From positions 930,001-994,000 of the forward strand of contig NZ_CP091740.1 in the NCBI RefSeq assembly GCF_022014595.1: a stretch of DNA of 64,000 nt, given 5' to 3'. A program made the position numbers and the translations under genes. Shown in pieces: positions 1 through 64,000 of this stretch. Below the pieces are notes generated by a model. The model was not told where the DNA came from and did no database searches. It saw only the letters and a program-made list of their open reading frames with translations. The DNA is from Solitalea lacus (GTDB taxonomy: Bacteria; Bacteroidota; Bacteroidia; Sphingobacteriales; Sphingobacteriaceae). Positions within the stretch are counted from its first letter, which is position 1. The number at the start of each line of letters is the position of its first letter.

Positions 1-746
1 ACGTCAAGTCTTGCATTTGCAATCTTTTCATGTATTGCAGCTACTTTTAGTCTTTGCCTGTTTCGACTGTTTGAACCTTTTACCTTTCTTGAAAGATGTT
101 TTTATGCTTTTGCTAATTGCCTTTCATATCTTTTTAAATGATAGTTATTTTTAAACCTTGTACCATCGGAAGTAACAGCAACATCTTTAATTCCTAAGTC
201 GATACCAACTTGTTTTTCCGTTGGTTGAATTTGCGTATGCTGCACTTCACAAAGAATAGAAGCAAAATAGTTACCTGTCGGTGTTTTTGAAACTGTGCAA
301 TGTTTCACTTGGCCTCTTAATTCCCTGTGTTCAATTATTTGGATACCCTCTTTGAATTTAGGGAAAACCAATTGGCCATGTTCAATCTCAACAAATTGCG
401 GAACAGTGAAACTATTCTTTTTGCGTTTGCTTTTAAAGCGTGGAAATTTCGCATTGCCCCTGAAAAAGTTTACAAAGGCGGTATCTAAACTTCGTAATGC
501 CGTTTGCAAGGTTTGGCTATTGACCGCTTTTAACCACTCCGTTTCTTCTTGCTTCTTTAGCAATGTCAATGAGCCTGCTTGTTTATGGTAATTGTCGGAT
601 TTTTTACGTTCCTTATATTGTTCAATTCTTTTATTCAAAAAATGATTGAATACAAAGCGGACACTCCCGAAATGCTTATTCAAAAGAACTTCCTGTTCCT
701 TTGTCGGTAACAACGCAAAACGATAGGTCTTATATATTGTTTTCAT
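1..746 (-). pseudogene. tnpB: tnpB (OrfB) of an IS200/IS605-type element, in-frame stop, cut by window edge
   Basis: TnpB is the RuvC-type, RNA-guided accessory nuclease of IS200/IS605 elements. Reading from 746 gives 214 residues starting MKTIYKTYRFALLPTK, with the N-terminal OrfB region and the first RuvC strand GIDLGIKD (Asp near residue 183). A TAA at 104-102 stops the frame. The same frame then stays open to base 1 and continues with normal TnpB sequence (KHLSRKVKGSNSRNRQ), so the stop is most simply a CAA or CAG to TAA mutation. The remaining RuvC motifs and the zinc finger fall after the stop, so the product should be inactive. Confidence 0.85.
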
Positions 747-813
747 TTTCGGTGTAATGATAATACTTTTTTTACAATCCCGATAAGGGTAAAGATTGTT
801 TCACCAAAACTTC

Positions 814-824
814 GCTACCAGGTC
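814..824. repeat. Left 11-bp target-site duplication of the IS4-family element
   Basis: GCTACCAGGTC here is repeated exactly at 2232-2242, immediately outside the two ends of the IS4-family element. The length fits the 10-12 bp duplications typical of IS4 relatives. Confidence 0.88.
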
Positions 825-2231
825 ACACTCATCCGAACTTTTTCCATTTCGTCTAAATTTAAGGGCTTAGCGAATGAATACAGGGGTTTTGCTATGAAAA
901 CGGCAGAAAACAAGTAGGGAGTCAGGTGGCAAAAAGCGTATGCTCCCGTTCATTTTTCATAGTAGCCTGTACCGGACGGATACTTCGGACGAGGGGCTGT
1001 ATTCGTTCAATCACATAATCAAGGGTCAGGTAATAGCACAGGCAGATACGGATTTTCTCTACAAAGTTGGAAAAGGCGGTTCTGCCTTTGGCTTTCACTC
1101 TTCTGAGCAGTTCCAACAGCAGGTAGGTGATCAGGGCTACAAAGATTTGCGATTTAACGGCGTTTTCACTCGTGCCGATGAATGTTTTAACATTCAGGTT
1201 TTGTTTGAGTTGTTTGAAAAATATTTCAATATCCCAGCGGCGTTTGTAAAGGGCGGCAATGGTGGCAGCCTTCCAGGAAGTATTATTGGTGATGATTTCC
1301 AGTTGCAGATTGTTTTCCTGATCAAACACCACCACTCTTCGCAGAATCTCTAGCGATAGCCTGTTGGCTTTTGCTTTCGTGCCGGTTAAATGAATCAATT
1401 CGTCCTTTAGTATGTGTTGGTCTTCCTGCTCAGGCAGCTCCAGTTCTTCGATCACTTCATATACCGTATTGTCCTTTATGCGGGTGACAAAGGTGTTTTG
1501 AGCTTTTATGCTGGCCAGGATTACCTCATAATCCCAATAGCCCTTGTCTTCCAGGATGATGGTATCCTTTGGAAAGATAGTTTGTTCGAAACCTTTGCTG
1601 TCATGCGTTTGGGCCTGGCTGATGTTGACCAGGTTGGGCAACATCATGCTTTCATCCCATTGGGTGTGGATTTTAAGACCTCCTTTAGCTGTCCGAAACT
1701 TTGCCCAGTCAAACATGCTTAAACAAACGCTAATCGTGCTGCTATCTCGAATCAACAGGGTTTTGTCTTTGACTTCCTCCACAATTTGCTGATTGGAGTA
1801 TTTACTCAGGCTGCTGCCGTAATGCTTCAACAGGGCCGTATAAAGATGGTCAAACACTTGCCAGTTGCGTTTTTTATTTCCATCGCTCATGGTGCTTTTG
1901 GCGGGGCTTTGCTGCAATCCGAGGTCTTTAATGAAGGTTTCGGATACTCCGATGCCCACCGAAATATCCTCCAAAGTGCTGCATTTACACAGCTGTCCGA
2001 ACAAAAGCGCGACTAAATGGTCGTAAGTCTTGTATTTATGGCAGTATTTATCACTATGATATTTCTTAATGGATTGATTCAGTAGATAACGAGGAATTAA
2101 ATCAATTATCTGGCGGATTAAAGGTTTATCATTATTTTTGGTGCGGCGAAAAAGGCTCATCTTTTGAAGTTTGGTCACCTCAAATTTGGACTTTTTTCGC
2201 CTTTTTTAATTTTGGACTTTCGGATAGTTGT
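825..2231 (-). mobile_element. Complete IS4-family insertion sequence, about 1.4 kb
   Basis: The 1407-bp element lies between the two copies of GCTACCAGGTC. Read inward, its ends start ACACTCATCCGAA (left) and ACAACTATCCGAA (right), sharing ACA and ATCCGAA, so the terminal inverted repeats are imperfect. One transposase gene fills most of it. With an intact transposase frame and a perfect target duplication it looks younger than the decayed IS200/IS605 element it interrupts. Confidence 0.85.
922..2178 (-). CDS. IS4-family DDE transposase with DUF4372-type N-terminus
   Basis: The 418-residue transposase catalyses cut-and-paste movement of the IS. The catalytic triad is visible: Asp145 in LLIRDSST, Asp211 in TIILEDKGYWD, and Glu318 in YKRRWDIEIFFKQLK. 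The last stretch matches the IS4 signature Y-x2-R-x3-E-x6-K exactly (Y311, R314, E318, K325). The N-terminal 80 residues resemble the DUF4372 domain found in many Bacteroidota IS4 transposases. No frameshift or internal stop is seen. The start at 2178 is about 50 bp inside the right end of the element; Met7 is an alternative. Confidence 0.93.
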   Translation of the reverse strand: MTKLQKMSLFRRTKNNDKPLIRQIIDLIPRYLLNQSIKKYHSDKYCHKYKTYDHLVALLFGQLCKCSTLEDISVGIGVSETFIKDLGLQQSPAKSTMSDGNKKRNWQVFDHLYTALLKHYGSSLSKYSNQQIVEEVKDKTLLIRDSSTISVCLSMFDWAKFRTAKGGLKIHTQWDESMMLPNLVNISQAQTHDSKGFEQTIFPKDTIILEDKGYWDYEVILASIKAQNTFVTRIKDNTVYEVIEELELPEQEDQHILKDELIHLTGTKAKANRLSLEILRRVVVFDQENNLQLEIITNNTSWKAATIAALYKRRWDIEIFFKQLKQNLNVKTFIGTSENAVKSQIFVALITYLLLELLRRVKAKGRTAFSNFVEKIRICLCYYLTLDYVIERIQPLVRSIRPVQATMKNEREHTLFAT

Positions 2232-2242
2232 GCTACCAGGTC
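2232..2242. repeat. Right 11-bp target-site duplication of the IS4-family element
   Basis: Second exact copy of GCTACCAGGTC (see 814-824). The reading frame of the interrupted tnpA resumes directly after it. Confidence 0.88.
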
Positions 2243-2600
2243 TAAAAAAAGTAATTACGTTTCCACAAATCGTTCAAAGCATTATCTTAAATGCCATCTC
2301 ATTTTTGTTTGCAAATACCGTAAAAAGCTGCTTGTAGGTGATTGGGATAATGACATGAAGTCTATCTTGCTTTCAATTACTTCTAAATCTGATTTTGAAC
2401 TTGAAGTATTTGAATCTGACATAGACCAGATCCATTTCCTTATTCGCTACATTCCACCTCTTTCGGTTACTTCCATTGTTCGTAAATTGAAGCAGGAAAG
2501 CACCTTGCAATTTGGCAAAAGTACAAAAACATAGTGTCAAAGAACTTTTGGAAAGAACACACCTTTTGGAGCGATGGATATTTTGTTTGCTCTAGGTTAG
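2236..2600 (+). pseudogene. tnpA: tnpA (Y1/HUH transposase) of the IS200/IS605-type element, 3' part
   Basis: Translation from the target duplication gives recognisable TnpA: KHYLKCHLIFVCKYRKKLL, then DQIHFLIRYIPP, then SIVRKLKQEST. Three defects are visible. The HUH motif, normally His-hydrophobic-His, reads Q-I-H. The frame breaks near 2510 where one base appears lost: it ends in TAG, while the next frame continues as IWQKYKNIVSKNFWKEHTFW. The protein stops matching at about 2597 (DGYFVCS), so the helix with the catalytic Tyr (usual form TIxxYIxxQ) is missing. The 5' end lies beyond the IS4 insertion, before 814. Confidence 0.82.
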
Positions 2601-2616
2601 CGTTTGTCGCTTACAT

Positions 2617-2636
2617 CCCATCGGTTGACTGATGGG
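2617..2636 (+). repeat. Subterminal hairpin of the IS200/IS605-type element
   Basis: CCCATC (2617-2622) pairs with GATGGG (2631-2636) around an 8-base loop, just after the tnpA remnant. IS200/IS605 ends carry such hairpins, which TnpA binds. The assignment rests on position and shape only. Confidence 0.5.
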
Positions 2637-2649
2637 TTTTACGCTCCTT

Positions 2650-3164
2650 TTTATAAAGGGCATGGTAATGTGTTGATTTGGAAAAACGATAACCTGCTCA
2701 CAAATATCGCCGGAATTATGGCCATTGTGGTGGCATTAGTTCCAACCAATCCCAATCAGGCAGCTGATAAAATTTACAGCTTTATTCCATACGCTCAAGA
2801 ATGGCTGGGAACACTTCATTATGTATTTGCAGTGTGTTGTTTTTGGTTTTTACTTTGTTGGCTATAAATGTTTTTACTATTGGTCAGGAAGAAAAGTTCA
2901 ACGTCCCCAAAAGTATCTTCAATGAAAACAATATCTACAAATTCTGTGACTATTCGATATTAGTGTTCATTATTAGGGTTCCCATCTCGGATAAATTTAA
3001 AAAAAATTCCATATTCAACCTTGGTCTTTGAATCTCTAGCGCTATTTGCCTTTGGTATTGCATGGCTAATTAAAGGACGCGCTTTAGGAGATAAAGGGAA
3101 AATCGGACAAAAAATATACAGCGAGCATAATCCCGTTAGTACAGAAAAGGATATTGAGAAATAG
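2650..3164 (+). pseudogene. Polytopic membrane protein, 5'-truncated and twice frameshifted
   Basis: Three frames must be joined to read one protein. The first gives KNDNLLTNIAGIMAIVVAL and VPTNPN, up to TLHYVFAV near 2830. The second gives LVFTLLAINVFTIGQEEKF and onward to about 3000. The third gives IPYSTLVFESLALFAFGIAW, LIKGRALGDKG and ends at TAG 3162-3164. The second break falls at a run of eight A (2999-3006). The hydrophobic segments suggest at least four membrane helices, like small DUF998-type membrane proteins, but I cannot name the family firmly. The N-terminal part is absent at the edge of the IS200/IS605-type element, which probably interrupted the gene. Confidence 0.72.
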
Positions 3165-3223
3165 TAAAACCTAAAGCATTTAATATCTTTACGGCACAAC
3201 TACTGATTAGTGAAATCCACAAA

Positions 3224-3961
3224 ATGAAATTATTGAATCTTCTGGCTATCTTAACTTTTTGTCTGTTCAATTTTGCAAAGGCTGAAACTCAAAACTATGT
3301 AGGGAAATTAGGTAAAGCGGATGTGGTTTTCCATTTGGAGTTTAACAACTCGGATATTACTGGTTATTATTTTTACCAGAACGTCGGTATAAATATTAAT
3401 CTTACAGGGAAAATTGAAAACAATGTTTTAACTATTTACGAGTTAGATTACAATAAAAATAAAACAGCAGTAATTACTGCAAAGTTTGATGATAAAAATT
3501 TGCGTGGCATTTGGAAGGATAAAACCAGCAAAGAGGCCTCTTTGGAATTAAAAACCACAAACTTGAAAGTTCCCGAACTGCCTAAAAATTTATGGGGCAG
3601 CTACCAAAACACCGAAGATCCAAAGTGCAAGTTTATCCTCAGTATTTATCAGCAAGTTGGCAGGTTCTTTTACCGATTGCAAACAAGCGAAAAAGATTTA
3701 ACTGGCAAGTTGACCTTTTATAGAAGTTTGGAAGAGGGGAGGGTTTATTTAACACTCACAGGAATTGAATGGGCCGAGTACGAAGGGGCATTAGATGAAG
3801 ATGGAGAACCAAAAGTTAAAAATTTGAAACTCCCAATTGGAATAGAGGGTTTGTTGAGTGAAAATGAAATTGTTTTTCAGAATTACGGTAATTCAATGAA
3901 TTATTATGTAAAGTTTAGTGATTGCGGGGCTAAATTTATACATCTGACAAAACAAAAATAA
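3224..3961 (+). CDS. Secreted protein of unknown function
   Basis: The 245-residue protein begins with a clear signal peptide (Lys3, a hydrophobic stretch to about residue 18, then AKAET cleavage near residue 20). The mature part is rich in beta-prone Asn/Lys/Asp stretches, with no enzyme motif I recognise. The first half (YVGKLGKADVVFHLEF, then a short TGYYFYQNVG turn) resembles Bacteroidota periplasmic proteins of unknown role. A TATCTTTA box near 3184 could be its promoter. It is convergent with the AraC-type gene, 10 bases away. No function is assigned. Confidence 0.75.
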   Translation: MKLLNLLAILTFCLFNFAKAETQNYVGKLGKADVVFHLEFNNSDITGYYFYQNVGININLTGKIENNVLTIYELDYNKNKTAVITAKFDDKNLRGIWKDKTSKEASLELKTTNLKVPELPKNLWGSYQNTEDPKCKFILSIYQQVGRFFYRLQTSEKDLTGKLTFYRSLEEGRVYLTLTGIEWAEYEGALDEDGEPKVKNLKLPIGIEGLLSENEIVFQNYGNSMNYYVKFSDCGAKFIHLTKQK

Positions 3962-3971
3962 TGGTTGGGTG

Positions 3972-4955
3972 TCAGTAAAGTACATTGCTTGCTTTATTAT
4001 ATTTATTCTTGTAGTCCAAAGGAGATAATCCTGTTATCTTTTTAAATACTTCCCTAAAAGCTTTATCGTCTGAATAACCCACATCGTTCATAATTTCAAA
4101 GATTGTTTTGCGCCCATTTTCCAGCTCTTTCTTTGCAGCTTCCACCTTTACACGTTGCAGATATTCAACTGGTGTGTTTCCGGTGGCTTTAATAAATCTG
4201 CGGTCAAAGTTTCGCCGGCTAATTGCTAGTTTTGAAGCAAGTTTTTCGAAAGAAATCCTCATTTCAATATTTTCTTCAATATAGGTTTGGGCCTTATTTA
4301 TTAATTCATCTCCATGTCCTTTTTGAATATGAAAAATGGTAAAAGGCGATTGAGTGGTTCTTTCAATGTCAATCTGGAAAATTTTTGAGCAGAAAACCGC
4401 TGTTGTTCTATCGAAAATCTTTTCAACCAGGTAAAGCATCAGGTTTAAGAATGAATATCCACCCCCATTGGTGTAAATGCCATTTTCGTCGGTAATGATT
4501 TTATCCTCAGCAGTTTTAACAGAAGGAAACATCTGTCTGAATTTTTCAACCGCATTCCAATGGGTTGAGCATGTTTTTCCTTCAAGTAAACCTGTCGCTG
4601 CCAGTAGAAAGGCTCCTGAGCACATGCTTGCAATTTCAGCGCCGCATTTATATTGTTGGTCAATCCAATCAATGAGCTCCTCATTCATTTTTACTGTTTT
4701 GGCATAATCTCCAAAAATGGAAGGAATGATTAGCAAGTCAGTTTTGGGAACCTGACTAAGGTGAATGGGGTGCACCGAAAAATAACCGTTATTTATTTTT
4801 GACTCTGATACTAAACCAGCAATGCGAATTTCAAGTTTGGAACTGTGTCCAGTACTTTTCCAAAAATCATTGGCCCGGCTAAGAATTTCATAGGCTCCGG
4901 CTATGCTGTTCAAGTTTAATTCACATTCGGGGACAACTATTGTGATATATTTCAT
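3972..4955 (-). CDS. GlxA-type AraC-family transcriptional regulator
   Basis: The 327-residue regulator has an N-terminal DJ-1/PfpI-like domain (about 1-185) and a C-terminal AraC double helix-turn-helix (about 225-320). Cys112 sits in the nucleophile-elbow position (ASMCSGAFLLAATGLL), though GlxA-type proteins generally use this fold for sensing rather than catalysis. The second HTH carries the usual AraC signature ending (IMNDVGYSDDKAFREVFKK, then GLSPLDYK). It is divergent from the two SRPBCC genes at 5083 and 5621, and is the natural candidate to control them. A tandem 10-bp repeat lies just upstream of its start. Confidence 0.88.
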   Translation of the reverse strand: MKYITIVVPECELNLNSIAGAYEILSRANDFWKSTGHSSKLEIRIAGLVSESKINNGYFSVHPIHLSQVPKTDLLIIPSIFGDYAKTVKMNEELIDWIDQQYKCGAEIASMCSGAFLLAATGLLEGKTCSTHWNAVEKFRQMFPSVKTAEDKIITDENGIYTNGGGYSFLNLMLYLVEKIFDRTTAVFCSKIFQIDIERTTQSPFTIFHIQKGHGDELINKAQTYIEENIEMRISFEKLASKLAISRRNFDRRFIKATGNTPVEYLQRVKVEAAKKELENGRKTIFEIMNDVGYSDDKAFREVFKKITGLSPLDYKNKYNKASNVLY

Positions 4956-4966
4956 AAGAAAAACTT

Positions 4967-4986
4967 TAGCTAAATGTAGCTAAATG
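4967..4986. repeat. Two tandem copies of TAGCTAAATG upstream of the AraC-type gene
   Basis: TAGCTAAATG occurs twice head to tail, 12 bases upstream of the regulator start (4955). AraC-family proteins bind direct repeats, so this could be an autoregulatory operator. Spacing of one helical turn fits. The role is inferred. Confidence 0.45.
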
Positions 4987-5082
4987 GATTGTCCAAATCA
5001 ACCTGTGATAAAGTCTGATTTGCACCGTAACTATTTCTGTTTTAGATAATAGCTTTGGAGTAAACTAATAAAATTTATAAAA

Positions 5083-5574
5083 ATGAACACATCTGATTTT
5101 ACTACCACTTTGCTGGTAGATAACACTCCCCTGGAAGTTTTTAATGCCATCAACAACGTTCGCGGATGGTGGTCAGAAGAAATTGAAGGCAATACCGATA
5201 AACTCAATGATGAGTTTATTTATCATTACAAAGACATTCATTATTGTAAAATGAAATTAATAGAAGTTGAGCCCCAAAAAAAAGTGGTTTGGTATGTTTT
5301 AGACAACTACTTTAACTTCACTAATGACAAAAGCGAATGGCGGGATACCAAGGTTTGTTTTGAAATTTCTGAAAAGGAGAGCCAAACTCTGCTTCATTTT
5401 ACTCATGAAGGTTTAGTGCCGGAATACGAATGTTTCAATATTTGTAACGAGGCTTGGAGCAATTATGTACACAACAGTTTGCGTAATCTAATAGAAACTG
5501 GAAACGGACTGCCTAATCCTAAAGAAGGCGAAGGATACAATGCTGAGTTGGCTAAGAAATGGAAACTGCAATAG
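5083..5574 (+). CDS. SRPBCC/START-like domain protein (AHSA1 family), first of a tandem pair
   Basis: The 163-residue protein folds as an SRPBCC hydrophobic-pocket domain, as in AHSA1 proteins. Typical elements are VDNTPLEVFNAINNVRGWW near the N-terminus, the central LIEVEPQKKVVWYV strand, and a C-terminal helix (AWSNYVHNSLRNLIETG). Ligand and role are unknown. The gene is followed 46 bp later by a paralogue about half identical, and is divergent from a GlxA-type regulator. A TAGCTTTG box at 5050-5057 resembles the Bacteroidota -7 element. Confidence 0.85.
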   Translation: MNTSDFTTTLLVDNTPLEVFNAINNVRGWWSEEIEGNTDKLNDEFIYHYKDIHYCKMKLIEVEPQKKVVWYVLDNYFNFTNDKSEWRDTKVCFEISEKESQTLLHFTHEGLVPEYECFNICNEAWSNYVHNSLRNLIETGNGLPNPKEGEGYNAELAKKWKLQ

Positions 5575-5620
5575 TTTATATCCAAGTACTTTCAATAATC
5601 TTCTGTTAATTAATAAAAGT

Positions 5621-6082
5621 ATGGAAAATCATAGTTTCACTACCAAGTTTCTGGTAGATCAAAGCCCAAAAGAAATTTTCGACGCTATTAATAATGTGCG
5701 GGGATGGTGGACGGAGAACGCTGAAGGCAATTCTGAAAAGTTAAATGATGAATTCGATGTTCGATTTGGAGACGTGCATTATTCTAAGCAAAGGCTGATA
5801 GAAGTTATACCCGACAAAAAAGTGGTTTGGCTTGTTACTGAAAGTAATCTCAATTTTATTAAGAGCAAAAGGGAATGGACGAATACCAAGATAATTTTTG
5901 AGATTTCTAAGCAGGGCGATAAATCACAGCTTGTTTTTACTCAAATTGGATTGGTACCTGAGTTGGAATGCTATAAAGATTGCTCAAACGCTTGGAGTGA
6001 TTACATAAATAATAGCTTGTACAATTTGATAACTACCGGTAAAGGACTGCCAACTCTTAAGGATCCGATTATATCTTCGTAA
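5621..6082 (+). CDS. SRPBCC/START-like domain protein (AHSA1 family), second of a tandem pair
   Basis: The 153-residue paralogue of the preceding gene shares FTT-LVD, INNVRGWW, KLNDEF, KKVVW and GLVPE-EC in the same order. The open frame extends upstream to 5540 inside the first gene. I place the start at 5621 (MENHSFTTKFLVD) because it aligns with the start of the first copy and removes the overlap. It is probably cotranscribed with the first copy and ends at the hairpin at 6107-6143. The tandem arrangement indicates local duplication followed by divergence. Confidence 0.85.
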   Translation: MENHSFTTKFLVDQSPKEIFDAINNVRGWWTENAEGNSEKLNDEFDVRFGDVHYSKQRLIEVIPDKKVVWLVTESNLNFIKSKREWTNTKIIFEISKQGDKSQLVFTQIGLVPELECYKDCSNAWSDYINNSLYNLITTGKGLPTLKDPIISS

Positions 6083-6106
6083 TAGAATGCTGTATCCAAT
6101 TATGAA

Positions 6107-6143
6107 ACACAAAACTCCATTTGTTTGCAATGGAGTTTTGTGT
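6107..6143. terminator. Hairpin between convergent SRPBCC and GH2 genes
   Basis: ACACAAAACTCCAT (6107-6120) pairs perfectly with ATGGAGTTTTGTGT (6130-6143) over a 9-base loop. It lies between two convergent genes and may serve both, although no long T run follows on either side. Confidence 0.65.
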
Positions 6144-6161
6144 GGCTTTGGAATCAAAAGT

Positions 6162-8720
6162 CTACTTTGCCAAAACAGTTGTTTGGGCACTGGTTATATT
6201 ATTGCTTTTAGCTTTAATTATAATTGTACCTTTTGCCCCCTTCTTTGCTTTTACAATTACCAAGGCTAATCCGTTATAAGCATGTTTGGTTGAACTTTGG
6301 AAAGATTCAAAACTGGTGGCATCTCCGTTATCGGTTGCAACTATTTCTCCGGGCCCCTCAACTTCGAATTGAATTTCTGGTTTAGAACGTGGTACCAGCA
6401 AGCCATCCTTGTCTTCTACCCGCAATGTTATAAATGCTAAGTCTAATCCATCATTTGCAATTTGAGAATGATTAGATTTGAGAGAAAGCTTTGCTGCCTT
6501 TCCAGTGGTCTTTACCATATCTTTCGCCCATTCTTTGCCATTTTTATAGGAAATTACTTTTAGCTCTCCCGGCTTATATTTAACCTCATTCCAAACCAAA
6601 CGAAAATCTTCTCCAGGTTTTTTCGTTTTGCGCCCAAGACTCTGCCCATTAAGGAATAGTTCTGCTGCATCTCCTGAAGTGTATACATGCACAGGAACAA
6701 TTGAGTCTATGCGTTCTTCCCAATTCCAGTGAGGAAGAATATGTGCCATTGGTAAATCAGGTCGCCAGTGTGCTTGGTACAAGTAATAACGATCTTTAGG
6801 AAAACCTGCCAAATCAATGATGCCAAAATAGCTGCTTCTTGAGGGTGGATTACTTTTTTGCATTTCCTCCAACTTTTTCTTCAATTCTTCCTTTTTAGAG
6901 GGATCGTTGCGGAAGTTGAGCAAATTGGTTTCATCAGATCCATATGGTGTAGGCTCTCCCAAATAGTCAAACCCTGTCCAAACATACTCACCTAGTAGAT
7001 GCATGTATTGGGCATTGGTTTTAAATTGAACGTCAGGAGAACAACCCCAACCTGGTTTTGCTGAATCGTAAGAGGTGATTTGCCAGTTTTGATATTCCTT
7101 TCCAAAAAAATACTCTCCACGGGAACTCACGCAGCTGGAAGTTTCACTCCCGATTGTCGGTTTATTTGCATAACGAGGGTCAGCATCCCACCGGGCTTGT
7201 TGACTGAAAAAATAATTTACCCCCATGATATCCAAAGCTTCCACCGCTCCAACTTCGCGTCCACCATCAGGATCATTATATCCATTGGATACCGGACGAG
7301 TAGGATCTTCTCTTTTTACGATATCGGCAAGGTGCTTTGTCATTTCTATGTCTCGCTGATTCATTACTTCATTGCCAATACTCCAGATAAACACACTAGG
7401 ATGGTTTCTGTCTCGATGAATCAATGCTTTTAAATCCTTTTCATGCCACTCGTCATATATTTTATTATAATCGTTAGGTTTTTTGCCAGTTTTCCAGGCG
7501 TCAAAGGCTTCATCCCAAACTAGAAATCCCATTTCATCTGCTAATTGCAAAAGTTCAGGAGCAGGAGGATTATGTGAAGTACGTAATGAGTTACATCCCA
7601 TCTCTTTAAGCATCTGTAACTGACGTTTTAATGCACTGGTATTTATTGCAGCGCCTAATGCACCAAGGTCATGATGATTACAAGTTCCTTTTATCTCAAC
7701 CCTCTTTCCGTTAAGTAGAAAACCATTTCGGGCGGTAAATTCTAATTTTCGTACGCCAAAAGTGCTGTAATAAGTGTCCACCACTTTGCCTTTTACTAAT
7801 ACATTCGTTTTCGTAAAATAGCGGTTGGGTTGCTCAATAGTCCAAAGTTTTGGTTGAGTAAGGTTTATTATTGTAGAAGCAAGAGTATTGCCTCCTGGTT
7901 GAATTGTCAGACGAATATCATTTGAATTTGCCACACTCTTACCGATATTATTCCCAATTCCAGCTTCATAAATTTGAGTTTGAAGGGTAGCTTCAATAGT
8001 TTCTTTACTTTGATTGTCTACCGTTACGTCAATATTAACTTTAGCTGATTGTTCAGTAATATCGGGAGTTGTAATATATGTCCCCCAGTGCCCTACATGT
8101 ACGGGATTGGTTTTTACTAACCATACATGCCTGTAGATGCCAGCTCCTGGATACCAACGAGAGTCCCATTTTTCAGTATTTAATCTTACGGCCAGAACAT
8201 TTTCTTTTCCCGGTAAGATATATGGCGTTAACTCCATTCGAAATGAGCTGTAGCCGTATGGCCAAGTTCCTATATATTTTCCGTTTAGCCATATTTCAGC
8301 ATAGGCCATTGCTCCGTCAAAATCTATGAACATCCTTTTGTTGGCATCCTCTTTAGCTATCATAAAATGTTTTCGGTACCAACCAATGCCTTTCCATGGA
8401 AGTTTGCCTGTTTCACCTGCCAAATCTATACGGAACGGCCCGGTGATTGCCCAATCGTGGGGCAGATCTAATTTTTGCCAGGAAGCATCAAAGTATGATA
8501 AGTTTTCTATTCCTTTAGGTTCTTCTAGTCTGGATCCATCTGCTTGTAATCCAAATCTTTTGAACAACCAGCCTTGATCAAAATTCTGCGTATTGGCTTC
8601 CCCTAGCCGAATTATTGATTTGTTTTTTTGGGCAAGTAGCGGAGTAGGACTGACAAAGATTCCAATAATAAACGCCAGGAAAGCAGTTGTTATTTGTTTC
8701 TTTATTTTCATTTTTTTCAA
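6162..8720 (-). CDS. Exported glycoside hydrolase family 2 (beta-galactosidase-like)
   Basis: The 852-residue enzyme has a signal peptide (hydrophobic residues about 11-30, ending LLAQ). GH2 parts follow in order: jelly-roll sugar-binding domain (about 45-205), immunoglobulin-like domain (about 210-325), TIM barrel (about 330-620) and C-terminal DUF4982/Ig-like domains. Glu451 in WSIGNEV is the expected acid/base and Glu526 in PTIGSETSS the expected nucleophile. This retaining family cleaves beta-galactosides and related sugars; the exact substrate cannot be told. No SusC/SusD pair is nearby, so it is not in an obvious polysaccharide utilisation locus. Confidence 0.9.
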   Translation of the reverse strand: MKKMKIKKQITTAFLAFIIGIFVSPTPLLAQKNKSIIRLGEANTQNFDQGWLFKRFGLQADGSRLEEPKGIENLSYFDASWQKLDLPHDWAITGPFRIDLAGETGKLPWKGIGWYRKHFMIAKEDANKRMFIDFDGAMAYAEIWLNGKYIGTWPYGYSSFRMELTPYILPGKENVLAVRLNTEKWDSRWYPGAGIYRHVWLVKTNPVHVGHWGTYITTPDITEQSAKVNIDVTVDNQSKETIEATLQTQIYEAGIGNNIGKSVANSNDIRLTIQPGGNTLASTIINLTQPKLWTIEQPNRYFTKTNVLVKGKVVDTYYSTFGVRKLEFTARNGFLLNGKRVEIKGTCNHHDLGALGAAINTSALKRQLQMLKEMGCNSLRTSHNPPAPELLQLADEMGFLVWDEAFDAWKTGKKPNDYNKIYDEWHEKDLKALIHRDRNHPSVFIWSIGNEVMNQRDIEMTKHLADIVKREDPTRPVSNGYNDPDGGREVGAVEALDIMGVNYFFSQQARWDADPRYANKPTIGSETSSCVSSRGEYFFGKEYQNWQITSYDSAKPGWGCSPDVQFKTNAQYMHLLGEYVWTGFDYLGEPTPYGSDETNLLNFRNDPSKKEELKKKLEEMQKSNPPSRSSYFGIIDLAGFPKDRYYLYQAHWRPDLPMAHILPHWNWEERIDSIVPVHVYTSGDAAELFLNGQSLGRKTKKPGEDFRLVWNEVKYKPGELKVISYKNGKEWAKDMVKTTGKAAKLSLKSNHSQIANDGLDLAFITLRVEDKDGLLVPRSKPEIQFEVEGPGEIVATDNGDATSFESFQSSTKHAYNGLALVIVKAKKGAKGTIIIKAKSNNITSAQTTVLAK

Positions 8721-8941
8721 GATAAATTAGGATTAGATTAAATATCTGAGCCGAATATCCATAATTTGTATTAAAGTGGCAAAGCTAAAACGTTTCAGCA
8801 TGTTTAAAAGTACTAGAAAATTGCTGAATAAGATTGTTCATGTATAAGTAGGTATACTATTGACTATCTGTGTATATTGTATATTATAATCGGAAAATAA
8901 TTGATGCCGAAGATTAAGATCTTAACCAAAAATGTTACGCT

Positions 8942-9790
8942 ATGAGAGAACGTATTTCATTTATCGAGTCTCATGAAAATGGTATAATAGGAAAAAGAGT
9001 GATTTTGGTAAAAATAATCTGGGCAGTTCTTCTTATTCTTTCTATTTCATTTCTTTCTGCTGCGATAATAGAGAATGAACATAGCTTGCGTTACAGTTTA
9101 CTCTTAATTCTTATTTGGACGCAAAGTATTGGCTTTCTCTATCTGGTTCAGAAAGGAGAGAATGTTCGATTAATCGCCATTCTTTATATCACTTTATTAC
9201 TGTTCTTGATTTTTGGGTTTTCCTTGTTTGGAGGGGGGATGAAAAGTCATGGGATTAGAATTTTGCCAATTGTAGTTTTGTTTGCCGGGTTAACAATGGG
9301 AAAAAAAGAATTATGGGTATTTGGTGTCGCTGCCATTTTGATAGGGCTAATTCTTGTTGTTGTTGACTCTTATAATTTTCTGCCGGTTAAGGAGCCAATA
9401 GGGCTTTCGTCATTAACATATTGGATACATACATCCACAAGTATTATTCTGCTTTGTTTTCTTGAAAACTTGTCCGTAGAGAAATTACGTGGTGCATTAA
9501 CCAAAACCCAGGAAGAGCTGATGTTGCGTAAGCAATCGGAAGAAGCTTTAAAGTTGAAGAATGAAAAGCTTACTGAAATTGCACACATACAGTCTCACAT
9601 GGTAAGAGCTCCAGTGGCAAATATTTTAGGGTTGATTAATTTAATTAAATCCAATAATGAGGATGGCACTCTGGATACTGAAGTTCTTACAAATCTTAAA
9701 GCAGCTGCCGAGGATCTTGATTCTATTATTCACCAAATTGTTCAAAAAGCATGTGAAGTTGATCATATGGCAGAAAATGAGACTGAATAA
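8942..9790 (+). CDS. Membrane histidine-kinase-like protein without an ATPase domain
   Basis: The 282-residue protein has about six membrane helices (roughly 22-42, 50-69, 76-96, 105-119, 125-142, 158-174). A coiled-coil linker (178-212) follows, then a DHp-like helical hairpin. His219 in IQSHMVRAPVANILGL is the candidate phosphoacceptor. The second helix is NLKAAAEDLDSIIHQIV. The protein ends about 20 residues later, so the HATPase_c domain is absent, and the following 100 bases do not encode one. Bacteroidota carry other PAS-linked proteins that end at a DHp-like hairpin. It may accept phosphate from, or pair with, another kinase; that is inference. Confidence 0.75.
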   Translation: MRERISFIESHENGIIGKRVILVKIIWAVLLILSISFLSAAIIENEHSLRYSLLLILIWTQSIGFLYLVQKGENVRLIAILYITLLLFLIFGFSLFGGGMKSHGIRILPIVVLFAGLTMGKKELWVFGVAAILIGLILVVVDSYNFLPVKEPIGLSSLTYWIHTSTSIILLCFLENLSVEKLRGALTKTQEELMLRKQSEEALKLKNEKLTEIAHIQSHMVRAPVANILGLINLIKSNNEDGTLDTEVLTNLKAAAEDLDSIIHQIVQKACEVDHMAENETE

Positions 9791-9916
9791 GTGACTATTA
9801 GTGACTCGTAATCTTTGTGTTTTTCATTCCGGTTTATCAAAGAGTGTAAAAAGCGACATTCTTTTTAAGCCGAAATTGGTTAAATTTATAGGTGGTTTTA
9901 TTTTAATCCTGATGTT

Positions 9917-10135
9917 ATGAAAGAGCTTAGAAACAAATTCCATGAGGATATGATTTCCGGTACAACTGCCAATCGCGCATTTTTGTCGGGTAGAGTTGAA
10001 CAAAAAAAGAGAGGCATCTCTAATAGTGGCGGACAACTATCTTTTCAAACCGATAATAAACAGGCTACCATAAACAGAGGAACGACCAATCCTGATGTGC
10101 AGGGCAAGAAACACTCTCCGCGTGTTCATCATTAA
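9917..10135 (+). CDS. Small basic hypothetical protein
   Basis: The 72-residue frame starts at ATG 9917 (MKELRNKFHEDMISG) and ends 15 bases before a perfect 14-bp terminator stem. It is hydrophilic and rich in Gly, Asn, Gln, Lys and Arg, with no membrane segment and a probably disordered C-terminus (NPDVQGKKHSPRVHH). I do not recognise a family. Its own terminator and intergenic start favour a real gene, but the composition is low in hydrophobic residues. It could be cotranscribed with the kinase-like gene, whose stop is 126 bases upstream. Confidence 0.5.
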   Translation: MKELRNKFHEDMISGTTANRAFLSGRVEQKKRGISNSGGQLSFQTDNKQATINRGTTNPDVQGKKHSPRVHH

Positions 10136-10150
10136 TTTATATAAAGACAC

Positions 10151-10189
10151 AAAAGAAAGACCTTAATTGCCAAGGTCTTTCTTTTGTTT
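10151..10189 (+). terminator. Rho-independent terminator after the small gene
   Basis: AAAAGAAAGACCTT (10151-10164) pairs perfectly with AAGGTCTTTCTTTT (10172-10185), followed by GTTTT. Confidence 0.82.
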
Positions 10190-10213
10190 TATTGCCAAAA
10201 ACAAAATCAGTTA

Positions 10214-11716
10214 GTGCAAAAAATATTATCATCATCTCAGATACGTCAGGCAGATCAATATACAATTGAAAATGAACCCATCGCCTCTATTGATTTAATG
10301 GAGCGGGCAAGTAATGCCTTTGTAAACAGATTTGTGCAGGAAATTACAAAAAAGAATACCTCTATAACGGTTTACTGTGGAACTGGTAATAATGGAGGGG
10401 ATGGATTGGCAATTGCCCGCTTATTGCACAATATGCATTATGAGCATGTTAGGGTTATTATTTTGCAGCATTCCTTCAAAACGTCTCCTGATTTTGATGA
10501 AAACCTGAGACGCCTTCGCAAAATTTCTTCTATAGAGATAATTTTGGTACAGGAAAATTTGGATTTGCCAGCTGAAAATGCTGATATATTGATTGATGCT
10601 GTTTTAGGTTCAGGGCTTAACAAGCCATTAGAAGGTGTGCTAGCTTTTTGGATTCAACAATTGAATCAATTGAATAAAAAGGTGGTTGCGGTCGATTTAC
10701 CTACCGGGATGCTGGCAGATGAACCGATTAATAAAAACAACATTGTGTTTAAATCTGATTGGGTAATCTGTTTTCAGCAGCCTAAATTAAACTTTTTACT
10801 TCCTGAGTCGGCGAAGTTTATGAGCCGATGGAGTGCTGTGAACATTGGATTGAATGAACACTTTATACATCATTGTAGTAGCAATTATGCCCTGATTGAA
10901 GAAAATGATATTCGATCAGTTTTAATGAAACGCGAAAACTTTAGTCACAAAGGAACTTTTGGACATGCTTTAATAATAGCGGGGAAGGAAGAAACTATGG
11001 GCGCAGCTCTTTTATGTGCGGAGGCTTGTTTAAATTCAGGAGCAGGACTTACTTCAGCCTATATACCTTCGAACGGTTTAGCGGCATTTAACTGTCGTTT
11101 GCCAGAGGTGATGGCGGTCATAAGAAATAAGACGAATTTGGATTGGGACAAATACACTGCATTAGCAATTGGCCCAGGATTGGGGACTGATAATGAATCG
11201 ATGCGGCAGCTCAACGATACTCTTTATAATTTCAGAGGTGCTTGTGTATTTGATGCCGATGCTTTAAATATGCTGGCGGAGGATAAAACATTGTTTGATT
11301 TAGTGCCTGAACAAGCAATCCTTACGCCACACGTTAAGGAATTCGATCGTTTATTTGGCATGCACGAGAATTGGAATGAAAGGGTAGTCACAATGCAAAA
11401 GAAGGCTGTTGAGCTAGAGTTAATTATTGTTTTAAAAAACAGATATACCATAATAGCTACACCAACTGGCCATGTTTACTTTAATAAAACAGGGACTCCT
11501 GCTATGGCCATTGGAGGTTCAGGGGATGTTCTTACGGGACTAATTGTTGCTTTGTTGGCCCAGGGTTATACTGCCTCGCAAGCTGCACTAACAGGAGTTT
11601 ATTTGCATGGGAGGGCAGGGGACGCATTGGAGGAACTTGGTTTGTCTGTAATTCTCCCAAGTAATTTAGCCAGGCAAATTAATAAAACGATTTTTCAGCT
11701 AAATAATAAAATATGA
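10214..11716 (+). CDS. nnr: Bifunctional NAD(P)HX epimerase / ADP-dependent NAD(P)HX dehydratase
   Basis: This 500-residue enzyme repairs hydrated NADH and NADPH. The N-terminal YjeF_N domain (about 1-210) is the epimerase, with the GTGNNGGDGLAIARLL nucleotide loop. The C-terminal carbohydrate-kinase-like domain (about 225-495) is the dehydratase, with AIGPGLGTD and the GGSGDVLTGLI signature. An open frame reaches TTG 10184 inside the upstream terminator. I choose GTG 10214, which gives the family's usual beginning (MQKILSSSQIRQADQYT). The length fits E. coli Nnr. It is monocistronic by its flanking terminators. Confidence 0.93.
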   Translation: MQKILSSSQIRQADQYTIENEPIASIDLMERASNAFVNRFVQEITKKNTSITVYCGTGNNGGDGLAIARLLHNMHYEHVRVIILQHSFKTSPDFDENLRRLRKISSIEIILVQENLDLPAENADILIDAVLGSGLNKPLEGVLAFWIQQLNQLNKKVVAVDLPTGMLADEPINKNNIVFKSDWVICFQQPKLNFLLPESAKFMSRWSAVNIGLNEHFIHHCSSNYALIEENDIRSVLMKRENFSHKGTFGHALIIAGKEETMGAALLCAEACLNSGAGLTSAYIPSNGLAAFNCRLPEVMAVIRNKTNLDWDKYTALAIGPGLGTDNESMRQLNDTLYNFRGACVFDADALNMLAEDKTLFDLVPEQAILTPHVKEFDRLFGMHENWNERVVTMQKKAVELELIIVLKNRYTIIATPTGHVYFNKTGTPAMAIGGSGDVLTGLIVALLAQGYTASQAALTGVYLHGRAGDALEELGLSVILPSNLARQINKTIFQLNNKI

Positions 11717-11735
11717 TCTACAATCGGAGTAAAAG

Positions 11736-11772
11736 CAAAAGCACCGACTCTAAATTTAATCGGTGCTTTTTG
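11736..11772. terminator. Bidirectional terminator between nnr and the anti-sigma gene
   Basis: AAAAGCACCGA (from 11737) pairs with TCGGTGCTTTT, with A and T runs on both sides, between convergent genes. Confidence 0.85.
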
Positions 11773-11799
11773 TTTATTATACTTTGAAGTTTTATTTGT

Positions 11800-12579
11800 C
11801 TAAATGTTTCCCTTAACGTACATTTTTTCCATTGTTGGATTAGGGCTGCCGCCTCGTGGTTCCAGGGTTATGGCAAATGCTTGGGCCCCTTTAATGTCTT
11901 TCATTTTAAACATTGTTTTTTCGCCCTTTTTAACATCGAAAACTCCGGCATCAACAGGTTTGCCATTAACAAGAGCCCAAAGTTGATATTGGTGGTTATT
12001 GTCGTTTTCGGGTAAATTAAGCATATCGATCATCACATCCGCATTCTTTGCATTCCAATAAACCATAACTCCGTTTCCCGGAAATGAGGGGGTAGATGCC
12101 AAATGGATTTTTATGATATCAGGATTATGTAACACGCCTTTATAGGTGTTCATATCTGCTTTCATGGAAGCCATGTCGGCTGCTGTTTTTGTATTTGTTT
12201 CACGTTCAGCAACTAACAGTTGTTCAGAAGATTGCCAGCGTTCCCAGTATGTAAAGGCTGCAATACTACTTACTAGTAATAAAGTAAGACAGGCTGCCAT
12301 TCCATAGGCAAATAAACGTGTAGGGTATAAGGGAATTTCTGGTTTTTCAGATTTATGGACAGAAATCTGCTCTAAGATCTGCTGTTTAACAACTGGATTA
12401 GGTTCCATTCCCATAGCAAGTGATGTGCTTTCAAAATTTTCTTCAATTTTAGCGAGTTCTTCTGCAATTTCGGGGTAGCGAGCAGCTAATGTAAGGACTT
12501 CTTGAGCCTCAGCTTCAGACAACGCTCCGTAAACGTATGTTTCAAGTATTCCTGATTCTATATATTCTTTTACGTCCAC
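11800..12579 (-). CDS. Anti-sigma factor, RskA-like
   Basis: The 259-residue protein has a cytoplasmic N-terminal anti-sigma region (about 1-85) without the cysteines of the zinc-binding type. A single membrane helix follows (about 92-112, LFAYGMAACLTLLLV), then a coiled segment (120-145) and a C-terminal RskA domain (about 160-255, containing VYWNAKNADVMIDMLNLP and YQLWALVNGKPVDAGVF). It should hold the ECF sigma factor encoded 8 bases upstream at the membrane until a signal releases it. In RskA systems release is by proteolysis; nothing here shows which signal is used. Confidence 0.9.
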   Translation of the reverse strand: MDVKEYIESGILETYVYGALSEAEAQEVLTLAARYPEIAEELAKIEENFESTSLAMGMEPNPVVKQQILEQISVHKSEKPEIPLYPTRLFAYGMAACLTLLLVSSIAAFTYWERWQSSEQLLVAERETNTKTAADMASMKADMNTYKGVLHNPDIIKIHLASTPSFPGNGVMVYWNAKNADVMIDMLNLPENDNNHQYQLWALVNGKPVDAGVFDVKKGEKTMFKMKDIKGAQAFAITLEPRGGSPNPTMEKMYVKGNI

Positions 12580-12587
12580 AGCAAATA

Positions 12588-13133
12588 TCAGTTAAAAAAT
12601 TTCCTTAATTCCATAATTGCCATACGTAAGCGTGTTTTTACCGTGCCTAAAGGAATGTTTAGCTCTTCGGCAACTTCACTTTGCTTAAATCCTTGAAAGT
12701 ATATCATTTCAACGATGATCTTTTGTTCAGGTTTAAGATTAAGCAACAAGTCCTTTATGCCTACATGCTCAGGCGATAAGGAAATGCTTGTCAGAAGATC
12801 AATAGTACTTACGCTATTATCCAGCTCCAGGTTTTTACTTTCATTTCTGAACGATTTGGAACGTAGGTGGTCTATGGCTTGATTTCGTGCAATATTAGCC
12901 ATCCAGGTAAACAAGCGTCCTTTACTGGTATCATATTGGGTGGCATTGTTCCAGATTTTTAGAAAAACCTCTTGTAAAATATCGTTTGATTCCTCTTCAG
13001 ATTGAACGATACGAAAGATTATACCATTTAATGCTGCAGAATACATGTTATACAATGCTTCAATTGCCAGCTTTTGCTTTTGCTTGAGCCCGGTTACAAG
13101 TTCTTCTTCAGATAATGTTAAACGTTTCTTCAA
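12588..13133 (-). CDS. ECF sigma-70 family RNA polymerase sigma factor (SigK-like)
   Basis: The 181-residue sigma factor has only regions 2 and 4. Region 2 spans about 22-95, with the core-binding LQEVFLKIWNNATQYD and the DNA-melting GRLFTWMANIARNQAIDHLR. Region 4 spans about 120-178, with the HTH QSEVAEELNIPLGTVKTRLR. It directs polymerase to a private promoter set and is paired with the RskA-like anti-sigma factor immediately downstream. lipA ends 18 bases beyond 13133 on the same strand, so the three may be cotranscribed. Confidence 0.93.
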   Translation of the reverse strand: MKKRLTLSEEELVTGLKQKQKLAIEALYNMYSAALNGIIFRIVQSEEESNDILQEVFLKIWNNATQYDTSKGRLFTWMANIARNQAIDHLRSKSFRNESKNLELDNSVSTIDLLTSISLSPEHVGIKDLLLNLKPEQKIIVEMIYFQGFKQSEVAEELNIPLGTVKTRLRMAIMELRKFFN

Positions 13134-13151
13134 GATGAAATCAGCTTAAGA

Positions 13152-14030
13152 TTATAAGGGGAACAAATGCTTTTCGGCATGATAAGAAGAACGTACCAGC
13201 GGCCCGCTTTCTACATATCTGAATCCTTTTGCCAATCCAACTTCTTTGTATTTAGCAAATTGATCAGGGTGAATAAACTCAATAATTGCATGGTGATTTT
13301 TGGTCGGCTGCAAGTACTGACCAATGGTAAGAATGTGTACGCCCGCTTCTAGTAAATCATCCATTGCTTCAAATATTTCATCCTCAGTTTCGCCAAAACC
13401 AAGCATGATGCCTGATTTGGTACGTAAACCAGCCTGATTAATACGTTTTAAACACTCTAAGCTACGATCGTACTTAGCTTGAATACGAATTTCTCTTGTT
13501 AAACGGCGAATTGTTTCAATATTATGTGAAACAACCTCTGGTTTTTCTGCCAAAACTCTCTCTAGGTTATCCCATTGACCTTTAAAATCCGGCAACAAGG
13601 TTTCCATAGAAGTCTCGGGACTTTTAGCACGAATAGCTCTGATGGTTTCCGCCCAAATTGTAGAACCCCCGTCTTTTAAATCGTCACGGTCAACTGAAGT
13701 AATAACACAGTGCTTTACCTGCATTAATGCTACAGAGGTTGCTACGCGCTCAGGTTCTTCTAAATCAACCGCTAACGGACGGCCGGTTGCAACGGAACAA
13801 AATGAACAAGACCGTGTACAAATATTGCCCAAAATCATAAATGTAGCTGTGCCAGCTCCCCAGCACTCTCCCATATTCGGACAGTTGCCACTCTCGCAAA
13901 TAGTATGAAGTTTATGATCATCAACCAGTGAACGAACGTGTGCATATTCTTTCCCGGTTGGCAGTTTTACGCGCAACCAATCTGGTTTCTTTATTCTGGG
14001 TTCGGCTTTTACTACCGGAAGTTCAATCAT
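13152..14030 (-). CDS. lipA: Lipoyl synthase
   Basis: This 292-residue radical SAM enzyme inserts two sulfurs into protein-bound octanoyl chains, making lipoate for 2-oxoacid dehydrogenases and GcvH. Both iron-sulfur sites are visible: the auxiliary [12 protein letters not shown] (CX4CX5C) and the radical-SAM CTRSCSFC (CX3CX2C). The C-terminal RSSY, whose Ser ligates the auxiliary cluster, is present ([11 protein letters not shown]). The length is normal. It is the first gene of a possible run into the sigma/anti-sigma pair. Confidence 0.96.
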
Positions 14031-14305
14031 ATCAACAACAATAACTTAAACTAAAACCCCAATTTACTTAAATTGTTGGGCAAAATTTCAAAGTGCAAAT
14101 ATCTTAATTTAGTTTATTACTTTTTTGTTAATTGGTAATTAGTTGATTCAGCTTTTTTTGAAATTCCTTGCAAATAGTGAGATCTATTGTTAAGGTTGAC
14201 AACTTGAATCGTTTTTTAGTAGTTTTGGAAGGTAATAAGCTTAATTTTGATCAGGCGAAAAATAAAAGCCTGAACAAATAATGCTGGTTTAAACTTTAAT
14301 ATTAA

Positions 14306-14710
14306 ATGGCTACAGTTAAAACAATTTATAAAGGCGATTTACGTACAGAAGCAACGCATTTACAATCCGGAACAAAGATCATTACAGATGCCCCAACTGA
14401 TAATAATGGGAAGGGAGAGGCTTTTTCACCAACAGATTTAGTGGCTGCTGCTCTGGGTAGTTGTGCTATGACTATTATGGGTATTGTGGCTAATAGAGAA
14501 AATATTGACCTAAAAGGAACCGATTTTGAAGTTACTAAAATTATGGGGACTGATCCTCGTCGTATTGTGGAAGTCCAGGTGGTTTTTAATTTCCCAAAAT
14601 TGGATATAGACGAGCGTCAGCGTAATTTGCTAGAGAATGCTGCATTGACCTGTCCGGTAGCCAAAAGTTTAAGTGCAGAACTGGTACAGAATATCAAATT
14701 CAACTGGTAA
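14306..14710 (+). CDS. OsmC family peroxiredoxin-like protein
   Basis: The 134-residue protein belongs to the OsmC/Ohr fold, which reduces organic hydroperoxides using two cysteines. Both are present: Cys53 in AAALGSCAMTIMG and Cys116 in LTCPVAKSL. The short N-terminus and the lack of Ohr-specific features place it with the OsmC/YhfA group rather than Ohr. It stands alone between the lipA promoter region and its own terminator. A small TCAGGC/GCCTGA hairpin lies in the leader (14251-14273). Confidence 0.9.
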   Translation: MATVKTIYKGDLRTEATHLQSGTKIITDAPTDNNGKGEAFSPTDLVAAALGSCAMTIMGIVANRENIDLKGTDFEVTKIMGTDPRRIVEVQVVFNFPKLDIDERQRNLLENAALTCPVAKSLSAELVQNIKFNW

Positions 14711-14735
14711 TACAACACGCTTAATAGTGAATAAA

Positions 14736-14767
14736 AATGCCCGTAACTATACATTACGGGCATTTTT
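14736..14767. terminator. Bidirectional terminator between osmC-like and terC genes
   Basis: AATGCCCGTAA pairs with TTACGGGCATT and is followed by a seven-T run on the + strand, between convergent genes. Confidence 0.87.
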
Positions 14768-14789
14768 TTATTTATAAACAAGTGTGATT

Positions 14790-15854
14790 TTAATGTTGTT
14801 TTACTACCTCTTCTTTTTCTTTTTTAGGGAACATCAATGAGGCAATTACACTTATACTTAGAATAGACAAGATAATAATCAATGAATGGGATGTTGTAAA
14901 TCCTATTGTTTGGAGATAGTTATGGGCTAACATTTTTACACCAATGAATACCAATAGGAATGAAAGTCCGATTTTAAGGTAGTGAAATTTATGGATAATG
15001 TTAACCAACAGGAAGAACATTGATCGTAAACCCAAAATGGCGAATATGTTTGAGAAGAACACAATATAAGGGTCTTTGGTTACCGCGAAGATGGCAGGGA
15101 TGGAATCGACTGCGAAAATTAAATCGGTAAACTCAATTACAAGTAACACGATAAACAATGGAGTTACCATGTTTTTACCGTGCTTGTGCACAAAGAAATG
15201 ATTACCCTCATAGTGCGGCCAAACTGCAAAAACCTTTTGTGCCCAGCGAACAACTTTGTGATTTTGCGGATCAATTTCGTCATCGTGGTCACGATTAATA
15301 AACATCATCACGCCAGTGTATACTAAGAAGGCCCCGAAAAGGTAAAGGATCCATCCAAATTTTGCAATTAACGTTGCACCAACGAAGATGAAAAAGAAGC
15401 GCATGATGATGGCACCCAAAATCCCCCAGAATAATACGCGGTGATAAAGTTTCTTTTCAACGCCAAAAGCTGTGAAAATTAATACGATAACGAAAATATT
15501 ATCGACAGAAAGTGCATATTCAACTACGTATCCGGTAATAAACTCGAGGGATAAATTTTGACGATACAGATCTAAGCTGGCCTCAAAGTTGTCCGGAATT
15601 AATGAAATATTATGCTTGTGGGCTTTTACTACCTCCTGTAAACGAGTCATGTCGGTAATTCCATGCAGTAGATCACCTTTGAAATAGATCGCCGTATAGA
15701 ACCCTAGAGCCAGCGAAACCCAAATGATACTCATTATCAGTGCCTCTTTAAGACTCACTTCATGGTCTTTTTTGTTGAAAACCCCCAAATCTAGGCTCAA
15801 CATTGCGATAATGAAAAGTAAAAAACTACCGAAATAAATTAATTCGTTTGACAT
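14790..15854 (-). CDS. TerC/Alx family integral membrane protein
   Basis: The 354-residue protein has about nine hydrophobic helices. TerC hallmarks are visible: VEYALSVDNIFVIVLIF near residue 115 and IEFTDLIFAVDSIPAIFAV near residue 240, each carrying acidic residues inside a helix. Members of the family (Alx, MeeF-type) export Mn2+ or support metal loading of secreted enzymes; the name comes from tellurite resistance. Two short cytoplasmic loops carry charged clusters (NRDHDDEIDPQNHK). No other ter genes are nearby, which favours a metal-homeostasis role over tellurite resistance. Confidence 0.9.
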   Translation of the reverse strand: MSNELIYFGSFLLFIIAMLSLDLGVFNKKDHEVSLKEALIMSIIWVSLALGFYTAIYFKGDLLHGITDMTRLQEVVKAHKHNISLIPDNFEASLDLYRQNLSLEFITGYVVEYALSVDNIFVIVLIFTAFGVEKKLYHRVLFWGILGAIIMRFFFIFVGATLIAKFGWILYLFGAFLVYTGVMMFINRDHDDEIDPQNHKVVRWAQKVFAVWPHYEGNHFFVHKHGKNMVTPLFIVLLVIEFTDLIFAVDSIPAIFAVTKDPYIVFFSNIFAILGLRSMFFLLVNIIHKFHYLKIGLSFLLVFIGVKMLAHNYLQTIGFTTSHSLIIILSILSISVIASLMFPKKEKEEVVKQH

Positions 15855-15954
15855 GATTTATGATAAAATATGAAATATACAGGGTTTTACTATTGCAAGA
15901 AGAATGCTTGACGAGGGAGAATAGTTCCAATAACTATTCTCTTCATGTTTTTTG

Positions 15955-16926
15955 TTATTTTTTTCGCTCCGTGGTGTATCTAACCAGTTGTTCAAGCGAT
16001 CTTCGTTGCTCAGTATCAGGAAACGTTCTTAAGATATCAAAAGCTTCTTCCTGGTAATTAAACATGATTTTCTCTGCCAGTTCCAGGCCTCCTGTGCGTT
16101 TTACAAAAGCAATCACTTCCTGAATTTTGTCCGGTTCTTCATTATGATTTTTTACCAGATTGATGATTCTTCTTTTTTCGGTTTTATCGCATTGTTTTAA
16201 GGCATATATTAAGGGCAGAGTAACCTTTTTCTCCTTAATATCAATGCCTCTAGGCTTACCAACATCGTCATGTCCAAAATCAAACAAATCATCTTTTATT
16301 TGGAAAGCGATACCAATTTTTTCGCCAAATAAACGCATGCGTTCAATTTCTTCTGCCGAAGCCCCTGAGGAAGCTGCTCCGCATGCACAACAAGAGGCAA
16401 TTAATGAGGCAGTTTTCTGACGGATGACTTCAAAGTATATTTCCTCCTCGATATCCATTCGACGCACTTTTTCCACCTGAAGTAATTCGCCTTCACTCAT
16501 TTCACGAACAGCATTAGATACAATTTCCAACAGATTGTAATCTTTGTGTTCAACCGAGAGCAGTAATCCTTTTGAAAGCAAAAAGTCGCCAACTAAAACA
16601 GCAATTTTGTTTTTCCAAAGTGCATTGATAGAGAAAAATCCTCTACGTTCATGAGCATCGTCTACTACATCATCATGAACAAGGGTTGCAGTATGCAGCA
16701 ACTCAACCAAAGCCGCACCCCTATATGTTGCTTCCGTTATTTCACCACAAACTTTAGCTGAAAAAAACACAAACATAGGGCGCATTTGCTTGCCTTTACG
16801 TTTGTAAATGTAATGGGTAATACGATCGAGCAATGGAACGGAGCTCTGCATTGATTTTTTGAATTTATCTTCAAATAAATCAATTTCGGCGGCTATAGGT
16901 TTTTTAATTTCGTCTAATGTCGGCAT
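15955..16926 (-). CDS. Trans-polyprenyl diphosphate synthase (IspB-like)
   Basis: The 323-residue isoprenyl diphosphate synthase makes a long-chain trans-prenyl tail, most likely for menaquinone. The first aspartate-rich motif is LVHDDVVDDAHERRG (about residue 79) and the second is IKDDLFDFGHDD (about residue 216). The upstream KGKQMRP substrate motif is present. Product length cannot be read with certainty; small residues ahead of the first motif (ALVELLHTATLVHDD) fit a long-chain enzyme. It is followed by terC on the same strand after 100 bases. Confidence 0.92.
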   Translation of the reverse strand: MPTLDEIKKPIAAEIDLFEDKFKKSMQSSVPLLDRITHYIYKRKGKQMRPMFVFFSAKVCGEITEATYRGAALVELLHTATLVHDDVVDDAHERRGFFSINALWKNKIAVLVGDFLLSKGLLLSVEHKDYNLLEIVSNAVREMSEGELLQVEKVRRMDIEEEIYFEVIRQKTASLIASCCACGAASSGASAEEIERMRLFGEKIGIAFQIKDDLFDFGHDDVGKPRGIDIKEKKVTLPLIYALKQCDKTEKRRIINLVKNHNEEPDKIQEVIAFVKRTGGLELAEKIMFNYQEEAFDILRTFPDTEQRRSLEQLVRYTTERKK

Positions 16927-17442
16927 TCACGTTCGGTGCTGCTTATTGCATTGTTATAACTAAAATTGTTCAGCATTTGTGCTGATGCTTAACGGGAATT
17001 GTTTATAAGAATGATAAAGTGGAAAAACTTTACAAAAAAATGATATTCCGGTATTCCGAAATATCTCTATCTCCACATGAGAATAAACAACCTCTGTTAA
17101 AATCTTTAGGGGCCAAATATACTTAGTTAGCCTTCATTATAATAATTTAAGATTATAAAATTATTTTGTCTTGCCCAATCAGATTTTATCCCAATTAAAT
17201 ATTAAAACAAATACCAGCATTTATAATAATGAATTATTCACTATAATATAATTTGCTGATTTTCAGAATAAATATTAAATTGTAAATGGCTGACTTGAAA
17301 TAACCGATAGGTTAATGATTTTGATTTATTGTTTAGGTTTATTCTTGTTGGTCACTTTTTACAATCATTCCTGTTGTTGTTCCTGCATCTCTTTTATAAT
17401 GCCCAATTGTTTAATGGTGAGATAATTTAAAAACATATTACT
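16927..17442. other. AT-rich divergent spacer without a gene
   Basis: This 516-bp spacer lies between the divergent prenyl synthase and DUF1508-OmpA genes. I find no convincing open frame. It holds the promoters of both genes and a 24-bp imperfect palindrome at 17042-17065. Much of 17120-17290 is very A+T rich. Confidence 0.6.
17042..17065. repeat. 24-bp imperfect palindrome, possible operator
   Basis: GATATTCCGGTA is followed by TTCCGAAATATC. The halves are complementary at 10 of 12 positions. It lies about 115 bases upstream of the prenyl synthase gene and could be a dimer-binding site. No regulator is assigned. Confidence 0.4.
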
Positions 17443-19170
17443 ATGCTATCAGAAGACTATCTAAAGTTTACTCGTTATCAAAATCAACCTGCTTCAGAGC
17501 ATGAAGGGTTCTCTGTTTTTTTTGATGAGGAATCCGGTAAGCATTATTTCGCAATGCTTGATGATGATAAAACAACCGTATTATTTATTAGTGAAGGTTA
17601 TCCTAATGAAGAAATCCGTGATAACGGGATTAAATCGGTAATGACTAATCGTGATTTGGATGAGCGATATTTGGTTAAATCGTTAGAAGATGGTCGTTAC
17701 TTCTTGAGTATGAGGGCTGCGAACAATCAAGAGATTGCCCGCAGTAATTATTTCTACTCAAAGGCAGAAGCTCAAGCATTACTCCCCTCTGAACGTAAAA
17801 TGGCAAAGGCTGCATTGACTGCAATTGAGTCATCCAGTAGAGAAGATAATTATTTACATTGTGCTGATTACGAACATAAGCCTAAATCAAATTATGCTGA
17901 TTTTGTAAGCTTTCAGCATGAAGCAAACGGACAATACTATTTTGCATTAATAAACACAGATAACAAAGTTTTACTAAGAAGTGAAGGGTATGCCACACCA
18001 CAGGGAAGGGATAATGGGATAGAGTCAGTTATTAAGAATAAGGATACTCCAGAACGCTATTCTGTTCGTCATTTTACAAGTGGAGCACGTATGGTAATGT
18101 TGTTTGCTGCAAATAGAAAGGAAATTGGCCGTAGTTGTCCAATTGATGATGATAATACATTGTTTGCATTGTTTCCATTGCTTGCACCTTTGGGTATGGG
18201 CTTAAAAATAGGTACGAAAGAAGATGACTATCTAGGCTGTCATGAATATACCGGATATAATGCAGATGAGAATGAAATAGCCCGTTTTGAAAAAAACAAT
18301 CAATATTATTTTGCTTGGTATGACGGAAATGGGAAGGTTTTGCTTCGGTCAGAAGGATTTGAAACAGAGCAGGCTTTGAAGGAAGAACTTAATTTGGTGT
18401 TAAAGTACAGGAATAATGAAAGTAGGTATGATGCTATAGAAAAAGCAGGTTATAGAATTAGGGTGTTGAAAGATGAAACCGGAAGGGAAATTGGCCGCAC
18501 TTGTCCTGAGAAAATAGTAGTGGTGCCACCTCCACCTCCTCCTGTAGCAGCTCCTGTTCCTGTTCCTGTGCCAGAACCTTCTGCTGGCTTTAACTGGTGG
18601 TGGATTTTGTTGCCATTGTTACTCTTAGCGGCATTCTTTTGGTGGAGAAGTTGCAATAAAAAAGCAGAGGAAGTGGCCCCTCCTGCGCCAGCTGTGGTTC
18701 CTGCTGATACAATGAAGGTTGATACGATGCAGCAAATGACTCCGAAAGCTTCAACCTCTGAAGTTAGGCTGGGATCCATTTTGTTTGACTTTGATAGCGC
18801 AGAATTAATGTCTGATGCGGTTGCACAACTCGATAAGTTGGTTAGTGTGCTTGAAAATAATCCAAATTATACAGCTGAATTGAGAGCCTACACTGATGCA
18901 AAAGGTAGTGTTAAGTATAATGTTGCTTTAAGCAAGCGAAGGGCAAAAGCTGCCAAGGATTATCTTTTGAAAAAAGGAATTGCTGTAAACAGGATAACGG
19001 CAGATAATTTTGGAAAAAGCAATCCGATTGCGAAAAATCACTTGCCAGATGGTTCAGATAGTGAGCAAGGTCGCCATTACAATAGGAGAGTGGAAATCAG
19101 AGTTCTTGAGAGTGGTAAAGATGTAAATATTGTTGATTCAATTAATGTACCATCTGACTTGAAAGAATAA
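17443..19170 (+). CDS. DUF1508 (YegP-like) repeat protein with a central membrane helix and C-terminal OmpA domain
   Basis: The 575-residue protein has three copies of a YegP/DUF1508-type unit (about 22-105, 152-232, 276-355), each with YYFA, KVLLRSEG and EIGR-type elements. A proline-rich linker follows (361-380), then one membrane helix (about 384-401) and an OmpA peptidoglycan-binding domain (about 443-560, with FDFDSAELM and LSKRRAKAAKDYL). There is no signal peptide. The OmpA domain should be periplasmic, which would put the DUF1508 units in the cytoplasm, although the Arg/Lys residues after the helix fit that poorly. The function of DUF1508 is unknown. Confidence 0.85.
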   Translation: MLSEDYLKFTRYQNQPASEHEGFSVFFDEESGKHYFAMLDDDKTTVLFISEGYPNEEIRDNGIKSVMTNRDLDERYLVKSLEDGRYFLSMRAANNQEIARSNYFYSKAEAQALLPSERKMAKAALTAIESSSREDNYLHCADYEHKPKSNYADFVSFQHEANGQYYFALINTDNKVLLRSEGYATPQGRDNGIESVIKNKDTPERYSVRHFTSGARMVMLFAANRKEIGRSCPIDDDNTLFALFPLLAPLGMGLKIGTKEDDYLGCHEYTGYNADENEIARFEKNNQYYFAWYDGNGKVLLRSEGFETEQALKEELNLVLKYRNNESRYDAIEKAGYRIRVLKDETGREIGRTCPEKIVVVPPPPPPVAAPVPVPVPEPSAGFNWWWILLPLLLLAAFFWWRSCNKKAEEVAPPAPAVVPADTMKVDTMQQMTPKASTSEVRLGSILFDFDSAELMSDAVAQLDKLVSVLENNPNYTAELRAYTDAKGSVKYNVALSKRRAKAAKDYLLKKGIAVNRITADNFGKSNPIAKNHLPDGSDSEQGRHYNRRVEIRVLESGKDVNIVDSINVPSDLKE

Positions 19171-19181
19171 ATTGTTTTTTA

Positions 19182-19235
19182 ACAAAAAGCGCCATAGTAC
19201 AATGTGAAATTAGTGCCATGGCGTTTTGTTTTTAC
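19182..19235. terminator. Terminator between DUF1508-OmpA and pirin genes
   Basis: ACAAAAAGCGCCATAGTAC pairs, with mismatches, with the region ending TGCCATGGCGTTTTGT, followed by TTTT. It lies between convergent genes. Confidence 0.72.
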
Positions 19236-19238
19236 GAA

Positions 19239-20114
19239 TTATTTTTCTGCAGGCAATGGAACAAAGTCAGTTTCTTCAGGTACCGGTTGGAATTCTTGGT
19301 TAAGCCATTTCTGTTTGGCGAGTTCTATAGTTTCTTTACTTGATGAAACAAAGTTCCAGTAAATAAAACGCTCTTCTTCAAAAGGAATGCCTCCAAAAAT
19401 GTAAATAGTTGTATCAGCATTGATGGTGAATTCACACAGAGAGGCTTCCTTTGCCACTAAAATTTGTTTAGGCTCATATGTAAAACCATCATTTTCAATG
19501 CTTCCTTCCAAAATATACATGCCTGCTTCTCCAAATAATTCTTGGCCAATTTTTAAATTTTGGCGCACAGGGCTATGTATTTCTAATAAAAATTGTTTGC
19601 TGTAGGTAGCCACCGGAGATTTATATCCGAATGCTTCGCCTGCTATCAATTTAAAGGAAACTTCTCCGATTTTCCATGCAGGCAGATGTTCCGATTCAAT
19701 ATGCTGAAAGGCAGGTTCCATGCTTTCCTTGTCTTTAGGTAGTGCAACCCATATTTGTAACCCATGTATATTTTTCTCAGAGTTACGAAGATATTGAGGC
19801 GTGCGCTCTGAATGAACAATCCCCTTTCCTGCAGTCATCCAGTTAACTGCCCCTGGTTTAATTTCTTGTTCAGTTCCTAGACTATCTCGATGCATTATGG
19901 CTCCTTCAAATAAGTATGTAAGAGTTGACAGGCCAATATGTGGATGGGGTGGAACGTCCAAGTTTTGATAATCTTTTAAAGCGGCAGGGCCCATATGGTC
20001 AATAAAAATGTAAGGCCCCACCATTCTTTTCCCTCTAAAAGGCAACAATCTACCCACTAAGAAATTGCCAATGTCGGCAGGTCGCTCTTCTATGATTAAT
20101 CCAACGTTTGACAT
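19239..20114 (-). CDS. Pirin family protein
   Basis: The 291-residue double-cupin protein has the pirin N-terminal domain (about 1-120) with iron-ligand residues in PPHPHIGLSTLTYLFEG and the conserved AGKGIVHSERTP. The C-terminal cupin spans about 175-280. Bacterial pirins such as YhhW have quercetin dioxygenase activity in vitro, and others bind metabolic enzymes; the substrate here cannot be told. The gene appears monocistronic, with a start 110 bases from the asparaginase terminator. Confidence 0.93.
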   Translation of the reverse strand: MSNVGLIIEERPADIGNFLVGRLLPFRGKRMVGPYIFIDHMGPAALKDYQNLDVPPHPHIGLSTLTYLFEGAIMHRDSLGTEQEIKPGAVNWMTAGKGIVHSERTPQYLRNSEKNIHGLQIWVALPKDKESMEPAFQHIESEHLPAWKIGEVSFKLIAGEAFGYKSPVATYSKQFLLEIHSPVRQNLKIGQELFGEAGMYILEGSIENDGFTYEPKQILVAKEASLCEFTINADTTIYIFGGIPFEEERFIYWNFVSSSKETIELAKQKWLNQEFQPVPEETDFVPLPAEK

Positions 20115-20172
20115 TATATTTTATTTATGATAACAAGTGTTAAGTTACAACTAAATTGATCTTAGTATAAAA

Positions 20173-20209
20173 TTAAAAATCCCTTCAAGAATACTTAAAG
20201 GGATTTTTC
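20173..20209 (-). terminator. Terminator of the asparaginase gene
   Basis: AAAATCCCTT pairs with AAGGGATTTT around a short loop. Read on the minus strand it is followed by an A/T-rich tail. It lies directly after the ansA-like gene. Confidence 0.75.
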
Positions 20210-20224
20210 TCAACTATTAATTTA

Positions 20225-21262
20225 TTATCTCTGTCCGTTCAATTTGGTGAGCTCGCCTCTTATTGAGGTAGTAAGCATCTTCTTTTGTTCATCGAGTGGG
20301 ATGTTCTGCGCCATAACAAACATTAGTTTAGTGATAGCAGCCTCATATGTCATATCATAACCGCTTAAAATTCCCATTGCAGATAATTCATCGCTGGTTT
20401 CATAATGCCCCAAAGTAACGGTGCCACCCATGCATTGGGAAATATCCAAAATGATGACACCTCTGTTGATTGCGTCTCGTAAAACAGTTAAAAAAGCAGG
20501 ATTGGTACTTGCATTGCCTGATCCGAAGGCCTCCATTATGACAGCCCGGAGTCCAGGGGTGCTTAAAACTCCACTTACAAATCGTGGATCCATGCCTGGG
20601 AATAGTTTCAGCGAACCCACAGACGTGTCAAAGTATTTGTAAACTTTTAAAGGTTTTTCAGTGTGAGGGAGAATATATTTCTCGTTGTATTTCAAGCGTA
20701 TGCCAGCCTCTGCCAGGGGATGGTAATTGGTTGAGGTAAAGGCCTGGAATTTTTCAGAGTCAAATTTTGTTGAACGATTGCCCCGATAAAGCATATAATC
20801 AAAGTAGATACATACTTCAGGTACCATTGCCTTGCCGTCTTCACGTTTGGCTGCAGCAATTTCGAGGGCGGTTAACAAGTTTTCTTTTGCATCCGTCCTA
20901 ATTTCACCAATCGGTAATTGGGATCCGGTAAAAACTACAGGTTTGGCCAAATTCTCCAATGCATAACTTAGCGCAGAAGCTGAATAGGCCATTGTATCTG
21001 ATCCATGAAGTACCACAAAGCCATCATACCTACTATAATTATCTTCAATGATTATGGCAAGCTCTACCCAAATCTCAGGTGTCATGTTCGAAGAGTCGAG
21101 AGTTGGGTTAAACGAATGCACTGCGAAATTATAGTTCAGCCGTTTCAGCTCAGGTACATTTCCGGTAATATGCGAAAAATTGAAAGGTTTAAGGGCCCCG
21201 GTTTTGGGGTCATTTACCATTCCAATTGTACCACCGGTATATATTATCAGAATATTGGTCAT
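20225..21262 (-). CDS. ansA: Type I (cytoplasmic) L-asparaginase
   Basis: This 345-residue enzyme hydrolyses asparagine to aspartate and ammonia. The catalytic motifs are present: IYTGGTIGM at the N-terminus (first Thr) and VVLHGSDTMAYSASAL near residue 83 (second Thr-Asp pair). A Lys in the TDAKENLL region completes the expected set. There is no signal peptide, and the tetramer-type C-terminal domain (LDISQCMGGTV) places it with type I AnsA rather than secreted type II. The downstream neighbour on this strand is separated by a terminator. Confidence 0.93.
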   Translation of the reverse strand: MTNILIIYTGGTIGMVNDPKTGALKPFNFSHITGNVPELKRLNYNFAVHSFNPTLDSSNMTPEIWVELAIIIEDNYSRYDGFVVLHGSDTMAYSASALSYALENLAKPVVFTGSQLPIGEIRTDAKENLLTALEIAAAKREDGKAMVPEVCIYFDYMLYRGNRSTKFDSEKFQAFTSTNYHPLAEAGIRLKYNEKYILPHTEKPLKVYKYFDTSVGSLKLFPGMDPRFVSGVLSTPGLRAVIMEAFGSGNASTNPAFLTVLRDAINRGVIILDISQCMGGTVTLGHYETSDELSAMGILSGYDMTYEAAITKLMFVMAQNIPLDEQKKMLTTSIRGELTKLNGQR

Positions 21263-21312
21263 TTAGGTTATTCTTGGTTTATTGATGAATTTGCAAATAA
21301 AACCATTCCAAA

Positions 21313-22083
21313 TTAAACTCCAAAAATAGATTTAGAATTTTCAGTGGTTATTTTTGCCAATTTTTCAATTTCCATTTGGTGCAAGTCGGCCACTTTTTGT
21401 GCAACATGAACCAGGTAGCTGCTTTCATTGGGTTTTCCTCTAAACGGCACCGGCGTTAAGTATGGAGAATCAGTTTCTAGAACGATGTGTTTTGGGTCGA
21501 CTTGTTGAACCACTTTGTCGAGTCCGGCGTTTTTATAAGTAACCACTCCGCCAATACCTAAATAGAAATTCAAGTCAATAACATGCTTTGCTTGCTCAAT
21601 TGTGCCTGTAAAACAATGGAAGATTCCCCGGAGTTTTTCGTCTTTTTCTTGTTCCAGTATTTCCAAAATTTCATCGAACGCATCCCGGCAATGAATAACG
21701 ATCGGTAGGTTTAAATCTTTAGCCCAATGAATTTGTGTTTTGAAAGCTTGCTTTTGCTGTTCAATATGGGTTTTATCCCAATAAAGGTCGATTCCGATTT
21801 CGCCTATTGCATATATTCTATTAGAGTCAATTGCAGTTCGGATATGGTGGAGTTCCAACTCAAAATCATCTTTAACTGAGCATGGATGTAATCCAAGCAT
21901 AGGAAAACAATTAGATGGGAATTGAGTAGCTAATTGAAATACTTGAGGAATGGTAGCACTGTCAACATTGGGTAAAAACAAACGAGATACACCATTGTCA
22001 AATGCACGTTGAATAGCTTGGGCTCTTTCTGATGCGTCTTCAGGTGAATAGTATTGATGAGTATGGGTGTCGGTAAGGATCAT
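21313..22083 (-). CDS. TatD family metal-dependent deoxyribonuclease
   Basis: The 256-residue TIM-barrel hydrolase has the metal-binding pattern of TatD/YcfH: THTHQY at the N-terminus, GEIGIDLYWDKTH, VIHCRDAFDEILE, GIFHCFTG and LETDSPYLTP. Family members act as 3'-5' exonucleases in DNA repair or handle D-aminoacyl-type bonds; nuclease activity is most likely. The start of the ansA-like gene lies about 50 bases beyond 21313 on the same strand, so the two may be cotranscribed. Confidence 0.93.
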   Translation of the reverse strand: MILTDTHTHQYYSPEDASERAQAIQRAFDNGVSRLFLPNVDSATIPQVFQLATQFPSNCFPMLGLHPCSVKDDFELELHHIRTAIDSNRIYAIGEIGIDLYWDKTHIEQQKQAFKTQIHWAKDLNLPIVIHCRDAFDEILEILEQEKDEKLRGIFHCFTGTIEQAKHVIDLNFYLGIGGVVTYKNAGLDKVVQQVDPKHIVLETDSPYLTPVPFRGKPNESSYLVHVAQKVADLHQMEIEKLAKITTENSKSIFGV

Positions 22084-22128
22084 TGTTGGATAAATTGACT
22101 AAATGAGCTTTAAGTACGTTCATTTAAA

Positions 22129-22168
22129 CAAAAAACTGCGGATGAATGTTCACCCGCAGTTTTTTGCA
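22129..22168 (-). terminator. Terminator of the FKBP gene or upstream boundary of tatD
   Basis: AAAAAACTGCGG pairs with CCGCAGTTTTTT around a loop. It is symmetric, lies 28 bases after the FKBP stop (22195), and terminates that gene before the tatD promoter. Confidence 0.82.
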
Positions 22169-22194
22169 ATATGGAATATGTTTTGCAAAAAAAA

Positions 22195-23046
22195 TTATTT
22201 TGCTGCTGTTGGAGCTTTTGCAGGTTTTACATCAATAACTTGTAAATCAAACACTAATGGACTGTTTGGAGGAATTGGACCATTGCCCATTTCGCCATAA
22301 GCCAATTTGGCAGGAATTACAAATGTTGCGGATTCACCTTTTTTCAATAATTGTAAAGCTTCAACCCAACCGTCAATTACCATTCCTTTTTGAACTGGTA
22401 ATTCAAATGGCTGACCGCGATCAACTGATGAATCAAATTTAGTTCCGTCTAATAATTTGCCCGTATAATGAACTTTAACAGTATCGCCTACTTTGATAGG
22501 TGTTCCTGTAGGAGCAGGGGTGCTGATATGGTAACGCAAACCCGATGCAGTTTTTGTGTAGGCTAATTTGCTAGTCGCTTGGAATTTGTCCATTGCTTTA
22601 TTCGCATCAGATTCCATTGAAACTTTAGTTTTAACATCTTCAATCTTAACTGTAAACGTTAAATAGCTGCCAGACTTAATAAATGGAGGCATTTGCTGCA
22701 TTCCAAGCTTTGGAGAGAAAATAGAATCAGCTAATATTTTGAAGGAAGCACTATCTCCTTTGGTAAGTAATTTAAAGGCATGCATCATATCTCCTTTAAA
22801 CATTGATGGCTGAATGATTAATTCAAGCGGACCACGACCCTTATAGGTATTTAATAATACTGAATCACTATCGGTTTTATAAATTAAGTTTACTTTTACA
22901 AAGTCTCCTTCTTTAATTTTTTCGCCTTTATTTTCGGTATATATTTTGTACAATAAGCCCGAATCATCTTTCTTGTAACCGTCTTTGTTACAAGCAAACA
23001 GCACACCGGCTAGGGCTACTGCTACTACTGCAAATTTTACTTTCAT
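22195..23046 (-). CDS. FKBP-type peptidyl-prolyl isomerase lipoprotein
   Basis: The 283-residue protein has a lipoprotein signal peptide ending LFACNKD, with the lipidated Cys near residue 19. An N-terminal degenerate FKBP-like half follows (about 30-145), then a canonical FKBP domain (about 175-275) with VKVHYTGKLLDGTKFDSS, GWVEALQLLKKGE and IPAKLAYGE. It should assist folding of periplasmic or outer-membrane proteins at proline bonds. A paralogue with the same two-half layout is encoded at 24208, with nrnA between them. Confidence 0.93.
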   Translation of the reverse strand: MKVKFAVVAVALAGVLFACNKDGYKKDDSGLLYKIYTENKGEKIKEGDFVKVNLIYKTDSDSVLLNTYKGRGPLELIIQPSMFKGDMMHAFKLLTKGDSASFKILADSIFSPKLGMQQMPPFIKSGSYLTFTVKIEDVKTKVSMESDANKAMDKFQATSKLAYTKTASGLRYHISTPAPTGTPIKVGDTVKVHYTGKLLDGTKFDSSVDRGQPFELPVQKGMVIDGWVEALQLLKKGESATFVIPAKLAYGEMGNGPIPPNSPLVFDLQVIDVKPAKAPTAAK

Positions 23047-23082
23047 TTCAATAATTGACTTTATTTTTTTTATGCTATTTGG

Positions 23083-24090
23083 TTAAACGTTCAACAATTC
23101 TTTATATTCTGGCAATATGGAAATAAACTTTTCTACAGTTGCCTCTAGTGACAGGTTCGATTGACCACCTGCTGCATTATGATGTCCCCCTCCTTCAAAG
23201 TACTTTTTTGCCACTTCGTTTGCCGGAAACTCACCCTTTGAGCGTAAAGATAATTTCACTATTTCGGCCCTGTCAATAATAATGACTGCGAATTTAATGT
23301 TATTGATTGAAAGTGCGTAATTTACGATTCCCTCCGTATCTCCGGAAGTAACTTCATATTTGGCTAAATCTTGTTGAGTTAGTGCGATGAGAGCTGTTCT
23401 GAATTCAGGGAAAACCTGTAATTTGTCTTTTAAACAATAACCTAAAAAGCGAGTTCTATTTTCAGAATAAGTATCATAAACCAACTCATGGATACGTGAG
23501 TTGTCTGCTCCCGCTTCTATTAAATCAGCAACAACCTTATGAACATGTGAAGTTACTGAGTTAAAACGGAAAGAACCAGAGTCTGTCATTATTCCACAAT
23601 ATAAGCAAGAAGCAATTTGCTTGTTTAGTAAATGCTTGTCGCCCATTTGTACCATAAAATCATATACCAGTTCAGCGGTTGCACAAGCAGCTGCATTCCA
23701 TAAACGGAAATTGTCAAACCCTTCCGGCTCTAAGTGGTGGTCGATCATTACTTTTTGCGCCAAGGAGGCACCTATAACATCCCCCATGCCATTTATCCTG
23801 CGTAGGCCGTTAAAATCTAGGCAGAAAATAAAATCTGCATCAGCTATTAATTTTTCAGCTTCGGCTTGCTTTTCAGTATAAACCAACACCTCCCCATTGC
23901 CCGGTAGCCAATGTAAAAAGAATGGATAATCAGTGGGCGTAATTACATGCACATTGTGACCTTTAAGCAGCAAATAATGATACAAGCCTAAAGATGATCC
24001 CATTGCATCGCCATCAGGTTTAGGGTGAGTGGTAATAACAATGTTTTTAGGGGTTTGTAAAAGCGGCTTTAAATCCGTAATCGCTTGCAT
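23083..24090 (-). CDS. nrnA: DHH-family phosphoesterase, NrnA-like nanoRNase/pAp phosphatase
   Basis: This 335-residue enzyme degrades short oligoribonucleotides and, in many relatives, 3'-phosphoadenosine-5'-phosphate. DHH motifs are visible: HPKPDGDAMGSSLGLYHYL (motif I), FCLDFNG (motif II), and the eponymous MIDHHLEPEGF (motif III). The DHHA1 substrate-binding motif GGGHHNAAGG sits near the C-terminus. Some members also hydrolyse pApA, linking them to c-di-AMP turnover, which matters because this genome encodes CdaA at 54174. It lies 36 bases upstream of the FKBP gene and is probably cotranscribed with it. Confidence 0.93.
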   Translation of the reverse strand: MQAITDLKPLLQTPKNIVITTHPKPDGDAMGSSLGLYHYLLLKGHNVHVITPTDYPFFLHWLPGNGEVLVYTEKQAEAEKLIADADFIFCLDFNGLRRINGMGDVIGASLAQKVMIDHHLEPEGFDNFRLWNAAACATAELVYDFMVQMGDKHLLNKQIASCLYCGIMTDSGSFRFNSVTSHVHKVVADLIEAGADNSRIHELVYDTYSENRTRFLGYCLKDKLQVFPEFRTALIALTQQDLAKYEVTSGDTEGIVNYALSINNIKFAVIIIDRAEIVKLSLRSKGEFPANEVAKKYFEGGGHHNAAGGQSNLSLEATVEKFISILPEYKELLNV

Positions 24091-24207
24091 ATAATTTATT
24101 AAAAGGGTCGAATATAGGGATTTAATGTTAATTTCGAGTCACGAATTAGCAAGTGTACCTAATCTGCTTAGTTTATGACCCGAAATCAATGATCTATAAT
24201 AGGCAAG

Positions 24208-25095
24208 CTATTTTTTAGGCTTTATATCTATTAATTCTACATCAAAAGCTAAAATACTATTAGCCGGTATATCTGCTCCCATGGCTCTTTCACCATAAGC
24301 TAAACCTGAAGGTATTACCAAAATTGCTTTTTCTCCTTTTTTTAGTAATTGTAAACCTTCATCCCAACCCGCAATTACCATTTTTTGTCCTACCACAAAC
24401 TCAATAGGCTGGTTTCGATCATACGAAGAGTCGAATTTCTTGCCATTTAATAATTTGCCTGTATAATGTACACTGATCGTGTCTCCAGCTTTGGCTTTCT
24501 CTCCTTCGCCTATATTAAGAATAGAGTATCGAAGTCCGGATATTGTGTTTTTTAATAGAAGTTTGTTTGTCAGCGCGTAGTCAGCAATGGCTTTGTCTTC
24601 TGTTGCTTTACGTTTTGCGGCCGCAGCCTTAGCTTCAGCAGCTAATTGCTGTGGTGTTTTTACATCAATAACTTTAATTGTATAACATAAGAATCGGTTA
24701 GCCCCTAAGAATGAAGGACGTTGTGCGTCTGTCGGAGCTCCTTTAAATAAATGGGCGCTGCTTATTTTAAAAGTTGCACTGTCTCCTTTAGCAAGCAAAG
24801 TAAGAGCGTCCATCACTTGGGCCTTGTCCATTAATGTGTCAAGTTTAACAGTTGTTTCTATAGGCTGTTTCAGTTTGTAAGTGCTCTGCAAAACCGAGTC
24901 TTTGTCGGTTTTATAGACCAAATGAAACTTTACGTAATCACCTTGTTTAATTTTTACCTTTTGCGGAGAGGTGGATGTTTTTAGTATTTTATAGTATAAG
25001 CCACGTTTGGTTTGCAAAAAACCAGTAGTGAACGCAATAGAACTAAGGCTAGCGGCAACCAAAACGGCTGCGATTTTTTTTACAGACATCATCAA
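24208..25095 (-). CDS. FKBP-type peptidyl-prolyl isomerase, secreted
   Basis: The 295-residue paralogue of the FKBP lipoprotein at 22195 has a signal peptide (hydrophobic about 8-24) but no lipobox Cys. A degenerate FKBP-like half (about 30-155), an Ala/Lys-rich helix (LAAEAKAAAAKRKATEDKAI, 155-175) and a canonical FKBP domain (about 190-293, SVHYTGKLLNGKKFDSSYDR) follow. The helix resembles the dimer-forming segment of Mip-type isomerases. The start could be any of the first three Met residues. Confidence 0.92.
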   Translation of the reverse strand: MMMSVKKIAAVLVAASLSSIAFTTGFLQTKRGLYYKILKTSTSPQKVKIKQGDYVKFHLVYKTDKDSVLQSTYKLKQPIETTVKLDTLMDKAQVMDALTLLAKGDSATFKISSAHLFKGAPTDAQRPSFLGANRFLCYTIKVIDVKTPQQLAAEAKAAAAKRKATEDKAIADYALTNKLLLKNTISGLRYSILNIGEGEKAKAGDTISVHYTGKLLNGKKFDSSYDRNQPIEFVVGQKMVIAGWDEGLQLLKKGEKAILVIPSGLAYGERAMGADIPANSILAFDVELIDIKPKK

Positions 25096-25163
25096 ATGGA
25101 GATAAGAGTTATATCAAATACAATCAACTTTAAAATGGAGGGCTAAAATAAAATTTAAAAGTC

Positions 25164-25171
25164 TATCTTTG
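25164..25171 (+). promoter_or_regulatory. Bacteroidota -7 box upstream of ndk
   Basis: TATCTTTG matches TAnnTTTG. No convincing TTG sits 19 bases upstream. It implies a leader of about 110 bases that contains the hairpin at 25188-25243. Confidence 0.6.
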
Positions 25172-25187
25172 CGGCAAATTTTTAAAA

Positions 25188-25243
25188 TAGCTTTAATCAA
25201 GCTTATCTCGTTGTATGACAGCTTTTAAGATTGATTAAGCCTA
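25188..25243 (+). promoter_or_regulatory. Long stem-loop in the ndk leader
   Basis: TAGCTTTAATCAAGCTTA (25188-25205) is complementary at 15 of 18 positions to TAAGATTGATTAAGCCTA (25226-25243). No T tract follows, so it is not a plain terminator. It lies between the presumed transcription start and ndk. Confidence 0.5.
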
Positions 25244-25287
25244 GTAGAACCAGTCAAGTTAAGTACAATAAAATTTATCAATAAAAG

Positions 25288-25707
25288 ATGGCTACAAACA
25301 GAACCTTCACAATGATTAAGCCTGATGCAGTGGCAAATGGCCATTCAGGCGCTATTTTAGATCGCATGATTAAAGCAGGCTATAAAGTTGTTGCGTTAAA
25401 ATACACTAAATTATCAGCGGAAACTGCAGGACAGTTTTATGCCATTCACAGTGAGCGACCTTTTTACAATGATTTAGTAAGCTTCATGTCTTCAGGTCCG
25501 ATTTACGCGGCTATTTTAGAGAAGGATAACGCAGTAGAGGATTTTCGTAAATTTATCGGTGCTACTGATCCAGCAAAAGCTGATGCAGGTACTATCCGTG
25601 CTGACTTTGCAAAATCTATTGATGCAAATGCAATTCATGGTTCTGATTCAGATGAAAACGCTGCTATTGAAGGCAACTTCTTCTTCTCAAGCTTTGAGCG
25701 TTTCTAA
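25288..25707 (+). CDS. ndk: Nucleoside-diphosphate kinase
   Basis: The 139-residue enzyme transfers the gamma phosphate of ATP to nucleoside diphosphates through a phosphohistidine. His117 in [12 protein letters not shown] is the active-site residue, within the family's N-x2-H-G-S-D signature. The N-terminal [10 protein letters not shown] and RPFY segments are also typical. The length is standard for bacterial hexameric or tetrameric Ndk. It stands alone with its own leader and terminator. Confidence 0.97.
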
Positions 25708-25728
25708 TAAGCTTATTGGCTAGTTATA

Positions 25729-25768
25729 ATAAGAGCGCCGGTTAAATTAATCGGCGCTCTTTCTTTTT
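25729..25768. terminator. Terminator between ndk and the arsC-like gene
   Basis: AAGAGCGCCG pairs with CGGCGCTCTT, followed by TCTTTTTC, between convergent genes. Confidence 0.86.
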
Positions 25769-25781
25769 CAATGATTGTCTA

Positions 25782-26123
25782 TTACTTTATAAATTCAATA
25801 ACCTTTTCTATTGGACGCCCAATTACTGCTTTGTTACCATCAATAATTACCGGGCGCTCCATTAATTGCGGGAAATCAATCATCGCTTTAATTATTTCAT
25901 CATCAGAAAGACTTTTTCCTGCAAACTGCTCTTTCCATAATTCTTCTTTCGTGCGAACCAGCTCAATTGGTTTAATGCCAATTAGTTCGATAATTCCTTT
26001 TAGCTGATCAAAGTCAAGTTTATTATCAATGTATTTGATAATTTCTATCTGCAGTCCTTTTTCTTCCAAGGTTTTCAGAACATTCCTGCTGGTGCTGCAA
26101 CGAGGGTTATGTAATATTTTCAT
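25782..26123 (-). CDS. ArsC family (glutaredoxin-dependent arsenate reductase-like) protein
   Basis: The 113-residue thioredoxin-fold protein has the ArsC/YffB start MKILHNPRCSTSRNVL, with the active-site Cys9. The arsenate-binding Arg region is visible in ERPVIIDGNKAVIGRP near residue 90. It may reduce arsenate with glutathione-type thiols and glutaredoxin. No arsR, arsB or acr3 gene is near, so a role outside arsenic resistance (YffB-like) is equally possible. It is followed upstream on this strand by dciA and recF. Confidence 0.85.
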   Translation of the reverse strand: MKILHNPRCSTSRNVLKTLEEKGLQIEIIKYIDNKLDFDQLKGIIELIGIKPIELVRTKEELWKEQFAGKSLSDDEIIKAMIDFPQLMERPVIIDGNKAVIGRPIEKVIEFIK

Positions 26124-26147
26124 TTTATAATGTTAATGAGGAATTAT

Positions 26148-26441
26148 CTATAAGAAAACAACATCATCAATCAGCTTGCTTCCAGTTCTGTCGTTTACAA
26201 CTTCAACAATTTTATCTTTTGCACGGGTAAGTTCATGGCGAAGCGCGGCTGAGTCGAGCCGAACAAATAGCTTACGGTTCCGAATAAATAGTTCAGAAGT
26301 TCTGTTAGCCACCATTGGGCCCATAATATCGGACCAGGATTGCACAATGTTCACTTCATTGTATTTATCCTTCAGTTTATAGGTGTTAAGCAATAGCTCT
26401 ATTGCTTCTTTAAGACTTTGTTCGTTTGATTTTTTAAACAT
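26148..26441 (-). CDS. DciA-like DUF721 protein, helicase loading
   Basis: The 97-residue DUF721 protein shows YNEVNIVQSWSDIMGPMVAN and a following KH-like segment (LFVRLDSAALRHELTRAKD). DciA is the ancestral loader of the replicative helicase DnaB in bacteria lacking DnaC or DnaI. Its place 34 bases downstream of recF, a replication-repair gene, supports the call. The end of the gene (VVNDRTGSKLIDDVVFL) is normal for short Bacteroidota versions. Confidence 0.85.
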   Translation of the reverse strand: MFKKSNEQSLKEAIELLLNTYKLKDKYNEVNIVQSWSDIMGPMVANRTSELFIRNRKLFVRLDSAALRHELTRAKDKIVEVVNDRTGSKLIDDVVFL

Positions 26442-26475
26442 AATTGATTGGTTTCATCGATCAGTTGCTGTTTGC

Positions 26476-27609
26476 TTATGCATTAAATACTTCGATGTTT
26501 TTTAAATGACCGCCTTCTACGGCGCCTTTATCTACTTTAAACACTTTTATCTCTCTCGCAATCTCATTAAAGACTTTTTCAACTCGCTCACGATTAGTGT
26601 CGGTAATGAAAATTTGTCCAAAATTGTCATGTACTACCATTTCCATCAGCTTTTTGATACGCAAATCATCAAGCTTGTCAAAAATATCATCAAGCAATAA
26701 AAGTGGCTTAAAGCTCTTAATTTGAGTAAGATAACTGTATTGGGCAAGTTTTAGTGCTATTAAAAAAGATTTTTGCTGTCCTTGTGAACCGAATTTCTTC
26801 AGGGGATAGCCATGAATTGAAAATTCTAGTTCATCTTTATGGATGCCAAATCCTGTTCTCTGTAAAAGACGATCTTTTTGAAAGTTACGGGCTAGTCCGA
26901 CTTGGTAACTCTCATTATTTAGCTGTGAATTGTATTGTAAGGTTACCTGTTCCGCTTCTCCACTAAGGTAGCGATAATGTTCGTCAAAAATAGGAGTGAA
27001 TATCTCTAAAAAAGTTTTACGTTTTTGATAAATCTCCGTTCCGGTGACAATGAGCTGCTGATCATAAATGGACAACAAATCAGTATCATATTGACCAGTT
27101 TCAGCAAACCGACGTAACAAACTGTTGCGATTGGTTAGATTTTTATTGTACAGAATGAGGGTGTCTAAATATTTGTTATCGGTTTGCGAAATAACATTGT
27201 CAATAAACTTTCTTCGTTCTTCACTGCCTTCAATTACCAAACTAATGTCGTAGGGCGATATCATCACCAATGGAAACTGTCCAATATGGTCAGCCAGACG
27301 TGTATAATCTTTTTTGTTACGTTTAAACTGTTTCTTTTGATTGCGCTTCAGTCCGCAATAAATAGTTTCTTGCAGTTCTTGTTTTTCAAATACACCCTGC
27401 AGCATAAAATAGTCTTGCTCGTAACGTATTTGTTGGCTATCAACCGGATTAAAGTAACTTTTGCACAGCGATAAATAATGAATGGCATCCAGTAAATTGG
27501 TTTTCCCGGCGCCATTATGCCCCACAAAACAATTTACCTCCGGATGAAACTCTAGTTCTGCCTCCGGGTAATTCTTAAAATTGAGTAATGTAAGTTTTTG
27601 CAGGTACAT
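26476..27609 (-). CDS. recF: DNA replication and repair protein RecF
   Basis: This 377-residue SMC-like ATPase loads RecA at single-strand gaps with RecO and RecR. Walker A is GHNGAGKTNLLDAI (about residue 30), the signature region is GSQGQQKSFLIALKLAQ (about 283) and Walker B is LLLLDDIFDKLDD (about 306). The terminal region is slightly longer than in E. coli RecF. It is the first gene of a recF-dciA pair. Its divergent neighbour at 27696 has its own promoter. Confidence 0.96.
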   Translation of the reverse strand: MYLQKLTLLNFKNYPEAELEFHPEVNCFVGHNGAGKTNLLDAIHYLSLCKSYFNPVDSQQIRYEQDYFMLQGVFEKQELQETIYCGLKRNQKKQFKRNKKDYTRLADHIGQFPLVMISPYDISLVIEGSEERRKFIDNVISQTDNKYLDTLILYNKNLTNRNSLLRRFAETGQYDTDLLSIYDQQLIVTGTEIYQKRKTFLEIFTPIFDEHYRYLSGEAEQVTLQYNSQLNNESYQVGLARNFQKDRLLQRTGFGIHKDELEFSIHGYPLKKFGSQGQQKSFLIALKLAQYSYLTQIKSFKPLLLLDDIFDKLDDLRIKKLMEMVVHDNFGQIFITDTNRERVEKVFNEIAREIKVFKVDKGAVEGGHLKNIEVFNA

Positions 27610-27646
27610 CCGACAAAATTAAGCATCCTCCAAATAAAAATCGGAC

Positions 27647-27676
27647 TTGCGTAAAAAGATTAAAATAGTATTTTTG
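27647..27676 (+). promoter_or_regulatory. Consensus Bacteroidota promoter for the TPR gene
   Basis: TTG (27647-27649), 19 bases, then TATTTTTG (27669-27676): both elements and the spacing match the primary-sigma consensus of Bacteroidota. It leaves a leader of about 12-15 bases before ATG 27696. Confidence 0.8.
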
Positions 27677-27695
27677 CGCACTCAATATAGTACAA

Positions 27696-28382
27696 ATGGC
27701 AAATAATCAAGAGAATAATCATCAAGATATCGGTGGTGGTTTAGATTTACAAGGGCAGTTCGGTAAAACAGAACAATTTGTTACAGAAAATAAAAAAAGC
27801 CTTTTAATCATTTTAGGCGCAGTGGTTGTTATGGGTGGTTTATTCATTGGATGGAACCTGTACCATAAAAGCCAGGATAAAGAAGCGCAAGACCAAATGT
27901 TCAGAGCTGAGCAATATTTTGAGGTTGATTCATTAGATAAGGCGCTGAACGGTGATGGAAACTATCCGGGCTTTGCAAAAATTATTGATGAATATAGTGG
28001 TACTAAAGCTGCTAACCTTGCTTATTACTATGCAGGTATTTGCTACCTGAAAAAAGGTGAGTACCAAAAAGCCATTGACCATCTTGAAAGCTACAGTTCA
28101 AAAGACGAAGTCACCAGTGCTACTTCATTAGGAGCTATCGGTGATGCTTACAGTGAGTTAAAGCAATATGAGAAAGCCGCTGATTTTTACCAAAAGGCAG
28201 CTGATAAAAAATTGCAAAGCTTTTCGCCAATTTATTTAATGAAATTGGGTATGATTTACGAAGAGTTGAAAAAGAACGATAAAGCTATTGAAGCATACAA
28301 TACAATTAAAACTGAATATAGTGATTCTCAGCAAGCTCGTACAATTGATGAGTACATTGCTCGCGCAGAAGCTAAGTTGTAA
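27696..28382 (+). CDS. Membrane-anchored tetratricopeptide repeat protein
   Basis: The 228-residue protein has a short cytoplasmic N-terminus, one membrane helix (about 34-53, LLIILGAVVVMGGLFIGW) and three or more TPR units (about 100-220), with motifs such as AYYYAGICYLKKGEYQKAID and GDAYSELKQYEKAADFYQKA. The topology resembles YfgM, which works with the SecYEG/PpiD chaperone network, but the resemblance is architectural. It is followed by its own terminator before ribH. Confidence 0.85.
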   Translation: MANNQENNHQDIGGGLDLQGQFGKTEQFVTENKKSLLIILGAVVVMGGLFIGWNLYHKSQDKEAQDQMFRAEQYFEVDSLDKALNGDGNYPGFAKIIDEYSGTKAANLAYYYAGICYLKKGEYQKAIDHLESYSSKDEVTSATSLGAIGDAYSELKQYEKAADFYQKAADKKLQSFSPIYLMKLGMIYEELKKNDKAIEAYNTIKTEYSDSQQARTIDEYIARAEAKL

Positions 28383-28404
28383 TCAGTTGAATTGAAAGAG
28401 ATTG

Positions 28405-28446
28405 AAAACGGTGAACGGTGTTTTAGCTGCTCACCGTTTTTTTATT
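28405..28446 (+). terminator. Terminator after the TPR gene
   Basis: AAAACGGTGA pairs with TCACCGTTTT, followed by a T-rich tract, between the TPR gene and ribH. Confidence 0.86.
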
Positions 28447-28488
28447 TTAAAGTAAATATTTTTAATCATTAATTAACCATTTATCAAG

Positions 28489-28983
28489 ATGGCTACAGCA
28501 TATAAAAATCTTTCCGATTTTTCAGAATCAGAGGTTCCTTCTGCAGAAGGGTTTAAGTTTGGGATTGCGGTTTCTGAATGGAATCAAAAAGTAACCGGGG
28601 CATTGTTGCATGGCGCTATTGAAACGCTAAAAAAATATGGTGCTTCTGAGGAGCAGATAGTTGTTCATGCGGTACCTGGTACTTTTGAATTAAGTACCGG
28701 AGCGCAACTGCTATTAGAATATGGTGATTTTGATGCCGTAATTTGCTTGGGTTGCGTTGTTCAGGGTGAGACTCGTCATTTTGATTTTATTTGTGATGCG
28801 GTATCGCATGGTATTACAAACGTGGCTCTACAATATAAAAAACCAGTGATTTTTGGAGTTCTTACTACCGACAATATGCAACAAGCAATTGAGCGATCGG
28901 GTGGGCGTCATGGCAACAAGGGCGATGAAGCCGCTGTTACAGCAATTAAAATGGTTGAATTTGCTAAAAAAATGAAAAATTAA
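28489..28983 (+). CDS. ribH: 6,7-dimethyl-8-ribityllumazine synthase
   Basis: The 164-residue enzyme makes lumazine, the precursor of riboflavin, from the RibA and RibD/RibG pathway products. Family motifs present are FGIAVSEWN near residue 24, the VPGTFELSTGAQ loop (about 62) and GETRHFDFICDAV with the catalytic His97. The length fits icosahedral RibH. No other riboflavin gene or FMN riboswitch is visible nearby. Two mini-lipoprotein genes follow directly. Confidence 0.96.
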   Translation: MATAYKNLSDFSESEVPSAEGFKFGIAVSEWNQKVTGALLHGAIETLKKYGASEEQIVVHAVPGTFELSTGAQLLLEYGDFDAVICLGCVVQGETRHFDFICDAVSHGITNVALQYKKPVIFGVLTTDNMQQAIERSGGRHGNKGDEAAVTAIKMVEFAKKMKN

Positions 28984-29010
28984 TAACCAAAAGGCAAGTT
29001 TTACGTATAA

Positions 29011-29172
29011 ATGGTTATGAAAAAATCAGTTCTACTGTTCATGCTTGCCTGTATATTAGCAGTGCCGGTACTAGAGGCTTGTTCCTCATATCAGTGTCCC
29101 GCCTATAGTTCGGTAAAAAAAGCAAAACCGGTAAAATCTAAAGGCAAAAAGAAAGATCGATTTAAGGACTAA
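29011..29172 (+). CDS. Mini-lipoprotein, first of a paralogous pair
   Basis: The 53-residue protein starts at ATG 29011 (or 29017, MKKSVLLFM). It is a lipoprotein signal peptide with the lipobox VLEAC, followed by CSSYQCPAYSSVKKAKP and a Lys-rich tail ending KKDRFKD. Only about 30 residues remain after cleavage. A second gene 84 bases downstream encodes the same layout, with CPAYSTVKK in the same place. I do not know a function. It may be cotranscribed with ribH, 28 bases upstream. Confidence 0.7.
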   Translation: MVMKKSVLLFMLACILAVPVLEACSSYQCPAYSSVKKAKPVKSKGKKKDRFKD

Positions 29173-29255
29173 TTTTTGCATAGTATTTATAATCAGTAAA
29201 CCTTATTTCGTTTTATTGATTATTCTGTTAAATTAATCAACTAAACTCATAGCTA

Positions 29256-29384
29256 ATGAAACGTATTGCTATTCTCCTTCTCTGTGCATTTGTTGCAGGT
29301 ACTGTTTTAGACTCTTGCCGCAGCGGCGAAAAATGTCCGGCTTACTCTACAGTTAAAAAAGGTAAAAAATCAAGATATTATTAA
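29256..29384 (+). CDS. Mini-lipoprotein, second of a paralogous pair
   Basis: The 42-residue protein starts MKRIAILLLCAFVAG. The lipobox VLDSC puts the lipidated Cys near residue 21. The mature part is about 22 residues: CRSGEKCPAYSTVKK plus a basic tail. It shares C-P-A-Y-S-S/T-V-K-K with the gene upstream. Its TAA stop (29382-29384) overlaps the ATG of ytxJ at 29384, so translation of the two is probably coupled. Confidence 0.72.
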   Translation: MKRIAILLLCAFVAGTVLDSCRSGEKCPAYSTVKKGKKSRYY

Positions 29385-29716
29385 TGAATTGGATTGAGCT
29401 GACTGCTGAAGTGCAATTGCAACAGATCAAGGCAAAAAAAAGTTTTAGTATTATTTTTAAGCACAGTAGCCGTTGTTCAATCAGCTTATTTGCTAAAAAA
29501 CGATTTGAGCAGGATTGGACTGAATTACCTGCTGAAACTGAGCTATATTTTCTCGATTTGTTGAATTATCGCCCTGTTTCGGCAGCCATTGCTGAGATTT
29601 TTCAGGTGCATCACGAATCTCCTCAATTATTATTGATTAAGGATGGGGAGTGCATCTATGAATCGTCCCATGGTGAAATAAACGTTTCAGATACCCTGGA
29701 ACAGATGATTATATAA
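29384..29716 (+). CDS. ytxJ: YtxJ-like monothiol bacilliredoxin (DUF2847)
   Basis: The 110-residue thioredoxin-fold protein fits the bacillithiol-system protein YtxJ: IIFKHSSRCSIS with a single redox Cys31, and the SPQLLLIKDGECIYESSHG cis-Pro strand. YtxJ/BrxC proteins are thought to remove bacillithiol from proteins or bacilliredoxins. A BrxA/BrxB-type gene lies at 57431 in this window, which supports bacillithiol use. The start overlaps the stop of the preceding mini-lipoprotein by one base. Confidence 0.88.
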   Translation: MNWIELTAEVQLQQIKAKKSFSIIFKHSSRCSISLFAKKRFEQDWTELPAETELYFLDLLNYRPVSAAIAEIFQVHHESPQLLLIKDGECIYESSHGEINVSDTLEQMII

Positions 29717-29719
29717 GTA

Positions 29720-29747
29720 ACAAAGCCCGGATTGTCCGGGCTTTGTT
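29720..29747 (+). terminator. Terminator-like hairpin after ytxJ
   Basis: ACAAAGCCCGG pairs perfectly with CCGGGCTTTGT around a 5-base loop. The following T run is short. Confidence 0.68.
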
Positions 29748-29796
29748 GATTATGGTAATTTGTTGAGAATAAGTTCAAAGTCAGTTTTATTAAGGC

Positions 29797-29804
29797 TATC
29801 TTTG
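29797..29804 (+). promoter_or_regulatory. Bacteroidota -7 box upstream of rocD
   Basis: TATCTTTG matches TAnnTTTG and lies 23 bases before ATG 29828, giving a very short leader. No clear -33 TTG at the standard spacing. Confidence 0.55.
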
Positions 29805-29827
29805 TTGCCCTACTCAATTACATAATT

Positions 29828-31072
29828 ATGACAGAAGCAGTTTTAGGATCACTTTCAACAGAGCTGATTGAATTGGAGAATAAGTATGGTGCACATAACT
29901 ATCATCCTTTACCCGTTGTACTTGATAAGGGTGAAGGAGTATATGTTTGGGATGTTGAAGGTAAACGTTATTACGATTTTCTTTCTGCATATTCTGCCGT
30001 AAACCAAGGGCATTGTCACCCTAAAATTATCAGCACTTTAATTGAGCAAGCCCAAAAGCTTACACTCACTTCACGAGCGTTTTACAACAGTACATTAGGC
30101 GAGTATGAAAAATTTGTAACAGGGTACTTTGGGTTTGATAAGGTGCTTCCTATGAATACAGGAGCCGAGGCTGTTGAAACTGCAATTAAAATTTGCAGAA
30201 AATGGGCATACGAGAAAAAAGGTCTCGTCGAGAACTCTGCCCAAATTATAGTTTGTGAACAGAATTTTCACGGACGTACTACCACAATTGTATCTTTTTC
30301 AAGCGACAAGGGTGCCAATAAAAACTTTGGACCATATCCTGAGGGTTTTATCCGTATTCCTTATAATGATATTGATGCCTTGGCGAAAGCTTTAGAAAAT
30401 CCTAATGTTGCCGGTTTCTTAGTGGAACCTATTCAAGGGGAAGCAGGTGTTTTTGTGCCTGATGAAGGTTACCTTACTAAAGCTCACTCGTTATGTAAGT
30501 CGAATAATGTGTTGTTTATCGCCGATGAGGTGCAAACCGGAATTGCCCGTACCGGTAAATTACTAGCATGCGACCATGAGAGCATTCATCCGGATGTATT
30601 GATTTTAGGTAAAGCCATTTCGGGAGGAGTACTTCCAGTGTCTGCTGTTTTGTGTAATGATGAAATCATGGAAGTTATTACCCCGGGAACTCATGGGTCT
30701 ACTTTTGGCGGGAATCCGCTAGCCAATAAGGTGGCAATGGCTGCATTATCGGTAGTTAGAGATGAACAATTAGCTGAAAATGCAGAACGCTTAGGGAGAT
30801 TGTTTCGTGCTGAGATGCAGAAGCTAGTGGATGAAACAGAGCTGTTAGTTTTGGTGCGTGGTAAGGGCTTATTAAATGCAGTAGTTGTGAACGATACAGA
30901 AGATAGTTCAACCGCATGGGAACTATGTGTACAGCTTAAAGAGAATGGGTTATTGGCAAAACCAACTCATGGAAATATTATTCGTTTTGCGCCTCCATTG
31001 GTTATGACTGAGGAGCAGTTGATGGAATGTGTGAACATCATCCGCAAAACTGTTTTAGCGTTTAAGAAATAA
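29828..31072 (+). CDS. rocD: Ornithine--oxo-acid transaminase
   Basis: The 414-residue PLP enzyme interconverts ornithine and glutamate-5-semialdehyde, linking arginine and proline metabolism. The class-III fold is clear: [20 protein letters not shown] near residue 100, [31 protein letters not shown] around 225, and the PLP lysine in [17 protein letters not shown]. The N-terminal [16 protein letters not shown] is characteristic of OAT rather than AstC. It is flanked by terminators and monocistronic. Confidence 0.94.
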
Positions 31073-31093
31073 AAAACTAATTTTCTAAAAAAT

Positions 31094-31130
31094 TAAAAAC
31101 GGCAATTCAATACTGAGTTGCCGTTTTTTG
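31094..31130 (+). terminator. Terminator of rocD
   Basis: AAAAACGGCAA pairs with TTGCCGTTTTTT and ends in a T run. Confidence 0.87.
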
Positions 31131-31151
31131 ATTACATAAAATTAACAGAAT

Positions 31152-31841
31152 ATGAAAAAGCTTGGTCTGATCGGTGGAATAAGCTGGGTTTCAACAGCCG
31201 ATTATTACAAATTGATCAATGAAGGTGTAAATGAGCGTTTGGGTGGATTAAATTTCGCAGAATGCATGATTCACTCATTCAATTATGCTGATATCAAAAG
31301 AAATAATGATAATAATGATTGGGATAGCACCTTAAAAATGATTACTCAGGCATCATTAGGCTTGAAACTGAGTGGTGCAGAGGCAATTATTTTATGCGCA
31401 AATACAATGCATAAAATAGCTGATGATTTAGAGGAGATTATAGGCTTGCCTGTTATTCACATTGCAACAGAAACAGCCAATGTGATTCATCAGCTAGGAA
31501 TCAAGAAAGTTGGATTATTGGGAACTAAGTTTACCATGGAGCTCGACTTTTTTAAAAATAAGTTATCGAATCAATCTATTGAAGCCTTGATTCCGGAAGT
31601 AGGGGACAGAGACTTTATTCAAGATACTATCTATTATGAACTTGGCAAAGGCATTGTTAAACAAGAAACCAAACAACGTTACATTTCAATAATTAACAAT
31701 CTTATTCATCAAGGTGCTGATGGAATAATTTTAGGATGTACCGAAATTCCGTTAATTATTAAACAAGAGGATGTTAGCAAACCGGTTTTTGATACAACAT
31801 TGATACATTCCAAGGCTGCAGTTGAATTTATTCTCTCTTAG
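31152..31841 (+). CDS. Aspartate/glutamate racemase family protein
   Basis: The 229-residue cofactor-independent racemase has both catalytic cysteines: Cys82 in ILCANTMHK and Cys196 in ILGCTEIPL. The N-terminus KKLGLIGGISWVSTADYY is that of the aspartate racemase branch. Substrate could be aspartate, glutamate or a related amino acid. Its stop codon (TAG 31839-31841) directly abuts the stop of the convergent GH3-type gene, with no bases between. Confidence 0.9.
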   Translation: MKKLGLIGGISWVSTADYYKLINEGVNERLGGLNFAECMIHSFNYADIKRNNDNNDWDSTLKMITQASLGLKLSGAEAIILCANTMHKIADDLEEIIGLPVIHIATETANVIHQLGIKKVGLLGTKFTMELDFFKNKLSNQSIEALIPEVGDRDFIQDTIYYELGKGIVKQETKQRYISIINNLIHQGADGIILGCTEIPLIIKQEDVSKPVFDTTLIHSKAAVEFILS

Positions 31842-33365
31842 TTAAATCGCTTGCTCTACCAATATTTCCAATAGTTCATTGAGGTATTTGCGGTCATTTG
31901 CTAAACGAGGGACTTTATGTTGTCCTCCCAGTTTACCTTTGCTTTTCATCCAAGTGTAAAACGTTCCACTTGGCGCAAGGTGTAACAACGGTCGGTGTAA
32001 AGCCATGTCTTTGTGTCGCTTAGCTTCATAGTCGGAGTTTTGCCTTTTAAGGTTTTCGTCCAATAGGTCTATAAAAGCCTCAATGTTTTCCGGCTGTTTT
32101 TCAAATTCAATGATCCACTCATGACCTCCATTTTCTTTTTCAGAGAAATAGATTGGTCCTGCAGTATAATCTTTGATAATAGAGTTGGTTGCTTTGGTAG
32201 CAGCAGTTAATGCTTGTTCAGCATTCTCAATAATTAGCTCTTCTCCAAAAGCATTGATAAAATGACGGGTTCTGCCAGTAATTTGTATGCGGAATGGATT
32301 TAAGCAAGTAAACCTAATCGTATCACCAATAAGATAGCGCCATAAACCACCATTGGTAGAAATAATAATGGCGTAATTTTTATTTAACTCAACTTCACTC
32401 AAATCCAACGTTTTGGCGAAAGGATTTCCATAATCTTCCATTGGCAAAAACTCATAATAAATACCGTAATCAAGCATTAACAACATATCATTGTTATTGC
32501 TTTGATCCTGGATGCCGAAAAAGCCTTCGGATGCATTATAGGTTTCCAAATAATACATTTCCTTTGAAGGAATGAGTTTGTGAAACTGATCACGATATGG
32601 AGTGAAGTTTACTGCTCCATGGATATATAGTTCAAGATTGGGCCAAACTTCCAACAAATTGGACTTTCCTGTAAGTTCTAGAATACGTTTGGCTAGAATC
32701 AATGTCCAGGTTGGTACACCGCTGATGTTTGTTACATCTTCATGCATGGTGGCATGCGCCATTTTTTCAATTTTGGCTTCCCACTCATCCATTAAGGCAA
32801 TTGAGATGTCAGGCACACGTAAAAATTCTGCCCATATAGGAAGGTTCTGAATCAAAACAGCTGAAAGGTCACCATAGCAAGATTCGTCATTTAACTGATT
32901 AATCTGATGGCTGCCGCCCATTACAAGGCTTTTGCCAGTAAATATTTTTGTTTCAGGTCGATTATTGCAATAGATGGCCAGCATGTCTTTACCGCCTTTG
33001 TAATGGCATTCTTCCAGCGATTCTTCACTTACCGGAATAAACTTGCTCTTATCACTGGTAGTGCCTGATGATTTAGCAAACCATGTTATATTGCTGGGCC
33101 ATAAGATATTTTTCTCTCCCTTCATCATACGTTCAATGAAAGGTTTCACTGAATCGTAATTCTGTATTGGAAAACGCTGTTTAAATTCTTGCGGACTGTC
33201 AATTGATTTAAAGTCATATTGTTTACCCCATTCGGTATTACGGGCCGTATTTACAAGATTAGAAAGCCATTCTTGCTGCACCTCATGAGGATATTTCATG
33301 AAAAGCTCAATCTGATGAATTCGCTTTTTCATGATCCATGAAACAATATTGTTGATGATTGACAT
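31842..33365 (-). CDS. GH3 (auxin-responsive promoter) family acyl-adenylating enzyme
   Basis: The 507-residue protein is a bacterial homologue of plant GH3 enzymes, which adenylate a carboxylate and join it to an amino acid or other amine. The three nucleotide motifs of the ANL superfamily are recognisable: WFAKSSGTTSDKSKFIPVS (about 93), TYNASEGFFGIQDQ (about 287) and WRYLIGDTIRFT (about 340). Bacteroidota widely carry such genes, and the substrates are not known to me. It lies 24 bases downstream of lptB on the same strand, so may be cotranscribed with it. Confidence 0.88.
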   Translation of the reverse strand: MSIINNIVSWIMKKRIHQIELFMKYPHEVQQEWLSNLVNTARNTEWGKQYDFKSIDSPQEFKQRFPIQNYDSVKPFIERMMKGEKNILWPSNITWFAKSSGTTSDKSKFIPVSEESLEECHYKGGKDMLAIYCNNRPETKIFTGKSLVMGGSHQINQLNDESCYGDLSAVLIQNLPIWAEFLRVPDISIALMDEWEAKIEKMAHATMHEDVTNISGVPTWTLILAKRILELTGKSNLLEVWPNLELYIHGAVNFTPYRDQFHKLIPSKEMYYLETYNASEGFFGIQDQSNNNDMLLMLDYGIYYEFLPMEDYGNPFAKTLDLSEVELNKNYAIIISTNGGLWRYLIGDTIRFTCLNPFRIQITGRTRHFINAFGEELIIENAEQALTAATKATNSIIKDYTAGPIYFSEKENGGHEWIIEFEKQPENIEAFIDLLDENLKRQNSDYEAKRHKDMALHRPLLHLAPSGTFYTWMKSKGKLGGQHKVPRLANDRKYLNELLEILVEQAI

Positions 33366-33389
33366 TTCTTTTGTATGATAGTCCTTAAG

Positions 33390-34127
33390 TTACAAAACTT
33401 TGCTTCGTAATACGAAATTTCGACCAAGATAAACCCTGCGAACCTGTTCGTCTTCGGCTAACTCCTCTGCTGATCCCGATTTTAGGATTGAGCCTTCAAA
33501 CAATAAATAAGCTCTGTCGGTAATAGAAAGAGTTTCCTGTACGTTGTGGTCGGTAATCAGGATGCCTATGTTTTTGGTTTTTAGTTTAGCCACAATGCTC
33601 TGAATCTCTTCAACGGCAATAGGGTCTACTCCTGCAAAAGGCTCATCTAACAAAATAAACTTAGGGTCAACTGCTAAACAACGTGCAATTTCGGTTCTTC
33701 TGCGCTCACCTCCCGATAGTAAATCACCTCTGTTTTTTCTAACTTTTTGCAAGCTGAACTCATTTAGCAAGTATTCTAATTTATCATGACGTTCTTCCTT
33801 GTTTAATTTCGTCATTTCTAAAATTGCCATGATGTTGTCTTCAACACTTAGCTTACGAAATACCGAGGCCTCCTGTGCAAGGTAGCCAATACCTTTTTGA
33901 GCCCTCTTATACATAGCGTCATAGGTGATTTCCTGGTCGTCTAGGTAAACATGTCCTTCATTAGGTTTAATAAGACCGGTAATCATATAAAACGAAGTAG
34001 TCTTCCCTGCTCCATTTGGTCCTAACAAACCGACAATTTCACCTTGTTTTACGTTAAATGAAACATGGTTTACTACTGTACGTTTTTTATATGTTTTCAC
34101 CAGATTTTCGGCGCGTAACTCAAGCAT
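33390..34127 (-). CDS. lptB: Lipopolysaccharide export ABC transporter ATPase LptB
   Basis: The 245-residue ATPase drives LPS extraction with LptFG. Walker [18 protein letters not shown], the signature [18 protein letters not shown] and Walker [20 protein letters not shown] are intact, and the [11 protein letters not shown]-like His loop ([18 protein letters not shown]) is LptB-specific. The frame opens at 34151. I choose ATG 34127 because a strong GGAGGAG ribosome site precedes it and the protein then begins [13 protein letters not shown] as in relatives. recJ lies upstream, separated by about 115 bases. Confidence 0.95.
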
Positions 34128-34241
34128 GAACTCCTCCAAATCTCTCCCCAACGGGAAGGGTATTTTTAATACGTAATAACAATTTTAATACTTAGTTTGT
34201 CCCTATTTTTTAACTCCTGATAATTAAGGAGATGGAAAGAC

Positions 34242-35936
34242 TTACTTTATATCTTTAATACTCAATTGAATGGTTGTTTTACCATTCCATGTGTTTTCTT
34301 CAATACTATAGCAAATATCAAAAGGAATACCCTTTCGAATGCGCTGATAATGTTGTCCTAAATTAAATCCTATGCAATCAAAGCTATAGCCTTCGGATTG
34401 TTGAACGGTAAATTTTAAATGATTATTGCCCACAATTTGCGGCTCAAATTTGCACCAAACATTTTTAGTGGCAAATATCGGTTTCATATTGCCAGGCCCA
34501 AAAGGAGCAAATTGCTTAATGATGCGCATCAGTTTTGGGGTAATATCACCCAGCTTTATATATTCATCTATCTCTATTTCCTGTGAAAGTGAACGTTCTT
34601 CAATGGTTGAAGAAACAACCTCCTCAAATTTCTGGATGAAAGCATCTACATTATCCAAGCTAATGGTTAGTCCTGCAGCATATTTATGCCCGCCGAACTG
34701 CTCAAGTAGGTCGCTGCAGGCGCCGATAGCCTCATGGATGTCAAAGCCACTTACCGAACGAGCAGAGCCAGTTGCTTTACCATTGGATTCAGTAAGAATG
34801 ATGGTTGGGCGGTAATATTTTTCGATTAAGCGTGAGGCAACAATACCAATCACCCCTTTATGCCAGTTTGGAGAAAATAATACCGTAGATTTTTTGTTTT
34901 GTAGCTCGGGTGTATTTTCTATCATCGAAAGAGCCTCAACGGTGATGTTGTTGTCAAACTCTTTACGTTCGGTGTTTTTAAGATTTACAATCTGCCCTTT
35001 TTCTGTTGCCAACTCCGACGAACCCGAAATTAACAAGTGTACGGCATGCTTCGCGTCGTCAATCCGACCAGCTGCATTAATTCGCGGACCTATCTGGAAA
35101 ACAATATCAGTAATGGTTAATTCTTCTTTTTGAGCAGAAAGATCTATTAAAGCGCGTAAGCCTTCGCAAGGGTTCTCATTCAACCGCTTTAAGCCGAAAA
35201 AAGCCAATGTTCTATTTTCACCAGTTATAGGTACAATATCAGAAGCAATGCTTACGGCTACCAAGTCGAGGAAATTTTCAAGGTAGCTAAAAGGCATATG
35301 ATTCTTTTCGGCAAAGGCCTGAATCAGTTTAAAGCCAATGCCACACCCAGACAGCTCTTTGTATGGATATTCACAATCTTTTCGTTTAGGGTCCAGTACG
35401 GCAACTGCTGTAGGAATTTGCTCGCCAGGTAAGTGGTGATCACAAATAATAAAATCAATGCCTTTCTCAAGGGCATAATCAACTTTGTCAATTGATTTGA
35501 TTCCACAATCCAAAGCAATTATTAAGCTGAAGCCATGTGCATTCGCATAATCTATGCCTTGGAAGGAAATGCCATAGCCTTCTTTATAACGATCGGGAAT
35601 ATAGTAGTCGAGATGATTGTAGAATTTGCGGAAGAAGCTATATACCAATGAAACGGAAGTTGTACCGTCAACATCGTAATCGCCATAAATCAAAATTTTT
35701 TCGTTCGATTTAATGGCAGCTTCAATGCGTTCAATTGCACTCTCCATATCCTTCATTAAAAAAGGATCATGAAGATGGTTGATGTCAGGCCTGAAAAAAC
35801 ACTTGGCTTCTTCAAAAGAAGTAATGCCTTGTCGCTCCAATAACTGGGCAATAATAGGGGAAACATTCAGCTCCTGAGTTAGTAAGTCAATTACTTCATT
35901 ATTATAATCCGAATGTGTGATCCACCTTTTGTCCAT
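34242..35936 (-). CDS. recJ: Single-stranded-DNA-specific exonuclease RecJ
   Basis: The 564-residue 5'-3' exonuclease acts in recombination and mismatch repair. DHH-superfamily motifs run in order: ILIYGDYDVDGTTSVSLVYS (motif I, about residue 80), LIIALDCGIKS, FIICDHHLPGEQIPTA (DHH, about 160) and the DHHA1 signature FGGHKYAAGLTI (about 422). The C-terminal OB-type domain (about 460-560) is present. The length is typical. Not obviously in an operon with lptB. Confidence 0.95.
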   Translation of the reverse strand: MDKRWITHSDYNNEVIDLLTQELNVSPIIAQLLERQGITSFEEAKCFFRPDINHLHDPFLMKDMESAIERIEAAIKSNEKILIYGDYDVDGTTSVSLVYSFFRKFYNHLDYYIPDRYKEGYGISFQGIDYANAHGFSLIIALDCGIKSIDKVDYALEKGIDFIICDHHLPGEQIPTAVAVLDPKRKDCEYPYKELSGCGIGFKLIQAFAEKNHMPFSYLENFLDLVAVSIASDIVPITGENRTLAFFGLKRLNENPCEGLRALIDLSAQKEELTITDIVFQIGPRINAAGRIDDAKHAVHLLISGSSELATEKGQIVNLKNTERKEFDNNITVEALSMIENTPELQNKKSTVLFSPNWHKGVIGIVASRLIEKYYRPTIILTESNGKATGSARSVSGFDIHEAIGACSDLLEQFGGHKYAAGLTISLDNVDAFIQKFEEVVSSTIEERSLSQEIEIDEYIKLGDITPKLMRIIKQFAPFGPGNMKPIFATKNVWCKFEPQIVGNNHLKFTVQQSEGYSFDCIGFNLGQHYQRIRKGIPFDICYSIEENTWNGKTTIQLSIKDIK

Positions 35937-36298
35937 AATTATTTCAAGGGGGTAAAAATAAGAGTTTTTACGGAATCTATTTTTTGTCCCAGAGGCTTAA
36001 TTTATTTTACTTGGGCTTAATATGAATCATTTAGTTGATAAACAGAAGTGAGATGGTGATTTTGTGGAAAAAAAGAGAAAGTGGAAAGAAAAACTCTGAG
36101 TCTTTTTAGATGTTGGTTTCCCATGGAAATTTGTATGAAAATGCCAGGACTTGTTTAAGTTTTTGTTAACAGATTGTGGTTTTTGTTGGGTGAGTCTTAT
36201 TGTAAATAGAGTTGAGTTAACTGTACTTCTTTGGTTTTGGGTATATTTTGTGGCGAATTGAATGTAATTCAGATGTGTAAAAATTTTATCTTTGCCGC
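35937..36298. other. Divergent spacer between recJ and pheS
   Basis: The 362-bp spacer holds no convincing gene. It is T/G rich on the + strand and ends in the pheS -7 box (TATCTTTG, 36287-36294). I see no PheS-type leader peptide or T-box. Confidence 0.55.
36287..36294 (+). promoter_or_regulatory. Bacteroidota -7 box immediately before pheS
   Basis: TATCTTTG ends four bases before the ATG at 36299, which implies that pheS mRNA is leaderless or nearly so. Confidence 0.6.
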
Positions 36299-37336
36299 AT
36301 GCAATCGAAAATTGAAGGTTACATAGCGGAAATCAACGCATTTACTCCGGCCAATGCCGACGAACTAGAGCAGTTTCGGATTAAGTTTTTAGGTAGAAAA
36401 GGAATTATTGGTGATTTGTTTGAAGAATTTAAGCAAACTACCCCGGAAGAAAAGCGGGCTTTAGGTAAAGTATTAAATGAATGTAAGCAGGCGGCTGAAG
36501 CAAAAGTGCTTGAATTTAAAGAGCAGTTTGAAAATCATCAGCAACAGCAAAGTAGTATTGATTTAACCTTACCTGGGAATCCGGTGAATATTGGATCCCG
36601 TCATCCAATATCACTCGTGCGCAAAGAAATTGTTGAGATTTTTTCGCGCATTGGTTTCAATGTAGCTGAAGGACCGGAGATTGAAGACGATTGGCATAAC
36701 TTTACGGCATTGAACTTCCCTGAAGAACACCCTGCTCGCGATATGCAGGATACCTTCTTCATTCAAAAAAATACAGGTTCGGATAAGGGAGATATTGCCC
36801 TTCGTACTCATACTTCATCAGTACAGGTACGTATGATGGAAAACGGTAAACCGCCGTTTAGAGCCATTATGCCGGGACGAGTGTTCCGTAATGAAGCTAT
36901 ATCGGCCCGTGCTCACTGTATCTTCCATCAGGTAGAAGGTTTGTATATTGACGAAAACGTTTCGTTTGCGGATTTAAAGCAAACGCTTTATTATTTCGTT
37001 CAGGAACTGTACGGCAAAGGTACAGAAGTTCGTTTCCGTCCATCTTTCTTTCCTTTTACCGAGCCATCGGCAGAAATGGATGTAACCTGTATGATCTGTG
37101 GAGGTAGCGGTTGTAATGTTTGTAAATACACCGGTTGGGTTGAGATTTTAGGATGTGGTATGGTTGATCCTAATGTGTTGGAGAATTGCGGCATCGACTC
37201 GAATAAGTATACCGGTTTTGCATTTGGTATGGGTATTGAACGAATTACCATGCTGAAATATCAGATCAAAGACCTACGACTGTTTTTTGAAAACGACGTT
37301 CGTTTCCTTAAACAATTCCAATCAGAAATTATTTAA
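36299..37336 (+). CDS. pheS: Phenylalanine--tRNA ligase alpha subunit
   Basis: The 345-residue catalytic subunit of the alpha2beta2 enzyme charges tRNA-Phe. The N-terminal coiled coil (about 1-85) is followed by the class II core with RTHTSSVQVRMMENGKPP, the motif-2 segment GRVFRNEAISARAHCIFHQ and motif 3 FAFGMGIERITMLKY. MICGGSGCNVCKYTGW is typical. The beta subunit pheT is not adjacent, as is common in Bacteroidota. A TetR gene starts 12 bases downstream. Confidence 0.96.
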   Translation: MQSKIEGYIAEINAFTPANADELEQFRIKFLGRKGIIGDLFEEFKQTTPEEKRALGKVLNECKQAAEAKVLEFKEQFENHQQQQSSIDLTLPGNPVNIGSRHPISLVRKEIVEIFSRIGFNVAEGPEIEDDWHNFTALNFPEEHPARDMQDTFFIQKNTGSDKGDIALRTHTSSVQVRMMENGKPPFRAIMPGRVFRNEAISARAHCIFHQVEGLYIDENVSFADLKQTLYYFVQELYGKGTEVRFRPSFFPFTEPSAEMDVTCMICGGSGCNVCKYTGWVEILGCGMVDPNVLENCGIDSNKYTGFAFGMGIERITMLKYQIKDLRLFFENDVRFLKQFQSEII

Positions 37337-37348
37337 GGATACCTGTAG

Positions 37349-37933
37349 ATGGATGTTGATAAAATATCACTTAGTATAAAAAATGCAGCACAGCATTTAT
37401 TTCGCCGTTATGGTTACCATAAAACCAGTGTGAATGAAATTGCAGCAAAGGCTAATTTGGCAAAAGCCACCATCTATAAATATTTTGAAAGTAAGGAATT
37501 GATCCTCAATGCAATTATCATGGATTATCTTGAAAAGCATATCCAGGAAATTGCAGATAGCGTTGATCCCAAGCAGTCAAAATTAAGTGTTGAAGAAATT
37601 TCAAGCCTTATATTAAAAACCAGCCGCCTAACTTACACTGCTTGTAATGAGTTTATCGGCTGGGATTTTATTCGTGAATCGGCAAATGCACAAGCTTTTC
37701 TTAAAAATCTTTCCACAGAGATTGAAAGTCTCATAATGGATTTGGTAATGAGGGTTCGTAATGTCGAAGATAAAAGTGACCAGGCACGTCGTATTCAATT
37801 TTTAGTAACCGCCAGTAAAAGCATTGTGTTCTCCTTTGCCTTTACATCTGTTTCGGATGCTGATGTGAAAAAAAATTTCATTGCCTTCCGAAATGAAATC
37901 CTTCCTTATTTAATCAGAGGAGCTTTTGCATAA
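37349..37933 (+). CDS. TetR family transcriptional regulator
   Basis: The 194-residue regulator has a classic N-terminal TetR HTH (about 8-55: FRRYGYHKTSVNEIAAKANL and ATIYKYFESKELILNA). The C-terminal ligand-binding domain is not diagnostic. It is 12 bases downstream of pheS and probably cotranscribed with it. No efflux pump or enzyme gene sits beside it to suggest a target. Confidence 0.92.
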   Translation: MDVDKISLSIKNAAQHLFRRYGYHKTSVNEIAAKANLAKATIYKYFESKELILNAIIMDYLEKHIQEIADSVDPKQSKLSVEEISSLILKTSRLTYTACNEFIGWDFIRESANAQAFLKNLSTEIESLIMDLVMRVRNVEDKSDQARRIQFLVTASKSIVFSFAFTSVSDADVKKNFIAFRNEILPYLIRGAFA

Positions 37934-37986
37934 GTTTGTTGCATAGGTAAGTGTAATTGTTACACCATTTTTACAAATATACCGTT

Positions 37987-38016
37987 TTGGTTTTTGGTAT
38001 AAATGTTTTATTTTTG
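37987..38016 (+). promoter_or_regulatory. Consensus Bacteroidota promoter of a short transcript
   Basis: TTG (37987-37989), 19 bases, TATTTTTG (38009-38016): full match to the primary-sigma promoter. It points to a transcription start near 38023, with the terminator at 38183-38219, giving a transcript of about 195 bases. Confidence 0.78.
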
Positions 38017-38041
38017 CAGCATGAAATAAGCTCATTTCATT

Positions 38042-38152
38042 ATGAGGCGAGAATTAAAAGACTTCTCACAAGAGCTTGAACAAAAAATTGAGCTTTATAA
38101 TAAAACAAAGTGTAGCTTTTCCCGTTTCATAATTAGACTTTTCAAATTGTAA
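38042..38152 (+). CDS. Possible 36-residue basic peptide
   Basis: The frame begins at ATG 38042 and reads MRRELKDFSQELEQKIELYN, then ends RFIIRLFKL. The first two thirds could form an amphipathic helix, with a basic hydrophobic end. It lies about 20 bases after the inferred start of the short transcript, so it may be its coding part. No family is recognised, and the reading frame could be chance. Confidence 0.35.
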   Translation: MRRELKDFSQELEQKIELYNKTKCSFSRFIIRLFKL

Positions 38153-38180
38153 AGTTTCATAGATAAATTGGTTTAGGTTG

Positions 38181-38219
38181 AGCCCCGTATAGTAGAAATG
38201 CTGACGGGGTTTTCTTTTA
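38181..38219 (+). terminator. Terminator of the short transcript
   Basis: CCCCGT (38183-38188) pairs with ACGGGG (38204-38209), followed by TTTTCTTTT. Confidence 0.8.
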
Positions 38220-38301
38220 TGGTATATTCAGTTTGCCTTTAAAAGATGATTCGAGTTTTTCTTAGCTTAAACTAACAGTTTAACCACAGTCTTAAAAATT
38301 G

Positions 38302-38309
38302 TATTTTTG
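38302..38309 (+). promoter_or_regulatory. Bacteroidota -7 box immediately before rlmD
   Basis: TATTTTTG ends 8 bases before the chosen ATG (38317). The implied leader is only a few bases, so rlmD is close to leaderless. Confidence 0.55.
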
Positions 38310-38316
38310 CAGCCTG

Positions 38317-39726
38317 ATGGCAAAAAAGAAGTTTGAACCCTATATTGCAGAGGGAGTAGAAATAGTTGACATTGCACACGATGGACGTGCAATTGGTAGA
38401 CACAATGATCGGGTAATTTTTGTTGATAAAGCAGTACCTGGCGATGTAGTGGATATTAATGTAACCTACAGAAGGAGACAGTTGTTTGAGGGGAAGGTAG
38501 ATGTTTTGCATAAACCTTCTGAATATCGCGCCCAGCCTTTTTGTGAACATTTTGGTATTTGTGGTGGTTGCAAATGGCAACATTTAACCTATGAAGGTCA
38601 GTTAAAATATAAACAAAAGCAGGTTGTAGACGCCCTGGAGCGCATTGGAGGTTTAAGTACGGAAACACTTACTCCGATATTGGGTTCAGAAAAAACAGCG
38701 TATTACCGCAACAAAATGGAATTCACTTTTTCCAATAAGCGATGGCTTACGGAAGAAGATATGGACAATCGTCACAACCTGGAGCAGACCGAAGCTTTAG
38801 GCTTCCATGTTCCGCAACGTTTCGATAAGATTATTGATATTGAACATTGCTATTTGCAGCAAGATCCTTCCAACTCAATCAGAAATGCAGTAAGAAGCTA
38901 TGCCTTGGAACATAAACTCGAATTTTATGATCTTAAAGAGCATCATGGTTTTTTACGTAATCTAATCATTCGTACTGCCAGTACCGGCGAGCTGATGGTG
39001 ATTGTTGTTTTTGCCAGAAACGATGAGGATACTATTAATGGCTTGATGAATTATATTGATAACCATTTCCCTCAAATAACTTCATTGTTATATATCGTTA
39101 ATCAAAAAAGGAATGATACCATTTTTGATCAAGAAGTGATTACCTTTAAAGGTAACGATCATATTTTTGAAGAAATGGAGGGGATTAAGTTCAAAATTTC
39201 TCCTAAATCTTTCTATCAAACCAATTCGGAACAAGCCTATAATCTATATAAAATAGCACGCAATTTTGCTGATTTTAAAGGCGATGAATTGGTATACGAC
39301 TTATATACAGGCGCCGGAACTATTGCAAACTTTGTTGCCCGAAAAGTAAAACAAGTAATAGGGGTTGAGTATGTGCCAGATGCCATTGAAGACGCCAAAA
39401 TCAATTCTGCCATAAATGGAATTGATAATACTTTGTTTTATGCAGGCGACATGAAGGATGTGCTTAATGCTGAGTTTATTGCCCAGCATGGCAAGCCTGA
39501 TGTGGTAATTACCGATCCGCCAAGGGCTGGTATGCATGCTGATGTGGTTGCCCGTATTAACGAAATGGAGCCCGAAAAGATTGTGTACGTAAGTTGTAAT
39601 CCGGCCACGCAAGCTCGTGACTTAGCTTTATTAAGTGAAAAATACGAAGTTGCGAAAATTCAATCGGTTGATATGTTCCCACAAACCATTCACGTTGAGA
39701 ATGTAGTATTGCTAAAAAGAAAATAA
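38317..39726 (+). CDS. rlmD: 23S rRNA (uracil-5-)-methyltransferase RlmD
   Basis: The 469-residue TrmA/RlmD family enzyme methylates U1939-type positions of 23S rRNA. A TRAM domain (about 8-62) is followed by the iron-sulfur cysteines (CEHFGICGGCKWQH) and the SAM methyltransferase core. In the core, DLYTGAGTIANFVA, TDPPRAGMHADVV and the catalytic Cys in VYVSCNPATQARDLALL are visible. The frame opens at TTG 38299 inside the promoter; the start MAKKKFEPYIAEGVEI at 38317 is the biological one. It is the usual RumA-type length for Bacteroidota. Confidence 0.93.
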   Translation: MAKKKFEPYIAEGVEIVDIAHDGRAIGRHNDRVIFVDKAVPGDVVDINVTYRRRQLFEGKVDVLHKPSEYRAQPFCEHFGICGGCKWQHLTYEGQLKYKQKQVVDALERIGGLSTETLTPILGSEKTAYYRNKMEFTFSNKRWLTEEDMDNRHNLEQTEALGFHVPQRFDKIIDIEHCYLQQDPSNSIRNAVRSYALEHKLEFYDLKEHHGFLRNLIIRTASTGELMVIVVFARNDEDTINGLMNYIDNHFPQITSLLYIVNQKRNDTIFDQEVITFKGNDHIFEEMEGIKFKISPKSFYQTNSEQAYNLYKIARNFADFKGDELVYDLYTGAGTIANFVARKVKQVIGVEYVPDAIEDAKINSAINGIDNTLFYAGDMKDVLNAEFIAQHGKPDVVITDPPRAGMHADVVARINEMEPEKIVYVSCNPATQARDLALLSEKYEVAKIQSVDMFPQTIHVENVVLLKRK

Positions 39727-39766
39727 TGAACTACATAATGAGGGCAGACTCATTCAGAATAGTATT

Positions 39767-40138
39767 ATGCAGTTAGAAAACGAACAACAACCCCAAGGTC
39801 CGAGTCCATTAATTGGTTTGGAAAAGGATCTTAAATTATATAATGAGGCAATTAAAGAAGTAGCGCTTGATATTATTGAGGCTAAATTTTCGGATTTTCC
39901 AATTTTTGTAGCACATCAGCATGAAGTAAGTCTGGGACAAACTATCCTGAGCAGCAAAGAGCTGAAGACCTCATGGAATATTAATGCTTCAACGCTTGAA
40001 GAGTTTACTGAGAAGAATATTATTGCAAAAGAGCGTCAGGAATATTTTGTGAACAACTACAAAGACCCTAAACAATACATGTGCTTATTTGTAGTAATTC
40101 CTGAAGGGGCTAATTTTGTTTTTTATCCGTATAAGTAA
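39767..40138 (+). CDS. Conserved hypothetical protein of Bacteroidota type
   Basis: The 123-residue soluble protein has no signal peptide or membrane segment. Visible features are a helical segment (LIGLEKDLKLYNEAIKEVAL), a strand-rich middle (FPIFVAHQHEVSLGQTIL) and a conserved-looking end (YMCLFVVIPEGANFVFYPY). I recognise this layout from Bacteroidota genomes but know no function. It sits between rlmD (about 40 bases upstream) and the phosphoribosyltransferase, and may share a transcript. Confidence 0.75.
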   Translation: MQLENEQQPQGPSPLIGLEKDLKLYNEAIKEVALDIIEAKFSDFPIFVAHQHEVSLGQTILSSKELKTSWNINASTLEEFTEKNIIAKERQEYFVNNYKDPKQYMCLFVVIPEGANFVFYPYK

Positions 40139-40191
40139 ACCTATTGGCAATTGCACTATTTACCGTTATTTTTAACTCCTAAATTTTACTC

Positions 40192-40698
40192 ATGAGTGAT
40201 AAAATAAAGATTCTCGATAAAAAACAGATACAGCAAAAAGTTGATCGTATAGCGTATCAGATTTTTGAAGATAACTTTGATGAAAAGGAGATTGTTCTTG
40301 CAGGTATCGTTCCGCGTGGGAACACTTTGGCTGCCCGTTTAAAAAAGGTTATTGAATCAATAGGAGATATAAAAGTAACATTGGTAAATATTGAGTTGGA
40401 GAAAACCAGCAGCTCGTTAAATGCCAAAACCGATCTTCCTATTGAAGAATGCGCCAATAAAGTAATTGTAGTGGTTGACGATGTGCTGAATACTGGTCGT
40501 ACATTAGTGTACGGACTAGGAATATTTCTTAATATTCCAACCAAAAAAGTGCGTACTGTAGTATTGGTTGATAGAAGTCATAAGCTTTTTCCTATACACA
40601 ATGATTTTGTAGGGCTGGAACTTTCAACGGTTGCTCAAGAACATATTGATGTGGTTTTGGGCATTGAAGGTCAGGAAGATGCCGTATACCTTGTTTAA
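40192..40698 (+). CDS. Phosphoribosyltransferase (PRT type I, PyrR-like)
   Basis: The 168-residue protein has the type I phosphoribosyltransferase fold. The PRPP-binding motif VIVVVDDVLNTGRTLVYGLG is intact near residue 95, and LAGIVPRGNTLAARL is the substrate-side loop. The layout resembles PyrR or a uracil/hypoxanthine PRT. Without the base-binding hood the substrate cannot be told. It is not next to pyr or pur genes. Confidence 0.87.
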   Translation: MSDKIKILDKKQIQQKVDRIAYQIFEDNFDEKEIVLAGIVPRGNTLAARLKKVIESIGDIKVTLVNIELEKTSSSLNAKTDLPIEECANKVIVVVDDVLNTGRTLVYGLGIFLNIPTKKVRTVVLVDRSHKLFPIHNDFVGLELSTVAQEHIDVVLGIEGQEDAVYLV

Positions 40699-40756
40699 AA
40701 TTTAAACCATAGTTTATTCTATGGGCTATGGTTTCTTTTATATCCCAATAAATTTT

Positions 40757-42001
40757 ATGAACAATTATAAATTTACCGTTACCGAGCGTTTTATGCGTTA
40801 CGTTCAGGTTGATACTCAATCTGATCCGCATTCAACAGCCGCACCTACTACCCAAAAACAGAAAAATCTAAGCCGCATTTTAGTTGAAGAGCTAAAAGCA
40901 ATGGGCATTGATGATGCTCATTTAGATGATTTCGGCTATGTATATGCAACCATTCCTGCTACGAGTGAAAAGAATGTTCCGGTTTTGTGTTTTTGTTCAC
41001 ATGTAGATACTTCGCCGGATTGTAGCGGAGCCGGAGTTAAGCCAATCATTCATAAAAATTATCAAGGACAAGATTTAGTGTTGCCTGATGATCCTTCTCA
41101 AGTTATAAAAAAAGCAGATCATCAAGATTTGGCCGAACAAATTGGCAATGATATTATTACCGCCAGTGGAACTACCCTTTTAGGAGCCGATAATAAAGCC
41201 GGTGTAGCTGAAATCATGGATGCTGCCAATTATTTTATGCAACATCCAGAAGTAAAACACGGTAAAATTCGCATTCTATTTACTCCCGACGAAGAAGTTG
41301 GTCGTGGGGTGAATAATGTGGATATGAAAAAACTGGGCGCCGATTTTGGGTACACAATGGACGGTGAGACTTTAGGTTCGCTTGAAAACGAGACCTTTTC
41401 GGCTAATGGCTTAACGTTGTTAATTCATGGTGTAAGCTCACATCCGGGTTTTGCTAAAGGCAAAATGGAAAGTGCTATTAAAATTGCTTCTGAAATTGTT
41501 GCTGCTTTGCCAAAAGGTCATCTCTCACCTGAAACTACAGAAGGTAAAGAAGGCTTTGTGCATCCGGTAGAGATCGGTGGGACTGTTGAAGAATCGAAAG
41601 TATCTTTCATTATCAGAGATCATGTGACAGCTAATTTGGCTAAACATGAAGGTGTAATTAAACAAATTGCTGATCAGGTGATTGCCAATTATCCGTTTTC
41701 AAAATATGAGATCAAGGTTACTGAGCAGTACAGAAACTTTAAAGAGGTCTTGGATCAGTATCCTCAAGTAATTGAAAATGCTTTAGAAGGAATTCGCCGT
41801 AGCGGTATGGAACCTAAATTACAAAGTATCCGAGGCGGTACCGATGGTTCTCGCTTGTCATTTATGGGATTGCCTTGTCCTAATGTTTTTGCAGGGGAGC
41901 ACGCTTTCCACTCTAAACACGAATGGGCCTCAGTGCAAGACATGCAAAAAGCCGTTGAAACCATTGTGAATATTGCCAGCGTTTGGGAAGAAAAAGCTTA
42001 A
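40757..42001 (+). CDS. pepT: Peptidase T (tripeptide aminopeptidase)
   Basis: The 414-residue M20 metallopeptidase removes N-terminal residues from tripeptides. Metal ligands are visible: SHVDTSPD (His-x-Asp), LLGADNKAGVAEI (Asp), FTPDEEVGRG (Glu-Glu) and the C-terminal HSKHEWAS His. The dimerisation/lid domain lies between, about 215-325. The frame opens at 40721, but ATG 40757 (MNNYKFTVTERFMRYVQVDT) matches PepT beginnings. It converges on recQ. Confidence 0.94.
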   Translation: MNNYKFTVTERFMRYVQVDTQSDPHSTAAPTTQKQKNLSRILVEELKAMGIDDAHLDDFGYVYATIPATSEKNVPVLCFCSHVDTSPDCSGAGVKPIIHKNYQGQDLVLPDDPSQVIKKADHQDLAEQIGNDIITASGTTLLGADNKAGVAEIMDAANYFMQHPEVKHGKIRILFTPDEEVGRGVNNVDMKKLGADFGYTMDGETLGSLENETFSANGLTLLIHGVSSHPGFAKGKMESAIKIASEIVAALPKGHLSPETTEGKEGFVHPVEIGGTVEESKVSFIIRDHVTANLAKHEGVIKQIADQVIANYPFSKYEIKVTEQYRNFKEVLDQYPQVIENALEGIRRSGMEPKLQSIRGGTDGSRLSFMGLPCPNVFAGEHAFHSKHEWASVQDMQKAVETIVNIASVWEEKA

Positions 42002-42020
42002 TTAATATAGTTTGATAATT

Positions 42021-42068
42021 GGGGAGTTTGAAGTGAATTTGCGATGATGCATCATTTTCAAATTTCCC
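42021..42068. repeat. Palindromic hairpin between convergent pepT and recQ
   Basis: A perfect 12-bp palindrome ATGATGCATCAT (42044-42055) is flanked by AATTTG/CAAATT (42036-42041 and 42059-42064), and further out by GGGGAGTTTGAA and TTCAAATTTCCC. It may stop both transcripts, but lacks a T tract. Confidence 0.5.
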
Positions 42069-42073
42069 GATTT

Positions 42074-44206
42074 TCAAATTAGCTTATCCTGTTTTTCAAT
42101 CCAACTCAACGCTAATCGTATTTTGTGATAGGCAATTTCTCCCTTTAAAAAATCAAAATAGTCTTTTAACTTATTACTTTGTCCTAGGGCTTTCTGAGCC
42201 AGTTTTACCCGCTCTATTTCTTCCATGGAAATAAATTGCCTTAAATTAATTGGACTTCCATTGAGGTACAGCGTAGAAATGTGTGAGTAAACGGTGGTTA
42301 AATGGATGTTTCGAAGTTTTGAAATATCTTCGGGTGAATGATTATGTTGCAGCAAACGGAATGTTTCCTTGAGTGTATCCGTTTTTTCGCGAGGAGTTAC
42401 AGTGTTTTTATACTGATGACGGCTTATTAATTCAATAAATTTCCGTCCGTACTTTTCTAGCTTACGTTGGCCAACTCCTTGAATTGCCAAAAAGGCGATT
42501 TCTGTTGTAGGCTTTTCCATAACCATTCTTTCCAGCGTAGCATCACTAAAAATTGCGTAGGCCGGTACATCCTCTTGTTCAGCAAATTCTCTTCTTAAAC
42601 GGCGCAAAGTATCAAATAATTTTTCGTTAGCCGTTTGAGTAGGAATATGTGTCTCTTCATCAAGGCTCAATGTGTGTTTTTTAATTTCCCGAATCAAAGG
42701 ATATGCTAATTCGGTCGTTTTTTTTCCAAAAAGAATTTCTTTGCCAAGACTGGTAGCTTTTAAACTAAATCCTTCATCATAAACCATTTCTAAAAGCCCT
42801 AAACTTAGCATTTGCATAATAAATTGTTGCCAATGTGGAAAGCCTACATCACTTCCAATTCCATAGGTTTTAATTTTATCATAGCCTTTTTCAATGATCT
42901 CTGATTTATTCGAACCTCTTAAAACCTCAATAAGCATATTGATACCTATGGGCTCATTAATTCGAAGTAAGGCTGATAAAGCTTTTTGAACTAAAATGGT
43001 TCCGTCAAATCGGCTGCGAGGTTTTTTACAAACATCACAATTGCCGCAATCTTGCTCCAGATTTTCTCCAAAGTAATTAATTAGGATTCTGCGCCGGCAA
43101 AGATTTGCCTCTGCAAATTGTTGTATCCTCCTCAGTTTTTCAATGTTTAGCTCGCGCTGTTGGCTTTGTTCCGCAAATTGAGTCAATAACACCAAATCGC
43201 TTAAGCTATAATAAAGAATAGTTTCACTCTTTAATCCATCTCGCCCCGCACGGCCAATTTCCTGATAATAGCTTTCGATATTTTTAGGCAGATTATAATG
43301 AATAACCCAACGAACGTTCGACTTATCTATACCCATTCCAAAGGCAACTGTGGCACAAACCAACTGAACCCGGTCATTGATAAAGTCATCTTGAGTCTCA
43401 TTACGTTCATCTGCGTTCATGCCGGCATGATAGGCTGCGGCGTTTATTGAATGTCCCCGAAGTTTTTCAGCCAGTTCTTCTGTAATCTTCCTGCTCAAAC
43501 AGTAGATAATGCCTGATTGATTGGGTTTTCGTAAAATGAAATCAATGATTTCGAAGTCCTTTTCTCGCGTTTTAACGCCCATTTTTACGTTCAAACTTAA
43601 GTTCGGCCGATCAAAAGATGCGATAAAGGTATTAGGTCTTTTTAAGCTTAGTTGTTTGATAATGTCCTTTCGGGTTACTTTATCAGCTGTGGCTGTTAAG
43701 GCTATTATTGGAATTGTCGGAAAGCGTTCTTTAATGACATTGAGTTGAGTGTATTCCGGGCGAAAATCATGTCCCCATGCAGAAATGCAATGAGCCTCAT
43801 CAATGGCAAATAATTTAATGTTGAACTCAGACAACATGGCCATGCTCGATTTTAGTTTCTCTGGAGAAAGGTAAAGTAGTTTAATGCTGCCGTTTAAGCA
43901 TTGTTCTATTATGGTTTCTTCTTCAGTAAAATCCTGGCTGCTGTTTAGATAAGCGGCACCTATGCCATTAATCCGTAGAGCATCCACTTGGTCCTTCATT
44001 AATGAAATAAGCGGCGAAATGACAATGCATAAACCTTCCATGATTAGGGCTGGAACCTGATAGCAAATGGATTTTCCACCACCGGTTGGCATCAAAACCA
44101 AGGTGTCTTTTTTATCAAGAATGGATTGTATTACTTCGTTTTGTAGCGGCCGGAATTCATCGTAACCAAAATAAGCCTTCAATGCAACACGGGCCTGTTC
44201 AATCAT
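42074..44206 (-). CDS. recQ: ATP-dependent DNA helicase RecQ
   Basis: The 710-residue 3'-5' helicase has motif I PTGGGKSICYQVP, DEAHCISAWGHDFRPEY and QEIGRAGRDGLKS in the helicase core (about 1-345). The Cys4 zinc site is CRRRILINYFGE with CGNCDVC (about 370-400). RQC follows (about 405-510), then an HRDC domain (about 525-610), then a C-terminal HTH-like segment (HNHSPEDISKLRNIHLTTVY). The last part is the helicase-associated HTH_40 extension seen in many RecQ proteins. The start at 44206 leaves a 200-base spacer to the cytochrome gene. Confidence 0.95.
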   Translation of the reverse strand: MIEQARVALKAYFGYDEFRPLQNEVIQSILDKKDTLVLMPTGGGKSICYQVPALIMEGLCIVISPLISLMKDQVDALRINGIGAAYLNSSQDFTEEETIIEQCLNGSIKLLYLSPEKLKSSMAMLSEFNIKLFAIDEAHCISAWGHDFRPEYTQLNVIKERFPTIPIIALTATADKVTRKDIIKQLSLKRPNTFIASFDRPNLSLNVKMGVKTREKDFEIIDFILRKPNQSGIIYCLSRKITEELAEKLRGHSINAAAYHAGMNADERNETQDDFINDRVQLVCATVAFGMGIDKSNVRWVIHYNLPKNIESYYQEIGRAGRDGLKSETILYYSLSDLVLLTQFAEQSQQRELNIEKLRRIQQFAEANLCRRRILINYFGENLEQDCGNCDVCKKPRSRFDGTILVQKALSALLRINEPIGINMLIEVLRGSNKSEIIEKGYDKIKTYGIGSDVGFPHWQQFIMQMLSLGLLEMVYDEGFSLKATSLGKEILFGKKTTELAYPLIREIKKHTLSLDEETHIPTQTANEKLFDTLRRLRREFAEQEDVPAYAIFSDATLERMVMEKPTTEIAFLAIQGVGQRKLEKYGRKFIELISRHQYKNTVTPREKTDTLKETFRLLQHNHSPEDISKLRNIHLTTVYSHISTLYLNGSPINLRQFISMEEIERVKLAQKALGQSNKLKDYFDFLKGEIAYHKIRLALSWIEKQDKLI

Positions 44207-44406
44207 AGTGCAAAAATGCTGTTTTGAGTAAATAAACGAAATGATGAAGGCTGATTTTTTTAACCTTAGCGTAATTCTACCTAAATTTTATTTTGCGTAA
44301 TACTACTTAAAAAGGATTCTTTTTTGTATACTATTTTTGTGCTTTCTTTTAAGGCTGTTTCTTAAAAGGTTAATTTGTAATTTGTTAGTTAATATAATAC
44401 TGTGCC

Positions 44407-45384
44407 ATGAAAAAAGTATTTAAAGTTCTGGGTGTTATTTTTCTGTTCCTTATTATAAGTATAGCAGGATTAGGTGTGTATGTAAAAACCGCATTGCCCA
44501 ATGTTGGACCTACACCTGAAATGAAAGTTGAGCTAACTCCTGAGAGGATTAAAAGAGGGGAATATTTAGCCAACTCTGTAATGGTTTGTATGGACTGTCA
44601 TAGTACACGGAACTGGGCTGAATTTTCTGGTCCGATTATGCCTGGCACGTTGGGCAAAGGAGGGGATGAGTTTAATCAGAAAATGGGATTTCCGGGGAGA
44701 TATTTTGCTTCTAATATTACCCCTGCCGGTATTGGCAATTGGACAGACGGTGAAATTTTTCGAGCAATAACGGCCGGGGTGAAGAAAGACAATCAGCCTA
44801 TTTTTCCAGTTATGCCCCATGCTAATTATGGTCAATTAGATGAAGAAGACATAAAAGCAATAATTGCCTACTTACGCTCATTGCCAGCTATTGAAAATGT
44901 TGTGAGCCAATCTGAGTCAGATTTTCCGATGAATTTCATTATAAATACAATACCGGTAAAAGCCAATTTACAAAAGAGACCTCTGTCAACTGATGCGGTA
45001 CAATACGGTAAGTATTTGGTAACAGCGGCAGCTTGTTATGATTGTCACACTCAGTTTGATAACGGTGAGTTTGTGGAAGGTATGGGTTTTGGAGGAGGTA
45101 GGGTGTTTGAGTTGCCAGGAGGACAATTATCAACATCAAACATTACTCCAGATAACAAAACCGGTATTGGCTTATGGAGTAAGGAGCAATTTATTAATCG
45201 ATTTAAAACCTATGTTGATAGTATCGCTGCGCACCAAAAGGTTGGTCCGTCTGATTTTAATACAGTAATGCCTTGGACAATGTTTTCACACATGAAAGAC
45301 GAGGATTTAGCTGCTATTTATACCTATTTACGAACGGTTAAACCGATAAATAATCCGATAGTGAAATTTAAGCCAAGGAGTTGA
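44407..45384 (+). CDS. Membrane-anchored dihaem cytochrome c
   Basis: The 325-residue protein has an N-terminal membrane anchor or signal (about 5-27) and two c-type haem sites: CMDCH (Cys61, Cys64, His65) and CYDCH (Cys210, Cys213, His214). Each half ends with a cytochrome c helix of the IIAYLRSLP type. It is likely a periplasmic electron carrier or the cytochrome subunit of a dehydrogenase. The C-terminal half repeats the layout of the N-terminal half, so it arose by domain duplication. No dehydrogenase subunit is adjacent. Confidence 0.9.
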   Translation: MKKVFKVLGVIFLFLIISIAGLGVYVKTALPNVGPTPEMKVELTPERIKRGEYLANSVMVCMDCHSTRNWAEFSGPIMPGTLGKGGDEFNQKMGFPGRYFASNITPAGIGNWTDGEIFRAITAGVKKDNQPIFPVMPHANYGQLDEEDIKAIIAYLRSLPAIENVVSQSESDFPMNFIINTIPVKANLQKRPLSTDAVQYGKYLVTAAACYDCHTQFDNGEFVEGMGFGGGRVFELPGGQLSTSNITPDNKTGIGLWSKEQFINRFKTYVDSIAAHQKVGPSDFNTVMPWTMFSHMKDEDLAAIYTYLRTVKPINNPIVKFKPRS

Positions 45385-45401
45385 TTTTGTACAGATTTTA
45401 A

Positions 45402-45448
45402 TTTTCCGTCTGACAACTTTTTTAAAAGTCGTTCGGACGGAATTTTTA
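45402..45448. terminator. Terminator between cytochrome c and aroK
   Basis: TTCCGTCTGA pairs with TCGGACGGAA through a long stem that continues with ACTTTT/AAAAGT, followed by TTTTT, between convergent genes. Confidence 0.82.
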
Positions 45449-45455
45449 TGCAGGG

Positions 45456-45959
45456 CTATTGAATACTTAGTTGTTTGATTAGAGTATCAGCATTAATACT
45501 TAGTCCATCTACTGTCAATTGAGCCTGATTATAAAAAGGTTCACGGAGAGCTAAACGCTCTTCAATAAATTTTATAAGGTCATCTCCTTTTAATCCTTTA
45601 ATTAAAGGGCGTTCTTCCTTTGCATTCTCCAGCCGCTGTGCAATAGCTTTGGGTGAGAGCTTTAGGTAAATGGTTTGACCGTTTCGGTTCATCCATTCAA
45701 GGTTATTATGAAAACAAGGGGCGCCCCCTCCAGTTGAGAGCACAAATTGTTCTGGAAGTATATGCTTTTGTAGCACGTCTTTTTCCAACTCCCTGAATTT
45801 TTCCTCACCATTTTTAGCGAAATACTCTGCAATGGTGCCACCTGTAATTTCTTCAATTAAATGATCAAGATCTAAAAAAGGAAGATTCAGTTTCTTAGCA
45901 AGCCTCTTACCTAAAGTAGTTTTTCCGGCTCCCATGAAGCCGATCAGAAATATTTTCAA
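45456..45959 (-). CDS. aroK: Shikimate kinase
   Basis: The 167-residue enzyme phosphorylates shikimate in aromatic amino acid synthesis. Walker A GFMGAGKTTLGKRLA starts near residue 7. The shikimate site shows FLDLDHLIEE with FRELEKDVL, and STGGGAPCF holds the GGG motif near residue 78. The LID-like ERPLIKGL is present. The length is normal. It is 31 bases downstream of the permease gene on the same strand. Confidence 0.95.
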   Translation of the reverse strand: MKIFLIGFMGAGKTTLGKRLAKKLNLPFLDLDHLIEEITGGTIAEYFAKNGEEKFRELEKDVLQKHILPEQFVLSTGGGAPCFHNNLEWMNRNGQTIYLKLSPKAIAQRLENAKEERPLIKGLKGDDLIKFIEERLALREPFYNQAQLTVDGLSINADTLIKQLSIQ

Positions 45960-45990
45960 AAGATTATCGATTTTAGATCTTCAAGTTCAA

Positions 45991-47049
45991 TTATCTCACC
46001 CTAACACGTGGATCAAGAATGCCGTAAAGTACGTCTACCAAAATATTCAACACCACAAAAATAAACCCACAGAAAAGTATGGAGCCCATTACAACCGGAA
46101 AATCGGCTAAGCCAAGAGCGTCAACTGTTGCCTTTCCCAGGCCGTTATATCCGAAAATGTATTCGATGAAAAATGAACCTGCAATTAGAGAGGCAAACCA
46201 TCCCGATATTGCTGTAACTACCGGGTTTAGGGCGTTGCGCAAAGCATGCTTCATCACCACGGTATAATTGTTTAATCCTTTTGCCTTAGCCGTACGGATG
46301 TAATCCATGGCAAGTACGTCGAGCATTGCACTTCGGGTAAGTTGAACAATAATTGCCAATGGGCGCAAACCTAAGGTAATCATCGGTAGCCAAAGGTTTT
46401 TTAAGCTAAGCACTTCTCCTTTGAATGGATCGTAATTGTGTAAACTACCCGACATGTTTAATCCCGTGTAATCACTCAAAACAAACCCAAATAACCAGGC
46501 TATAATAATGCCAGCAAAAAAAGACGGTGCCGAAATGCCTATAATGGAAAATCCAATTGAAACTTTATCAATCCAGCTGTCTTTATTTATTGCCGAAATA
46601 ACTCCTAATGCTATTCCTAATATTGAGGCGAAAAGCATTGAGGTAAATGCCAAAACCAGTGTATTCGGAATGGTTTCTTTCAGTATTTCTGAAACTTCCT
46701 TTTTAGTTTGATAAGAGCGACGTAAATAAGGCCATTTTAGTGCAATCGCGTCTTCTTTGCCTACCGGCAAAAGTTGTATATAGTTGTATTTTGCTTGTGA
46801 AGCCGAGTCGGTAGGGTGTAAGCCAATGGGTGAAATATCATTTAAAAATAAGGCAAACTGTACAGGCATTGGTTTGTCCAAACCAAGTTCTTTACGTACT
46901 GCTTCCAGCGATTGCACATCGGAGCGTTGTCCCATGGTCATACGTGCAGGATCGGCAGGTAAAATATTGAATAGGAAAAACACCGCTACCACGATGCCTA
47001 GCATAACCAACAGACCGTAAAATGTTTTATTGAGTATATATGAAAGCAT
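45991..47049 (-). CDS. DppB/OppB-type ABC transporter permease, without partner genes
   Basis: The 352-residue permease has six helices: an N-terminal one (about 9-29) and five in the BPD_transp_1 domain (about 120-345). The EAA-like loop is visible (DYIRTAKAKGLNNYTVVMKHALRNAL, about 250). The periplasmic N-terminal loop is long (about 35-115). Such proteins import peptides, nickel or other solutes with DppC, two ATPases and a binding protein. None of these is beside it here, so either they are elsewhere or the Bacteroidota arrangement is split. Confidence 0.9.
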   Translation of the reverse strand: MLSYILNKTFYGLLVMLGIVVAVFFLFNILPADPARMTMGQRSDVQSLEAVRKELGLDKPMPVQFALFLNDISPIGLHPTDSASQAKYNYIQLLPVGKEDAIALKWPYLRRSYQTKKEVSEILKETIPNTLVLAFTSMLFASILGIALGVISAINKDSWIDKVSIGFSIIGISAPSFFAGIIIAWLFGFVLSDYTGLNMSGSLHNYDPFKGEVLSLKNLWLPMITLGLRPLAIIVQLTRSAMLDVLAMDYIRTAKAKGLNNYTVVMKHALRNALNPVVTAISGWFASLIAGSFFIEYIFGYNGLGKATVDALGLADFPVVMGSILFCGFIFVVLNILVDVLYGILDPRVRVR

Positions 47050-47203
47050 TTAATCAATTACTTGGCCGCCGAATTTAATGAAAATTAAGGCAGAAATGAA
47101 TCTGGGATGACAGTTGCTCGCATAAAACTTTATAAACCTGATTATTGTCAGTTTTTATTAGGTTAAGTTCTTTGATTTTTGTGGTATTGGAATGTAAAAA
47201 CAC

Positions 47204-48571
47204 ATGAATCATAGTCTTATACAAAAATATAATGTTCCGGGGCCTCGCTATACTAGTTATCCAACAGTTCCCTACTGGGAGGAGAACAACTTTACTACTA
47301 AGGGTTGGGAACAATCTGTTTTAGCAACTTTTCTAAAGAGCAATAATGACGACGAAGGGATTAGTCTATATGTCCACTTACCTTACTGCGAAAGTTTATG
47401 CACGTTTTGTGGTTGTAATAAACGAATTACAACCAACCATAGTGTTGAAGAGCCATATATAAATGCTTTGTTAAGAGAATGGAGCCTGTACTGCAAGCTG
47501 TTTCCTTCTCGCCCAAAAATTAAAGAGATTCATTTGGGAGGGGGAACACCAACCTTTTTTAAACCGGAAAATCTGCAAAGATTAATCAACGGATTGTTCC
47601 TTTATGCCGACCGTACCCCAGAGTGGGAATTTAGCTTTGAAGGCCATCCGAATAATACCACAAAAGAGCATCTGCAAACTTTGTTCAGCTTGGGATTTAG
47701 GCGAGTAAGTTTTGGAGTGCAGGATTATGATCCGGTGATTCAGAAAGCAATTCATCGCATTCAGCCGTTTGCAAATGTTGAACGCGTGCATAACTGGGCT
47801 CGTCAAATTGGTTATACTTCCATTGGGCATGATCTTGTGTTTGGCCTCCCAAAACAAACCCGCTTGAGCATTGCCGAAACAATTGCTAAAACTAATTTGC
47901 TAAGGCCCGATAGGCTGGCTTTTTACAGTTATGCTCATGTGCCTTGGTTAAAAGGTAACGGCCAACGCGGCTTTGATGAAAATGATTTGCCAAAGGATGA
48001 TGATAAAAGAGTGCTATATAATTTAGGAAAGCTGCTTTTTGAAGAAAACGGTTATATAGAAATTGGAATGGATCATTTTGCATTAAAATCGGATAGTCTT
48101 TATCAATCGTTAACAGAGAAAAAGCTGCACCGGAATTTTATGGGATATACATCTTCCAAAACGCAATTAATGATTGGGCTAGGCGTTTCGGCCATTAGCG
48201 ACTCATGGAATTCCTTTGCTCAGAATGTTAAGACCATCGAAGAGTATTATGAATTAATTTCCAAAGATGAACTTCCGGTCTTTAGAGGCCATAAATTAAC
48301 TGATGAAGATTTGATTGTTCGAAAACATATTCTAAATCTGATGTGTCAGTTAAAAACCGAATGGAGTGAGTCTCAAGCTCAATTTAAAGAATTGCCGGAA
48401 GTGGTTTCAAGATTAGAAGAAATGGCTGCAGATGGGCTGCTTCACTTTGTAAAAGATGGAATTGAAATAACACCTGAAGGAGTGCCTTTTGTAAGGAACA
48501 TTTGTATGGCTTTTGATTTACGTATGATCCGTAACCAACCTGAAACCCGTTTGTTTTCGATGACGGTTTAA
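47204..48571 (+). CDS. hemN: Oxygen-independent coproporphyrinogen III oxidase
   Basis: The 455-residue radical SAM enzyme makes protoporphyrinogen IX for haem without oxygen. The cluster cysteines are in LPYCESLCTFCGCNKR (Cys62, Cys66, Cys69, plus Cys71), and HLGGGTPTF is the SAM-associated motif. The N-terminal KYNVPGPRYTSYPTVP is typical of true HemN rather than HemW. The C-terminal HTH-like domain (about 370-450) is present. The gene is alone, divergent from the permease. Confidence 0.95.
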   Translation: MNHSLIQKYNVPGPRYTSYPTVPYWEENNFTTKGWEQSVLATFLKSNNDDEGISLYVHLPYCESLCTFCGCNKRITTNHSVEEPYINALLREWSLYCKLFPSRPKIKEIHLGGGTPTFFKPENLQRLINGLFLYADRTPEWEFSFEGHPNNTTKEHLQTLFSLGFRRVSFGVQDYDPVIQKAIHRIQPFANVERVHNWARQIGYTSIGHDLVFGLPKQTRLSIAETIAKTNLLRPDRLAFYSYAHVPWLKGNGQRGFDENDLPKDDDKRVLYNLGKLLFEENGYIEIGMDHFALKSDSLYQSLTEKKLHRNFMGYTSSKTQLMIGLGVSAISDSWNSFAQNVKTIEEYYELISKDELPVFRGHKLTDEDLIVRKHILNLMCQLKTEWSESQAQFKELPEVVSRLEEMAADGLLHFVKDGIEITPEGVPFVRNICMAFDLRMIRNQPETRLFSMTV

Positions 48572-48596
48572 TATTGAATTGAAAAGGAGTGGTTAA

Positions 48597-49061
48597 CTAA
48601 TAGTTTAACTCTTTAGGAAATCGATCTGCAACTAGATTAAGTTGAATGGCGTGCTCTAAAAATGCTTTTAAGCCTGCAAGTACTAAGGTAAATCCTTCAG
48701 TAGAATCACGTACCTGATTGATTATTTCTTCGGTGGTACCCTTAAATCCGCTATTGATAATACTAACAAAGGTTAACTCGTTGTTTAAAGGTTTAAAGTT
48801 CCATTCAACTTTTGTGGTGTTGTCATAGTTGCCCCAATCAATTACAATTTTACTGTTGGGTTCAATAACTTTTACTTGAACGGGTATTGTAAAGCTATAC
48901 ATCTCCCATGTCCATTGGACTTCGTTATGTTCATCCAGTCGTCCGGAGCCCTTAGTGAACCAAAACTTGGATGTGATGGCAGGGTTAATGATTGCTTCAA
49001 AAACCTCTGAAACAGGTTTGCGGATTAGCATTTCAGCTTTTGCAAAATTTTGTGTGGTCAT
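48597..49061 (-). CDS. SRPBCC/AHSA1-type domain protein
   Basis: The 154-residue protein has an AHSA1-like SRPBCC domain (RKPVSEVFEAIINPAITSKFW at the start, LVLAGLKAFLEHAIQLNLV at the end). Its ligand is unknown. It lies 11 bases downstream of the RibD-C-type gene on the same strand, a pairing seen in Bacteroidota, so both are probably one transcript. It is not closely similar to the SRPBCC pair at 5 kb. Confidence 0.88.
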   Translation of the reverse strand: MTTQNFAKAEMLIRKPVSEVFEAIINPAITSKFWFTKGSGRLDEHNEVQWTWEMYSFTIPVQVKVIEPNSKIVIDWGNYDNTTKVEWNFKPLNNELTFVSIINSGFKGTTEEIINQVRDSTEGFTLVLAGLKAFLEHAIQLNLVADRFPKELNY

Positions 49062-49072
49062 AGCTTAAGGGG

Positions 49073-49630
49073 TTAATTAACAGGCTGATATCTTAGTAAA
49101 ACTACTCCGCTTTTAAAAGAATGAATGGAGGTGAGTTTTAGGTTTAATTGTTTGTTTATTTCGTTGAAAATTGGAGTTCCAGCTCCTAATGCAACAGGAT
49201 CGATCATGAACTGGTATTCATCTATAAGACCATGTTCAGCAAACTGAGTAACAATACTTCCGCTGCCCAATATGGTAAAGTCTTTGCCATCTGACTCCTT
49301 CAGTTTGCGTATTTCGTCAACAATGTTCTCGCTTATTAGTCTGGTTTTGTTCCAGGTAACAGATTTTAATGATCGTGAGAAAACGATTTTTTCAGCATTA
49401 TTCATTCCTGTCGCTACTTTTGGATCGTTCTCCATTGCCATTGGAGTTGGCCAATAACTGGCCATCAGCTCATAAGTGATGCGTCCAAATAATAAACAAT
49501 TATCGGCTTGCAAGCTATTGGCTGCAAATTCATTTTCTTCAGGGCCGTGTTTGTGCCAGCTGATATCACCATGTTGGTCTTTGTAAAAGCCATTTAGGGA
49601 TATAAAGTTAAAGACAGATAGTTTTCTCAT
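49073..49630 (-). CDS. Dihydrofolate reductase-like (RibD C-terminal domain) protein
   Basis: The 185-residue protein has the RibD_C/YwjB fold, an NADPH-binding reductase-like domain (VFNFISLNGFYKDQHGDIS, CLLFGRITYELMASYWPTPM, FTILGSGSIVTQFAE). True DHFR activity is not established for this group. The name reflects the fold. It is upstream of the SRPBCC gene in an apparent two-gene unit. Confidence 0.88.
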   Translation of the reverse strand: MRKLSVFNFISLNGFYKDQHGDISWHKHGPEENEFAANSLQADNCLLFGRITYELMASYWPTPMAMENDPKVATGMNNAEKIVFSRSLKSVTWNKTRLISENIVDEIRKLKESDGKDFTILGSGSIVTQFAEHGLIDEYQFMIDPVALGAGTPIFNEINKQLNLKLTSIHSFKSGVVLLRYQPVN

Positions 49631-49696
49631 AGAATTTAAATGAGGTTTAATTTAGTCATAATCAGCTAGAAAATTAATATGTAATTCTTGCCAATA

Positions 49697-49733
49697 AAAA
49701 CGGCCAGTAAGTTCAAACTCACTGACCGTTTTA
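49697..49733 (-). terminator. Terminator of the DUF1599-BT_3928 unit
   Basis: AAAACGGCCAGT pairs with ACTGACCGTTTT with one mismatch. On the minus strand it follows the BT_3928 gene and has a T-rich tail. Confidence 0.78.
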
Positions 49734-49752
49734 ATATTGTTTGACCGGAAAA

Positions 49753-50895
49753 CTACTTTTTAAAACACATTGTTTCTAGTTCTTCAATGCTTGGTAAGTT
49801 GCGGAAATGCCATTTGTTAATCACGGTGCCGTTTTTCATTAACAATACTCCTGGGTTAGCTCGTACCATTGATTTAAGCGGAACTGCATCGGCGTAAAAG
49901 AACTCATAATACAGGTTGTTTTCATGACGGAAATTGTCTGCATTTAATGGCGTTGCTGAGGTTAAAGCCAAGGTGCGAGCATGATACTTTTCAGTCATCA
50001 ATGTGAGCTGGTTTAATTTTTCTTGTACTCCTTTATTGGCATTGTCTAAATCATACTCAATGATCCAGAAAGAGTACTGTGGGTCTTCAAGAACTACAGA
50101 GGTTGCATCGTTTCCGTCTTCGTCATTAATCTTTAAGTCGCGAATCGGAACCTTATATCCTTCCTTAACCAAAATAGGGTCCGATGCTTTTACATATTCC
50201 CAATCAGGGTTTTCATAAATTTTGGAAGCTATATATTGCTTGTCGTCCAACTCTTTAAGTTCGCCTGTCTTTTTGTTTTTTAACGTGTAAATGATCTTGT
50301 ATTCATCTGCCGGTGCCCCTTCTGGGGCTTTCATTAATGAAGGTAGGTTATTGCCGATTTTATATGGAAGAAAATCAACAAAAGGTAAGTTTTGGTAGGT
50401 ATAAATCCCAAATCCAAAGCTAAATAAAATAGCAAGAGCTAAGGTAATCCATGATCCTTTTTCGCTGAAAAGGGCCTTGATTTTATCCGTGTTGAAGAAG
50501 ATGATCATAATCATCAGTAATAAAATCAAATCCTTGGTAAACGACTGCCAAGGGGTTAAAGGAATGGCGTCGCCAAAACAGCCACAGGTTTTTACTACAT
50601 CAAAGTAGGCTGAATAGAAGGTTAAGAAACTAAAAAATACAATAAGTAAAAGCAGTCCCCAAGCAGTCTGTTTAATTTTTACTCCAAACAATAAGGCAAT
50701 ACCCATTATAATTTCCAGTGCACATAAAAAAATGGCCAAGGCTAGTGCAAAAGAATTTAAAAAAGCAAGGTGAAAGACTTCAAAATACTCTTCGAGTTTA
50801 TACGAAAAGCCTAAAGGGTCGTTTTGTTTTACTAACCCGGAGAAAATAAACAGTAAACCGACAAAGATGCGGCAAAAGTTGGTTAGGTATTTCAT
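49753..50895 (-). CDS. BT_3928-family membrane protein (MauE/DoxX-like plus thioredoxin-like domain)
   Basis: The 380-residue protein has about four helices at the N-terminus (roughly 1-145) with KTCGCFGD, the MauE-like cysteine pair. A further helix lies at 150-170, and a periplasmic thioredoxin-fold-like C-terminus (about 230-378) lacks a CxxC. Related MauE proteins support disulfide formation. The open frame begins at 50931, but ATG 50895 (MKYLTNFCRIFVGLLFIFSG) gives the usual family start. It follows DUF1599 by about 50 bases and is likely cotranscribed. Confidence 0.87.
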   Translation of the reverse strand: MKYLTNFCRIFVGLLFIFSGLVKQNDPLGFSYKLEEYFEVFHLAFLNSFALALAIFLCALEIIMGIALLFGVKIKQTAWGLLLLIVFFSFLTFYSAYFDVVKTCGCFGDAIPLTPWQSFTKDLILLLMIMIIFFNTDKIKALFSEKGSWITLALAILFSFGFGIYTYQNLPFVDFLPYKIGNNLPSLMKAPEGAPADEYKIIYTLKNKKTGELKELDDKQYIASKIYENPDWEYVKASDPILVKEGYKVPIRDLKINDEDGNDATSVVLEDPQYSFWIIEYDLDNANKGVQEKLNQLTLMTEKYHARTLALTSATPLNADNFRHENNLYYEFFYADAVPLKSMVRANPGVLLMKNGTVINKWHFRNLPSIEELETMCFKK

Positions 50896-50945
50896 GTTTT
50901 GGTTGATAGTTAAGGGTTGTTCATGGTTCATAAATGTACAAGTTG

Positions 50946-51494
50946 CTATGAGCTATGAACATTCAATTTGATGAGCGCAAATACAGCATAGTTAATCATA
51001 TCCTGATAGTTGGCTTCAACACCTTCAGAAACCAGGGTTAAACCTTTATTATCCTCAATTTGCTTAACGCGTAAGATTTTCATTAAGATTAAATCAGTTA
51101 ATGAACTTACACGCATTTCGCGCCATGCCTCACCATAGTCATGATTTTTGTCTTGCATCAAGGCTTTGGTTTCGGCTATTTTAAGGTTGTACAATCGCTC
51201 GGTTTCATCAAATGGCAACTCCAGCGGATCGTTTTCAGTAAGTTGTAACTGAATTAAAGCAATAACACAATAGTTGATAATGCCGATGTATTCGGGAGCG
51301 ATACCCTCGTTCACCTTGCTTATTTTTTTTTCTTCCAGGGTGCGAATGCGCTGTGCTTTGATAAAAATTTGATCGGTAATAGATTCGGGGCGGAGAATAC
51401 GCCAGGCGGTGCCATAATCTTTAGCTTTTTTTAGAAACAGCTGTTGGCACTGTGCTATAACCGAATCGTACTGTGTTCCTGTAGTAGTTTGCAA
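50946..51494 (-). CDS. DUF1599 domain protein
   Basis: The 182-residue protein contains two DUF1599 repeats, each with a KDYGTAWRILRPESITDQ or HDYGEAWREMRVSSLTDL segment (about 24-95 and 108-175). The function is unknown. The repeated motif with conserved Tyr-Gly and Trp-Arg suggests a pseudo-symmetrical helical bundle. It heads the DUF1599-BT_3928 unit, and its 5' side faces a decayed folP fragment. Confidence 0.88.
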   Translation of the reverse strand: MQTTTGTQYDSVIAQCQQLFLKKAKDYGTAWRILRPESITDQIFIKAQRIRTLEEKKISKVNEGIAPEYIGIINYCVIALIQLQLTENDPLELPFDETERLYNLKIAETKALMQDKNHDYGEAWREMRVSSLTDLILMKILRVKQIEDNKGLTLVSEGVEANYQDMINYAVFALIKLNVHSS

Positions 51495-51597
51495 TTCTTA
51501 ACTTTTTAAGAGTATTAGTTTAAATATCTAACCAGCATGTTATACTATTTATCGTTTTTGTACATTGTTTAAATGCAGGTTATCTTTATACAGTGAT

Positions 51598-51776
51598 ATG
51601 TTAAAAGGCAAAAATACATTTTTTTCGAAGCGAACAACCCTTAATTGCAATGGTCAGTTGGTTGACTTGTCAGAGCCTAAGGTTATGGGCATCCTGATGG
51701 GGGTAAATATATTTCTGTAAATGAATCTTTACATCGATGTGAACAATTGCTAACCCAAGAGCTTGTGATAATCATC
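51598..51776 (+). pseudogene. folP: 5' fragment of a second folP (dihydropteroate synthase)
   Basis: ATG 51598 opens a frame reading MLKGKNTFFSKRTTLNC and SEPKVMGIL, matching the N-terminus of the intact FolP at 53245 (TLNC, DPKVMGIL). The frame is then disrupted: about 25 bases that would encode the family signature NITPDSF are missing near 51694-51700. After a shift it resumes as GKYISVNESLHRCEQLLTQE, matching GKYNSVNASLQRCEQLLTEG. It ends near 51776, so only the first quarter of the gene remains. It starts about 100 bases from the divergent DUF1599 gene. Confidence 0.88.
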
Positions 51777-51781
51777 AATAC

Positions 51782-51972
51782 ATAGCCCATTGCCATGCCG
51801 CTAGCTTTCCTGGACCGAATGAAATTGATGAGTTTCAAGAGCTGCATTATCCAGCCATAATGAAAGCAATTAAAGAGAGCGGATTTAAGGATACGTTGCC
51901 TAGAAGTTTATTTCCAAACAAACCGAAAAAAATTGGCGCTTAAAAAAGCTATATAAAATTGTGCTGTATAAG
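51782..51972 (+). pseudogene. 3' fragment of a hydroxypyruvate-isomerase-like (TIM-barrel sugar isomerase) gene
   Basis: The reading HCHAASFPGPNEIDEFQELHY and PAIMKAIKESGFK matches the C-terminal part of hydroxypyruvate isomerases (the family form is GNPGR-E-DE-QELNY--IMKAI). It then shifts frame: GYVA, a TAG, then KFI with further decay up to a remnant like LKKAIKIC and AV-stop. I count at least two lesions. There is no upstream part of the gene. Its source is not present in the window. Confidence 0.65.
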
Positions 51973-51974
51973 AA

Positions 51975-52465
51975 AGTACACTAAAACTGAAAATCAACAG
52001 AGAAAAGAGTAAGGTTTGCCCGGTCAATGAAAGCAAATTTTTAGGTTACACCATTCAAGGTGATGGTCGGTTAACGATTGCCGAACAAAGCAATAAAAGC
52101 CAATTTACGCTAGAGGATATAGCCAACAAGCTAAATCCCAAAATCAGAGGTTGGATAAACTATTTATGGGACAATAAGCCGAAGAAGTTTGAGTCCGGTG
52201 TTCTACTATCTGCATCAACAAGCCATAAGTTGGGTTCTGAACAAGTACACTCGTTTTAGAGGAAGCAAACTTAAAGCTATTGCCTGGCTCAAGATGATTG
52301 GAAAGTCATATCCTAACTTATTCTATCATTGGGGATTATGATACAAGCTGTTCTGAAGATAATAAAAGAACAACCCGACTGAATGCGAAGAGCCGTATGA
52401 CGGGAGACTGTCACGTACAGTGCTGTGAGAGGTTTAGGGGTGAAATCCCCCTTTACCTACTCGAC
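51975..52465 (+). mobile_element. 3' remnant of a group II intron (maturase C-terminus plus domains V and VI)
   Basis: The intron-encoded protein remnant reads LKINREKSKVCPVNESKFLGY, then LTIAEQSN, then a short gap, LNPKIRGWINYL. One extra T near 52161-52166 shifts the frame, and the rest continues as PVFYYLHQQAISWVLNKY, TRFRGSKLKAIAWLKM and YPNLFYHWGL, stop 52339-52341. Domain V starts at 52390 (GAGCCGTATGACGGGAGACT) and is followed by a domain VI hairpin (AGGGGTGAAATCCCCCTT). The intron ends near 52465 (CTACTCGAC). Compared with the usual DV, the distal strand has changes (ACAGTGCT where ACGGTTCT is usual). The reverse-transcriptase part is missing, so it is immobile. Confidence 0.85.
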
Positions 52466-52547
52466 TATAATCTTGCGTTGCTGTATCTAAACTATCGGTA
52501 ACGAGTTGTTTCAGAAATGCATTTACGCTTTATAAAATAATTAATAA

Positions 52548-53000
52548 TTAGCTTTTTTGAACTTCAATTGCGCTGAGTCCCTTCGGCCCTTTTTCTGTTT
52601 TGAAAGTCACCTTATCATTTTCTTTAATTGGGCTGATAAGGTTGTTGACATGCACAAAAATACTTTCCTGCGTTTGGTGATCCTTAATAAATCCAAACCC
52701 TTTTGATTCATTAAAAAAGGTAACTGTTCCTTTTCTGCTTTCTTGTGTTAAATCAATAGCTTCAGTTCTGGCAACAGCAATTTGAATGTCTTCAGAATTT
52801 ATTTTCACCTTTTTTGTAGGATCTGGAGGGGAAGAGGTAATATTGCCAAACTCATCAACATAGGCCATCATGTTTTCAAGGCTTTTGCCCTTGCTCGAAT
52901 TGGCTTTGCGCTCTTCTTTCTTTTGCTCTTTGTCTTTTTGCTTTTTTAATCGTTTTTTCTCGTTTTCTTTCTTACTAAATGTTTCTGAGGATTTACCCAT
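52548..53000 (-). CDS. Cold-shock-domain protein with a long charged N-terminal extension
   Basis: The 150-residue protein has a cold-shock domain in its last 65 residues (GTVTFFNESKGFGFIKDHQT, SIFVHVNNL), with the RNP1 and RNP2 aromatic positions present. The first 40 residues are nearly all Lys, Glu, Arg and Ser (KKENEKKRLKKQKDKEQKKE). A middle linker is acidic. The domain binds single-stranded RNA or DNA, probably as an RNA chaperone. A -7-like TACCTTTG sits at 53049-53042 (minus) and a short GCGGA/TCCGC hairpin is in the leader. Confidence 0.87.
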   Translation of the reverse strand: MGKSSETFSKKENEKKRLKKQKDKEQKKEERKANSSKGKSLENMMAYVDEFGNITSSPPDPTKKVKINSEDIQIAVARTEAIDLTQESRKGTVTFFNESKGFGFIKDHQTQESIFVHVNNLISPIKENDKVTFKTEKGPKGLSAIEVQKS

Positions 53001-53041
53001 AATTCTGATTTTGTTTCGTTGTTTGCGGATCTTCCGCAGTG

Positions 53042-53049
53042 CAAAGGTA
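53042..53049 (-). promoter_or_regulatory. Bacteroidota -7 box of the cold-shock-domain gene
   Basis: On the minus strand TACCTTTG (from CAAAGGTA) matches TAnnTTTG. It lies about 42 bases before the start at 53000. Confidence 0.55.
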
Positions 53050-53244
53050 GGTTTTTTTTATTCGTAAGTTTTTGATTTTTAGAAAATTAAATTGTTTGGT
53101 AAAAATGGTGAGCATGCCGTTCAGGCTATTGTTATACAAATCAGGGCATTAATGACCATTTTCATCAAGAACAAAATTTTAAAAATGTCAATTTCGACTG
53201 TTTTCAATTGATTTATTTAATTTAGGCCGAGAACTAGCCTTTTA

Positions 53245-54105
53245 ATGCACAATAGCCCATTTTTTGATAAGCATAGAACCCTGAATTGCGGCGGCCGGCT
53301 GCTTGTTTTGTCCGATCCTAAAGTAATGGGGATTTTAAACATTACCCCCGATTCATTTTTTGACGGAGGGAAATATAATTCGGTAAATGCATCATTACAA
53401 CGTTGTGAGCAATTACTAACCGAAGGAGCTGATATAATTGACTTGGGAGCATACTCTACTCGCCCAGGGGCAGCTGTTATTTCCGAAATGGAAGAAATAG
53501 AACGAGTGCGGACAGTTTTGCAAGAAATCTGCCGGCAATTTCCCCAAGCAATTATCTCCATTGATACATTCAGGGCTGAAGTTGCCCGGGTGGCTGTAAA
53601 TGAGGGAGCCGCTTTAATTAATGACGTGTCAGGAGGAGAGTTGGATGAGAAAATGTTTGAAACGGTTGGTTTATTAAAAGTTCCTTATATACTAATGCAC
53701 ATGCGTGGTACCCCTGATACAATGCTGCAATTAACGACGTACGATGATTTATTAAGTGAAATAATCCGTTATTTTTATGAAAAGGTCGCTCGTTTAAGGA
53801 CATTAGGGGTGAATGATATTGTGTTGGATCCAGGTTTTGGTTTTGCTAAAACAGTTGAACAGAATTATAAACTTATGGCTCATTTGGATGATTTTAAAAT
53901 CTTTGATTTGCCTTTACTTGTAGGTGTTTCACGTAAGTCAATGATTTATAGATTGCTGCAAACTGATTCGCAGTCGGCATTAAATGGTACATCAATATTA
54001 AATATGGTTTCATTACAGCAAGGAGCAAACATTTTAAGGGTGCATGACGTAAAAGAGGCCGTTGAGGTGGTGAAGATTTTTAATGCACTAAATAATAACT
54101 ATTGA
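53245..54105 (+). CDS. folP: Dihydropteroate synthase
   Basis: The 286-residue enzyme joins dihydropterin pyrophosphate and p-aminobenzoate in folate synthesis, and is the sulfonamide target. Motifs are visible: VMGILNITPDSFFDGGKY, IIDLGAYSTRPGA, ISIDTFRAEVARVAV, LMHMRGTPDTM, VLDPGFGFAKTVEQNYKLM and LVGVSRKSMI. The length is normal. The next gene, cdaA, lies about 70 bases downstream in the same direction. A decayed second copy of the 5' end lies at 51598-51776. Confidence 0.97.
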   Translation: MHNSPFFDKHRTLNCGGRLLVLSDPKVMGILNITPDSFFDGGKYNSVNASLQRCEQLLTEGADIIDLGAYSTRPGAAVISEMEEIERVRTVLQEICRQFPQAIISIDTFRAEVARVAVNEGAALINDVSGGELDEKMFETVGLLKVPYILMHMRGTPDTMLQLTTYDDLLSEIIRYFYEKVARLRTLGVNDIVLDPGFGFAKTVEQNYKLMAHLDDFKIFDLPLLVGVSRKSMIYRLLQTDSQSALNGTSILNMVSLQQGANILRVHDVKEAVEVVKIFNALNNNY

Positions 54106-54173
54106 TTATAATCTAATCACTGTTGTTAAACAGTGAAGAAGTAAAACTATATTGTCTCTGTAATCAAAACAAA

Positions 54174-54971
54174 ATGAACTCATTTGATCTGGTATTTTCC
54201 GATTTTGGCATATTCGACTTAATAGATATACTGCTGGTAGCTATTCTAATATATCTGTTTTACAGTTTATTGCGCGGCACTATCGCTATTAATATCCTTG
54301 TCGGTTACCTTCTTATTTATTTGTTCTATTTGCTGGTAAAATCATTGGAGATGCGTTTGCTTACCACCCTTTTTAACGGATTTTTTCAGGTAGGTGTAAT
54401 GGCATTAATAGTTGTTTTTCAGCCCGAAATAAGGAAGTTTCTGTTAATGGTCGGTAAGAACTTTAAATTGTATCGCAACGAATATTGGTACCGTTTATTT
54501 GTTCGTAATAAGGTCATCCAAAAAGAACTTGAACAAACACAGATTAAACCAATTTTAGATGCATGTAAGGTAATGCAGGAAACCAAAACCGGAGCCTTGA
54601 TTGTTTTTGCGAAGAATCCTGAAGAGGAGCATTTTTATAAAAACGGTGAAGAAATTGAAGCGATGGTTTCAAAGCGGTTGCTCGAATCAATTTTTAATAA
54701 ATACAGCCCTCTGCATGATGGTGCCGTGATTATATCCGAAGGGAAAATTATGGCAGCAGCCTGTATTTTACCATTGACAGATAATCAGGATATTCCACCT
54801 TACATGGGTCTGCGTCACCGGGCGGCCTTGGGTATTTCAGAAGTTGCCGATGTGTCAGCTTTGGTAGTTTCGGAAGAAACCGGGAATCTTGCTTATGCTC
54901 GCCAGGGGAAAATTAAATCAAACATTTCACTGAATGATTTAGAGCGGAATCTGCGTAAGGATTTGATTTAA
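54174..54971 (+). CDS. cdaA: Diadenylate cyclase CdaA
   Basis: The 265-residue membrane enzyme makes c-di-AMP from two ATP. Three N-terminal helices (about 14-35, 38-56, 68-84) precede the DAC domain (about 110-250), which has the DGA motif (182-184, SPLHDGAVIISEG) and RHR motif (214-216, GLRHRAALG). The frame opens at 54123 upstream of a better start. ATG 54174 (MNSFDLVFSDFGIFD) matches CdaA beginnings. It follows folP; no CdaR or GlmM gene is adjacent. NrnA-type phosphodiesterases, one at 23083, may degrade its breakdown product pApA. Confidence 0.95.
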   Translation: MNSFDLVFSDFGIFDLIDILLVAILIYLFYSLLRGTIAINILVGYLLIYLFYLLVKSLEMRLLTTLFNGFFQVGVMALIVVFQPEIRKFLLMVGKNFKLYRNEYWYRLFVRNKVIQKELEQTQIKPILDACKVMQETKTGALIVFAKNPEEEHFYKNGEEIEAMVSKRLLESIFNKYSPLHDGAVIISEGKIMAAACILPLTDNQDIPPYMGLRHRAALGISEVADVSALVVSEETGNLAYARQGKIKSNISLNDLERNLRKDLI

Positions 54972-55030
54972 ATGGTGCCAAAAATCCTTTTTAGAGCACA
55001 GTTAATTGAGTCACTAAAAATCTTCATAGT

Positions 55031-55750
55031 ATGAATGCTTTTGTTGTTTCTTTAATTTCAATCTTGGTAATAACTGGCTTCAATCCTAAAAAAATATCGC
55101 TTACAACCAGTGAGGATTTTCATAAAAATGAATCAGGTGGTTGGAAGATACTTTTTGATGGAAAGTCCAAATCGGAATGGCATACCTATGGTAAGGAAAA
55201 TGCAGGTAGTGCCTGGGAAGTAGATAATGGATGGTTGCACCTGGTGAATACTGAAAAAGAAGGAAGAGGAGACTTAATAACAGATGCTTCTTTTGAAAAT
55301 TTTCATTTGAAATTAGAATGGAAAATTGCACCTAAAGGAAACAGCGGGATATTCATTTATGTACAGGAGGACCTTGCTAAATATCCAAATGCATTTAATA
55401 CAGGGTTAGAAATGCAAGTATTGGACAATAATGGCCATCCGGATGCTAAAATAAAAAAGCACAGAGCTGGTGATCTTTATGATTTAATCTCTTGCCAAAA
55501 AGAAACGGTAAAGCCTGCCGGAGAATGGAATAAGGTTGAAATTATAAGTAAAAATGGGAAGCTCGTTTTTTATTTAAATGGTGATAAAGTAGTATCAACA
55601 ATATTGTGGGATTCGAACTGGAAGAGATTGGTTGAAGGAAGCAAGTTTGCCACTATGCCTGGATTTGGCGAATTCCAATCGGGTAAAATTGCTTTGCAAG
55701 ATCATGGGGATGAGGTATGGTATCGAAATATTATGATTAAAAAATTGTAA
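55031..55750 (+). CDS. Secreted DUF1080 (3-keto-disaccharide hydrolase-like) protein
   Basis: The 239-residue protein has an N-terminal signal peptide (about 1-17) and a DUF1080 jelly-roll domain (about 45-238). Typical DUF1080 elements are GWKILFDGKSKSEWHTYGKE, LKLEWKIAPKGNSGIFIYVQ, TGLEMQVLDNNGHPDA, AGDLYDLI and the C-terminal IALQDHGDEVWYRNIMIK. Family members cleave or recognise 3-keto sugars in some systems, but most are uncharacterised. It stands alone. Confidence 0.88.
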   Translation: MNAFVVSLISILVITGFNPKKISLTTSEDFHKNESGGWKILFDGKSKSEWHTYGKENAGSAWEVDNGWLHLVNTEKEGRGDLITDASFENFHLKLEWKIAPKGNSGIFIYVQEDLAKYPNAFNTGLEMQVLDNNGHPDAKIKKHRAGDLYDLISCQKETVKPAGEWNKVEIISKNGKLVFYLNGDKVVSTILWDSNWKRLVEGSKFATMPGFGEFQSGKIALQDHGDEVWYRNIMIKKL

Positions 55751-55837
55751 TCAAATATTGTGCACGTTTATCTAAGTGTTTCTTGGTGAGAGCTTTTCTT
55801 TTTTGTAGCTTAAGGGTAAATGCTCTTAACCTGTAAT

Positions 55838-57355
55838 ATGGAAGCCACAAATGTTGAGGTTCGCAATCTTACTCCCGAAGATTATCTGCAGCTAAAAACA
55901 TCAATGATAACGGCCTATGAAGCTATAGGAGGGCATCATTGGACAAAGGAGGATATAAAACGTCTAATTGCCAAATTTCCTGAAGGTCAGATATGTGTTA
56001 CCTTAAATGGGCAGGTTGTTGGCTGTGCCTTGTCAATTATTGTGCCTTATGAAAGGTTTGGCGATAATCATGATTATGCAAAGATTACGGGGAACTATAC
56101 GTTTAATACGCATGATGCTAAAGGGGATACACTTTATGGTATAGAGGTTTTTATCCACCCAGATTATAGAGGGTTAAGATTAGCCCGTAGGTTATATGAT
56201 GCACGCAAGTTTTTATGTGAGAGTTTGAATTTGGAGGGCATCATTGCCGGTGGCAGAATCCCTGGCTACCATCAGTATGCCGATGCTATGAGTCCCCGCC
56301 AATACATTCAGAAGGTTCAATCTAAAGAGATATATGATACAACGTTAAGCTTTCAGCTTTCAAATGACTTCAGAGTGAAGAAAGTGTTGAAGAACTACCT
56401 TCCTTTGGATAACGAATCGATGGGATACGCCACTTTGTTAATCTGGCATAATGCATTTTATGATCCTGATCAACAGATGTTGTTGCGCCGTGATTATATT
56501 CGGATAGGTATTGTGCAATGGCAAATGCGTCCATACAACAGTATTGATGAGGTATTAGGGCATATGGAATACTTTATTGATGCAGTAAGTGATTATCACT
56601 CTGATTTTGTATTGTTTCCTGAGCTTTTTAATGCTCCATTAATGGGTAAATTCAATGATCAAGCTCCCAATGAAGCCATGCGAAGCCTGGCTGTTTACAC
56701 CGATGAATTAGCGGAGCGTTTATCCAAATTAGCAGTATCATATAATGTAAATATTATTGCGGGCAGCATGCCTCGTATTGATAAAGGTAAGTTGTATAAT
56801 GCTGCGTATTGTTTGCAGCGATCGGGTGCGGTGGATTATTATTATAAAATTCATCCAACTCCTGCCGAAGTGAAAGAATGGGCATTCACTGGAGGAGACA
56901 AGATTCATGTGATACAAACAGATGTTTGTAAAATTGGTATGCTGATTTGTTATGATGTGGAGTTTCCGGAATTGCCACGGTTGTTGGCAGAAGAAGGCAT
57001 GCAAATTTTGTTCGTACCATTTTTAACGGATACCCAGAATGCATATAATCGGGTACGGATTTGTTCACAGGCAAGAGCTATAGAAAATGAGTGTTTTGTT
57101 GCCATTGCCGGTAATGTTGGCAATCTGCCAAAAGTGAATAATATGGATTTGCAATTTGCACAATCGGCAATATTTACACCATCCGACTTTGCATTTCCTG
57201 TAAATGCTATTCAGGCTGAAGCTACCCCCAATACAGAAACTATAGTTGTAGCAGATTTGGATTTAACCTTGTTGAATGAGTTACATTACTATGGTTCTGT
57301 GCGTACACTTAATGACAGGCGAAAAGATTTGTATGAATTAAAATGGAAGTTTTGA
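55838..57355 (+). CDS. GNAT N-acetyltransferase fused to a carbon-nitrogen hydrolase (nitrilase-like)
   Basis: The 505-residue protein has an N-terminal GNAT domain (about 1-150, with FIHPDYRGLRLARRLYDARK as the acetyl-CoA loop) and a C-terminal nitrilase-superfamily domain (about 215-500). The nitrilase catalytic residues are Glu in DFVLFPELFNAPL, Lys in KIHPTPAEVKEW and Cys in IGMLICYDVEFPELPRLL. The substrate is unknown. I choose ATG 55838 (MEATNVEVRNL) over 55820. The domain fusion recurs in bacteria, suggesting coupled acyl transfer and amide hydrolysis. Confidence 0.9.
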   Translation: MEATNVEVRNLTPEDYLQLKTSMITAYEAIGGHHWTKEDIKRLIAKFPEGQICVTLNGQVVGCALSIIVPYERFGDNHDYAKITGNYTFNTHDAKGDTLYGIEVFIHPDYRGLRLARRLYDARKFLCESLNLEGIIAGGRIPGYHQYADAMSPRQYIQKVQSKEIYDTTLSFQLSNDFRVKKVLKNYLPLDNESMGYATLLIWHNAFYDPDQQMLLRRDYIRIGIVQWQMRPYNSIDEVLGHMEYFIDAVSDYHSDFVLFPELFNAPLMGKFNDQAPNEAMRSLAVYTDELAERLSKLAVSYNVNIIAGSMPRIDKGKLYNAAYCLQRSGAVDYYYKIHPTPAEVKEWAFTGGDKIHVIQTDVCKIGMLICYDVEFPELPRLLAEEGMQILFVPFLTDTQNAYNRVRICSQARAIENECFVAIAGNVGNLPKVNNMDLQFAQSAIFTPSDFAFPVNAIQAEATPNTETIVVADLDLTLLNELHYYGSVRTLNDRRKDLYELKWKF

Positions 57356-57373
57356 TTTTCATAAGAGTTTATA

Positions 57374-57417
57374 AAAAGCAAAGCCGAAGTTTTTAAAAAC
57401 TTCGGCTTTGCTTTTAT
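57374..57417. terminator. Bidirectional terminator between the GNAT-nitrilase and bacilliredoxin genes
   Basis: AAAAGCAAAGCCGAAGTTTT pairs perfectly with AAAACTTCGGCTTTGCTTTT, with A/T runs at both edges, between convergent genes. Confidence 0.9.
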
Positions 57418-57430
57418 TAGAATTTTCTGA

Positions 57431-57841
57431 TTAACAATATTGTTCAAATGCTCCAATTAGACTGTCAGCGATCATTTGGGCAGGGCGTCCTTCAATATGA
57501 TGACGCTCAATCATATGAACTAATTTGCCATCTTTAAATAATGCCATTGATGGAGATGATGGAGGATATGGCAACATGTATGAACGAGCCTTATCAACTG
57601 CTTCTTTCTCCATACCAGCAAAAACAGTAACAATTTTAGTTGGCTTCTTTTCATTTTTAACAGCGATGCGAGCTGCCGGGCGTGCATTAGCCGCTGCACA
57701 TCCACAAACTGAGTTAACTACTACAAAGACGGTTCCTTCCGAAGTAATGGCTTTTTCAACATCGTCTGCAGTCATTAACTGCTCAAAACCATCATTAGTC
57801 AATTCTTCGCGCATAGGCGCAACCATGTATTCTGGGTACAT
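57431..57841 (-). CDS. BrxA/BrxB family bacilliredoxin
   Basis: The 136-residue thioredoxin-fold protein has the CGC redox motif of the YphP/YqiW group (VNSVCGCAAANARPAARI, Cys46 and Cys48). The Pro-rich MYPEYMVAPMREEL start and the C-terminal HHIEGRPAQMIADSL are typical. In bacillithiol-using bacteria these proteins remove bacillithiol from oxidised proteins. It is monocistronic, facing the GNAT-nitrilase gene across a shared terminator. Confidence 0.93.
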   Translation of the reverse strand: MYPEYMVAPMREELTNDGFEQLMTADDVEKAITSEGTVFVVVNSVCGCAAANARPAARIAVKNEKKPTKIVTVFAGMEKEAVDKARSYMLPYPPSSPSMALFKDGKLVHMIERHHIEGRPAQMIADSLIGAFEQYC

Positions 57842-57979
57842 AAGCTTTTATTTGTCTGATATTTTATGCAAAATTAAAAGGAATAACCCAAAGTTGTTGC
57901 AATTGTTTTGTCAAAAACCGATTTGTATGGTTGTTGGATTAATTTCTAAATTTAGAGCATCAAACAATCTGCTTGGAAA

Positions 57980-59461
57980 ATGCACTTTAAGGACCTGTTT
58001 GTCAATGTATCTGAAACATTATCATTTACTACCATTTTGCTGGGGGTGGGTTATTTGGCTGCATTTATTGTTTCTGTATTGGTGATTTCTGAAAATAGAA
58101 GTCCTGCAAAAACACTTGCGTATTTGTTGCTTTTCTTCTTGCTTCCTTTTTTGGGTATTATCATTTATTATGTATTTGGTGAAAACTACCGGAAGAAGAA
58201 ATTATACAGGTTAAAAGCCCTTGAAGATGAAAAGCTTCAAAAAAGGTTAAATGCCTATGTATACCAACGGTCTGAAGAAAAATTGAAAGAAAATGAACTG
58301 CAACTTAAAGACTATGAAAAGCTGGTTCGTTTGCTTACCTATGAAGGACGTTTTCCATTAACCGATAATAATCATGTTCAGATATTGATTAATGGGGAGG
58401 AGAAGTTTCCGGTGTTATTTGATGCGCTTGAGAATGCTAAACATCATATTCACATTGAATATTACATCATTGAAGAAGGATTTATTGTAGATCGACTTTT
58501 TGATATTTTATTTAAAAAAGCAGCTGAGGGGGTTGAGATCAGACTTATTTATGATGATTTTGGATGTTCCCTAAGTAAAAAGTTTCTCAAAAAAATAGCA
58601 GAGGCCAATATTAGAGCGGTTCCTTTTTATAAAATACATATCCCATTTTTATCTAATAGGCAAAACTATCGAGATCATAGGAAAATTGTGGTTATCGATG
58701 GAGAAGTAGGATTTGTTGGCGGTATAAACCTGTCAGATAAGTATCAAAACGAAGGGATGAATAATGAACTTTTCTGGCGTGATACCCATTTGAAGATAGA
58801 AGGAGAGGCGGTGCGATCATTGCAACTTTTTTTTGCGCTTAACTGGAGTTTTTGCACCGATGAAGGACTCTTTTTTCAAAATGAGTATTTTCCGAAATAT
58901 GAACATGCGGGCGATAAAAAAGTGCAGATTGCAGTTAGCGGTCCCGATTCTGACCACGCAAGTATCATGTTAAGTTATCTTTCTGCTATTTCAAGCGCAC
59001 GTAAGTGCGTGTATTTGACCACTCCCTATTTTATTCCTAATGAAAGCATTTTAAATGCTTTAAAAAATGCAGCCTTAAGCCGATTGGATGTGAAACTGTT
59101 GGTTCCTGGTATTTCTGATTCAAGATTTGTAAATGCCGCATCTCAATCATACTATGAAGAACTGTTAGAGTGTGGTGTTCGAATTTTTAGGTATAAGAAA
59201 GGCTTTGTGCATGCTAAAACCATGATTGTGGATGACGTGATTTCGATGGTTGGAACGGCTAATATGGATATTCGGAGTTTCGACCTTAATTTTGAAGTGA
59301 ATGCTGTCGTGTTTGATGAAGAAATTAATCAGCAGTTAAAACAGGTTTTTTTAGAAGATTTGCACCAAAGTCGTGAAATTTCTACCGCATATTGGCATAG
59401 ACGCCGCTGGTTTAAGCACTTTTTTGAATCAATGTGCAGGTTGCTCTCACCAATTTTGTAG
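57980..59461 (+). CDS. cls: Cardiolipin synthase
   Basis: The 493-residue enzyme makes cardiolipin from two phosphatidylglycerols. Two N-terminal helices (about 17-37 and 43-66) precede two PLD domains. The first HKD motif is [13 protein letters not shown] (His233, Lys235, Asp240). The second is [12 protein letters not shown], about 165 residues later. A small uncharged linker lies between them. The length is typical of ClsA-type enzymes. The start at 57980 is within 140 bases of the divergent bacilliredoxin gene. Confidence 0.95.
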
Positions 59462-59517
59462 ATCCAATACTAATCTCATACTTCGTACTTCTGTTTTCAT
59501 CTTGTTGCGGAGTTCCG

Positions 59518-59525
59518 TACCTTTG
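59518..59525 (+). promoter_or_regulatory. Bacteroidota -7 box upstream of ahcY
   Basis: TACCTTTG matches TAnnTTTG and lies 18 bases before ATG 59544. No good TTG is found at 19-base spacing. There is no room for a SAH riboswitch between box and start. Confidence 0.6.
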
Positions 59526-59543
59526 CACAAAATTTATAATAGT

Positions 59544-60872
59544 ATGTCAACTATCAGTAAATCAAAGATTGATTTGAATTTGCCTTATAAGGTAAAAGAT
59601 ATGTCGCTGGCTGAGTGGGGCCGCAAGGAAATTGAATTGGCTGAAGCTGAAATGCCTGGTTTGATGGCAATTAGATCTGAGTACGGCGATTCAAAACCTT
59701 TGAAAGGCGCACGCATTGCAGGCTGTTTACACATGACTATTCAAACAGCGGTGTTAATTGAAACATTGATTCATTTAGGTGCCGAAGTTCGCTGGAGTTC
59801 GTGTAACATCTTTTCAACGCAAGACCATGCTGCCGCTGCTATTGCCGCTGCCGGTATTCCTGTTTTTGCTTGGAAAGGTATGAATGCTCAAGAGTTCGAT
59901 TGGTGTATTGAGCAAACACTGTTCTTTGGTTCAGAAGATAAACCATTGAATATGATTTTGGATGATGGTGGTGATTTAACCAATATGGTATTTGATGTTT
60001 ACACCGAGTTGATTCCGAACATTAAAGGTTTATCAGAAGAAACTACTACCGGCGTTCACCGCTTGCACGAGCGCATGAAGAACGGTACATTATACATGCC
60101 AGCCATCAACGTAAACGATTCAGTTACTAAGTCAAAATTTGATAACAAATACGGTTGCCGCGAATCATTAGTTGACGCTATTCGTCGTGCTACTGATGTA
60201 ATGCTTGCTGGTAAGGTTGCTGTAGTTGCTGGTTATGGAGACGTAGGTAAAGGTTCTGCGGAATCGTTAAGCTCGGCAGGCGTACGTGTAATCGTTACTG
60301 AGATTGACCCGATTTGTGCTTTACAAGCGGCAATGGAAGGTTACGAAGTAAAGAAAATGAAAGATGCCATTAAGGAAGCTGACATCGTGGTAACTGCAAC
60401 TGGTAACTTCAATATTGTAACCGGTGAACATTTCAAAGCATTAAAAGATAAAGCGATTGTTTGTAACATCGGTCACTTTGATAATGAAATTGATATGGCT
60501 TGGTTGAATTCAAACTATGGCAATGCCAAAATTGAAATTAAGCCACAGGTTGATAAATATACCATTGATGGCAAAGATGTGATTGTATTGGCTGAAGGTC
60601 GTTTGGTGAACTTGGGCTGTGCTACCGGTCACCCATCGTTTGTAATGTCGAATTCATTCACGAACCAAACCTTAGCGCAATTAGAGTTGTGGTTGCAATC
60701 GGATAAATACGAAAACAAGGTTTATACTTTGCCTAAGCATTTGGATGAAAAAGTAGCTCGTTTACATTTAGCTAAAATCGGTGTTGAACTGGATGAATTA
60801 ACAGCTGAGCAAGCTGCATATATTGGTGTAACAGTTGATGGTCCGTTTAAACCGGAAACATACCGTTACTAA
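59544..60872 (+). CDS. ahcY: Adenosylhomocysteinase
   Basis: The 442-residue NAD-dependent enzyme splits S-adenosylhomocysteine to homocysteine and adenosine, relieving inhibition of methyltransferases. Typical stretches are [35 protein letters not shown], the NAD loop [18 protein letters not shown] and the C-terminal [13 protein letters not shown]. The open frame reaches back to 59373 inside cls, but ATG 59544 ([20 protein letters not shown]) is the family start and sits after its own promoter. Confidence 0.97.
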
Positions 60873-60894
60873 TTTACCCACCTAATAGAATTTT

Positions 60895-60934
60895 AAGGAG
60901 CCGAATGTTTAATGTTCGGCTCCTTTGCTTTTTG
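60895..60934 (+). terminator. Terminator of ahcY
   Basis: AAGGAGCCGAA pairs with TTCGGCTCCTT, followed by TGCTTTTTG. The tail overlaps the presumed promoter of the next gene. Confidence 0.85.
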
Positions 60935-60948
60935 TATCTTTAAATCAT

Positions 60949-61212
60949 ATGAATAATAACGACGTAATTAAAAAACTTCGCGTAGCTTTAAAGTTACGTG
61001 ACATAGATATTGTTGAGATTCTGGCTTTAGTTGATTTTCGAATCACAACTACTGAACTATCTTCATTTTTCCGTTCCGAGGATCATCCGAATTTTAAGCC
61101 GATGGGAGACCAGATTCTTCGTAATTTTCTTAATGGATTGATCATCTACAAAAGGGGAGCAAAGGAAGAAAAAACTCAATCTCATTCTGTGAATAAGGCC
61201 AAGAATAAGTAA
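60949..61212 (+). CDS. YehS-like protein with a single DUF1456 domain
   Basis: The 87-residue protein has one DUF1456 unit (MNNNDVIKKLRVALKLRD, FRSEDHPNFKPMGDQILRNF), where E. coli YehS carries two. The rest is a charged C-terminal tail. The function is unknown. The frame opens at 60925, but ATG 60949 aligns with YehS and leaves the terminator of ahcY outside the gene. The immediately preceding TATCTTTA could be its -7 box. Confidence 0.82.
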   Translation: MNNNDVIKKLRVALKLRDIDIVEILALVDFRITTTELSSFFRSEDHPNFKPMGDQILRNFLNGLIIYKRGAKEEKTQSHSVNKAKNK

Positions 61213-61242
61213 AAACGCCCCTCTTTTCAGAGAAGGCGTTTG
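61213..61242. terminator. Weak terminator between the YehS-like gene and aceA
   Basis: AAACGCC (61213-61219) pairs with GGCGTTT (61235-61241), with extra CTCTTTTCAGAG pairing inside, between convergent genes. Confidence 0.6.
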
Positions 61243-61279
61243 TCTAAGGGTTGATTAGTATAAATCTTAATCCTTAGTA

Positions 61280-62563
61280 CTAATGAAACTGTTCCTCCTC
61301 TGTGGATCCTTTCAAGGCAGTAGTTGAGGCCAGCCCATTCATAATTGTATTTTGTACTTCATCAAAATAACCAGTTCCAACAAAAGCCTGGTGCTTAACT
61401 GCTTTGAATCCATGGCTTTCCTGTAAAGCAAATTCGCGTTGCTGCAAATTTGAGAAACCTAACATGCCTTGTTCCTTATAAGCTAATGCTATTTCAAACA
61501 TGGCTGTATTTAATGCGTGAAAACCTGCGAGCGTAATAAACTGAAATTTATACCCCATATCTGCCAGCTGTTCACGGAAAGTAAGCATTGTTTGATCATC
61601 TAAATTCTTTTTCCAGTTGAACGAAGGCGAGCAATTGTAGGCCAATAATTTATCTGGAAATTCAGCTTTAATAGCCTGGGCAAACTCACGAGCTTGTCCA
61701 ATATCTGGTTTTGACGTTTCGCACCAAACTAAATCGGCATAAGGAGCGTATGATAAACCGCGGGAAATGGCTTGGTCAATGCCTGCCTTTACTTTATAGA
61801 AGCCTTCAGTAGTTCTTTCAGTAGAGGTGATGAACGGATGATCGCGCTCATCGCAGTCGCTGGTTAATAAGGTAGCAGCATCGGCATCCGTACGGGCAAC
61901 CAGCAAAGTAGGTACTCCCATAACGTCCGACGCCAGCCTTGCGGCATTTAATTTTGCAACAAACTCTCCGGTAGGAACCAGTACTTTTCCTCCCATATGG
62001 CCGCATTTTTTTGCAGAGGCCAACTGGTCTTCAAAATGCACTCCTGCAGCTCCAGCCTCAATCATGGACTTCATCAATTCAAATGCATTAAGGTTGCCAC
62101 CAAAGCCTGCTTCGGCATCGGCTACAATTGGAGCCAGCCAATGTACATCATCACGGCCTTCCATAGTTTGAATCTGATCGGCTCTTAATAAAGCGTTGTT
62201 GATCTTTTTTACAACTTTCGGTACACTATCCGCCGGATACAAACTTTGGTCGGGATACATTTCACCTGCCAGATTTGCATCGGCGGCTACCTGCCATCCA
62301 CTTAAATAAATAGCTTTCAATCCGGCTTGTACCGCTTGGATTGCCTGATTTCCTGTTAATGCTCCTAAGGCAGATACGTAATAATCATCGTTTAACAGAT
62401 TCCATAAGCGTTCTGCTCCTAAGCGGGCAAGCGTATATTCTATATTAATACTTCCTTTTAGTTTTATAACCTGATCTGCAGAATAGCTGCGTTTAACGCC
62501 CTGCCAGCGGGCATTAGTTGCCCATTGATCAGCTAAGTGCTGTGCTCTTTCAATTGAATTCAT
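61280..62563 (-). CDS. aceA: Isocitrate lyase
   Basis: The 427-residue enzyme splits isocitrate to succinate and glyoxylate, the first step of the glyoxylate shunt. The catalytic [13 protein letters not shown] loop (Cys near residue 190) and metal-binding [17 protein letters not shown] and [10 protein letters not shown] are visible, together with the N-terminal [20 protein letters not shown]. The length is that of the short bacterial type. It is downstream of aceB, with an 83-base spacer carrying a strong hairpin. Confidence 0.96.
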
Positions 62564-62580
62564 AAAGCTAGTGGATTTAT

Positions 62581-62618
62581 CTTGCCTTACCCTCTCTGTT
62601 TAAGAGGGTAAAGGCAAG
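62581..62618 (-). repeat. Stem-loop in the aceB-aceA spacer
   Basis: CTTGCCTTACCCTCT pairs with AGAGGGTAAAGGCAAG with one bulged base. Neither side has a T tract, so it is not a standard terminator. It may tune aceA relative to aceB by processing or partial termination. Confidence 0.6.
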
Positions 62619-62646
62619 TTGTTGATTGATTGATCTTAATTAGAAG

Positions 62647-64000
62647 TTAATCGTTTTGTTGTATGTAGAAATATGCCTGAAGAGTTAAGAACTCAGGAAA
62701 TTGTTTGCTGAAAACCAAATCATGAAAGAGGCATCCTGCCAACATGTAGTTTTCTGAATGATATCTCTCAAAACCTACTTCTTCTTTAATCTTTGCTCTT
62801 TCTTCGTCAATAATATCATTCACATAATGACGGTCAATGAGTTTCCATTGATCAGTTATACAGCCGTGACGAACCCATTGCCAGATTTGTGCACGTGAAA
62901 TTTCAGCAGTGGCAGCATCTTCCATTAAGTTGTTGATACCGGCTGCCCCAATTCCGTTTAACCATGACGCGATATAGCGAATGCCAACGTTTACATTTGT
63001 GCGTACGCCTTGCTCGGTAATGGTATTGCCGGCAGATGAGATGTTCAGTAGCTCTTTAGCCGTTATTACCCTGTCTTCAACCAAAACATTTTTTTGATGA
63101 GGTTTACCATTTAGCACTTCATCGAAAGCATTTTTGGCAATTGGTATTAAATCAGGATGGGCCACCCAAGTGCCATCAAAGCCGTTTTGAGCTTCAAATT
63201 CTTTGTCATCTTTAACTTTGTCTAAAGCTAAATGGGTAGCTTCTTCATCTTTTCTGTTAGGAATAAAAGCTGCCATGCCCCCAATTGCATGTGCGCCGCG
63301 TTTATGACAAGTTTGAACTAATAGTTGTGTATAGGCACGCATAAATGGAACACGCATGGTAACCAAGGAACGGTCGGGAAGGACAAAGGATTGTACCATG
63401 CGGAATTTTTTGATAACACTGAAAATATAGTCCCATCTTCCTGCATTTAAACCTGCTGCATGCTCCTTCAATTCGTATAAAATTTCATCCATTTCAAATG
63501 CGGCTAAAATGGTCTCTATTAAAACAGTGGCTTTTACTGTTCCGCGCGGAATGCTCATATATTCCTGAGCAAACTCAAATACCTGGTTCCACAGACGGGC
63601 CTCTAAATGACTTTCAAGTTTTGGTAAATAGAAGTAAGGAGCCGTTCCTTGACTCATTAATTTACGGGCATTATGGAAAAAGTATAGTCCAAAATCGAAT
63701 AGAGAGGCAGACATAGGCCGATTCTCAATTTTGAAGTGGGCTTCTGTTAAGTGCCACCCGCGTGGGCGAACCATTAATACGGAAGTTTTTTCATTTAATT
63801 TATATTGTTTTCCTTCTTCAGTTTCAAAATCAATTGTTCTTCTAATGGCATCCTTTAAGTTTTGCTGTCCGGAAAGAATGTTGTCCCAAGTAGGAGTGGT
63901 GGCATCTTCAAAATCGGCCATGAATACATTAGCGCCAGAATTAAGCGCATTAATTATCATTTTCTTATCCGTAGGGCCAGTTATTTCAACTTTACGATTC
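62647..64000 (-). CDS. aceB: Malate synthase A, 5' end beyond the window
   Basis: The enzyme condenses glyoxylate with acetyl-CoA to malate, the second shunt step. The visible C-terminal 450 residues include the start region of the barrel ([20 protein letters not shown]), [67 protein letters not shown] and the C-terminal [12 protein letters not shown]. Family A is about 530 residues, so about 80 are missing to the right. The reading frame is open to base 64000; an ATG at 63960 is internal, not the start. Confidence 0.96.

Follow-up and report, generated by a model that had tools for sequence, protein, structure and literature searches.

A decayed folP remnant in the ancestral folP slot beside DUF1599 in Solitalea lacus

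Introduction

If a chromosome carries one intact folP next to cdaA and one decayed folP next to DUF1599, which of the two is the original occupant? This question is raised by a locus in Solitalea lacus that lies within a window of 64,000 nucleotides, the whole stretch of DNA analysed here (positions 930,001 to 994,000 of contig NZ_CP091740.1). The original prediction suggested that the decayed copy is the original gene and the intact copy a later replacement. A literature search found no directly relevant report.

Results

The fragment is the 5′ end of a folP gene

The fragment comprises an ATG and about 60 codons, interrupted by a gap (Table 1). Its local alignment to the intact folP scores 61.5, while 300 shuffles reach at most 24.5, a result that refutes chance similarity, and tblastn detects two collinear FolP pieces (residues 6–31 and 40–65, E 1.7e-12). 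Mis-assembly is countered by the genome being a single contig with an estimated completeness of 100%. No support was found for either artefact, and we regard both as negligible possibilities.

In the alignment to the intact gene, the codons for NITPDSF are absent from the fragment as a clean 25-bp deletion. This deletion falls between two TGA triplets, because the fragment reads ATCCTGATGG where the congener G003 has ATCCTGA-25 bp-TGG; such a TGA-flanked gap is what slipped-strand deletion would leave. The loss of the NITPDSF signature (about 25 bases) and of the later three quarters of the gene, as originally predicted, is thus confirmed by alignment and tblastn. The predicted range, 51598–51776, is correct at its start but not at its 3′ end: folP homology stops near 51763 and the last bases are the remnant of another gene, so that we placed the boundary, near 51764, by the start of the next homology.

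Compared with folP (PF00809), the fragment shares the first quarter, the start codon and the genus-type sequence, and collinear homology identifies it as a folP. It differs in that the NITPDSF pterin-site motif, all FolP residues after about 65 and a complete TIM barrel are missing, and it is not functional; it can encode a peptide of 40 residues at most, and no DHPS activity should be expected of it.

Table 1 Features at the DUF1599–folP–cdaA locus, in window coordinates.
Feature	Position	Strand	Evidence or remarks
DUF1599 (nucleotide modification associated domain 1)	50946..51494	-	Pfam PF07659, E 3.9e-63; ancestral divergent neighbour of folP
Spacer between DUF1599 and folP remnant, 103 bp	51495..51597	.	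No detectable similarity either to the region of the cold-shock gene or to DNA upstream of the intact folP genes in the genus
folP remnant	51598..51763 (end approximate)	+	ATG, open frame MLKGKNTFFSKRTTLNCNGQLVDLSEPKVMGIL, 25-bp deletion of NITPDSF, followed by GGKYISVNESLHRCEQLLTQ, then ends
Hydroxypyruvate-isomerase-like TIM-barrel gene, 3′ end to stop codon, frameshifted	51764..51971	+	tblastn, DNA alignments
Group II intron reverse-transcriptase ORF piece, 122 bases	51972..52093	+	97% identical to the intron at G000:C1, about 2503698
Second group II intron, 3′ part: frameshifted maturase C-terminus, then domains V and VI	52092..52465	+	Rfam RF00029, Pfam GIIM
Cold-shock-domain protein gene	52548..53000	-	PF00313; congeners G003 and G001 also have it between DUF1599 and folP
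Intact folP (dihydropteroate synthase)	53245..54105	+	PF00809, 256 bits, positions 1–244 of 244 (complete Pterin_bind)
cdaA (diadenylate cyclase)	54174..54971	+	PF02457, PF19293; synteny; ancestral downstream neighbour of folP

The remnant opens an 870-bp mosaic of gene and intron debris

An 870-bp mosaic, absent from the original prediction, starts with the folP remnant and continues into the 3′ end of an isomerase-like gene and then into parts of two group II introns, all on the + strand. The isomerase-like piece, which we take to belong to the hydroxypyruvate-isomerase-like family, matches the last 68 residues of a family homologue (226–293) with 51% identity (tblastn, E 2.8e-18), and the 53-residue piece gave no Pfam match. 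It is a second pseudogene, not mentioned by the original prediction: a search for another copy in the four genus genomes (G000, G001, G002 and G003) found none, and none of them holds an intact copy. Of 151 genomes sampled from the family, 80 contain a match to the piece.

The intron debris begins at 51972, directly 3′ of the isomerase-like stop codon (51971), and is a chimera of two group II intron types (51972–52465) joined at a 2-base overlap (52092–52093). It resembles group II introns in its maturase C-terminus (GIIM, PF08388, 28.7 bits with a cut-off of 23) and its domains V and VI (RF00029, 49.6 bits with a cut-off of 40), but differs from them in being 5′-truncated and chimeric; its 494 bases hold only frameshifted 3′ parts, with neither a complete ribozyme nor an open reverse-transcriptase ORF. 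The nearest relative found for the second intron is an intron of genome G140, at 73% identity. This genome carries 17 domain-V matches (for example L162–L172), many of them in near-identical families, against 0 in the three congeners, and has undergone a recent group II intron expansion. Among the matches listed for plasmid records, the intron end alone is represented, and no folP or isomerase part.

The composition of the mosaic allows a reading in which the whole of it is one chimeric cDNA. The reverse transcriptase of a group II intron would have started from an intron 3′ end and then moved in turn onto RNA of a second intron, mRNA of an isomerase and mRNA of folP. Such an origin would account for every piece lying on the strand of the intron, for the complete 3′ end and missing 5′ end of the intron, and for the seamless joints. 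A random mRNA, however, would not be expected to land exactly in the ancestral slot of folP, the isomerase gene is absent from this genome, and divergence is 25% between the folP piece and the resident gene but 3% between the intron piece and its parent. We consider this reading very improbable; were it true, an intron reverse transcriptase would have written gene fragments into a bacterial chromosome as a chimeric retro-sequence.

The folP fragment is best described as a dead gene remnant inside a patch of gene and intron debris and not as a new system. The remnant is real and ordinary in kind: a pseudogene in debris, in a genome that group II introns have recently colonised.

The remnant and the intact gene each keep half of the ancestral neighbourhood

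The loci compared, 110 folP genes with their surroundings, came from the class and from named Bacteroidota genomes. DUF1599 is divergent from folP in 90 of them, the median gap being 78 bp; in 34 of the 90, cdaA also follows folP, so that all three genes stand in order. A divergent DUF1599–folP arrangement is therefore usual in Bacteroidota, as the original prediction held, and the remnant, whose gap of 103 bp agrees with the predicted distance of about 100 bases, stands in the ancestral slot. The intact gene was likewise placed correctly, 1.6 kb further on beside cdaA: it starts 1,647 bp downstream, and cdaA is the next gene.

Relatives thus have folP between DUF1599 and cdaA, and each copy here holds one half of that context. 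The remnant matches the conserved DUF1599/folP/cdaA cluster of Bacteroidota in its orientation and spacing relative to DUF1599, and the intact gene does so relative to cdaA. The locus departs from the cluster in having two folP copies, a cold-shock gene and the debris patch between DUF1599 and cdaA. In the window, only the intact gene is followed by cdaA, a link that is kept in all four genus genomes, while the DUF1599–folP pair is broken in all four. The interval between DUF1599 and folP holds a cold-shock gene in G003 and G001, and the remnant, debris and cold-shock gene in the window. In G002 (L035, 4576–5658) unrelated ORFs take the place of the cold-shock gene: within the genus, the content of this spacer is often altered.

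The intact gene is unlikely to be a newcomer

The proposal that the intact folP is a replacement, with the remnant as the original gene, draws on the remnant adjoining DUF1599 and on its sequence being in part more consensus-like than that of the resident (Tajima chi-square 5.1 with G002 as outgroup, 1.6 to 2.6 with others). The synteny argument is right for DUF1599, yet the intact gene is not thereby a newcomer, because the remnant keeps the DUF1599 side and the intact gene the cdaA side. Alignment of the 130 bases upstream of the resident folP with the corresponding DNA of G003 and G001 scores higher than shuffles, which is not so for the DNA upstream of the remnant. The cdaA linkage of the intact gene, as in relatives, and its upstream DNA, common to congeners, both speak against replacement, as does the fact that all three congeners carry a single folP, of the resident type only. 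Both copies, moreover, fall in one genus clade. Replacement is unproven and on balance unlikely, and that the remnant is the original folP and the cdaA-side gene its later substitute strikes us as improbable.

The history of the wider locus was followed in protein trees. In a CdaA tree, the genus groups with Sphingobacteriaceae with full support. In a broad FolP tree, the FolP of the genus (53245–54105) pairs with a sequence from a Proteiniphilum MAG (L074); the deep nodes are weak, and therefore no claim made here rests on that pairing. The genus may have acquired folP by transfer at its base, in which case remnant and resident would both descend from the transferred folP.

The remnant belongs with the folP genes of the genus

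Between the remnant and the intact folP, gap-free identity is 75% (122 of 162 sites); the value of two thirds given in the original prediction holds when gaps are counted. The four best DNA matches of the remnant among the 110 folP genes are the four genus members. AU tests rejected its placement with the family outgroup G004 (p-AU 0.0002) and likewise with L074 (p-AU 0.009), the FolP from outside the genus that lies nearest in the protein tree. The remnant belongs with the folP genes of the genus and is not an older family-type folP. The two copies are thus not drawn from different source lineages in the sense of xenologous replacement, since both lie in the genus clade and the tested outside placements are rejected; a source within the genus is possible.

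The original prediction held that a fragment closest to the gene of its own genome would be an ordinary duplicate. The remnant is nominally closest to the resident gene, with 75% identity against 73, 72 and 69% for the other genus folP genes, but the difference is not significant. Within the genus, where the branching order is itself poorly resolved, a position as sister to the resident (G000) was best or accepted, and on the 162 alignable sites the AU test does not separate it from several others; the remnant may be sister to the resident gene or slightly older. In line with the prediction, the fragment is probably no recent copy of the resident gene. The first half of the remnant is nearest G002 and the second nearest G000, yet we did not adopt recombination between the halves: in whichever half G002 or G000 scores low, that sequence is divergent from all the others.

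A single folP is the rule among relatives. The second Pterin_bind match of this genome was rejected as a folP, as it lies in a 1253-residue frame that is probably methionine synthase, and a search of the congeners’ DUF1599 spacers for remnants of a second folP found nothing above shuffles.

The extra copy was probably a working gene until recently

Differences between the remnant and the resident gene number 6, 10 and 22 at codon positions 1, 2 and 3. Where the congeners are unanimous, in a comparison resting on 149 sites, changes unique to the remnant number 3, 0 and 6 (9 in all) and those unique to the intact gene 5, 5 and 9 (19). As the differences are mostly at third positions and a long-dead copy would not look so, we infer from these sites that the remnant was probably under selection, as a working gene, until recently.

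Discussion

We propose that an extra genus-type folP occupied the ancestral slot, arose by duplication within the lineage and was recently broken by deletions in an intron-disturbed spacer, an explanation that in our judgement has about an even chance of being right. A second genus-type folP would have stood beside DUF1599 while the present gene was next to cdaA. This extra copy would probably have come from a duplication around the parting from the sampled congeners, leaving DUF1599 and cdaA to flank two copies, and would have been held for a while by purifying selection before, being redundant, it was recently broken. One deletion may have taken the last three quarters of the gene and fused the remainder to the 3′ end of the hydroxypyruvate-isomerase-like gene, a slipped-strand event of 25 bp would have removed the pterin-binding motif, and group II intron pieces may have landed or recombined just downstream.

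Several observations weigh against duplication. None of 58 folP-bearing relatives has two folP, so that long retention of two copies would be unusual; and the DNA upstream of the remnant is unlike that of the intact gene, with no simple tandem copy including a promoter visible. Remnants of the cold-shock gene or of a folP promoter, expected upstream of the remnant from a tandem duplication of a cold-shock/folP unit, were not found there, scores lying within those of shuffles.

Also against duplication, the congeners lack both the isomerase-like gene and the introns, a hint that foreign DNA was involved. Because the debris beside the remnant is foreign to the congeners, the main rival is horizontal import from an unsampled congener with a DUF1599–folP pair, by a recombination event that was anchored at DUF1599, ended illegitimately within folP and brought along a foreign isomerase fragment and introns. 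Import would also explain the ancestral slot and would suit a remnant that is its own genus-level lineage, 25% away from the resident gene and with recent lesions only, as well as island neighbours that are foreign to the other genus genomes. Against it, DUF1599 near the remnant has no local excess divergence, its first 120 bases being 88% identical to those of G003, with no sign of foreign origin, and no donor was seen. We judge import possible but rather unlikely.

The locus resembles duplication followed by pseudogenisation, and in situ gene displacement, in that a gene is present twice in a single ancestral neighbourhood and one of the copies has decayed. It differs in that there is no evidence of the surviving copy being foreign relative to the decayed one. 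A gene pair as highly stable as divergent DUF1599 and folP can pass through a two-copy stage, and its ancestral slot can stay marked by a decayed copy after the neighbourhood has been reshuffled.
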